From: Methanomicrobiales archaeon
Lineage (GTDB): Archaea; Halobacteriota; Methanomicrobia; Methanomicrobiales; Methanospirillaceae
NCBI GenBank assembly: GCA_025350045.1
Contig: JANXYM010000103.1
Coordinates: 1 to 38,896, forward strand
Direction of reading: 5' to 3'
Length of the DNA: 38,896 bases
Under the pieces are notes generated by a model. The model was not told the origin of the DNA. It searched no databases and worked only from the letters and a program-made list of their open reading frames with translations. Made by a program: the position numbers and the translations under genes. The stretch's first letter is position 1. Every line of letters begins with the position of its first letter. Below are positions 1 to 38,896 of this stretch, in pieces.

Positions 1-64
1 TCCCGGATAAACAGATTTCCTCTCAGATGCATCACCGCAAAAAACCCACGATTGCTCGTGGCAA

Positions 65-138
65 CGGGCCCGAAGGGATTTGAACCCTTGACCACCTGGT
101 TAAAAGCCAGGCGCTCTACCGAACTGAGCTACGAACCC
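65..138 (-). tRNA. tRNA-Lys (anticodon UUU)
   Basis: Reading the minus strand, the 7-bp acceptor stem pairs GGGTTCG with CGGGCCC, including two G-U pairs. The anticodon loop is CTTTTAA, giving UUU. The T loop is TTCAAAT and the D arm contains AGCTCAG. The discriminator base is G (position 65). No 3' CCA is encoded, so CCA must be added after transcription. No intron is visible. Confidence 0.96.
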
Positions 139-177
139 AAATGGAATAGGATGTACAGCGTTATAACAATGTAGAGA

Positions 178-191
178 AACTATATAAATAT
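178..191 (-). promoter_or_regulatory. TATA box upstream of tRNA-Lys
   Basis: On the minus strand this AT-rich stretch reads AATATTTATATAGT, a good archaeal TATA element. It lies about 45 nt upstream of the tRNA 5' end, which would allow a short leader trimmed by RNase P. Position and match are seen; activity is inferred. Confidence 0.5.
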
Positions 192-224
192 TCCCCATAA
201 TTCCTTCGATCCAATGAAAATGCA

Positions 225-854
225 TCAGACCCCTTTTACAAACTTCTCATTGATCTTTTTTAACCGGATCTCGTCGGCCCTGATCTTCTCATCCAGCTTG
301 TTGATCGCCTGGATCTGATCTTCGGGAACGACGCACCGGAGATTATTCATACCGCTTGAGTTTTTTAATACAGTAAGAAGATTTTTATCCACTTCAATAC
401 TCTTCCTGAGCGCAGAATATTCGTCAATGATTACCGGGTCAAGACCGGCATCCCGGGCAATCCCGGCCTCCAGTTTTACATTGATGCGGCGTTCAAAGAC
501 CCGGTTTATCGAGTTGAGCAGCTGAGCCGGGTTGACGGGTTTTGAGACAAAATCCTCAATATTGAAACTGTGCTCCTGCGCCTCTTCAGGACTGATCTTT
601 TTTGCCGAGAACATGAGAACGGGAATATCGCAGGTCTCCGGATTGGCCTTGATCTTCTCTAATGTTTCCCAGCCATCAATGGGCTCCATCATAATATCGA
701 GCAGGATGAGATCAGGTTTGCTGGTAAGAAGAAGGGATACCGCTTCATCCCCCCCGTGGGCGGCAATCGGTTTGAAACCTTTCCTTTTTAAAAGTGCAAC
801 AAGACCATCCACAATATAGGGGCTGTCATCTACAATCAGAATTGAATTATCCAC
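225..854 (-). CDS. Response regulator receiver protein with helical C-terminal extension
   Basis: 209 aa. Residues 1-120 are a CheY-like receiver: acidic pair D9/D10, phospho-acceptor D53 in LILLDIMM, switch Ser83 and Lys105 in FVSKP. Residues about 125-209 form a charged helical tail with no recognised output domain. That tail resembles the one in the neighbouring regulator at 989-1624 (both contain an EYxxLxKSI-type segment), so the two are paralogues. The start is GTG at 854 with an AAGGGA Shine-Dalgarno about 9 nt upstream. No histidine kinase is visible nearby. It is downstream of the roadblock and second regulator genes on the same strand, separated by a 134-nt spacer. The receiver is certain; the tail may mediate protein contacts, which is inference. 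Confidence 0.9.
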   Translation of the reverse strand: MDNSILIVDDSPYIVDGLVALLKRKGFKPIAAHGGDEAVSLLLTSKPDLILLDIMMEPIDGWETLEKIKANPETCDIPVLMFSAKKISPEEAQEHSFNIEDFVSKPVNPAQLLNSINRVFERRINVKLEAGIARDAGLDPVIIDEYSALRKSIEVDKNLLTVLKNSSGMNNLRCVVPEDQIQAINKLDEKIRADEIRLKKINEKFVKGV

Positions 855-908
855 GATAATAGTCCCTTATGCACCTGACGTAAACAGCAGATTTGCTATC
901 AATAACCG

Positions 909-930
909 GCATCAGCTGAGATCCTGATGC
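909..930. other. Perfect hairpin between the two regulator genes
   Basis: GCATCAG (909-915) and CTGATGC (924-930) form a 7-bp stem with an 8-nt loop. It sits in the 134-nt spacer between two same-strand response-regulator genes. It could be a partial terminator, a processing site or an operator; the sequence does not decide. Confidence 0.4.
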
Positions 931-988
931 AGATTAGTATTATCCCCCATAGTATTCATAGATTGATGTAAATAATCCGGTGAATGAA

Positions 989-1624
989 TTATTTTTCCGC
1001 TGAGGTCCCCGAGAGTTCCCCTTTTATCTGCTGGAGCCGGTTCTCCTGGAACTTTATGTTCATTTCCATGCTCTTGATAGCACGGGATATCTCATCGCTG
1101 ACCCGGACTTTCGAATCATTGAAGTTATAGGTGGTCTCGAGGATCTTCATCAGGCGCTTGTTCACATCAATACTCTTGCTCAGGCGGGCGTATTCGGTGA
1201 TGATCTCGGCATCGAAACCTGACTCTTTTGCCATATCCATATCGGACTTTATGGACTGCCTGCGGTTGAGAACGTGTTCGATGGCATCATAGAGTTCACG
1301 GTGAGTGATGGGTTTTAATACGTAATCTTCTATATAAATGCCATATTCCTGCGCTTCTGCAGGTGTGAGCTGTTTGGCAGTGAGCATGAGCACGGGGATC
1401 TCTTTTGTCAGGGGATTTTCCTTGACCTTTTCAAGCGTCTCCCAACCATCCATGGGTTCCATCATGATGTCGAGGAGGATGAGATCCGGAGTCACGGTCT
1501 TTAAAATCTCAAGGCACTCCTCACCCCCGTATGCAGCAACAGTGCGGTACCCACCGCGCTCAAGCATGGTGACGAAGACATCGACGATAAAAGGGCTGTC
1601 ATCGACTACAAGTATCGTAAACAT
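989..1624 (-). CDS. Response regulator receiver protein with helical C-terminal extension (paralogue)
   Basis: 211 aa, paralogous over its full length to the protein at 225-854. Receiver residues are D8/D9, phospho-acceptor D52 in LILLDIMM, Thr82 and Lys104 in YVLKP. The C-terminal 85 residues are the same type of charged helical tail, without a DNA-binding or enzymatic domain. The ATG start at 1624 overlaps the TAA stop of the upstream roadblock gene (TAATG), indicating translational coupling. Here the switch residue is the usual Thr, whereas the paralogue has Ser. A protein-protein signalling output is inferred from the missing effector domain and the coupling to a roadblock protein. Confidence 0.92.
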   Translation of the reverse strand: MFTILVVDDSPFIVDVFVTMLERGGYRTVAAYGGEECLEILKTVTPDLILLDIMMEPMDGWETLEKVKENPLTKEIPVLMLTAKQLTPAEAQEYGIYIEDYVLKPITHRELYDAIEHVLNRRQSIKSDMDMAKESGFDAEIITEYARLSKSIDVNKRLMKILETTYNFNDSKVRVSDEISRAIKSMEMNIKFQENRLQQIKGELSGTSAEK

Positions 1625-1983
1625 TACATAACCTCCCCGATCTTTTTGGCAACTGCATGCATCTCTGTATGCACTTTGTCGGCATTCGTTTTATCTCTGA
1701 CTATTGCGGTGATAAGGAAATTTTCTCCGGCGGCCATCACGATAACCTGAGTATCCTGAGTCCGGATAGTGACTGACTCAAGGGCCTTTAACTTGATGAT
1801 ACTCCCGACCGATTCCGCCGATGAGAGGATCGTCGCAGAAAGCGCACCAAACCATGGTTCATTCAAATCCTGGTCAAAATATTTTCCTGCGATGATCCCG
1901 TCACGGGATACGAGGGCGCATGCTGAAACCCCTTCAATCGCCTTAACCTTGTCGATAAATACGGAGATCTTCTCTTTCAACAT
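1624..1983 (-). CDS. Roadblock/LC7 domain protein
   Basis: 119 aa, the usual length of a stand-alone roadblock/LC7 protein. The family pattern is visible: an N-terminal helix ending in a small-residue turn (VKAIEGVSACALVSRDG), alternating strands, and a hydrophobic C-terminal half. In other organisms such proteins act as small-GTPase regulators or scaffolds. No GTPase is adjacent here; instead the gene is first in an operon with two receiver proteins and is coupled to the first by a TAATG overlap. An AGGAGC Shine-Dalgarno lies about 8 nt before ATG 1983, and a strong TATA box lies at 2035-2045. The family call is good; the partner is unknown. Confidence 0.82.
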   Translation of the reverse strand: MLKEKISVFIDKVKAIEGVSACALVSRDGIIAGKYFDQDLNEPWFGALSATILSSAESVGSIIKLKALESVTIRTQDTQVIVMAAGENFLITAIVRDKTNADKVHTEMHAVAKKIGEVM

Positions 1984-2034
1984 GGACCGGCTCCTGTTGC
2001 ACTACCCTGCCTAATTCATAATACCTGATGGAAG

Positions 2035-2045
2035 CATATATACAT
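2035..2045 (-). promoter_or_regulatory. TATA box of the roadblock/response-regulator operon
   Basis: On the minus strand the site reads ATGTATATATG, close to the archaeal TATA consensus. It would place the transcription start near 2012, giving a leader of about 30 nt before ATG 1983. It faces away from the minD promoter at 2176-2187. Confidence 0.6.
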
Positions 2046-2175
2046 ATTGCTTTATGTTCATCTGTGATACAACAGTTCCCGGCAAAGTTATCGGTTTTTC
2101 CTTAAACGATTTCCCTGCTTTTTCAGAATGTTTCCCTGCACCTGCCCGTCAGGTGTCCCCGCGTTACAATCAACA

Positions 2176-2187
2176 ATATATAAATAT
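2176..2187 (+). promoter_or_regulatory. TATA box of the minD-like gene
   Basis: ATATATAAATAT lies 34-45 nt upstream of ATG 2221, placing initiation about 10 nt before the start codon. There is no Shine-Dalgarno in front of this ATG, which fits a leaderless or very short leader mRNA. Confidence 0.6.
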
Positions 2188-2220
2188 GATTTACCCCAAC
2201 CAGTGCAAATAAGAGTTCCC

Positions 2221-3000
2221 ATGATCCGTGCATACACCATAACTTCAGGAAAAGGTGGAGTGGGAAAGACTACTCTCACTGTGAATCTGGGGATATCACT
2301 GGCCCTTCTGGGCCGTGAAACCTACATTCTCGATGCTGATATCGGCATGGCAAACATGGCACTGATACTGGGTATGGACGATATACCGGTCACCCTGCAC
2401 GAGGTACTGGCCGGAAAAGGGGATATTGAAGATGCCATTTATGAGGGCCCGGGGGGGGTGAAAGTGGTTCCGAGCGGCATATCGCTCCAGGGATTCCAGC
2501 AGGCTGATCCTGACAAACTCAGGGATGTCATGCACCAGCTTGTCGATAAGTGTGAATACCTCCTGATTGACGCTCCAAGCGGCATATCCAAAGAAGGAGT
2601 GGTGCCCCTGTCGGTTGCTGATGAAGTCATTCTCGTTGTCAACCCGGAACTTGCCTCAATGGCAGATGCGCTGAAGACGAAGATACTCTGCGAAGTCATG
2701 GGCGGCAGGGTGTACGGCGCGATCCTGAACCGGGCCGGGCTCGAACATACGGAGCTCCGTTCCCAGAGCGTTGAGGATGTACTGGGGGTCCGCGTGATCG
2801 ATGTGGTTCCCGAAGACGCAAATGTCCGGAGGGCTGCCGCCTACAAAAATCCCTGTGTGCTGAAATATCCCAAAACGGATGCCTCACGGGCATTCCGTCG
2901 CATTGCTGCACAGATCTCGGGGGTTGTGTACGATGATTCACAAGGAGAGCAAAAGGTGGAGAGCTTTGTAGACAGGCTCGCCCGGTCAGTGTTCCGGTGA
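2221..3000 (+). CDS. MinD/ParA-family ATPase
   Basis: 259 aa starting at ATG 2221 (MIRAYTIT); the longer frame upstream would run through the promoter. The deviant Walker A motif GKGGVGKTT spans residues 10-18, followed by the Walker A' segment ILDADIGMANM and the switch II region LLIDAPSG. The C-terminus (VESFVDRLARSVFR) can form an amphipathic helix like the MinD membrane-targeting sequence. Such ATPases position proteins at the membrane. Archaeal MinD homologues are numerous and several are linked to chemosensory or archaellum positioning rather than division, so the exact role is open. The small membrane/coiled-coil protein 19 nt downstream is a candidate partner. Confidence 0.9.
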   Translation: MIRAYTITSGKGGVGKTTLTVNLGISLALLGRETYILDADIGMANMALILGMDDIPVTLHEVLAGKGDIEDAIYEGPGGVKVVPSGISLQGFQQADPDKLRDVMHQLVDKCEYLLIDAPSGISKEGVVPLSVADEVILVVNPELASMADALKTKILCEVMGGRVYGAILNRAGLEHTELRSQSVEDVLGVRVIDVVPEDANVRRAAAYKNPCVLKYPKTDASRAFRRIAAQISGVVYDDSQGEQKVESFVDRLARSVFR

Positions 3001-3019
3001 TACTATTCTTGGGGAGATA

Positions 3020-3217
3020 ATGGCTTACGAAGGCTACATGCTGGTGTTGTTCGGGGGAGTTATTGTAATTCAGCAGTTCATCATTTACCTGATGTACGTG
3101 CGGATCCGGCAACTGTTAAACGAGATTGATGCGATTGAAGGCAAGATCAAGATCACGGATACGGAACTCGAAAATCTCATAACGAGAGTTGAGGAGTTCA
3201 AACGGGGCAATATATAG
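3020..3217 (+). CDS. Small membrane-anchored coiled-coil protein
   Basis: 65 aa. Residues 5-27 are a hydrophobic transmembrane helix (YMLVLFGGVIVIQQFIIYLMY). Residues 30-62 are a charged helix with heptad-like spacing. The start at ATG 3020 is preceded by GGGGAG at ideal spacing. It follows the MinD-like gene by 19 nt and ends at a hairpin/T-tract terminator, so the two form a bicistronic unit. I do not recognise a named family. A membrane tether or activator for the ATPase, analogous in layout to MinE- or MipZ-type partners but not similar in sequence, is inference. Confidence 0.75.
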   Translation: MAYEGYMLVLFGGVIVIQQFIIYLMYVRIRQLLNEIDAIEGKIKITDTELENLITRVEEFKRGNI

Positions 3218-3244
3218 AGATGCAGAGACCTGCATTTCTCTTTT
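3216..3244 (+). terminator. Hairpin plus T-tract terminator after minD operon
   Basis: AGAGATGCAG (3216-3225) pairs with CTGCAT..CTCT (3230-3241) with a 2-nt bulge and a 4-nt loop, followed by a short T run. It begins at the stop codon of the 65-aa gene and lies 47 nt before tRNA-Pro. Confidence 0.6.
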
Positions 3245-3290
3245 CCCCACAACAAGCTACATAAGGAATCTCATCCTAGAATATTAGAGC

Positions 3291-3364
3291 GGGGCCATAG
3301 GGTAGCCTGGCCATCCTAGGAGACTGGGGGTCTTCTGACCTGAGTTCAAATCTCAGTGGCCCCA
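3291..3364 (+). tRNA. tRNA-Pro (anticodon GGG)
   Basis: The acceptor stem GGGGCCA pairs with TGGCCCC, with discriminator A at 3364. The anticodon stem GGAGA/TCTTC encloses the loop CTGGGGG, giving anticodon GGG at positions 34-36. The T arm is CTGAG-TTCAAAT-CTCAG. No CCA is encoded and there is no intron. The DUF89 gene starts 28 nt downstream. Confidence 0.95.
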
Positions 3365-3391
3365 TTTAGTTGTTGTTTTTCAGGCGTTGTC

Positions 3392-4255
3392 ATGAAGATT
3401 ACCGGCACCTGTACAGATTGTCTCATATCCCGCGTGCGACTGGAATGCACCTTGTGCAATGCCACAGATGTAAAAACTGCTGAAGCGGTTGCTGCGTGCA
3501 CCACACTTCTAGAAGAGATCCGAAATGAGCCGTTGAGCCACCCGCAGATCGCAAGCAGGATCCATCGCAGGGCGTATGAAATCCTGGGCACGTCCGATCC
3601 CTTTGCAAAGCTCAAGAGGGAGGGGAACAACCAGGCAATAGAAGTCTGCAAAAAAGTACAGGGCAGCCTGGTGACATTTCGGGATCATGTGCTTGCTGCT
3701 GTCATTGGCAATACTTTTGATTATGGCGTAAAAGGGCATGTGGTTGCTGAAAATTTCTCTGTCTTTTTTGAACGGGAATTTGAAAAAGGCTTAACCATTG
3801 ATGATACGGATGCAATCCTTCCCCTCTGCACCCGCGTGGTGTACTTAAGCGATAACTGTGGCGAGATTGTTCTTGACCGGCTGCTCATCAAGTACCTGAA
3901 GTCCCAGGGCGCTCACGTGACCCTCGCGGTCAAGGATGCGCCAGCGCTCAATGATGCAACCCTGCAGGACGCCTGGGACCTAAACCTCGATTTCATTGTG
4001 GACTGCCTCACGACAACCGGAGGCGGGGCGGAGATCGGTATCTGCATGGAGAACATTCCCGATGACCTGAAGCGGGCGATCAAAAGTTGTACCATCATCA
4101 TTGCAAAAGGCATGGCCAACTTCGAGTCACTTTCGGAAATGGATAACCTCCCCCCAGTCGCCTACCTGATGGCAGCAAAGTGCGGACCGGTAGCCGAGGA
4201 GGCCGGCGGTGTGCCGGTAGGTTCAAAGATCGCCATGCTCCGGTTGTCAAAGTAA
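3392..4255 (+). CDS. DUF89 (damage-control phosphatase-like) protein
   Basis: 287 aa. The start is set at ATG 3392; the open frame extends into the tRNA-Pro gene, which is not plausible as coding. An N-terminal cysteine cluster (CTDC at 7-10, CTLC at 19-22) is typical of archaeal members. The catalytic metal-site signatures are present: YLSDNCGEIVLD at 151-162, NDAT at 187-190 and AKGMANFESLSE further on. DUF89 proteins are metal-dependent phosphatases proposed to remove damaged or overflow phosphometabolites; the Cys cluster suggests a bound metal or cluster. The natural substrate cannot be deduced from sequence. Confidence 0.88.
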   Translation: MKITGTCTDCLISRVRLECTLCNATDVKTAEAVAACTTLLEEIRNEPLSHPQIASRIHRRAYEILGTSDPFAKLKREGNNQAIEVCKKVQGSLVTFRDHVLAAVIGNTFDYGVKGHVVAENFSVFFEREFEKGLTIDDTDAILPLCTRVVYLSDNCGEIVLDRLLIKYLKSQGAHVTLAVKDAPALNDATLQDAWDLNLDFIVDCLTTTGGGAEIGICMENIPDDLKRAIKSCTIIIAKGMANFESLSEMDNLPPVAYLMAAKCGPVAEEAGGVPVGSKIAMLRLSK

Positions 4256-4444
4256 AATGCATAAGAGAGTCTCTTTGCGCTTCTCCCGGGAACCACGCGG
4301 GGGTTTATTTAAAAACCGTCACCAGCATCAACCCGGACAACAGTCTGCGCCGGATAAAAAAAACAGTCTGGATTTTCCCGTTCTCTTTCATCACCGGGCT
4401 TATAATCCCATACCATTTTATCTTGCACCCTCTGATCATTGATC

Positions 4445-4906
4445 ATGGTACTTCCTGATCTGGGGTTATCCTTTGGATGGCTGCTTATTGCCGCAGGGGC
4501 TCTGCTGCTTCTTGTCGAAGTGTCCAGTCCGGGGTTTTTTGCAACGGTGCCTGCTACCGTATTGATCATTTTGGGAATCCTGCAACTCATGGGAGTGGAT
4601 ATCTCAAACCCGTGGGCTGGCGGCGTCATCGGCATTATTACTGCTCTTTGCGCTGCCGGCTTTACTGTCTGGATGTACAGTAAGGTTACCACAAACGAGA
4701 GCCCCACAACCATCAGCCGGGACTCATTGGTTGGTATGGAAGGCCAGGTGCAAAAATCCGTGGATGCGACCACCATCTCCGGTAAAGTCGTGATCGGCAG
4801 CACGGAATGGAGTGCACGCTCGACCGGTGCCGTAATTCCGGCCGGAAAGCGGGTAAAAGTGGTAAGTTCCCAGGGCGTACATATCGTAGTTGAAGAGGTG
4901 GAATAA
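4445..4906 (+). CDS. NfeD-like membrane protein
   Basis: 153 aa from ATG 4445; an in-frame TTG two codons upstream is less likely. Residues about 8-75 hold hydrophobic membrane segments with short loops (including the SSPGFF turn common in NfeD proteins). Residues 85-150 form a small beta-rich, OB-like C-terminal domain (LVGMEGQVQKSV, ... GVHIVVEEVE). NfeD proteins pair with SPFH/stomatin proteins in membrane microdomains, and here the SPFH gene begins one base after this stop codon. This is the short NfeD form without the ClpP-like protease domain. A TATA-like TTATAAT lies near 4400. Confidence 0.87.
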   Translation: MVLPDLGLSFGWLLIAAGALLLLVEVSSPGFFATVPATVLIILGILQLMGVDISNPWAGGVIGIITALCAAGFTVWMYSKVTTNESPTTISRDSLVGMEGQVQKSVDATTISGKVVIGSTEWSARSTGAVIPAGKRVKVVSSQGVHIVVEEVE

Positions 4907-4907
4907 T

Positions 4908-6008
4908 ATGGATTTTATTGGAACGATCGTTGTCATATTCCTGATACTGGTTATCGTCTATATCTTTGCAAAAGGTGTGGTGATTGTCCAGCCATACGAA
5001 CAAGGCCTGCAGGTCCGTCTCGGCCAGTACGTCGGGCGGATGAATCCCGGTTTCCGCTGGATAGTTCCGTTTGTCAGCGAGGTGACAAAACTCGACCTTC
5101 GTACCCAGGTGATGGAAGTCCCCAGCCAGGAAGTTATTACGAAGGATAACTCCCCAACGAACGTGGACGCAATCGTCTATGTCCGGGTGATCGACCCGGA
5201 GAAAGCATTCTTCGAAGTCGCCAATTACCGGCTGGCGACCGTTGTGCTCGCCCAGACCAGCTTAAGGGGTATCATCGGGGATATGGAGCTCGATGAGGTG
5301 CTCTACAACCGTGACGTGATCAACACGAAACTCCGCGACATTCTCGACCGTGAGACCGACCAGTGGGGTGTCAAGGTCGAACGCGTGGAGATAAAGGAAG
5401 TCGATCCGGTTGCTGCAGTCAAGAACGCCATGACCGAGCAGACCGCTGCAGAACGAGCACGTCGTGCCGCCATCCTGAGGGCTGACGGTGAGAAACGTTC
5501 TGCGATCCTCAAGGCAGAAGGTCTCCGGCAGTCGATGATTCTTGAAGCTGAAGGCGAACGGCAAAGCAAGGTGCTGCGGGCAGAAGGGGAGCGACTCTCC
5601 CGGATCCTTCAGGCACAGGGAGAGGCACAGGGGCTGCGCATTCTCTCGGTCGGTGCCGCACCGCTCGATAACCGGGCCATGACCGTGCTCACGTTAAACG
5701 CGCTTAAGAACATGGCAGACGGCCAGGCAACCAAGATCATCTTCCCGTTCGAGCTCTCGCAGCTGATCCGGCAGGGAGCAAAATTCCTCGGGGCAACTGA
5801 CGAGACAGAAGAAGCCGTTGCAGGACGTCCGGTTATGGACGAGACGATCCTTGGGGATATGCCCCAGCGTGAAGAGGTGAATGCAATCTTAAAAGAGATC
5901 AAGGATGCAGTCCCGAAAGTCTCGGTCGATGAACTCAAGGATACCAGCAAACGCAAACTTGCAGTTGAGGCAGAAATGGATGCCGCTGCCATACCGCCGG
6001 CAGTATAA
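4908..6008 (+). CDS. SPFH/stomatin-prohibitin family protein
   Basis: 366 aa from ATG 4908, preceded by GAGGTGG about 8 nt upstream inside the end of the NfeD gene. One N-terminal transmembrane helix spans residues 4-22. The SPFH/Band 7 domain covers about 24-185 (VVIVQPYEQGLQVRLG, GFRWIVPF, EVITKDNSPTNVDAIVYVRV). A long charged helix at about 185-250 has repeated AEGERQS-type units, the usual oligomerising coiled coil. The C-terminal 100 residues are acidic and low in conservation. Stomatin-like proteins assemble as membrane rings and regulate proteases or channels; the adjoining NfeD gene is the expected partner. Confidence 0.93.
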   Translation: MDFIGTIVVIFLILVIVYIFAKGVVIVQPYEQGLQVRLGQYVGRMNPGFRWIVPFVSEVTKLDLRTQVMEVPSQEVITKDNSPTNVDAIVYVRVIDPEKAFFEVANYRLATVVLAQTSLRGIIGDMELDEVLYNRDVINTKLRDILDRETDQWGVKVERVEIKEVDPVAAVKNAMTEQTAAERARRAAILRADGEKRSAILKAEGLRQSMILEAEGERQSKVLRAEGERLSRILQAQGEAQGLRILSVGAAPLDNRAMTVLTLNALKNMADGQATKIIFPFELSQLIRQGAKFLGATDETEEAVAGRPVMDETILGDMPQREEVNAILKEIKDAVPKVSVDELKDTSKRKLAVEAEMDAAAIPPAV

Positions 6009-6020
6009 CCAGATTATCCC

Positions 6021-6028
6021 TTTTTTTT
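6021..6028 (+). terminator. T8 tract downstream of SPFH gene
   Basis: A run of eight T residues begins 12 nt after the SPFH stop codon, the type of U-tract that terminates archaeal transcription. Confidence 0.55.
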
Positions 6029-6133
6029 AATTCACATCTATTCCCAACAGTAAAGATTGTAAAAACATTACCGAGATTGCAAAAAATTGTGCTCGGGAGA
6101 AACGCACATGAACCTTTAGCGTTCACACCCGAA

Positions 6134-6300
6134 GCATAAAAATCATTGATTACGAGTGTCCCCTGCCGCTATAGCCTCCTCATATGGCGATAGCGACACA
6201 TCGGCCTTAGGTGGCCTCATACGAAACAGCGGCAGTCAAGAGGGGGGGGGCACCCTCCTCTAGTAGCCGAAAGGGATGTGCGGAAAAAACGAGGAGGGGA
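6134..6300. other. Hairpin-rich non-coding element, possible structured RNA (element A)
   Basis: The 294-nt spacer between the convergent SPFH and M50 genes has no plausible ORF but strong pairing. CTGCCGCT (6163-6170) pairs perfectly with AGCGGCAG (6228-6235), enclosing smaller stems (TATAGCC/GGCGATA with one mismatch; GGCC-6 nt-GGCC). CCCTCCTC (6253-6260) pairs perfectly with GAGGAGGG (6291-6298). An AT-rich CATAAAAATC at 6134-6143 could be a TATA box for plus-strand transcription. GATTACGAGTGTCCCC (6148-6163) recurs, with one base different, at 37154 in another convergent spacer. It does not show RNase P or SRP RNA hallmarks. Strand and function are undetermined. Confidence 0.5.
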
Positions 6301-6302
6301 AG

Positions 6303-7622
6303 TTACGGTGCGGCCATTGCCTTTAACAAAAGAGGCATGGTGAAGGCCAGGATAAGGACAATGACCATGGAGTAGCTGACCGCGAGAACCACGGGGCCGG
6401 AATATTTTAACAGCCCCCGGGGTTCGAGCAGCCGTTCAACACCTTCTTTCATGATATATCCCCCGTCGAACGGGACCAGCGGTATTGCATTGCATAACCC
6501 GACACAGATGTTGAGCCAGGCGCACCAGAACAGGATCTGCACCACAAGCCAGTAATAATCAAACGGTACAGACCAGGCAGCAACATCCGTAGTGTCATTG
6601 ACAAGGATGATGAAATTGCCGAAATTGACGGGATCAATGAATACCTGGATAGGGATTGCCAGAATCACCAAGAATCCCAGGGGAGTGCCCAGCTGGTCGA
6701 AGATACGCTTCATCTGAGGTGCATCATAATATGCAACGCCCATGAATCCGCTGTCTTTGGGAGCAGTGCCCGGTGTTTCCGGCCACCGGCTCAATGTTAA
6801 TGCGTAGGGTGTTCTTTTTCCCTCCTTTTCAATGTCAAGGATTACCGTGTCTCCCGGGCGGGTGGTATTGAGGAACCGGGCAATTTCATCCCGGGAGGAG
6901 ATGTCTATGCCATTGATACTCCGTATCACTGAATCAGGAGGCACACCGGCAATTGCGGCAGGATAACCCTGGTACACCGCTTTTACCAGGGGCGCCTGGA
7001 GAGGAACGGCCATGCCCAGCAGGAGGACCAGAAGGCCAAAACAGAGGAGACCGACAACGATATTATTCATTATTCCGGCGCCCAGCATCCGTACCTTTGG
7101 AAGACCCCTGGTCTTCTCAAACTCCTCTTCGTCAGGCTCGACAAACGCGCCTATGGGGATGACACAGAACAGTACGCCGATGAATTTTACCTTCATACCT
7201 TCTGCACGGGCAAGGAACGCATGACCAAACTCGTGGACAACAAGGGTCAGCACAAAGGCAAACCAGACCGCAAACGTGAAGGGGATAAACTGGTTTACCC
7301 CGGGGATTGCCAGGATATTGCGCACATCATTTATTGCCGAGGGAGGGGTCTGCTGGACATAGTTGAAGTGGAGCGAGAACAGGAGCATGAACACGGTTGC
7401 AATGGAGACAAGGATTACGATGACCGCACCGAGCGTCCCATAAAAACGCAGGAAGGAGTGAAAGCGGGTAAGTATATCGAAAAATCCGACACGGTGGCTC
7501 CGTATCGCCATAATGGGACCATAGAAAACGATGTGCTCTTGCCAGAGTTTATTCCGGTGGATGACAAACGCCGTCGCTGCATAGGCGGCAACCAGAAGAA
7601 TGAGGATGAAGAGCCAGTCCAT
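6303..7622 (-). CDS. M50 (site-2-type) intramembrane metalloprotease with PDZ domain
   Basis: 439 aa from ATG 7622 (MDWLFILIL); the longer frame adds a hydrophilic stretch with no support. The zinc site HEFGH is at residues 130-134 inside a membrane helix, and the second signature NAIPLVPFDGG at 378-388 supplies the Asp ligand. A PDZ-like region lies about 225-300 (AAIAGVPPDSVIRSINGIDIS). Multiple transmembrane helices flank these sites. Site-2 proteases cut membrane-bound substrates, often anti-sigma factors or stress regulators in bacteria; archaeal substrates are mostly unknown. It converges on element A and the SPFH gene. Confidence 0.92.
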   Translation of the reverse strand: MDWLFILILLVAAYAATAFVIHRNKLWQEHIVFYGPIMAIRSHRVGFFDILTRFHSFLRFYGTLGAVIVILVSIATVFMLLFSLHFNYVQQTPPSAINDVRNILAIPGVNQFIPFTFAVWFAFVLTLVVHEFGHAFLARAEGMKVKFIGVLFCVIPIGAFVEPDEEEFEKTRGLPKVRMLGAGIMNNIVVGLLCFGLLVLLLGMAVPLQAPLVKAVYQGYPAAIAGVPPDSVIRSINGIDISSRDEIARFLNTTRPGDTVILDIEKEGKRTPYALTLSRWPETPGTAPKDSGFMGVAYYDAPQMKRIFDQLGTPLGFLVILAIPIQVFIDPVNFGNFIILVNDTTDVAAWSVPFDYYWLVVQILFWCAWLNICVGLCNAIPLVPFDGGYIMKEGVERLLEPRGLLKYSGPVVLAVSYSMVIVLILAFTMPLLLKAMAAP

Positions 7623-7696
7623 TCCAGTACAATGGCATTGCCGGGCTGATAAAGTATTCACCCGGGCCAAATCCTGCGTTGGTTAACATAAAACGG

Positions 7697-8335
7697 TTAA
7701 AAATCTCCCAGACAACTCTGGGATTTTTTTGCAAGGATTGCACTCACCGTCTTCCAGCTCTTCCGGGCAATGGGGGGCGGAACGCGGTGCTCGTCAATGT
7801 ACGCATGCAGGAACCGGATCGTGACCGGATCCGAAGGATAACCGCTGCCGATAACCCCGAATTTTTTTCCCAGTGTGGCTATTGCCCTGTCACGGGTCAC
7901 CTTTGCAATAATGCTTGCAGCTGACACCACCGGGAACTTCTCATCCGCATGGTGTTCGGATACAATTTCGCAGGGATTATCGAGGTGGTTTTTCACCATC
8001 TCTGCGTACCGGAACGTGTTCACATCGCATGCATCCACATAGGCACACGCAGGAGCTAATTTGGTGATAACCTGCGCATGTGCCCGGGCAACCGCTGCAT
8101 TGAGGGTCATATCCTGCCGGATCGCATCAATATCCTGCGCGTCGAGTTTTACAATGGCAACCCGGCATTTTTTCCGGATTATGGTGTACAGGCGTTCCCG
8201 CTCTTTTGCGGATAACAGTTTTGAATCTTTTACTCCAAGGTCAGCAAGAACATCTTCAGAGGTTATGCCTACCGCCGCAATCACCATCGGGCCAAGTACC
8301 GAACCCTTTCCTGCTTCGTCAACCCCGCAGAACAC
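7697..8335 (-). CDS. rnhB: Ribonuclease HII
   Basis: 212 aa from GTG 8335 (fCGVDEAGKG), the usual position of the start in archaeal RNase HII. A TTG seven codons upstream also keeps the frame open. The active-site motif DEAGKGSVLGPMV is at the N-terminus, with the further acidic site in AYVDACDVN and the conserved SAASIIAKVTRD block near residues 133-144. The enzyme cleaves RNA at RNA-DNA junctions, removing misincorporated ribonucleotides and Okazaki primers. It is divergently arranged with the TrkA-like gene across 55 nt. Confidence 0.95.
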   Translation of the reverse strand: MFCGVDEAGKGSVLGPMVIAAVGITSEDVLADLGVKDSKLLSAKERERLYTIIRKKCRVAIVKLDAQDIDAIRQDMTLNAAVARAHAQVITKLAPACAYVDACDVNTFRYAEMVKNHLDNPCEIVSEHHADEKFPVVSAASIIAKVTRDRAIATLGKKFGVIGSGYPSDPVTIRFLHAYIDEHRVPPPIARKSWKTVSAILAKKSQSCLGDF

Positions 8336-8390
8336 GTAAAAATAGTGGATGCGCAAAATATTTCAATGCCGATGATGGTAAACTTAAACT

Positions 8391-9059
8391 ATGTATATTA
8401 TCATCGTAGGGCTCGGCGGGATCGGGAGGAACCTCGCAAAACTGGCGATCGAGCACGCCCATAATGTCGTTGTGATCGACCAGGATGAGGACCGGTGCGG
8501 GGAGATCCTTGAGCATTACGATGTACTTGCGGTCACGGGAAATGCCACCGACAAGACCGTATTAGAAGAGGCAGGCATTGACCGGGCTGATGCCCTGATA
8601 GCAACAACCAGTGACGACTCGGTCAACCTGATGACCTGCTGGCTGGCCAAAAAATTCCGCGTAGCCAATGTGGTTGCTATCGTCAACCAGCCCTCGCACT
8701 CGGACTTTTTCAAGGAAGTCGGCGTCCGGATCAGCGAAAACCCGGACGAGCTGGTGGCATCCCGCCTCTACTACTGGACGCAGAACCCCCAGCTCCAGCA
8801 ACTCGCCTCCATTCCGGGCGGCACCATCTTTGAGATCGTTGCTGAACCGGGAGCACCTATCGTGGATCACGAGATCCGCGAACTCAAGGTCAAGGACTTT
8901 GTCTTTATCGCTATCCGCAGGGCAGGTGGCGTGCTCATCATCCCGAGCGGCAACGTGAAGATCCAGCCCGGTGACATATTTACCGTCTTTACCAAAAAAG
9001 AGGCAGAGGACGACTGCCTGCGCCTGCTCAACAAGCAACTGAAAAAATCAACGGATTGA
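8391..9059 (+). CDS. TrkA-type K+ channel/transport regulatory protein (RCK)
   Basis: 222 aa. The Rossmann motif GLGGIG is at residues 7-12 and the acidic residue ending beta2 is in VVVID (about residue 30), typical of NAD(H)-binding TrkA-N/RCK domains. A TrkA-C domain covers about 135-220 ([40 protein letters not shown]). Such proteins gate K+ uptake systems in response to nucleotides. No K+ channel or TrkH gene is adjacent, so it must act on a partner elsewhere. Its last 12 nt overlap the 3' end of the convergent GGR gene. Confidence 0.9.
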
Positions 9060-10244
9060 TGCTGCGAGCGCACCGAGCTCGAGCATCAGTTTCGGGTTCA
9101 CTTTAATAATCTCTTTTATCAGGCTGAGGGTGGAGAATTCCTTTAAGTTCATTTTAGAGACCGAGTGGATGATCTCGTTGAGTTTTTCATCGGGTTGTTT
9201 GATTAAGTATTCCTTGATGTTGTAATTGCGCTCGATAGCTTTTCCCATCTTAGACGCCCGCCACGTTTTGTCATATATCATGAGCGCCTTTTTGGAGGTG
9301 TCGCTTTTGCTGATACAGTCCGCGGCAACCTCTGCCGCAAGCTTACCGGTATACATGGCATTGTAGATGCCGCCACCGGTCAGGGGGTCGACTACCCGGG
9401 CTGCATCACCGGTAATCAGGAGATTATCAGCCACCGTGCAGTCAAGCGGGCGGCAGACAGAGACTCCGCCGGGGATATATTCGATGGTCTTTCCGTTCGG
9501 GAAGGTCTTTTTCACGAACTTGTCGAGGTAATCTTTTGCCCGGTGCCCTTCCCCGCTCTTCTTTCCCGAGATCCCGATCCCGACATTTGCCGTGCGGTGA
9601 CCTTTCGGGAAGATCCAGAGATACCCTTCCGGTGCCACATCATTGCCGAGATAAAAGATCGTGGAGTGCTGGTCGATGTCGATATCTGCCATCACGTACT
9701 GGACCGAGCTCATGATCTCCCGGACCGGGACGGTGGTATCGATACCACACCATTTCGAGAATTTGGATTCAACACCGTCGGCTGCAATCACCACATCGGC
9801 TCTCACATCAGTGACTGTCCCGCAGTACTCGATCTTTGCTCCTTTGAGAACACCGTTTTCCATAATAGGGGCAGCTGCACGGGATTTTACTGCCACATCC
9901 GCGCCTGCCTCAGCAGCCTTCCAGACCAGCTCACGGTCAAAGAACTTGCGGTCAAGGACATAGCCGACCTTGCTGCCTGCCATATCGGATTCGAGTTTCA
10001 TGAAAAAACCGTCAGGTGCGATGATACCCGCTCCATGCATCTCTGCAGAGATCCAGCGTGGATCGGCATCAATAAACTCAAGAAGAGCTTCCCGGCCGAT
10101 TCCCTCGGCACAGCGCACAGGAGCACCTATTGCCGGGCGCTTCTCAACGATAAGAGCAGAGAGACCCTTCTCGGCTGCAGTTTTTCCGGCAAGAGCTCCT
10201 GCCGGACCACCGCCGATGATGAGCACATCATACTTATTTTTCAT
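9048..10244 (-). CDS. Geranylgeranyl reductase family FAD enzyme (archaeal lipid saturation)
   Basis: 398 aa. The FAD-binding motif GGGPAG is at residues 11-16, followed by the PVRCAEGIG segment typical of digeranylgeranylglycerophospholipid reductases, and [18 protein letters not shown] in the second FAD-contact region. The enzyme reduces the double bonds of archaeal isoprenoid lipid chains. ATG 10244 lies inside the 3' end of the ferredoxin gene (11-nt overlap), so both are translated from one message. A dedicated ferredoxin next to GGR is known in Methanosarcina and supplies the electrons. Quinone- or other isoprenoid-reducing paralogues exist, but the coupling supports lipid saturation. 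Confidence 0.92.
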
Positions 10245-10410
10245 TGACTACCTCCAGGGCACCCAGGGGGCAGACTTTCGCACAGATTCCACAGCTCGTG
10301 CAGTTTGGCTCTACGGAGAGGTACGCGTCGATCAGTTCCAGGGCGCCTTCGGGGCAGACTGACACACAGCATCCGCAATATCCACAAATATCCCGATGTA
10401 CTTTGAGCAT
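10234..10410 (-). CDS. 2[4Fe-4S] ferredoxin coupled to GGR
   Basis: 58 aa from ATG 10410 ([10 protein letters not shown]). Two cluster motifs are complete: [12 protein letters not shown] and [12 protein letters not shown], each CxxCxxCxxxCP. The longer open frame upstream adds 18 residues of no recognisable character. It overlaps the GGR start by 11 nt and is the likely electron donor for GGR. It lies 103 nt downstream of the ahbC stop codon on the same strand, so read-through from the katG/ahb operon cannot be excluded. Confidence 0.93.
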
Positions 10411-10513
10411 TGAGTGGTTATGTTGGTTTTTTCCTTCATTAATAGTTACGATGCAAATAACCATTTACCAGTAAACGCGACCGGTGAAGATTACAAAAAC
10501 AGGGATTTTTTAC

Positions 10514-11713
10514 TCAACGGCGCTGCATCAGGGGCTGCTCAACAAAACAGAAGGGATCTTCTGCAAGGAAATCCCCTTCCACGGCATGCGCCCGGACCCG
10601 GCACCCGCCGCCGCAGATCACCCGGTGGGTGCAGGCCCCGCACCGACCCCCGAACCGGGCATCCTTCTCTCGGAACCGGGCAAGGACAGGGTTCTCCGGG
10701 TCGGCCCAGATCCTGCTGAAGGGCTGGTGCCGGACATTTCCCACGAGAAATTCATCAGCCCGGGCGAACTGGCAGGGATACACGTTCCCCCGGGTATCGA
10801 TATTTACCACACGGGTACCGGCACTGCACCCTCCCTTTAAGGATGCCAGCAGCTCCCTGGCATCAGCCAGGTCCTCCGACCCGTCCTTCTCCAGGGAACC
10901 GAGCAGGTGGATGCAGTCCTGCGGGGCATCAACAGTCAGGAACTCCATGACTGCAGGATCTGTCTCCTTTGCTTTCCGGTAGAGTACATCGAGGGCTTCG
11001 ACCACCCCGGCCCGATCCAGCTGCAACCGGGCATAGGAATCGCTTCCCCGTCCTGTTGGCACGAGCCAGTACAGGCAGAACCGGGATGCCCCAAGGACCA
11101 GGGCAAGGTCGACGAGGTCCCCGAGCTCCTGCCGGTTCTCTTTCGTGAGCGTGACCCGCACCCCGCACCGGAGTCCTGCATCCCTGCAGGCCGCGAAGGC
11201 TGATTGTGTTTTCTCAAACGCGCCCGGCAGGTTCCGGAACCTGTCATGAGTCTCTGCCCGGGCCCCGTCAAGCGAGATGCCGGCATACGCGATCCCACAT
11301 TCCTTGATCCTGCGGGCAACCTCAGGAGTGATCAGCGTCCCGTTGGTGCTGAGCGCCATCCTGAGCCCCCTGCTCCTGGCATGACTTGCCAGCTCCCAGA
11401 TATCCTCACGCAGGAGAGGTTCCCCTCCAGTGAAGAGTATGAGCGGGACTTCCACACCTGCAAGATCATCGATGACCCGCAGCGCTTCATCGGTCGAGAG
11501 TTCTCCCTCCGGGGTCCGCCCCGGGCCCGACTTACTGTAACAGTGGGTGCAGCTCAGGTTGCAGCGATCCGTCAGGTTCCAGAAGACCACCGGCCGGTAC
11601 ATCCCGGAGAATGCAAGGTAGGTGCTGGGTACATCCATCTGCGGCCGGTGACGGTGCTTCATCACGCCGCTGACCGTTCCCCTCCCGTGCATGCACTGGG
11701 TGATCCGGTTCAT
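10514..11713 (-). CDS. ahbC: Radical SAM/SPASM protein, AhbC-like (didecarboxysiroheme conversion)
   Basis: 399 aa. The radical SAM motif CNLSCTHC has cysteines 51, 55 and 58, preceded by PVVFWNLTDR, a hallmark of the NirJ/AhbC group. The C-terminal SPASM region carries further cysteines (GGCSAG, YPCQF, CGACTHRVICGGGC, DPFC) for auxiliary clusters. In the siroheme-dependent pathway AhbC removes the C2 and C7 acetate side chains of 12,18-didecarboxysiroheme to give Fe-coproporphyrin III. ATG 11713 overlaps the upstream ahbB stop (ATGA). Assignment as AhbC rather than AhbD rests on comparison with the other radical SAM gene at 12685-13761 and is likely but not certain. Confidence 0.75.
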   Translation of the reverse strand: MNRITQCMHGRGTVSGVMKHRHRPQMDVPSTYLAFSGMYRPVVFWNLTDRCNLSCTHCYSKSGPGRTPEGELSTDEALRVIDDLAGVEVPLILFTGGEPLLREDIWELASHARSRGLRMALSTNGTLITPEVARRIKECGIAYAGISLDGARAETHDRFRNLPGAFEKTQSAFAACRDAGLRCGVRVTLTKENRQELGDLVDLALVLGASRFCLYWLVPTGRGSDSYARLQLDRAGVVEALDVLYRKAKETDPAVMEFLTVDAPQDCIHLLGSLEKDGSEDLADARELLASLKGGCSAGTRVVNIDTRGNVYPCQFARADEFLVGNVRHQPFSRIWADPENPVLARFREKDARFGGRCGACTHRVICGGGCRVRAHAVEGDFLAEDPFCFVEQPLMQRR

Positions 11714-12195
11714 GCGACACCACCCCCATTCGCCCCGATACGGACATTCGGCACCCGCTTGAACTCGCGGGTACTGAAGAGGACGGTATAATCCGGGCAG
11801 CCGGTCTGTTCTGCTAGCACCCTGACTTGTTCGCGAACCTCATCCCTGCTGGCGCCGTGGTGCACCGTGTAATGGGTGTACTCCCACCGTCCCGGTACTA
11901 TCCTGCGCTCATAGCAGTGGGTGACCGATGGGACCGCTGCAAGAAGATCACCCAGGTTTCCGGCCGGCCCTGACGGTTTCCAGGCAACGAGGGCATTTGC
12001 GGTGATCCCCATCTTCCGCTGGTCGATACGGGCACGGAATTTCCGGATGATGCCGGATTCTTTCAGGAGCCGGATCCGTTCCACTACGTTACGTTCGGTG
12101 ATCCCCAGCGTTTTCCCGATGGCTTCAAACGGGGCCGGGACCAGAGGGAGACCGCGTTCGAGTTCCCGGAGCAGGCTAATATCAGTCTTGTCCAC
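11710..12195 (-). CDS. ahbB: Siroheme decarboxylase subunit (AhbB-like, Lrp/AsnC fold)
   Basis: 161 aa from GTG 12195, which has AGGAG about 8 nt upstream. The N-terminus is an Lrp-type helix-turn-helix (LLRELERGLPLVPAPFEAIGKTLGI). The C-terminal half is an AsnC-like ferredoxin fold with family motifs VTHCYERR, WEYTHYTVHHG and LFSTREFKRVPNVR. AhbA and AhbB form the heterodimer that decarboxylates siroheme at C12 and C18. The gene overlaps the 3' end of the preceding paralogue by 14 nt and the next gene by ATGA. The A/B lettering is by analogy and could be swapped. A transcription regulator is unlikely given its place between ahb genes. Confidence 0.78.
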   Translation of the reverse strand: MDKTDISLLRELERGLPLVPAPFEAIGKTLGITERNVVERIRLLKESGIIRKFRARIDQRKMGITANALVAWKPSGPAGNLGDLLAAVPSVTHCYERRIVPGRWEYTHYTVHHGASRDEVREQVRVLAEQTGCPDYTVLFSTREFKRVPNVRIGANGGGVA

Positions 12196-12684
12196 GATTT
12201 GGCTCCTGTGCGGGGAGGAATGAGAACCGCACATCAATTTTTATCCGCCTGATTGTCGGCAGGTCCAGCATGTCCGATGCGGGTATCCCGGACCGCTTTA
12301 AAATTTCGTCCACAACCTTTTCGACACCCGCCTCGTCCTTTGCCGATATCGTAAACCAGAGGGAATAATCATGGTCCCGCTGGAAATTATGGGACACTTC
12401 GGCATAGCTGCTGATGATGGCGGCAACTTCGTCGAGCCGCTCCTCCGGTACATGGAGGGCGACCAGCGTTGCGGCATGCAGGCCGAGCGGGCGGGACTCG
12501 AGCACCGGGGAGATCCCTCTTATGATCCCGTAATCTCCGAGTTTTTTCATGCGGAAGAGCAGTTCCGGCTCCGCAATTCCCAGCAGGCCGGCGATCGCTT
12601 CCCAAGGCCTTGGTACCAGCGGAAGGTCATCCTGAAGGCAGTTGAGGATGGCCAGATCGGTCCTGTCCGGCCGGAAGGATTCGA

Positions 12685-12688
<4 letters not shown>
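12182..12688 (-). CDS. ahbA: Siroheme decarboxylase subunit (AhbA-like, Lrp/AsnC fold)
   Basis: 168 aa, paralogous to the next gene downstream. Family signatures are LPLVPRPWEAIAGLLGI in the winged-helix half, VSHNFQRDHDYSLWFTI in the central ferredoxin-fold part, and LDLPTIRRIKIDVRF near the C-terminus. The DH-Y-LWFTI motif is the siroheme-decarboxylase variant of the AsnC domain. The enzyme catalyses the first committed step from siroheme to heme, with its partner. ATG 12688 overlaps the ahbD stop (ATGA). As for its partner, the A/B lettering is an assignment by similarity recalled from the family, not computed. Confidence 0.78.
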
Positions 12689-16338
<3,650 letters not shown>

Positions 16339-17068
16339 TTAAGCCGAATCATTAAACGGGTTCTTCCGCATCGCAAGACTGAAGAGATAGGGGTAATTGT
16401 TTTTGAGATATCCCATGTATCTGAGCCATTGGGGAATCAGCTGTGAATAGACACGTTCGATATCCTTTCCGAGATGGCTCTTATCTGAAGAGGGGAGTAC
16501 TGACAGATCATCCCGGGCCTTTACCTCTTGGGTCAGGTGATTTATGGCAAGGATGAGATCGGTGAAGGTTTCGTGTTCAAAGACCATCGGGTTTTCGACA
16601 AGCCGGAGTAAAAAATCCTCATGACTGACAAGAAAACTTCGCAGAGCTTCCAAATCAATGTGATCAACGGCGACACAGCATGAATGGTTTTCCAGGCAGG
16701 TCTGCACATCCCGAAACATATCATTGTGCCAGTCTGCACGAATAACAAGGCGCTCTTTCACCCTGCCAATAAAAGTATCTGCCGGTACCAGCGGGGCAAG
16801 GAGCGGCGTTCCGATCGTGGAAAAGAACGTACCGATGACCATATTCAGTTTTTCCATCCGTCGTTGCCTTTCGCGGGATTCGAGCATCTGGTCAATGATA
16901 AGCGTGACTATGAGCACTTCGATCGGTATGAAGGCAATATCGCCGATAAAAAAGATGAACAGGTGATTTCGAGTCCTGGAAGATAAGGTAGTGGGCGGTC
17001 AGCATTGCAAGGGACAGCGTAACCAGTCCGATCCCTGCTAATAGTTTCCACCGGGTGTCTTCTTTCAT
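16339..17068 (-). pseudogene. Two-TM membrane protein of unknown function, interrupted by a frameshift
   Basis: ATG 17068 opens a frame encoding a basic N-terminus and a membrane helix (WKLLAGIGLVTLSLAMLTAH, then YLIFQDS). Near 16970-16980 this frame is lost, and a second frame continues with NHLFIFFIGDIAFIPIEV and LIVTLIIDQMLES, then about 170 soluble residues to the stop at 16339. The joined product would be about 243 aa with two N-terminal membrane helices and a helical cytoplasmic domain. One missing base around CAGGACTCG would explain it. I recall similar methanogen proteins of this layout but no named function. It may be a pseudogene or a sequencing error. A start at GTG 16917 would lose the first helix. 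Confidence 0.65.
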
Positions 17069-17287
17069 ATTTTGAGGTATGGGTCATGGGGGAAAATACG
17101 AGGTTCCATCATGGCAGATCAGCGTTGAACGTTTCCCCTTTTCGGCTGTGCCCGCTGGATGCATTGTGCCAGGATGCACCAGATACCCCAATGCAGAAAC
17201 CCTCCGACAACAAAGCGTATTTACCTGCCCTGCATTCTTTTCCGGAACAACAATGCGGAAAAATCCGCACAGATTTTGGGTGAAACT

Positions 17288-17731
17288 ATGCGGGGCAAAC
17301 GATCAACAACTCTCAATGAACAAGCAGAGCGCTGCGCAGGGAAGATGGGATTTCGCTGGCTGAAAAATACGCTTTCAGATCTTCCGTTCGATGGGTTTAC
17401 CTTTCGGCCGGCCGTCATTGCCGCGGTCAGATTATTAAAAACCCGGTACTCGATCGATGACGATGTCATTATAGAAAATAAATTCCCGGATGCAGTGGAC
17501 GGGTTGCGATCCCTTCCGCTACCTCAGACGGTTCTTCGCGAGCTCTGGGTCCGGACGCAGAACGAGCGGGCCTGGCGCCGGTTCTATATCCTGCCCGAAA
17601 CGACCATGGAGATCGAGTTCAACACTGCGGAGAATTACTGGAACACCCACTATGATGAAGAGAAGTGGAAGACGGCACCCTATCGGATCGACATTCCCCT
17701 GTTATCCCCAAAAAAAGATGATGTCAGATAA
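17288..17731 (+). CDS. Hypothetical protein
   Basis: 147 aa from ATG 17288; an upstream in-frame ATG at 17159 adds 43 residues of cysteine-rich, low-plausibility sequence. The protein is soluble, mixed alpha/beta, rich in aromatic and charged residues (WKTAPYRIDIPLLSPKKDD at the C-terminus). I do not recognise a family. Its stop codon overlaps the start of a CxxC micro-ORF at 17721 by 11 nt, and the first copy of the 213-bp repeat begins right after it, so its 3' end borders a rearranged region. It is divergent from the broken membrane-protein gene. Confidence 0.6.
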   Translation: MRGKRSTTLNEQAERCAGKMGFRWLKNTLSDLPFDGFTFRPAVIAAVRLLKTRYSIDDDVIIENKFPDAVDGLRSLPLPQTVLRELWVRTQNERAWRRFYILPETTMEIEFNTAENYWNTHYDEEKWKTAPYRIDIPLLSPKKDDVR

Positions 17732-17816
17732 GCCCGTAAAATGCCCGGTTTGCCAATCGGACGAAGGTTATTTTTATCTCAGTGAAACCGGTGTCCCCGC
17801 TCAGGAAAAATACTGA
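17721..17816 (+). CDS. Micro-ORF with CPVC knuckle (copy 1)
   Basis: 31 codons starting MSDKPVKCPVCQSDEGYF. It overlaps the upstream 147-aa gene by 11 nt and lies mostly within copy 1 of the 213-bp repeat. It has one CxxC pair only, so a zinc site would need a dimer or a partner. The second repeat copy encodes a related 27-aa peptide. It could be a real micro-protein or the remnant of a zinc-ribbon gene. Confidence 0.35.
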   Translation: MSDKPVKCPVCQSDEGYFYLSETGVPAQEKY

Positions 17817-17944
17817 TTAAAACGGGTATTTTCTTTATTTGACTGATTTCAGGGGATTTCGACCCTGCAATATAGCGGGCTTGCAGCAGCCCCTTTTTTG
17901 AGGGGGGAGGGTAGCACGGTCAAAAGGAAAAGAACACCTGTTTT
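17732..17944 (+). repeat. 213-bp direct repeat, copy 1
   Basis: This matches 18035-18247 at a constant offset of 303 nt with no net insertion or deletion. The stretch from 17861 to about 17922 (starting GACCCTGCAATATAGCGGGC) is identical in both copies. It contains two competing hairpins: GGGCT (17877-17881) with AGCCC (17888-17892), or CCCC (17890-17893) with the GGGGGG at 17902-17907 across a TTTTTTGA loop. The 5' part encodes the CPVC peptide. No terminal inverted repeats or target duplications are seen. Confidence 0.85.
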
Positions 17945-18000
17945 GGGGATCCTGCCGCATGCTGAAAGCAAGTGTGAGATCTGCAACCAAGATCCTGTTT

Positions 18001-18018
18001 CCTGCCGGTCCCGGCAGG
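18001..18018. other. Perfect 8-bp hairpin between the repeat copies
   Basis: CCTGCCGG and CCGGCAGG are separated by only TC. It lies in the 90-nt spacer between the two 213-bp repeat copies, 15 nt before the second CPVC micro-ORF. Confidence 0.5.
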
Positions 18019-18032
18019 AGTGTATCTCTAAT

Positions 18033-18116
18033 ATGCCCGTAAAATGCCCGGTTTGCCAATCGGACAAAGGCGGTTTTTTGACCAGGAGAAATGGTGTCCC
18101 CGGCCAAATGAAATAA
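18033..18116 (+). CDS. Micro-ORF with CPVC knuckle (copy 2)
   Basis: 27 codons, MPVKCPVCQSDKGGFLTRRN and six more residues to the stop. It is the counterpart in repeat copy 2 of the 31-aa micro-ORF at 17721. The KCPVCQSD core is identical, later residues diverge, and both frames close at a similar place. There is no strong Shine-Dalgarno. The coding status is uncertain. Confidence 0.33.
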   Translation: MPVKCPVCQSDKGGFLTRRNGVPGQMK

Positions 18117-18247
18117 GGATTAAAACAGGTATTTTCCTTAACTGACGGATTTAAGAGGATTTTGACCCTGCAATATAGCGGGCTTGCAGCAGCCCCTTTT
18201 TTGAGGGGGGAGGGTAGCACGGTCAACAGGAAAGAAACCCCTGTTTT
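18035..18247 (+). repeat. 213-bp direct repeat, copy 2
   Basis: Second copy of the repeat at 17732-17944. The 62-nt block from 18164, with both competing hairpins, is identical; the flanks show scattered substitutions. Following it, ATCGGACAAGGGGTTAT near 18345 loosely resembles an internal part of the repeat and may be a third, degenerate fragment. Confidence 0.85.
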
Positions 18248-18626
18248 AGAGCCCGTAACGGATATGCCTCACGCCGGACTCCGACGTGAATTTCACGCAC
18301 CTTTCCGGACCCCCTGTTCATGCAATTCCTCCAGGAGTTTTTTAATCGGACAAGGGGTTATCTACCCCAAAACGGGGCTTATTTTGGGCTTTGTTTGGTA
18401 ATTTTCCGGGAACGGGGGGCGTGGTGTGCCCGGATTGGAGGGGTTGTTAAGTCTGAAAAAAGGGGGTCTGGGGAAGTGGTTTTATGGGGAAAAAGCGGAA
18501 TTTTTCGTTCTGAGGGGATAGTGTACCATTTTCTTAACCATGAGCAACTAAAAAAAAATTCAGCGCAAGTCTGGTTGAAATTTTTTCTTCCGGGACCGGC
18601 AGGGAAATTTCCCGCAGGATCTCTCC
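18248..18626. other. Non-coding spacer between repeat copy 2 and the ABC operon
   Basis: About 380 nt, unusually rich in G runs on the plus strand, with no ORF of recognisable character. It holds one unit resembling the 25-nt repeat of the 36.5-37.1 kb array (18562-18587) and is the 3' side of the ABC transporter operon. Confidence 0.5.
18562..18587 (+). repeat. Solitary unit resembling the 25-nt repeat family
   Basis: AGCGCAAGTCTGGTTGAAAT followed by TTTTTC matches the consensus of the array at 36.5-37.1 kb (ATCAAAGTCTGGTTTTATTT with T tract). It is a single unit, 18 kb from the array. Confidence 0.4.
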
Positions 18627-19301
18627 CTAATCCCCGCCGCTCACGATCTTCCCGTCCTTCAGAACAATGACCCGGTCAAAATATTTCTGGTGCCATTCCT
18701 CATGCGAGACCATGACTACGGTTTGCTTGAGTTCCCTGTTGAGTTTCCGGATCAGGTCGAGAATGATCGTGGAATTCCTTGTGTCAAGGTTCGCACAGGG
18801 CTCATCGGCGAGGATGATGGCGGGGTTGTTGACCAGCGCACGGGCAATGGCAACCCGCTGCTGCTCGCCACCGGACATCTCACCGGGGAGAAAATCGACC
18901 CGGTCACGAAGGCCGACAAGGCTGAGAATATCCCGGCAGGCCCGGGTGCATTCCTTTACCGTCATGCCCCGAACCCTGGACGGCAGATAGATATTCTCCT
19001 CTGCCGTCAGCTCAGGCACAAGGGCATAGTCCTGGAAAACATAACCGAGACGATTTAAGCGAAAGAGGGTGCGCCCCCGCTCGCCCAGCAACCCGACATC
19101 CACTCCATCGATGACAAGCGTCCCCGTGGTAGGCCGGTCAAGGAGCCCGAGCAGGTGCAGCAGGGTCGACTTGCCGCTCCCGCTCGCTCCCGTGATGCCC
19201 ACGAATTCCCCTTTACGGATCCTGATATCCACACCGTCCAGTGCCCGGACTTCGACCGTTCCTTTCCCGTAGATCTTTGCAAGGTTGCTGCCTATGATCA
19301 T
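18627..19301 (-). CDS. ABC transporter ATP-binding protein (LolD/MacB type)
   Basis: 224 aa, a single nucleotide-binding domain. Walker A GASGSGKST is at 38-46, the Q-loop at Q90, the signature MSGGEQQR at 142-149, Walker B IILADEP at 162-168 and the H-loop His at 200. The type with LLHLLGLLDRPTTG belongs to the LolD/MacB/FtsE-like group that powers FtsX-fold permeases. ATG 19301 comes one base after the permease stop codon, with GGGGGT upstream. It works with the permease and the surface protein encoded upstream in the same operon. Confidence 0.93.
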   Translation of the reverse strand: MIIGSNLAKIYGKGTVEVRALDGVDIRIRKGEFVGITGASGSGKSTLLHLLGLLDRPTTGTLVIDGVDVGLLGERGRTLFRLNRLGYVFQDYALVPELTAEENIYLPSRVRGMTVKECTRACRDILSLVGLRDRVDFLPGEMSGGEQQRVAIARALVNNPAIILADEPCANLDTRNSTIILDLIRKLNRELKQTVVMVSHEEWHQKYFDRVIVLKDGKIVSGGD

Positions 19302-19302
19302 G

Positions 19303-20505
19303 TTACCCCCGTATTGCCGAGAGGATATCCTCCCGGGTGGTCAGCCACGATGGCAGGAACCCGGCGATCAGCGATACAATAAACAGGCTCACAATTGCCC
19401 GGAAAAGCAGCATTGGTTCAAGAACCGGGGCAACCGGTCCTCCGGGAAACACCAGCGGCGATGCAGTGAGATACTGGAGCAGCACAAAGAGCAGGGCGCA
19501 TCCCGCGAGGGTACCGCTGGCAAAGATGAACAGCGCCTGGAAGATATAGGACTTGATGATGATCGACCGGTCAATCCCGATTGCCTGCAGGATCCCTATC
19601 TGCTTCCGGCGGTACACGGTATTGATGAAGATGACAATGAAGATGACCACAACGGCGATAACAAGGCTGACGATCGTGCTGATGACGTTGATGATATCAA
19701 AGCTGCCGACAATGGATTTTAAAAAATCAGCGGATTTGTCCTGCCAGGTCCAGATCTTTTCCTGGATCCCGTACTGCATCAGGGTGATGCGCATTGCATC
19801 TTCATTGCCGGTCATCTGAGTCTTTACCAGGATCTGGTTTGCCGTGTCCGTTGTACCCAGCACGGATTCCAGTTCTTTCCTCGTGATAAAGGCACTGGAG
19901 TCGACACTGAACTGTCCGGATGCAATGATTCCCTTGATGCGGTACTGCCGGGTTATCCCGTTCCTGAAGGTGACCTCAACGGTCTTTCCCACGTCGACCC
20001 CCCCGAGCGTTGGCGTGCGGTCCACTTTCTGGTCTTTGTTGCCGGCAAGGGTGGTGCCTATCAGTATCTGCCCGGTATCGCCATCGTTCAGGTAATCCCC
20101 GCTGGCAATTCCGGTATGGATCTTCAGCACCTGTTTTTCATCCTCGGGATTGATCGCGATCAGGAGCGGTGTCGTGGATTTTCCCTTGCTGACAATGGTT
20201 GCCGCACCGGTATACCGTGGAGTACTTGCAACAACCCCTGGAACCCGGTTGATCTTCTGCTGGAGTTCCTTAACATTGGTGATGAGCAGCTGGTCCTCCC
20301 TTGGCTCGATAACCAGGTTCCCGTAACTGTAATCGATATTCTGCTGGTTGAAGAGCACCACAATGCCGGCAATAATAGACGGGAGGAAGATAAGGTTGAC
20401 AAAGACCATCGCAATGATCATGATGGTTAACAGGATCGTGCCCTTGTTTCCCCGGGTGATGAGCCGGGAAGCAAGGAAAAAAGCAACCTGCTCTTCCTCA
20501 AGCAT
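19303..20505 (-). CDS. ABC transporter permease, FtsX/MacB fold
   Basis: 400 aa. One N-terminal transmembrane helix (residues about 25-50) is followed by a large external MacB-type periplasmic-core domain (about 55-270). Then come three membrane helices at about 285-310, 330-355 and 370-392, the standard FtsX layout. The segment YRRKQIGILQAIGIDRSIIIKSYIFQ is the family's conserved cytoplasmic coupling loop. Such permeases often act as mechanotransmitters or export lipids and peptides rather than import solutes. It overlaps the CARDB-type gene by 8 nt. Confidence 0.9.
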   Translation of the reverse strand: MLEEEQVAFFLASRLITRGNKGTILLTIMIIAMVFVNLIFLPSIIAGIVVLFNQQNIDYSYGNLVIEPREDQLLITNVKELQQKINRVPGVVASTPRYTGAATIVSKGKSTTPLLIAINPEDEKQVLKIHTGIASGDYLNDGDTGQILIGTTLAGNKDQKVDRTPTLGGVDVGKTVEVTFRNGITRQYRIKGIIASGQFSVDSSAFITRKELESVLGTTDTANQILVKTQMTGNEDAMRITLMQYGIQEKIWTWQDKSADFLKSIVGSFDIINVISTIVSLVIAVVVIFIVIFINTVYRRKQIGILQAIGIDRSIIIKSYIFQALFIFASGTLAGCALLFVLLQYLTASPLVFPGGPVAPVLEPMLLFRAIVSLFIVSLIAGFLPSWLTTREDILSAIRG

Positions 20506-21715
20506 CGCTGCTTCCCTTTTTACGGACTACGAAGTACCAGTATCCACCACCGCCGCCGATGATCAGGATCAGGAGAATCGCAACGATAAGGCCAGTGGAA
20601 TCCCCGTCCATGACCGTTACCTGCAGAGTTTCGGTCTGGGTCTGCACACCATAATCATCCTCGTACCGCATGGTCAGGGTGTACGGGTAGGTCCCGGGGT
20701 TGCCGGCCTGCAGGGCAAAGACTGCCGGGGCATCGTTGTTGGGTTCGATCTTGCCTACGTAGGCATCCTTTCCCCCGCTCATCGGAATATCGATGCTTGC
20801 CTTGACCGAGTCTGCATTTGCTGTGCCGGTATTCTCAAGCCGGATGATGAGCGAGACCGGATCGCCTTTTTTGATCCGGACCGGATCCAGAGAAACGGAT
20901 GCGATGCCGATCTTTGCCTTGCCCTTGACATGGATCCCGAGGACCTCGCTCTGCGTGATTGTGGTCCCATCGGGGCTTACATAGGATATGGCAAAAAGGA
21001 CACGGTTGATACCGAGGGGGGCTTTCTTGTCGGTGGAAAAGACCATGTTCAGGGTTGCATTCTCTCCCCTGAGGAGGCTCCCGACATTGTACGTGCTGGA
21101 AGTCTTCTGGGTGAGAGAGGGACTTGCGCTGTTGACATTGACGGTTATCTGGTCAGCCCGGGAGAGACCATCGTTTCTCAGGACCAGCTGTGCGCTGATA
21201 TCGTCACCGGGATTAACACCATCGGGCACGGTCTTGATGGCCGTCAGGGCCGGTTTTTTCAAAAGCGCAATCTGGGTGTTGACATTGACCGGAACAGGCT
21301 GGCGCACGCTCTGGCCTCCCGTCACATCGATCCAGATCTCGGGAAAGTAGATCCCGTCCTTTGCCGGGGCACGGATCAAAAACGTGATGGAGATCGACTG
21401 CCCGGGCCCGATTGCACCTATCCGCTTGTAATTGCCGGAGATGACTTCCACATCACTGGACTCCAGCTGGACACTTTCGATATTAATGCCGATATCCGTA
21501 ACCTTGGTATTCTCAAATGTCCCCCCCGTCAGGATGCCGGTATTTTCCTTGATGTTTGCCGAAGCGGCGGTATTCCGGATGGTCGCGGTTATTGTCCCGA
21601 CATCGCCTGGCTGCAGGACAGATGGCGAGATGACATAATCGGCAACAATGACAGTCGGACTCTCAGCATGGACCGGAACAACACAGAGGAGCAGGAAAAA
21701 AAAAGAGGCAGGCAA
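20498..21715 (-). CDS. Exported CARDB/COG1361-type surface protein
   Basis: 405 aa as an open frame from TTG 21715. It contains several Ig-like CARDB repeats (ISPSVLQPGDVGTITATIRN, NPGDDISAQLVLRNDGLSRA, IKKGDPVSLIIRLENTGTA), a C-terminal membrane helix (LIVAILLILIIGGGGGYWYF) and a short basic tail, so it is a cell-surface protein anchored at its C-terminus. The better start is ATG 21737 with AAGGA upstream, which gives signal sequence MKPFLPHLACLF; it is one base out of frame. A run of nine A (21696-21704, plus strand) lies between; eight would join the frames. It heads the ABC operon and may serve as its external partner. Confidence 0.85.
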   Translation of the reverse strand: MPASFFFLLLCVVPVHAESPTVIVADYVISPSVLQPGDVGTITATIRNTAASANIKENTGILTGGTFENTKVTDIGINIESVQLESSDVEVISGNYKRIGAIGPGQSISITFLIRAPAKDGIYFPEIWIDVTGGQSVRQPVPVNVNTQIALLKKPALTAIKTVPDGVNPGDDISAQLVLRNDGLSRADQITVNVNSASPSLTQKTSSTYNVGSLLRGENATLNMVFSTDKKAPLGINRVLFAISYVSPDGTTITQSEVLGIHVKGKAKIGIASVSLDPVRIKKGDPVSLIIRLENTGTANADSVKASIDIPMSGGKDAYVGKIEPNNDAPAVFALQAGNPGTYPYTLTMRYEDDYGVQTQTETLQVTVMDGDSTGLIVAILLILIIGGGGGYWYFVVRKKGSSDA

Positions 21716-21820
21716 GGTGGGGCAGGAACGGTTTCATGGTATCAGGATTTCCTTATGGTTATGTTGAATCTGTGAATGTGGATGATGATAAGGATTGTGA
21801 ACAGGGCATAACCCGGACTC

Positions 21821-21840
21821 GAGGTGTTGTCATTCACCTC
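21821..21840. other. Hairpin in spacer upstream of the CARDB gene
   Basis: GAGGTG (21821-21826) pairs with CACCTC (21835-21840) across an 8-nt loop. It lies between the SOUL gene's 3' end and the CARDB gene's start, both on the minus strand. It could be an operator or leader structure for the ABC operon. Confidence 0.3.
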
Positions 21841-21925
21841 TGACAGGATCAACGCGGCTCACTTCATGCTTTTTTTTTGCACAAAGGGATATGAAGGCAA
21901 AAAAACCGGTATGCAGGATGGACCG

Positions 21926-22516
21926 CTACCGCCGGATCTCTATTGCCACTTCGTTCCGCCGCAGGAAGCCGGGCGTCCACGGGGAATCATACCGCATCAG
22001 GAACGGCTGGCCTGCCGTAACAATCCCAACGTTATTCAGCCCCGCCTGCAACCGTGACGTTGCCGCATCCACATCTTCTGCCGGTGCATATCCCGAAAAC
22101 CGGATCACGGCTACCTCCCGTGCGGGCAGCATTGTTATACGCACCCGGCCGTCCAGCGGGTCGGGGGTCTCCTCAAGCGTTTTTGTGTGCGGCATCACAA
22201 ACGACATCGAGGTTGCATCAGAAACTACGGGGGCGGTCATGGGAATTTTCTGTGAGGTTATTACCGGGGCTGTCATCGGGATTTTTTCCCGGGGTTTGTT
22301 GCTGCCGGAGATATAGGCAAAGAGCAGGTTGAAACCAGCGTCATTGCCGGAGCTATCCACCGTGGCAAGCACCAGCGCAGGGTACTGGCGAAACTCAATC
22401 CCGCCGGTCGTTCCTTTAACAGCATACGGTATGGCTTCACCAGAAGACTGGGCGAGCAGCAGGGCCAGCAGCAGGATACCTGCAAGGGCACCGATCACCA
22501 GTATCGTTGTGCGCAT
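21926..22516 (-). CDS. SOUL-family heme-binding protein, membrane-anchored
   Basis: 196 aa. Residues 3-23 are a hydrophobic anchor or signal sequence. The SOUL/HBP fold follows, with family signatures GGIEFRQYPALVLATV, the tandem KIPMTAPV segments, and RYDSPWTPGFLRRNEVAIEI near the C-terminus. SOUL proteins bind heme or related tetrapyrroles in eukaryotes and bacteria. The presumed ligand residues are poorly conserved in the family, so binding here is an expectation, not visible. It lies about 6 kb from the katG/ahb operon on the same strand, which makes a heme link attractive. It would be exposed on the outer face of the membrane. Confidence 0.87.
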   Translation of the reverse strand: MRTTILVIGALAGILLLALLLAQSSGEAIPYAVKGTTGGIEFRQYPALVLATVDSSGNDAGFNLLFAYISGSNKPREKIPMTAPVITSQKIPMTAPVVSDATSMSFVMPHTKTLEETPDPLDGRVRITMLPAREVAVIRFSGYAPAEDVDAATSRLQAGLNNVGIVTAGQPFLMRYDSPWTPGFLRRNEVAIEIRR

Positions 22517-22591
22517 ACTGCCTCATGGGACGGTGCTGGTATTAAAATGGTGTTTCCTGCCAAAGAACGGAGGGAAAAAAAGTGAGAGTGG

Positions 22592-23068
22592 TTACCCGTT
22601 TTTCAGGGCAACGATATCCTTGACCCCCACCAGTTTCCAGACAAGCGATCGCTCCTCGTTTACCAGTACGTCCGGGGGATCATCGGGGCCGTGGCCGAGC
22701 GCGGTGAGCACATGGGGCGAGAGTTTTTTCCTTGCCACCATCTCCACGAACTGTTGCCTGACCTTCTTTTTCCCTTCCCGGTCCTTCACTTCTTCAAGTG
22801 TCCCCTGCAGGCTCACAAAGGAAAAGACAGACATGTCGGGGGCATACTCCTCGATCTCGACCGAGACCTTCGGGTTTTTGGCAAAATACTCCATCTTCCT
22901 GCCGTACTTTGTGGAAAGGAAGTACAGGTATTTTTTGTCAAAGACATACATGAACGGCGCTATATAGGGATGGTCACACGCGCCAAACGAGATCCTTGAT
23001 ACATACTGGCGTTCGATCAGGGCATCATACTCGGCTTTGGGCATTTTTGGAATTTTTACCGGATCCAT
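22592..23068 (-). CDS. Pyridoxamine 5'-phosphate oxidase-like FMN-binding protein
   Basis: 158 aa. It has the split-barrel pattern of the family: YVSRISFGACDHPYIAPFMY (first strands), KYLYFLSTKYGRKMEYFAKNPKVSVEIEE (FMN-contact region) and FSFVSLQGTLEEV. Related archaeal proteins bind FMN or F420, or heme in the HugZ branch. The sequence does not single out the cofactor. It is cytoplasmic, with no signal peptide. It is divergent from the DUF523/DUF1722 gene. Confidence 0.85.
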   Translation of the reverse strand: MDPVKIPKMPKAEYDALIERQYVSRISFGACDHPYIAPFMYVFDKKYLYFLSTKYGRKMEYFAKNPKVSVEIEEYAPDMSVFSFVSLQGTLEEVKDREGKKKVRQQFVEMVARKKLSPHVLTALGHGPDDPPDVLVNEERSLVWKLVGVKDIVALKNG

Positions 23069-23181
23069 ACAATCATCATTCCTCTGAATTACTCTTCTTG
23101 AACGGCAGGATAATAATGATGATCAAAGGCACAAAAGACTCATATCCACGCTCCTGCAACTGAAAGGTAACGTGATAGGTT

Positions 23182-24210
23182 ATGGTACGCCATTTTCCCC
23201 GACCCTGCATTGTCATCAGCCGGTGTATTGAGTTCGACCCGTGCCGCTACGATGGCTCGAAGATCCCGTCTCCCGCCGTGGCACGCATCAGGTCCTTTGC
23301 TGACTGTATCCCGGTCTGTCCGGAAGTTGAGACTGGCCCTGGCATCCCGCGGGAAACGGTCAGGATCGTGCGGGTGGACGGGATCGATCACCTCATCCAA
23401 CCCGCCACCGGGAAGGATGTGACCGGTGAGATGTCCGCGTTCGCGACGAAGTTTCTACGACACCCTGCCACCCGTGGACGGATTTATCTTAAAAGGCGGG
23501 TCTCCCACGTCAGGAACGGGCGGGATTAAGGTGTACCAGTCCGCGGAAAAATCCATGGTGATCGAAAAGACAGCGGGCTTTTTTGCACGGGAGGTACTGA
23601 AGCGGTTCTCATATCTTCCTGTAGAAGATGAACTGCGCCTCAATAATGCCCGGATCCGTGAACATTTTCTGACCGGGATCTATACCCTTGCGGCATTCCG
23701 TTCCGTGGAAGAGAAAGGTGAACGTGAAGATCTCGTAGCGTTCCATGCAGCCAACAAGCTCCTCCTGCTTGCCGCCAGCCAGACCGTTATGCGGGAGATG
23801 GGGCAGCTTGTTGCATCCCGGGCAAAAAAGGAACCGGCAGAGCTGTTTTTCCACTACCGGCATCTGCTGTGTGCCGCACTCACCCAGGTCCCCCGCTACA
23901 CCAGCAATATTAATGTCCTTGAGCATGCCCTGGGTTATTTTCAGCAATCGGGTTTTAAGGAGAAGAAAAAGCCTATTGCCTCAGATTAATCGGTCGCTAT
24001 AAGGAGGGGCATGCCACACTGGCCGAACCCCGGGATCTGCTCCGATCCTGGGTGATCCGGTTCGGGGAACCGGCCCTGCTGAACCAGACATTCTTTGCTC
24101 CGTATCCGGCTGAACTGGCAGACCTGCCGGAAGAGATTACCGATCGCGGAAGGGATATGGGGAAGGACAGAAAAGCATCGGCTGTGCAGCAGGAAACCCC
24201 ACAAAAGTAA
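23182..24210 (+). pseudogene. DUF523-DUF1722 fusion gene with two frameshifts
   Basis: ATG 23182 opens a DUF523 domain (RPCIVISRCIEFDPCRYDGS, then PVCPEVETGPGIPRE). At about 23457 one extra base throws the frame, and the next frame resumes with DTLPPVDGFILKGGSP and runs into DUF1722. At about 23955, in TTTTAAGGAG, a second shift occurs; the third frame continues with RLIGRYKEGHATLAEP and LLNQTFFAPYPAELADLP to a TAA at 24208. All conserved parts are present, so the break is recent or due to sequencing. Family members (YbbK/YbgA-like) have no firm function; E. coli relatives neighbour DNA photolyase. Confidence 0.8.
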
Positions 24211-24371
24211 GGATGAGAAAAAATGCCCGCAGGAAATGCCAAAAAACCGCACGGAAGATACAACGGGAGAAGCACAAAAAAAACTGAACAAATCATGTAG
24301 TTCTGGATGAAGTAACGCACTTGTATGCCAACAAGGGAACGGTTTTTGGTAATAAAAAGAGGTGTTTCCTT

Positions 24372-25523
24372 TTACCTCTCTGTCGCAACATCCCCATCCA
24401 CTTTCTCAAGCGAAAATGTGCCGTACTTCCCGCCGCCACCCGGGTGCAGGGTTACCGTCCCGTTGCGGAGAGCGGCTATGGCATTGGCAACCTTCGGGTG
24501 AAGCGCATGTATATCCGCAACCGGAATATCAATAAGCACGGCGATCTCGTTTTCGAACGTGGCGATGAACGAGGCATAGATCGCCTTGCATTTCTTCGTG
24601 TTCGGTGACGAGGCCTTCTCCATGGTCTGGATGATCTGGCCGAGAGGAAGCACGTGCACATACGGCGGGCGGGGAAGGGGATTGCCCCCACCCGATAATT
24701 CCTTTGCCCGGTCGAATACACCTTTCTTGATGATCCCGCCATCTGCTGGGCACCGCCATGCATGATCCATGGCCTGATCAAGCGTGTACTGGACGAAACA
24801 CCGGGTACAGGCAGTGCGGTTGTACTTCCCTTCCTCCGGGAAGAATCCGGCATTCATCTCAATTGCGCCGTTCTTCACGCCCGCCAGCACGTCCTTTGAA
24901 GAAGCGTGGGAGAGCCGGAGCCGGTTGAACTCGCGGCCGAGCTTGTCCGGGTAGGGACTGTGGGCATCGGAGTTGGTAAGGAACGGAATAGCGTCAAGCT
25001 CCGCAATTACCGCACCGTACGAACTGTCCGCTGACAGGCCCAGTTCGAGGAAGTCAATAGGTTCAGCGCCGTAGCAGTCGGCGACACCGGTACAATACGC
25101 ATACATCGCCGTCCACGGGGTGAACGCATGGGCAGGACCGATCAGTGCCCCGACCTCGTGGGCATACCGCGCGATCTGTTCGCCGGAGAGGTAGACATGC
25201 GGGCGGCCGCTCGTGGAAAAACTCTTGCAGGTGCCTTCCATGAGGTCCTGCAATGCGGCAAACTGCGAGAGGTCCTCGGCTATGATCAGGTGGTGCACCC
25301 TCCGTTCGTCCTCAACTTCGGCTGTGGGGACTATGACGATACCGGCATCATTCTCCAGAAAGGGCTCCCAGGTCTTACGCCAGACCGGGTGGAGCGCGTC
25401 ACCGGTACCCAGTACATGGATGCCCTTTGTTACGCACCCTGCGAGCAGCTGCTCCGGCTGCATGAAGCGGGAGACCGCCATAGAGTACGGGGAATGGATA
25501 TGCAGGTCGGCATTTACGAGCAT
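24372..25523 (-). CDS. Endonuclease Q (PHP-family DNA repair nuclease)
   Basis: 383 aa. The PHP active-site motif DLHIH is at residues 6-10, with further metal ligands in GTGDALHP (39-46), EVEDE, HH at 77-78 and TNSDAHSP (183-190). A zinc-binding region follows (C239, C242, C258 in CTRCF ... WRCPADGG). The order and length match the archaeal EndoQ/TIGR00375 family, which nicks 5' of deaminated bases such as uracil and hypoxanthine and of abasic sites. No neighbour suggests an operon; the next same-strand gene is 160 nt upstream. Family recognition is from motifs. Confidence 0.85.
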   Translation of the reverse strand: MLVNADLHIHSPYSMAVSRFMQPEQLLAGCVTKGIHVLGTGDALHPVWRKTWEPFLENDAGIVIVPTAEVEDERRVHHLIIAEDLSQFAALQDLMEGTCKSFSTSGRPHVYLSGEQIARYAHEVGALIGPAHAFTPWTAMYAYCTGVADCYGAEPIDFLELGLSADSSYGAVIAELDAIPFLTNSDAHSPYPDKLGREFNRLRLSHASSKDVLAGVKNGAIEMNAGFFPEEGKYNRTACTRCFVQYTLDQAMDHAWRCPADGGIIKKGVFDRAKELSGGGNPLPRPPYVHVLPLGQIIQTMEKASSPNTKKCKAIYASFIATFENEIAVLIDIPVADIHALHPKVANAIAALRNGTVTLHPGGGGKYGTFSLEKVDGDVATER

Positions 25524-25682
25524 GGGTACGTGTATAGTTGCTCCTCGCGGGATATATTTTCACAGGTTAGCGGGGGATCTTGCCGCAGGGAGAGGCGGGG
25601 AAATGGATCTCACACGGGAGCCAGCCCCTTGTGCTATTAGGACATGCAGAAAAGAGAAAAAGGGAGGCAATCATTTCTGATA

Positions 25683-26051
25683 TCAATCCGATCCAGCCGG
25701 TACTGCCGGGCGGAATGAGGATTGACCGGAATGCCCCACTCCCGGCCGGTACCAGACTTCCACATCGTTTTCGTAGTGATCGGATATCTTTTCGCGGGAC
25801 GGGACGAACTGGAACTTCTGCAAGATATGCTGCATAATGGGCCGTGGCATCACAACCCGGATATCATAGCCTTCCGACAGCCACTGCCGGAGCAGGGCCT
25901 GGGTATGGCCCTCGTTGCGTTTTTTTGAAATGACGAAATGGAGATAGAGCCGGTTGTCCCCATACATTTCGAGCCACCCGGAAAAAAGCCGTTCAGAAAA
26001 TCCCAATGCATCACCCGCATTTGTGCCGGTCTCGATTCGTTGTGCAGTCAT
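25683..26051 (-). CDS. Possible GNAT-type acetyltransferase fragment or small hypothetical protein
   Basis: 122 aa from ATG 26051, with AAGGA about 11 nt upstream. The middle (LYLHFVISKKRNEGHTQALLRQWLSEGYDIRVVMPRP) has the strand-turn-helix order of the acetyl-CoA-binding core of GNAT enzymes. The canonical R/Q-x-x-G-x-G/A loop is only approximated (KKRNEGHT), and the protein is shorter than usual. The last 20 residues look unstructured. It may be a divergent GNAT, a truncated one, or an unrelated small protein. Confidence 0.4.
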   Translation of the reverse strand: MTAQRIETGTNAGDALGFSERLFSGWLEMYGDNRLYLHFVISKKRNEGHTQALLRQWLSEGYDIRVVMPRPIMQHILQKFQFVPSREKISDHYENDVEVWYRPGVGHSGQSSFRPAVPAGSD

Positions 26052-26265
26052 CTGGATCAGTTCCTTTTGAGGGATCTGACCATTGGAAATAGGGAGATAT
26101 AACCCGGGGGAGAGGGCGTGGCGAAAGTGAAAAAGGGCCGGTTTTACGGGATTGAAATGCGGCGCATTAGCCGGACTGCGTTCAAGGAAAAGCCGGTAAA
26201 ATTACCCGTTTTTAGAAATCTCCTTAACCTTGCCCGCCATACTCCGCTTACCGGAGAAAGATAGG

Positions 26266-26535
26266 ATGAGGGTGAATATGCAGGTCGTCAAGTGGGGGGT
26301 GGATCTCGCAATGGGGATCGTATTCCTCTTCAGTGTCGTGACCGGGTTCTTCAAGTTCACGCTGCTCACGCGGACTTTGGGCATCGGTATCATGCCATCA
26401 GCACGGGTGAGCGAAATCCATGACTGGGCAGGCATTACCCTCGGGTTCCTTGTCCTCCTCCACCTGTTCCTGAACCGTACCTGGATACTGTCGATGACAC
26501 GAAAAGTGTATGCAGGTATGAGGGAGATGAAATAA
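26266..26535 (+). CDS. DUF4405-type membrane protein (cytochrome b-like helices)
   Basis: 89 aa from ATG 26266, with GGAG 9 nt upstream; ATG 26278 with GAGGGTGA close in front is an alternative. Two or three membrane segments are visible: WGVDLAMGIVFLFSVVTGFF and WAGITLGFLVLLHLFL. Histidines fall at the start of the second (IHDWAG) and within it (LLHLFLNRTW), the DUF4405 pattern thought to coordinate heme b. The gene converges on a sulfite-oxidase-like molybdoenzyme gene 41 nt away, and such pairs recall MsrPQ-type systems. Heme binding is inferred. Confidence 0.72.
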   Translation: MRVNMQVVKWGVDLAMGIVFLFSVVTGFFKFTLLTRTLGIGIMPSARVSEIHDWAGITLGFLVLLHLFLNRTWILSMTRKVYAGMREMK

Positions 26536-26576
26536 AAAACGGGGAGTAAAAACCCCATGGTAATCACACTGCTTTT

Positions 26577-27272
26577 TCACCGCGAATAGAAATCCTTGTC
26601 CAAATCCCCGGTATTGGAATATCCAGCCTGTTCCCAGGTTCCCCGGTAGCTGGGATCGGCGGTCAGCTCTATTTTCTCGATCCACTTTACCCACTTGTAT
26701 CCCCATTTATCTTCTGCCACCAGCTCGAAAGGATACCCCCGTTCCGCGGGAAGCGTTACGTTGTTCATGGAGTATGCCATGATGATATCCCGGTTCATCA
26801 GGTAATCGAGCGGTAATGACGTTGTGTACCCGTCGTGAGCAGTAAATAGTACGGTATTTGCCCGGGGATCCGGCCCGGCATTCCTGATGAGATCCCGGAC
26901 CTGGACACCTTCCCAGAGGATGGTTGCATCCCAGCCTTCCACACAATGGAGGGTGACGAGCTTGGTATAGTGCGGGTATTTCTCCAGCACTTCGGGGTAC
27001 GTGTAGATATCGGTCGTGTTGGTCATCCCGGTAATTGTCAGACGATAATCGGATTCTCTGATGTACTGGGGACCCTTGATGGAATTTTCCCGGAACGCAG
27101 TGATCGAAGAGAGATCTTTTCCCTGGTAGGACCTGACTTCGACTGCAGGAAGAGAACCCGGTCCGCTTTGTGACGGAGTGACAGGGGATGACGGATTCCT
27201 AAGAAGAACAATCGTGCCGCCAAAAATAATGATAAGGCATAGTGCAATGACGATGACCAGCTTTGCATTCAT
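26577..27272 (-). CDS. Membrane-anchored molybdopterin oxidoreductase, sulfite oxidase-like domain
   Basis: 231 aa. Residues 4-23 form an N-terminal membrane anchor. The Oxidored_molyb fold follows with the cofactor-ligand cysteine C110 in TLHCVEGWDATILWEGVQV, then AHDGYTTSLPLDY and the C-terminal KWVKWIEKIELT. It is shorter than sulfite oxidase, lacking the dimerisation domain, as in YedY/MsrP-like enzymes. The domain faces outside the cell. The substrate is not predictable; sulfoxides and sulfite are family examples. A TATA box at 27293-27304 would make the message leaderless. Confidence 0.88.
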   Translation of the reverse strand: MNAKLVIVIALCLIIIFGGTIVLLRNPSSPVTPSQSGPGSLPAVEVRSYQGKDLSSITAFRENSIKGPQYIRESDYRLTITGMTNTTDIYTYPEVLEKYPHYTKLVTLHCVEGWDATILWEGVQVRDLIRNAGPDPRANTVLFTAHDGYTTSLPLDYLMNRDIIMAYSMNNVTLPAERGYPFELVAEDKWGYKWVKWIEKIELTADPSYRGTWEQAGYSNTGDLDKDFYSR

Positions 27273-27292
27273 CTGTTGATACCTGATCGCAG

Positions 27293-27304
27293 TATATTAT
27301 TAAA
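27293..27304 (-). promoter_or_regulatory. TATA box of the molybdopterin oxidoreductase gene
   Basis: TTTAATAATATA on the minus strand is centred 26 nt upstream of ATG 27272, which places the transcription start at the initiation codon (leaderless). Confidence 0.5.
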
Positions 27305-27360
27305 TGTCGTACGATGACACCTTGGAATCTGGCAAAAAATACGCTTTGCATAACTCCCGG

Positions 27361-27379
27361 CATAACCGCTTGGGTTATG
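27361..27379 (-). terminator. Perfect 7-bp hairpin after the hexuloisomerase gene
   Basis: CATAACC and GGTTATG pair around a 5-nt loop, 14 nt downstream of the stop codon of the minus-strand gene at 27393-28010. No clear T tract follows on that strand, so a processing or termination role is tentative. Confidence 0.4.
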
Positions 27380-27392
27380 GTGATTTCTGCCC

Positions 27393-28010
27393 TTACTCCA
27401 TATTGGTAAGTCGTCCTTTGAGTTCCCCCGCATCCTCTTTTTTTGCTTCCATGAGGGCTGAAATAACCGCGTCGGAAAAGATCAGGGCGAGGGTCTCAAA
27501 GAGGGTCCCTAAGGGGGCAAAGGCGGATGCAGTTGAACGGTATTTTCCGGTCATCTGCCGGACCTCATACGAGGACTGGTCCCCGTGGTAATACCCGGTG
27601 AGATCCCCGAGGTTTACTACGCAGTCTGCGATCCTGCTGATCTTCGATTCGGGCGAGGCCGTGATGAGGCAGATCGTGCCCCCGAGTCCCTTTACTGTTG
27701 CACAAAACGTTGCCATGGATACCGTTTCACCGGATCCTGAGAAGACCACCATGGTGTCTCCCGGCGCAAGGGCGGGTGTGACCGTCTCTCCAACGACATA
27801 TACTTCATACCCCAGATGAAGCAGCCGCATGGCAAATGCCCGGGCGATAAGACCGGAGCGGCCGGCTCCTGCGACATACACCCGTTTGGCTTTGAGCATC
27901 TGGAGAAAGAATGCCGAGGTCTCAACCTTATCCAGCAGGACGGCTGTCTTTTTTATCGACTCTGCCATCTGTTCCATGAATACCGGGATATCAGAAAATT
28001 CGTCAGTCAT
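27393..28010 (-). CDS. hxlB: 6-phospho-3-hexuloisomerase (SIS domain)
   Basis: 205 aa from ATG 28010, with AGGAT just upstream; the longer frame to 28094 adds 28 residues not typical of the family. The SIS-domain motifs are VYVAGAGRSGLIARAFAMRL (45-64) and FSGSGETVSM (90-99). The length and the C-terminal GTLFETLALIFSDAVISAL fit PHI enzymes. PHI interconverts hexulose 6-phosphate and fructose 6-phosphate; in archaea the reverse ribulose monophosphate route supplies ribulose 5-phosphate and formaldehyde. The partner hexulose-phosphate synthase is not adjacent. Confidence 0.86.
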   Translation of the reverse strand: MTDEFSDIPVFMEQMAESIKKTAVLLDKVETSAFFLQMLKAKRVYVAGAGRSGLIARAFAMRLLHLGYEVYVVGETVTPALAPGDTMVVFSGSGETVSMATFCATVKGLGGTICLITASPESKISRIADCVVNLGDLTGYYHGDQSSYEVRQMTGKYRSTASAFAPLGTLFETLALIFSDAVISALMEAKKEDAGELKGRLTNME

Positions 28011-28152
28011 TATCCTACAGGGATATTTTGTACCAGCCGATATGAGGGTATCGGAACAGGAGGCGAAAATATGGATCCTTAAATCGCGATCCATGGGAAA
28101 AACCGGTGTTCAGGAGCAAAATTTACGTTCCTGCCTTGACATCATCCGGATA

Positions 28153-28416
28153 ATGGAACGAATCGCGGCAGTTGCACGCGGAGAGTTCCCGGAAGCAGGA
28201 TACGGGTATTTGTGACTGGATATACACAAGCGTCAGGAATGAGTGGATAGGTAAAGAATCCAAGAAGACGGCCCCGTGCAGATGGTGGCAGAAGGTGAAC
28301 AGGCGGCACTGGATGCGTTTGTGCGGAGGGTAAAGGCAGAAACAGACGCAGTGATCCGCATGAATGCGCTTACCGTGACAAAGGGCGAAGCAGGCGGTGA
28401 GTTCGCGGAATTATGA
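28153..28416 (+). pseudogene. Decayed acylphosphatase gene
   Basis: Reading across frames gives a nearly complete acylphosphatase: MERIAAVARGEFPEAGYGY, then VTGYTQASGMSG, then VKNQEDGPVQMVAEGEQAAL, with DAFVRRVKAE and an EL stop at 28416. Three lesions are needed: a missing T near 28213, an in-frame TAG where a Tyr or Trp codon is expected near 28250, and an extra C near 28261. The catalytic loop G-x-V-Q-G-V-G-(F/Y)-R is changed to GEFPEAGYG, so the active-site Arg is gone. Substitution of conserved residues as well as indels argues for true decay. Confidence 0.75.
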
Positions 28417-28551
28417 GTGAAGGGGTAGGGGGACCGGGGGGGTCGGAGGATATTTTTTCCCACTGCATGAAACCCCCCCGTACAGGCAATTGCGCTGATG
28501 CAAAACCTCATCCCCTCCAAGCGCCAGAACACCAATACAGGTGATCCTTTG

Positions 28552-29016
28552 ACACAACCAGGTATGGTGCAGCTAGGGGATACTGCACGGAATTTCTCGT
28601 TGAAAGACCAGAACGACAAGACATTCGATCTCTATGAACAGGCAGGAAAACGGGTGCTCCTCTCCTTTCACCCGCTCGCGTGGACGGAGTACTGCGCAGC
28701 CCAGATGAAGTCGCTGGAGGAGAACAGGAACAAGCTCCTTGCGGGTAACTGTGTGCCGGTCGGGATCAGTGTCGATTCGGTGCCCTGCAAAAAGGCATGG
28801 GCCAAGAGTTTATCGCTGGTAAACACCCCCCTCCTCTGTGATTTCTGGCCGCACGGGGCCATTGCCCGGAAGTACGGGCTCTTCCGGGACGAGAACGGTT
28901 TTTCCGAGCGGGCGAACGTGATCGTTGATGAAAAACAGAAGGTGATCTTCGTGAAGATCTACCCGGTACATTCTGTGCCGGATATCCAGGAGATCATCGC
29001 ATTCTTACAAAAGTAA
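28552..29016 (+). CDS. Peroxiredoxin/AhpC-TSA family redoxin
   Basis: 154 aa from TTG 28552, chosen because AGGTGAT lies at good spacing; ATG 28564 and ATG 28498 are alternatives. The thioredoxin-fold redoxin pattern is clear: GDTARNFSLKDQNDKTFDLY, RVLLSFHPLAWTEYCAAQMK, then VPVGISVDSV and YGLFRDENGFSERANVIVDE. The candidate peroxidatic Cys49 sits in WTEYC; Thr46 is kept at T-x-x-C spacing, but the usual P-x-x-x-T-P-x-C context is altered. A second cysteine follows in VPCKKAW. A thiol peroxidase or related reductase role is likely, in line with the oxidant-defence genes nearby. Confidence 0.85.
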   Translation, partial: TQPGMVQLGDTARNFSLKDQNDKTFDLYEQAGKRVLLSFHPLAWTEYCAAQMKSLEENRNKLLAGNCVPVGISVDSVPCKKAWAKSLSLVNTPLLCDFWPHGAIARKYGLFRDENGFSERANVIVDEKQKVIFVKIYPVHSVPDIQEIIAFLQK

Positions 29017-29054
29017 TGCGAGATAACTGGAAGTACTGAGAGAAAAAGGTATTT

Positions 29055-29588
29055 TTAATTATTTCTATCTACTTTCTCTACAATATTTTTCACTCTTTTT
29101 TTTACAGATGGATGAGTGAATGCAGATAACCATGAATGTGGCATTTGTTCCAAGGTTTTCTCTAAAATTTTTGAGGGTTTTGAAATATTATATTTATCTC
29201 GAAGCATTATTGATGCAAATTTATCACTTTCATATTCGTCCATCAAAACGAACAACCAACATGAAAAGAGTGTCAGAATAATAGAGCATAAGAGTTTTAA
29301 GTGTTGATCTATGTTGGTAAAAAAAATTAATAAAATCACAATAAAGAGAAGAGTTAAAAAAAGAATTGTTCGATATTGTAATCTAATATGTCCTTCTTCA
29401 TGAAGAAGGCTGATTCTTATAAAATTTTCATCTAACACATTCATTTTAGGATTGTAATGAATTGTACAAAGACCTGCATGAAAGTAATCCCATTTTTCAG
29501 AGGCTTCAATTTTATGCGAACCGGCGACACCCCCGTTTTTTACTAACTCATTGAAAATTCGTTCACATGAACCCTCACTGGATTTCAT
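29055..29588 (-). CDS. M48-like membrane metallopeptidase, AT-rich gene
   Basis: 177 aa. The zinc motif HEEGH is at residues 63-67, with a candidate third ligand in DEYESDKFA (117-125), as in M48/M56-type peptidases. Two membrane helices lie between them (about 75-91 and 97-116). The protein is shorter than HtpX-type enzymes. The gene and its flanks (about 29040-29690) are strikingly AT-rich, with AT-ending codons (many AAA, ATT, TTT), unlike the neighbours, which suggests recent transfer. It lies between a redoxin and the PAC2 end of the information-processing operon. The catalytic family is likely; the substrate is unknown. Confidence 0.72.
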   Translation of the reverse strand: MKSSEGSCERIFNELVKNGGVAGSHKIEASEKWDYFHAGLCTIHYNPKMNVLDENFIRISLLHEEGHIRLQYRTILFLTLLFIVILLIFFTNIDQHLKLLCSIILTLFSCWLFVLMDEYESDKFASIMLRDKYNISKPSKILEKTLEQMPHSWLSAFTHPSVKKRVKNIVEKVDRNN

Positions 29589-29686
29589 ATGCTTATAATA
29601 AAAAAATAGATGATATAAAATTAATCGATCATATATTTGTTTTCACAAAAATAGAATCAAATAAGATTAGTAAGAACGTGGTATCA

Positions 29687-30442
29687 TCACCCGATATAAC
29701 TGAGCTCTTCGTCTTTCAGCTTCTCGCCTTCAACCAGGCCCTCGATGACCTTCTCCATCTCGGAGGCACGGTCATTGAGTTTCGTGGGGTCTACGGGCAC
29801 ATCGATGAGTTTCGAGAGCACGCCCAGCACATTTGCCGCACTCATCGGGTCAACGAGATACCCGCTCGTCTCACCCATCAGGCAGACGGCATCGATACCG
29901 CGCTGTGCAGACAGTCCCAGCATGAGACCGGCGGCCCCGATGATTCCGCCTCCGGGTTCATCGCGGTTGAAGGTGACACCGGCTTCTTCCAGTTCCGGGC
30001 GCAGTTCCGCACGGTTTACGGCACCCAGCACCCGGGGCTCGTTCACGAGGTGTCCGACACCAAAACCACCAAGGGTGTAGATGCGTTTTACCTTGAGTTC
30101 TTCGGCAATCTCGCAGTACTGGTCGGCAAGGATATAGTGCCCTTCATTCGAAGTACTCTGGTGATCGCCGACAAGAAAAACAATATCACGTCCTTCAGAC
30201 TGGTACAGGAAGAGCTCGTTTCGTGCCAGACGGGCAAGACCAGTTTCATCAAGAAGCACCTGGGGAGGAAAATAGATCGAGTGAATCTCCCCGATCTTCT
30301 CGGCCTTGAGCATGTGGATCATGTACTCGGCCACGAGTTTGCCCACCTGGCCGATCCCAGGTAGACCTTCAATAAGGATCGGGTCTACGGGGTGCTTGTC
30401 CTTGAAACTCTCAAGGTAGCTGACCGTGATATCCTCAATCAT
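29687..30442 (-). CDS. PAC2-family protein (archaeal proteasome assembly chaperone-like)
   Basis: 251 aa. The PAC2 signature VDPILIEGLPGIGQVGKLVAEYMI is at the N-terminus, followed by VFLVGDHQSTSNEGHYILADQYCEIA and RIYTLGGFGVGH. These proteins are related to eukaryotic Pac2; archaeal PbaA/PbaB help proteasome assembly or act as ATP-independent chaperones. The C-terminal 40 residues are a charged helix ending in YIG. ATG 30442 overlaps the end of nop10 by 8 nt. The aIF2-alpha-nop10-PAC2 order is common in Euryarchaeota. Confidence 0.92.
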   Translation of the reverse strand: MIEDITVSYLESFKDKHPVDPILIEGLPGIGQVGKLVAEYMIHMLKAEKIGEIHSIYFPPQVLLDETGLARLARNELFLYQSEGRDIVFLVGDHQSTSNEGHYILADQYCEIAEELKVKRIYTLGGFGVGHLVNEPRVLGAVNRAELRPELEEAGVTFNRDEPGGGIIGAAGLMLGLSAQRGIDAVCLMGETSGYLVDPMSAANVLGVLSKLIDVPVDPTKLNDRASEMEKVIEGLVEGEKLKDEELSYIG

Positions 30443-30590
30443 GGGTTACCATTCTCCGGTACTTACCGTATTTGTCTTCAGGTGAATAACGGGCCGGGTG
30501 GGCCACAACGGTTGGCTTGCCACAGGCTGGACAGGTTAAAGAAAGGGTATAGATCCGGTCTGCCGGGCAACGACGGATCCGGCCACTCAT
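30435..30590 (-). CDS. nop10: Nop10, H/ACA snoRNP subunit
   Basis: 51 aa: MSGRIRRCPADRIYTLSLTC followed by PACGKPTVVAHPARYSPEDK and a short basic end. The four-cysteine zinc ribbon of archaeal Nop10 is represented by C8, C20 and C23 with neighbouring residues, and the PARYSPEDKYGKYR block is diagnostic. Nop10 binds Cbf5 in H/ACA ribonucleoproteins for RNA pseudouridylation. ATG 30590 overlaps the aIF2-alpha stop (ATGA) and its 3' end overlaps the PAC2 start. The gene is short enough to be missed by simple length cut-offs. Confidence 0.95.
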   Translation of the reverse strand: MSGRIRRCPADRIYTLSLTCPACGKPTVVAHPARYSPEDKYGKYRRMVTHD

Positions 30591-31375
30591 TGACTCTTCC
30601 CGGATTTCGGTTTCTTGATGAGCTTGCCTTCGCCTTCAGCTTTCTCGACGACTGCAATAGCTGCATTGGCCGCCTTTTCGATCGCTTTCTCCGCCTTCTT
30701 GTAGTCCGGAGCAGTCACCTTGATCCGGTAGAGCGGTGCTCCGAGATACAGAAGCTCAATGGCAACACCGGCAATCTTTGGTTCTGCACTTTTTAATGCC
30801 TTCTTGATGATCGAGATACCATCCGGGGCTGAACAGGTCAGATGCAGGTGACCGGTGACTTCAACACTCGGAACTTTGACATTCTCCTGGGCTACATGCA
30901 GGAGTGCATCGGAGACCTTCTTGGAAAATCCCAGTTTCTTGAGCGTGGTCTCGGGTTCGACGACCAGGTCTTCAAAGACCGGGTAGAAGGAACCGTATTT
31001 GCTGAAGATCTCGTCTTCAATCTTCTTCGCATCTTCACCGGACTGTTCCGCGGCAAACCCGAGCCATTTCTGGGCTTTCGACTCGTTCTTCCACTCACGA
31101 ATCTTCTCGCGCCGCTGGTGTTCATTGACGTCCTTTAAGGAGAGATCGATGTGACCGCGGCTCCGGTCAACATTGAGCACCTTGCAGACGATCTTCTGAC
31201 CCTCGCGGATGTGGTCACGGATATACTTGATCCAGCCGGTAGCAATTTCAGAGATGGGGATGAGACCCGGGCGGCCACCATACTCATCCAGCGATACGAA
31301 CGCAACGAAGTCCTTGACGTTTACCACTGTGCAAACGACAAGTTCTGATTCCTGTGGCCACTCTCTGTCCTGCAT
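30587..31375 (-). CDS. Translation initiation factor aIF2, alpha subunit
   Basis: 262 aa from ATG 31375 (MQDREWPQESELVVCTV); a GTG four codons earlier is an alternative. An S1 RNA-binding domain covers about residues 10-82 (ELVVCTVVNVKDFVAFVSLDEYGGRPGLIPISEI), then a helical domain with HIDLSLKDVN and KAQKWLG, then the alpha-beta domain (VTGHLHLTCSAPDGISIIKKAL). aIF2 delivers initiator tRNA to the ribosome; the alpha subunit contacts tRNA and mRNA. It is embedded in S27e-aIF2a-nop10-PAC2, each joined by short gaps or overlaps. Confidence 0.96.
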   Translation of the reverse strand: MQDREWPQESELVVCTVVNVKDFVAFVSLDEYGGRPGLIPISEIATGWIKYIRDHIREGQKIVCKVLNVDRSRGHIDLSLKDVNEHQRREKIREWKNESKAQKWLGFAAEQSGEDAKKIEDEIFSKYGSFYPVFEDLVVEPETTLKKLGFSKKVSDALLHVAQENVKVPSVEVTGHLHLTCSAPDGISIIKKALKSAEPKIAGVAIELLYLGAPLYRIKVTAPDYKKAEKAIEKAANAAIAVVEKAEGEGKLIKKPKSGKSQ

Positions 31376-31383
31376 GGGTAGTA

Positions 31384-31572
31384 TCACTTGAGCTCTGAGA
31401 TGATCTCAGCCTTGAAGCTTGCCTTGCCCCCGGCGGGGGTAGACAGATCATGTCCACAGACTACGCACTTTACCGTTGTGCTTGCCTTCTCAAAGACGGT
31501 CTGCTCGTTCTCACAGTCAGGACACTTTACCTTGTAGAATTTACTCCGGTTCTCCCGAATTACGCGTACCAT
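31384..31572 (-). CDS. rps27e: 30S ribosomal protein S27e
   Basis: 62 aa. A C4 zinc finger is visible: CPDC at about 18-21 and CVVCG at 36-40. The N-terminal basic segment and the SKFYKVKCPDCENEQTVFEKA core are typical of archaeal S27e. Its stop is 8 nt before the aIF2-alpha ATG, and it starts 6 nt after L44e ends. Confidence 0.97.
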   Translation of the reverse strand: MVRVIRENRSKFYKVKCPDCENEQTVFEKASTTVKCVVCGHDLSTPAGGKASFKAEIISELK

Positions 31573-31578
31573 TATCGC

Positions 31579-31857
31579 TCACTCCGTTAATTCAAACTTT
31601 GCGACACGGTAACCCTTGCGCAGGTGTGCCTTTCCACAGGTGACACAGCGGTACCGGACGTTGATCTTCTTCGTCGGCTTATCGCCGCCGGGCACCTTGG
31701 AGAATTTACCCATGTTGCCTACTTTACCCCTGCGTGCCTTCTGACGGTCGATCCAGTGGAGGCCGGTTGTTTTGCCTTTCTTTACCTTCTCAACCTCGTG
31801 AATCTGGTGATTCCGGCAGAAAGGGCAATAGGTGTTGAATTTCGCTGGCATTTTCAT
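31579..31857 (-). CDS. rpl44e: 50S ribosomal protein L44e
   Basis: 92 aa from ATG 31857 ([15 protein letters not shown]), which has GGTGA 7 nt upstream; the further upstream frame is unlikely. Zinc-binding pairs CPFC and CVTC are present, with the basic linker [22 protein letters not shown] characteristic of the L44e/L36Ae family that contacts E-site tRNA. It is the first ribosomal gene of the S27e-aIF2a-nop10-PAC2 run. Confidence 0.97.
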
Positions 31858-31895
31858 AAAATTTTCACCGATAAGTTGGATATAGAATACCAATA

Positions 31896-32576
31896 TTATT
31901 TGCAAAGATTGATATTTAAGACTATGTTGCGTTCACTTAAGACCGCAGCATTCCGCTCGGGAAGCGTCACTATATCTCCTTTTGAAAGAGTATAAATCCT
32001 CCCATCCACTCCCATGAACGATTCCATATTTTCGAGTGCGCGGACAAGGACACAGGGGTGGGTATGGGGCAGGTGAGCCTTGTGCTGCGCAGGGACGGTG
32101 ACATAGGCAGAAACGGGGATGGTTGGTGTACCCTCATCGCAGGAGACAGGTTCCGGCTCACCGAATTCATCTGCATCGGTTTCCGTAATTACAGGAACTG
32201 GTGGAGCATTGTACAGGAGAACTCCCTGGCATTGTTCGATCGCAGCAGTGATCTGGTCAAACATCACCCTCTCGGCAGGAATAGTACGTTTTACTTCCTC
32301 GCGATCATAATAGTTGCCCTCGGCATGCATGATGGTAAGGGCAAGGATCTTGCGGGACCGGATTGCGAAGAGATCATGAAGGGTCTCTTTGATCGACAGG
32401 GTTTCTTCGATTAACGATCGGGCTTCATCAGAAAGGGGATCATCAAGCTTGTACACCTGTGCCATCAGCGATGCCAGCTCTTCGTGCCCGCGCTCAAAAA
32501 TATCCGGGGCTGTTGCTGTCAGCCTCCCCGTCTCCCGCTCAGATAGCAGGATACTGCGCAGATCGTCAAGCGTCAT
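31896..32576 (-). CDS. GINS replication complex subunit (Gins51/Gins15-like)
   Basis: 226 aa. An N-terminal helical GINS A-domain ([20 protein letters not shown] ... [20 protein letters not shown] ... [20 protein letters not shown]) precedes a variable acidic linker. A small beta-rich B-domain at the C-terminus ([31 protein letters not shown]) completes the A-B order of Gins51-type subunits. GINS links MCM and other factors at the fork. It lies 8 nt downstream of PriS, an arrangement known in many Euryarchaeota. Confidence 0.9.
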
Positions 32577-32584
32577 CGTGTACC

Positions 32585-33718
32585 TCAGGCAATCTCAGCC
32601 ATGCCACGGCAGCAGAGAAAAACGGCTACTGCTTCCGGTACTGTAATGATGCCTTTTTGGAGCTCATAAGTACTTCCGAGCATCGGCATCTTCAGTGCAA
32701 TACGGCAGTCCACCCGGACATCCCGCGTGCCAAAGACCACAGCATCGGTGAGTGGGTCGAACTCGTGCAGTTCACGGAGCTCGAGCGGCTGCACCCGCAT
32801 ACCGCTCCCGCCATGCAGTGAGGTGGGGAGACGGATCAGCCGTTTGGTATCTGTCGTGACCGGTTCATCGGCAAGGGCAGCACGGGCGAGCACGTGTTTT
32901 TTGAACTCGCCTTCCTGCTGGGCAACGACTACCGACAGGACACGGTTTGTTTTTAAGATACCAGGAGAGGGATGGTGATCAATCTCGGTAAGGATCTCTT
33001 CGCGCTTTTTCAGAAAACCGGTTGCTGACTCTTTCCCTATTCCTTCCATGCCGGTGAGATGCGCCATCGCTTCCGGCTCGGGCAGCGTGCCGATCCACTT
33101 GATGTACTCGACAAGCGCTGCCCGGTACCGGTTCGGCCAGCCGGGGATTTTGGTATTTTTTCCCGTCAACATGACCGCAGGATCGATCCCGATACCACAA
33201 ACATAATCGATCAGCTCCCGTCGTTCCGCACTGCCCCAGCCCCGGAATGCAAGATCCCGGACATGGACATGGTACCCCCGGCCCCCGGAGAAGACCAGTT
33301 CGATGGTTTTGGGATCCATGCCAAACTCATCGAGAAGTATTGCGAGGAGCTTTTCGGTCTCCTCCTTGACCCGGGCCAGCATCACATCGTAGGCGCCCCG
33401 CACGATATGGTCCGCATCGAGATCAAAGATCAGGTCCGCCCCGCACCAGCCTTTGTCCGCCATGGTGCCTGCATCGGGTCTCTCGTAATACGCAGTCGAG
33501 TAATAGGTGTGCTGGGGTACGACGCTTTTGAGGTACTCGAACAGTTCGTCCCGGCCGGTGAACCCCACATGCCTCCGCATGCGCATCTCAGTTGCACCTG
33601 GATTGAAGAGCACAAAACCCCATTCGCGCTGCTCAAGCGCGGGCGGTGCTACGAGCACCGTCTTCTTGTAATAGTCCGTAAAACGCTGCCGTACAAATGC
33701 AGTTGTGGCCGGGTTCAT
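32585..33718 (-). CDS. priS: DNA primase small catalytic subunit
   Basis: 377 aa, normal for the archaeal PriS/AEP family. The catalytic acidic motif DLDAD has D99 and D101 (LIFDLDADH). The second conserved block is LVFSGGRGYHVHV (SGRGxHxH type), followed by the third acidic site near the C-terminal half. PriS, with PriL, synthesises primers for replication. ATG 33718 overlaps the stop of Elp3 (ATGA), and the GINS gene follows 8 nt after its stop, forming a replication-linked segment. Confidence 0.96.
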   Translation of the reverse strand: MNPATTAFVRQRFTDYYKKTVLVAPPALEQREWGFVLFNPGATEMRMRRHVGFTGRDELFEYLKSVVPQHTYYSTAYYERPDAGTMADKGWCGADLIFDLDADHIVRGAYDVMLARVKEETEKLLAILLDEFGMDPKTIELVFSGGRGYHVHVRDLAFRGWGSAERRELIDYVCGIGIDPAVMLTGKNTKIPGWPNRYRAALVEYIKWIGTLPEPEAMAHLTGMEGIGKESATGFLKKREEILTEIDHHPSPGILKTNRVLSVVVAQQEGEFKKHVLARAALADEPVTTDTKRLIRLPTSLHGGSGMRVQPLELRELHEFDPLTDAVVFGTRDVRVDCRIALKMPMLGSTYELQKGIITVPEAVAVFLCCRGMAEIA

Positions 33719-35292
33719 GGCAGCTCCTTGACCATATATGGCCCTGCACGCTCATAGCCCTGCCTCCGGTAATACGGTCGGACACCCATACCGCTCATGA
33801 TGGCGAGACGGGGGTACCCGGCAGCAATCGCAGTCTCCTCTGCGAGAGCCAGCAGCGCCCGCCCGTAATTCCGGTGCTGGTACTCTTCGGAATCCGCATC
33901 GCTGCCAACGGGCACGATACTCCCGTAGACATGCAGTTCGCGCATGAGCGCTGCATTCTCCAGTTCGGGGCGGTAGACCATCGAGGGGAACCGGAGACGG
34001 GTAAACCCAATCAGGGAATCATCAGAAACCGCAGAGATGAAATGCTCGGTCCCGCCACAGCACTCGTACTTTTTCAGGCGCATCTCGGATTTTGCCAGCG
34101 AAGGGAGCCGGCCGATCTCCCGGCAGCGGATGCAGCGGCACGTTCTTCCCGTGGTTTTCATCCGGTTCTGGGCCAGCTGCCGGAAGTTGGAGTGCCGGGA
34201 CCCGGCAACGATCAGCTTGGCAGGAATATCCCGCTGGATCCGCTGGAGCCGCATGAACTCGGGGATCCTGGACTTTGCATATGCTATGAGATCGATGAGC
34301 TCCTCTTCCTGGTACGGGGCATAGATCCCCTGCTCCCAGTGCTGCTCGATCTCCGAGCCCGGGGTGACAAGCGTGGGATAGATCTTGAGAAAGTCCGGCA
34401 TGAACCGGGGATCGGTAAAGATCGTATCGAACATCTTTGTGTCGGACTCCAGGGTAGAGGTGGGGAGGTTGGGCATCATGTGAAACCCGACTTTGAGACC
34501 GGCATCGCGGAGCAGGGTGTTGGCCGCAATGGTATCTTCCACCGTGCACCCGCGCCGGTTATACGTGAGGATCGCATTGTCAACGTGCTGGACACCGAGT
34601 TCAACTTTCGTTACGCCAAGACCCAGCATCCGGTCGATATGCTCACGTTTGCACCAGTCGGGCCGGGTCTCGAACGTGATCGCAATGCAGCGGATTGCAG
34701 AGAGCTCGTTCTCGTCTTCAACAGACATGACATCAGGGGGGTCAGTTGCAGGAGTGCCGCCAGGATAGGTATTCATCGATTCAATGCAGCGCGAGACAAA
34801 CTGCTCCTGGTACCCGGGAGTGCGGGCGGTCATGGTGCCGCCCATCACGATCAGTTCCACCTTGTCCACCCGGTGCCCGAGCAGCTCGAACTGCTCAAGC
34901 CGGGCATGTACCTGCATGAACGGATCATAATTGTGCTCCCGTGCCCGGAGCGCAGCCGGTTCTTCCCCTGTGTAACTCTGGGGGGACTGGAAGATGTGCT
35001 CAGGTCCTCCGGGACAGGGAAGGCACTTGCCATGCGGACAAGCGGCCGGCGAAGTCATAACTGCAACAGGAGCAACTCCAGAAAGAGTGCGGGTGGGTTT
35101 GACCAGCAGGATCTTCCGGAGAATCTTCTTCTCCTCCGGTAAAGCTGCGGCAAGAATCGCAGAATTTTTCGGCACCGCAGGGAGCCGGTACTTCTTGCAG
35201 ACGTCGATCTTTACGGCAACAATCGCATCATCACCGGGCGGTAAGGTGAGGATGCGGGAGATCATCTCCCGGAATGCCAGCGCCTCATCCAT
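33715..35292 (-). CDS. Elp3-family tRNA uridine(34) acetyltransferase (radical SAM + GNAT)
   Basis: 525 aa. The radical SAM cysteines are C85, C90 and C93 in ACPHGKCLPCPGGPEH. The central part has GGTMTARTPGYQEQFV and the ETRPDWCKREHIDRML block. The C-terminal GNAT domain (about 375-525) includes the acetyl-CoA loop region (EEYQHRNYGRALLALAEETA). Archaeal Elp3 alone makes the 5-carboxymethyl side chain on wobble uridine. It precedes PriS with an ATGA overlap and follows the UPF0058 gene by 5 nt. Confidence 0.95.
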   Translation of the reverse strand: MDEALAFREMISRILTLPPGDDAIVAVKIDVCKKYRLPAVPKNSAILAAALPEEKKILRKILLVKPTRTLSGVAPVAVMTSPAACPHGKCLPCPGGPEHIFQSPQSYTGEEPAALRAREHNYDPFMQVHARLEQFELLGHRVDKVELIVMGGTMTARTPGYQEQFVSRCIESMNTYPGGTPATDPPDVMSVEDENELSAIRCIAITFETRPDWCKREHIDRMLGLGVTKVELGVQHVDNAILTYNRRGCTVEDTIAANTLLRDAGLKVGFHMMPNLPTSTLESDTKMFDTIFTDPRFMPDFLKIYPTLVTPGSEIEQHWEQGIYAPYQEEELIDLIAYAKSRIPEFMRLQRIQRDIPAKLIVAGSRHSNFRQLAQNRMKTTGRTCRCIRCREIGRLPSLAKSEMRLKKYECCGGTEHFISAVSDDSLIGFTRLRFPSMVYRPELENAALMRELHVYGSIVPVGSDADSEEYQHRNYGRALLALAEETAIAAGYPRLAIMSGMGVRPYYRRQGYERAGPYMVKELP

Positions 35293-35297
35293 AAGAT

Positions 35298-35564
35298 TTA
35301 ATGTTCTGCTGCAACTTTCAGGGATGCAGTTTCTGAAGAATAGTTCACCACGGGCAGCGGTTTGCCGTGGATATGGGATACGATCTCATCCCCCAGCGTG
35401 AGGAGAGCATCCTTGTGGGCTTTTTTATCTTTATGAATATGAACAGGAGATATTTCCAGGGAGGCATATCGTCCGGTGTCAATTTCCTCGTTGGTGATGC
35501 CTTCGTAATACTTCTTGATGTGAATCATCAGCATATGTAAATGTAGCAACTCTTCTTTTTGCAC
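35298..35564 (-). CDS. UPF0058 family protein
   Basis: 88 aa. The family pattern is MQKEELLHLHMLMIHIKKYY at the N-terminus, then ISPVHIHKDKKAHKDALLTLG and a variable tail. Members are small, mostly helical archaeal proteins without an assigned function. It is the first gene of the superoperon that runs through Elp3 and PriS to PAC2. It diverges from the ADP-ribosylglycohydrolase gene across a 55-nt spacer. Confidence 0.92.
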   Translation of the reverse strand: MQKEELLHLHMLMIHIKKYYEGITNEEIDTGRYASLEISPVHIHKDKKAHKDALLTLGDEIVSHIHGKPLPVVNYSSETASLKVAAEH

Positions 35565-35619
35565 ACTATCACCTTCTCTGGAGAAATACTATTTTTTGAT
35601 CAACACATATAGTTTTTTG

Positions 35620-36507
35620 ATGACATTTATATCTGGAAACCTGCGGCACGTAGGATCCCTTGTTGCGCTCGCAATTGGGGATGCAATGGGTGCGCCTTTG
35701 GAAGGATCTCTGCAATCTGAAGCGTGGGTGACAGATATGCGTCCCGGTGGGCGCCTTTTCCGTAAAAAGGGGACCATCACCGACGACACCCTTCAGGCCA
35801 TGGCAGTTGCAGAATCGCTCGCTGCATGCAGGGGCTTCAACCAAAAAGACCTTATATCTCGATTATCTTTTGGATATATAAAACGACCGGAATGGTACGG
35901 TCCCACATCATCATTATTCTTTGATCTGGTCAGATCCGGGACCGTGCCGCACCATGCTGCATGGCTTGTGCACCAGCGCCGCGGCGGCAGCAGGACGAAC
36001 GGGAGCGTGATGCGGGGGTTCCCGGTGGGAATCTTCTGGCCTGCTCCTGAAGTCTATGCAATGAGCATGGCCTGCTCCCGGCTTACCCACTATGATCCGG
36101 TTGCCGGCCACTGCTCCGCATTCCTCAACGTGATGGTCAGCGATATGGTTCGGGGGATGTCCCGGTCGCGGGCATTCCGGCATGCACGATCGCTCTGCTC
36201 CGATCCGGAGGTACATGTTATGCTTGGCAGTTATGATGTGCATACGCCGGACCCCTCTTTAGACAGCGTGTTGTGCTCGCATGCTGCCCTTCACTGTTTC
36301 ATGAACGCCCGGTCCCTTGAGGGAGCGATCCTCTCTGCGATCAATCTTGGCGGGGATGCCGATACGGTTGGTGCCTGTTGTGGTGCGCTGGCGGGGGCGT
36401 ACTGGGGGGTGGAGGCGGTGCCGGTGCGGTGGAGCCGGGTGCTGGAGGGGTATGACGGGCTGGTGCAGCTGGCGGAGCGGCTCTGGCTCAATGCGGAGGG
36501 CAAGTGA
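35620..36507 (+). CDS. ADP-ribosylglycohydrolase family protein
   Basis: 295 aa from ATG 35620; a TTG eight codons upstream is less likely. Mg2+-site motifs are visible: GDAMGAPLEG at residues 20-29, TDDT at 54-57 and GGDADTVG at 244-251, as in DraG/ARH3-type hydrolases. An arrangement of helices consistent with the all-alpha fold lies between. It would remove ADP-ribose from proteins or nucleic acids or cleave a related metabolite. No ADP-ribosyltransferase is seen in the window. Its 3' side leads into the repeat array at 36.5 kb. Confidence 0.9.
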   Translation: MTFISGNLRHVGSLVALAIGDAMGAPLEGSLQSEAWVTDMRPGGRLFRKKGTITDDTLQAMAVAESLAACRGFNQKDLISRLSFGYIKRPEWYGPTSSLFFDLVRSGTVPHHAAWLVHQRRGGSRTNGSVMRGFPVGIFWPAPEVYAMSMACSRLTHYDPVAGHCSAFLNVMVSDMVRGMSRSRAFRHARSLCSDPEVHVMLGSYDVHTPDPSLDSVLCSHAALHCFMNARSLEGAILSAINLGGDADTVGACCGALAGAYWGVEAVPVRWSRVLEGYDGLVQLAERLWLNAEGK

Positions 36508-36544
36508 ATTGATGTGGGCAGATTGTATGCTAAAACATTTCTTT

Positions 36545-36742
36545 ATCAAAGTTTAATGGAAAAAAACATCAAGGTCCGATTAAATTTTTTTGAGCAGGGT
36601 CCGGTTGAAAATTTAAAATCAAAGTCTGGTTTATTTTTTTAAATCAAAGTTCGATGTTATTTTTTTACACGAGTTGTGATTTGAAAATGAAAAACGAAGT
36701 CTGGTTTTAATTTTTTAATCAGGGTTCGATTGATCCGGCTGA
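36545..36742. repeat. Degenerate tandem array with exact 25-nt period (block 1)
   Basis: Units start at 36568, 36593, 36618, 36643, 36668, 36693 and 36718, each exactly 25 nt apart, with a partial unit near 36545. The consensus is ATCAAAGTCTGGTTTTATTT followed by a T tract. Units alternate: AGTCTGG types at 36618 and 36693 and GTTCGAT types at 36643 and 36718 indicate a 75-nt higher-order period. The period is not a multiple of 3 and there is no convincing ORF. The spacing is unlike CRISPR, since there are no unique spacers. Confidence 0.85.
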
Positions 36743-36860
36743 CCGGCCGTATGTGCGGTTTGGGTGAGATGCTGGAGATAGTTTACGTCGGAGGTCCGCA
36801 CGGAGTTTGTTCCATTTTGAGTTCCGGGATCATGATGTGGATTGCATTTTTATTTTTTTC

Positions 36861-37080
36861 AAGCGAGTTGTGATTTGAAAATTAAAATCAAAGTGTGGTT
36901 TTATTTTTTTAATCAAGCTTTGATGTATTTTTTTCAAGCAAAGTCTGGTTAAAATGTTAAAATCAGGGTTCGATAGAAATTGTTTAAGCAAGGTCTGGTG
37001 TATTTGTTTCAAGGAGATCCAATTGAGAATGTAAATCAAAGTCTGCCTAAAAATTTTTCATAGTCTGGTTAATCTGAAAA
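36861..37080. repeat. Degenerate tandem array with 25-nt period (block 2)
   Basis: Units start at 36861, 36887, 36912, 36937, 36962, 36987 and 37012, then two shorter-spaced units near 37035 and 37057. The same consensus and T tracts recur as in block 1. A run of about 63 nt from CGAGTTGTGATTTGAAAA (36864) closely matches block 1 from 36670. The blocks are split by about 118 nt of GC-richer, unrelated sequence (36743-36860). Confidence 0.82.
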
Positions 37081-37141
37081 ATTTTCCAAGAGTATTTTTT
37101 TATTAAACTGAAATGGACTCTTCAAGTTCATATCAGGCCCG

Positions 37142-37264
37142 TTAATATAATCCGATTACGAGGGTCCCCGCCTCAGGGCCTTTCCGAGGCACGGTGGGGC
37201 AATGAGGGTTTCAGAATTTTTCCGTCACTGATCCGCCGCGAGGGCACCCCGTCGGGGGCGGCGG
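37142..37264. other. Hairpin-rich non-coding element, possible structured RNA (element B)
   Basis: A GC-rich island directly after the AT-rich repeat array and before the convergent UPF0179 gene. TTAATATAA (37142-37150) resembles a TATA box. GATTACGAGGGTCCCC (37154-37169) differs by one base from the block at 6148. GCCTC/GAGGC (37170-37174 with 37186-37190) is extended by CCCC/GGGG (37166-37169 with 37196-37199). CCGCCGC (37233-37239) pairs with GCGGCGG (37258-37264), enclosing CCCC/GGGG around GTC. TCGCTATGGCATATGA just downstream resembles, in inverse orientation, CATATGGCGATAGCGA of element A. Function and strand are unknown. Confidence 0.5.
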
Positions 37265-37331
37265 CGTTCATCGCTATGGCATATGAAAAACTATTTTCAT
37301 TCGGTGAAGATTATTATTATTTTTAAAACAT

Positions 37332-37778
37332 TCACGCCGGCCTGAGCTCAACCAGCTTCAGCGCCCGGCCCTTGTCGCAGATATCGGAAGCATTTCCCAG
37401 CACATCCACAACGATATACTTCTCGCCATCCGTAACCCCGTCCGGCCGGCAGAGCGGGAAACTGCGGCAGTCGGACTTGTTGCAGGAAAGTTCGGGCTTT
37501 ATCTTCGAGTTGATCATCGCCATATCCGCATTGATAAGCGCGGTGATGGGCGCCTCCATCACTTCGACTGCGGTTGCCCCGTTTAAGTGCACAGCACAAT
37601 CATGGTGGGTGGACCGGACCGTGACGATGCGGTACTTCCGTCCCTTCTGGAGGTTGTGACACGCCTTTTTCACCTTGCAGGTCTCGCATTCAGCCACTTC
37701 ACCTTCATAGATGAACTCTACATTCGGCTTTGCGAGCACGGTTCCCATGAGCGTTACCTTTGTTTTTGTTTCCGTCAT
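37332..37778 (-). CDS. UPF0179 family protein
   Basis: 148 aa. The protein is rich in paired cysteines: CETCKVKKAC near residues 31-40, CNKSDCRSFPLC near 99-110, and a later CDKG, suggesting a metal or Fe-S site. The start MTETKTKVTLMGTVLAKP and these Cys blocks match the archaeal UPF0179 family, whose function is not established. It lies 7 nt downstream of the G1P dehydrogenase gene, so the two are co-transcribed. Confidence 0.93.
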   Translation of the reverse strand: MTETKTKVTLMGTVLAKPNVEFIYEGEVAECETCKVKKACHNLQKGRKYRIVTVRSTHHDCAVHLNGATAVEVMEAPITALINADMAMINSKIKPELSCNKSDCRSFPLCRPDGVTDGEKYIVVDVLGNASDICDKGRALKLVELRPA

Positions 37779-37785
37779 AAACCAC

Positions 37786-38865
37786 TCACTCCTTGTAGAG
37801 CATCTGCACGAGTTTTTCTGCGGATTCCCGTGTGAGGCCCATATCGAATATTGTAAAGCGTTCGGGACGGATAGTCTTTGCCATCAGCAGGGCTTCGACG
37901 GCAACCGAATCCTCGATCCCGAGATCCGCCGGGGTTGTCGGGGCTCCGATGGTCTTTAACGATGCTCTTATTGCCCGCCAGTCCCCGCCATGCAGGTACA
38001 TGGAGATGATGGTGCCAATCCCGCAGCTCTCGCCATGCAGGGCCTTGCCGGGGGCCAGCTTATCGAGCGCGTGGGAGAACTTGTGCTCCCCGCCACTTGC
38101 CGGGCGGGATGACCCGGCAATACTCATCGCAACCCCGCTCGACACGAGCGCTTTTATGACGATCCAGGCTGACTGCTCCTGGTGTGGTTTGATCAGGTGA
38201 GCATCCTTGACAAGAATCTCGGCAGTCATCTTCGAGAGCGTGATGGCATACTCGCTCATCGGTTCGCCTTTCACCCGGTGGGCAAGCTCCCAGTCAAGGA
38301 TTGCGGTATAATTCGAGATCACATCCGCACAGCCTGCCGCGAGAAGCCGGTGCGGGGCGGAGGCAATGATTCCGGTGTCTGCAACAATCGCCATGGGGGG
38401 CTGTGCTTCCAGCGAGGCATGACCCTCAAACGTGGGCACGGATGCGCGGGCAGAGGCTATACCGTCGTGGGAAGCCGCGGTCGGGATGCTGATAAACGGG
38501 CGGTCGAGATTATACGAAACAATCTTTGCGGTATCGATCACCCGCCCGCCGCCGACCCCGATTAAGAAATCCACATCAGCAGCAGCGGCTTCTGCGTCTT
38601 TGATTATCGCAATATTGATCTCTTCGGCAAGGAAAGTGGTAACCTCGTAATCAGCATCAAGGATCTTCTTCACCCGTCCACCGGCCAGATTCATGGTGCT
38701 TTTGCCGGATATGAGAAGGGCAGATGTCCCCAGTTTGAGATCCTCGCAGACCGCGGGGAGCTGTCCGAGCACATCATGGCCAATCACCACGTCCCTCGGA
38801 AGCTGCATCCACTTGGACTTGTCAAAGCCTTTGGGTTTAAGTAATTTTATTGCATCCGCGCTCAT
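37786..38865 (-). CDS. egsA: sn-glycerol-1-phosphate dehydrogenase
   Basis: 359 aa. The NAD(P)-binding GVGGGRVIDTAK is at 103-114 and SIPTAASHDG at 127-136. Zinc-ligand regions are GCADVISNYTA (D181) and the two His segments GGEHKFSHALD and GKALHGESCGIG. The enzyme reduces dihydroxyacetone phosphate to sn-glycerol 1-phosphate, which fixes the stereochemistry of archaeal membrane lipids and supports the archaeal assignment of the window. ATG 38865 lies 31 nt from the window edge, so its promoter is probably partly outside. Confidence 0.96.
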   Translation of the reverse strand: MSADAIKLLKPKGFDKSKWMQLPRDVVIGHDVLGQLPAVCEDLKLGTSALLISGKSTMNLAGGRVKKILDADYEVTTFLAEEINIAIIKDAEAAAADVDFLIGVGGGRVIDTAKIVSYNLDRPFISIPTAASHDGIASARASVPTFEGHASLEAQPPMAIVADTGIIASAPHRLLAAGCADVISNYTAILDWELAHRVKGEPMSEYAITLSKMTAEILVKDAHLIKPHQEQSAWIVIKALVSSGVAMSIAGSSRPASGGEHKFSHALDKLAPGKALHGESCGIGTIISMYLHGGDWRAIRASLKTIGAPTTPADLGIEDSVAVEALLMAKTIRPERFTIFDMGLTRESAEKLVQMLYKE

Positions 38866-38896
38866 TCTAGATCATGGATGATTAGTGATTTCTTCT

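Follow-up and report, generated by a model that had tools for sequence, protein, structure and literature searches.

The 38,896-nt window analysed here, from a Methanomicrobiales archaeon, contains two gene-free spacers, carrying elements A and B, that share the motif GATTACGAG-N-GTCCCC. The question is whether this likeness marks a dispersed RNA family or common regulatory module, as the first-pass annotation of the DNA had proposed, or has another origin. Exact searching of the whole 2.53-Mb genome placed the two 16-mers, GATTACGAGTGTCCCC and GATTACGAGGGTCCCC, at 6148-6163 and 37154-37169, respectively, as annotated, and returned no further match. A and B are indeed related, but counting exact matches, of which there are only these two, overlooks the family to which both belong. 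An AT-rich stretch does precede the motif in both elements, and in both the motif lies ~140-178 nt from the stop codon of a convergent minus-strand gene, as had been noted. Element A is flanked by an SPFH/Band-7 gene and an M50 protease gene (6303-7670, minus strand), and element B by an ADP-ribosylglycohydrolase gene and a UPF0179 gene (37332-37778, minus strand). The evidence presented below makes it very probable that A and B are remnants of a Methanoregula MITE family whose partner is an IS5-family (ISH1-like) element.

A dispersed family in Methanoregula

In a blastn comparison with 60 relatives, 33 genomes of a single genus had dispersed copies of the body of B (37156-37280), and A matched via 6081-6167 only; in several genomes A and B matches adjoined one another. 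The aligned copies define a core of ~120 nt preceded by a module named U, and core and U were represented by the sequence-only models R1 and R2, respectively. R1 detected 54 core matches in the own genome (E<=0.01) and R2 detected 27 matches to U. Across the genus the core is found by R1 in 36 of 39 genomes, reaching at least 90 copies in some, and R1 matches across the class are confined to the same taxonomic family. The exact core pattern, searched in ~85,000 species, occurs at 75 loci, all of them in Methanoregula or unnamed Methanomicrobiales, and a search of IMG/VR viral contigs for the same pattern gave none. U is located 5-24 nt ahead of the core in 47 of the 95 distinct copies, and some core copies adjoin no recognisable U. 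The motif shared by A and B, GATTACGAG-N-GTCCCC, is the junction between U and core in this family, and A and B have no body sequence in common.

The claim of a dispersed family was therefore borne out, with dozens of copies in the genome and genus. Its extension to an RNA or a regulatory module is unsupported, because there is no Rfam match, compensatory change exceeds that in shuffles in no more than two of five helices, the copies are decaying and carry varying cargo, and the TIRs and 8-bp target duplications are common to the family and an IS5-family insertion sequence (IS). Of 128 copies, 102 are clear of any ORF of at least 110 aa, and the other 26 overlap nothing but mechanically called frames; no protein-coding role could be assigned to the MITE unit. 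When copy flanks were classified using mechanically called ORFs, 50 of 125 copies proved to lie between convergent genes and 21 between divergent genes; since convergent flanks are this common in the family, the position of A and B near a convergent gene is unremarkable.

Intact units and their likely mover

Exact searches for GGCTCTGTTGAAAC found forward/reverse pairs, and a systematic scan for units of 100-1100 bp bounded by GGCTCTGTTGAAAC-type inverted repeats yielded 84 TIR-bounded units, MITE-sized copies as well as ~1-kb IS copies, some of them core-bearing. An intact copy of the MITE measures ~440-560 bp. Between its two TIRs lie, in order, U, the GC-rich core (~120 bp), in many cases a hairpin (GGGGGTATGGGGGT..AACCCCC), a GATTTTCATGGGAAATCC module and the right arm. 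The TIRs are 13-15 bp long, of the GGCTCTGTTGAAAC or TGCTCTGTAGAAAC type, and are flanked by an AT-rich target duplication of 8 bp. At least seven of the eight flank bases match in 38 of the 84 units, versus 2.3% in the shuffled-flank control. Where the duplication is perfect its length is exactly 8 bp, as in 22 units, and no unit has one of 9 bp. L353:4446, L368:1896 and L223:613 are among the core-bearing units of 440-560 bp whose duplications are perfect. Other cargo also occurs between these ends, of a CCCACCCCCTTCGGGGGTCGCTCGGCC type and a CCAGACTTT..GTTAACTCAACTT type.

The same U end is joined to a different GC-rich cargo, CCCACCCCCTTCGGGGGTCGCTCGGCCGCCTCGTCGGGGCCTCGCTGGGCA, at L187, L189, L190 and L194 (own genome contigs C62, C74 and C42), and units of 145-148 bp with the same ends contain module C only (GGGTGACCCCCTCTCTCCC..CCCCCTTGACCCCC; L288:2435-2582, L297:693-839 and L192:1105-1249), those at L297 and L192 having perfect 8-bp duplications.

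The own genome harbors a 988-bp IS with the same TIRs as the MITE (G000:C58:17968-18955), whose frame-broken transposase matches PF01609 (DDE_Tnp_1; E 2.3e-10, 41 bits, cut-off 23) and the NCBIfam IS5 model NF033579 (141.5 bits, cut-off 140). In relatives, ~1-kb IS copies have ends of the same type and perfect 8-bp duplications, and in many of them the open frame is longer. The ISH1 subgroup of IS5, described as 900-1150 bp long with 8-bp direct repeats (Table 2, PMC6352166), resembles the partner IS (941-1013 bp, 8-bp duplications) in its ~1-kb size, IS5-family DDE transposase and 8-bp duplications. The IS is thus likely to be ISH1-like within the IS5 family, a subgroup placement made by length and duplication size alone. 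The GGCTCTGTTG ends pointed to the IS6 family as the mover, a candidate displaced by the IS5-family IS. One relative (G029; L326, L331, L333-L337) has many near-identical IS5-family copies that look recently active; the duplications of those checked are perfect, AT-rich and 8 bp long.

From the matching ends and duplications we infer that the IS5-family IS supplies transposase in trans to the MITE. MITE copies insert into AT-rich intergenic DNA, are inherited and then decay. B has kept its core and lost recognisable ends. A retains its left arm and the beginning of the core and has lost its middle, probably by internal deletion; both are presumably inactive at present.

Anatomy and history of elements A and B

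Features of the two elements are collected in Table 1.

Table 1. Features of elements A and B and the evidence for each (window coordinates).
Feature	Position	Strand	Evidence
Element A: worn, internally deleted MITE copy, left arm apparently fused to right arm	6090..6300 (right boundary approximate)	+	U, consensus and right-arm matches
Left TIR of A, worn, TGCTCGGGAGAAAC versus [GT]GCTCTGTWGAAAC	6090..6103	+	Compared with TIRs of the 84 TIR-bounded units
Module U of A: TIR, GAAC..GTTC hairpin, CACACCCGAA, CATAAAAATC	6089..6144	+	R2 model 59.5 bits, E 5.6e-16; nhmmer E 5.3e-17
U-to-core junction of A, GATTACGAGTGTCCCC, first ~16 nt of core	6148..6163	+	Collinear with U and core start elsewhere; truncated G001 relic
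Putative right-arm start (module E) of A, joined to core start at CCCC	6160..6195	+	E2 model E 0.0081, best match in window; EC model best match 6160-6194
Putative right-arm tail trace of A (module C end in reverse, towards right TIR)	6245..6285	+	EC model second-best window match, E 0.22, weak alone
Element B: well-preserved GC-rich MITE core, unit ends not recognisable	37157..37275	+	R1 model 101.6 bits, E 7.5e-31
U-to-core junction of B, GATTACGAGGGTCCCC	37154..37169	+	Position and aligned copies
Possible worn U upstream of B, not significant alone	37095..37153	+	Equalled by 17 of 300 shuffles

The U of A is the best-scoring U match of the R2 model across nine genomes, and alignment of A to the family consensus scores 73, compared with a shuffle maximum of 26. 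This identity disposes of the "TATA-like" character ascribed to the stretch ahead of the motif in A: a conserved module ends there (CATGAAAATC, here worn to CATAAAAATC). A promoter reading of U was rejected because the TATA-like look stems from the worn CATGAAAATC. Downstream of the junction, the two best window matches of a right-arm model built without A both fall within A, at 6160-6194 and 6245-6285, with the correct strand and the expected order and spacing, tentatively suggesting, at weak individual scores of E 0.008 to 0.22, that the remainder of A derives from the right arm. Neither the core, nor module C alone, nor the second cargo type could be matched to the body of A. A may accordingly combine a left arm and core start with a right arm brought to it by an internal deletion at CCCC, possibly through microhomology; it has a worn left TIR only, without a right TIR or a target duplication. 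The likeness between A and B that had been seen in CATATGGCGATAGCGA looks like chance, since in A this sequence belongs to the right-arm module and the CATATG of B is missing from the G034 ortholog of B.

At B, TIRs and a target duplication were not recognisable. Upstream of the G034 ortholog of B, the U score is equalled by 4 of 300 shuffles. The B spacer is ~830-850 nt long here; three relatives in which the flanking genes are conserved have a spacer of only 25-116 nt, an empty site. A truncated relic of the U-core junction occurs in G001 at the place orthologous to A (score 46, shuffle maximum 29), and G034 has a similar, marginal relic (30, shuffle maximum 32), while no relic was found at this locus in G015 and G012; the orthologs of A lack both its stems and its body. 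The relics in G001 and, marginally, G034 make it probable that A dates back to a common ancestor and decayed afterwards.

The DNA preceding B (36538-37115) is AT-rich and contains ~8 worn copies of CAAAGTCTGGTTTTATTTTTTTAAATCA, spaced ~25 and 50 nt apart; it is part of an ~800-nt insertion missing from the relatives G004, G015 and G012. In addition, CAAAGTCTG is the complement of CAGACTTTG, which occurs in the third cargo type.

Structure of the elements and alternative explanations

The two perfect 8-bp stems reported for A are present (6163-6170/6228-6235 and 6253-6260/6291-6298), but at least two such stems arise in 3.7% of dinucleotide shuffles. The folding energies are unremarkable: compared with shuffles, A folds only mildly better (z -2.2) and B is ordinary (z -0.7). 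Covariation was assessed for five candidate helices in 82 core copies against shuffles, with relatedness uncontrolled: helix H3 has 16 compensatory cells (shuffle maximum 8) and P2 has 11 (shuffle maximum 7), whereas compensatory change in H1, H4 and the end pairing does not exceed that in shuffles. Because relatedness was uncontrolled, H3 and P2 hint only weakly at structural selection, which could act on an RNA or a DNA hairpin alike. Most changes in the core are one-sided decay. Rfam, at gathering and relaxed thresholds, detected only a tRNA in the window and nothing above chance at A or B; a tRNA-Pro (GGG) at 3291-3364, not called by Rfam at the gathering score, was called by ARAGORN.

A structured ncRNA family with its own promoter, in which U would be the BRE/TATA region, the core the RNA and the GGGGG..CCCCC hairpin a terminator, is consistent with the fixed order of U, core and hairpin, with the modest covariation in H3 and P2 and with the fold of A. 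However, this layout is explained by the TIRs, the 8-bp duplications and the matching IS, and the missing Rfam match, the predominantly one-sided decay of the core, the presence of other cargo inside the same ends and the loss of stems and body alike from the orthologs of A all weigh against an RNA, which we regard as very unlikely. It is likewise quite unlikely that selection maintains the GC-rich core as a structural module in its own right, a DNA cruciform or an RNA serving transposition or the host, which different transposon ends have captured repeatedly, a reading suggested by the good conservation of the core and its occurrence with and without U. The copies could also have been kept where convergent genes end, as bidirectional terminators or to form mRNA 3' ends. 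This would be compatible with their being MITEs, and the excess of copies between convergent over divergent genes and the GC hairpins are in its favor; insertion into AT-rich intergenic DNA with purging near promoters would yield the same bias, though, and with inconsistent distances to the stop codons, decay of both A and B, and relatives that lack B, such a use appears unlikely.

Two further explanations are of negligible probability. Chance likeness of two unrelated GC-rich spacers might be argued from the motif having just two exact copies in the genome and from the lack of body sequence common to A and B, but it is already refuted by the model matches, A and B each matching independent models of parts of one family that are correctly placed relative to the motif. 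Palindromic GC-rich modules are also found in REP/PATE-type elements of IS200/IS605, which have palindromic ends and move by single-strand transposition; IS200/IS605 elements are not known to have TIRs or to make duplications, and the TIRs and 8-bp duplications present here, together with a DDE transposase, already disfavor an origin of this kind, leaving it a negligible probability.

Relation to known elements

Archaeal MITEs linked to IS5 are known in Methanosarcina, with ISMba19, ISMac15 and ISMma12 as partners (PMC3852290). The Methanoregula family resembles them in being short, TIR-bounded, multi-copy and intergenic and in having a matching IS5-family IS, but differs from them in its host, its greater intact length, its modular, exchanged cargo and its 8-bp duplications. 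MITEs usually have stable hairpins, insert into AT-rich intergenic targets and bear ends derived from an IS (PMC10969869). A literature search on Methanoregula repeats, ncRNA and insertion sequences found nothing relevant, and the family is, as far as we searched, undescribed and ordinary in kind. The RUP, Correia/NEMIS and BOX repeats of bacteria are dispersed, hairpin-rich intergenic elements, several of which are thought to be mobilised in trans by IS; they occur in other hosts with other IS families, and their likeness to the present family is one of general description.

These results explain a repeat family that reaches at least 90 copies per genome in a methanogen genus and name its likely mover. 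GC-rich hairpin spacers in Methanoregula should be checked for transposon ends before being called regulatory RNA, and the modular cargo inside shared ends is of modest interest for the evolution of archaeal MITEs.

Five loci of G034 (L129, L133, L135, L139 and L148) have well-conserved cores near which neither U nor a TIR is recognisable. The core at these loci may travel with other ends and, given the copies without U, may be partly independent of the IS5-family IS.
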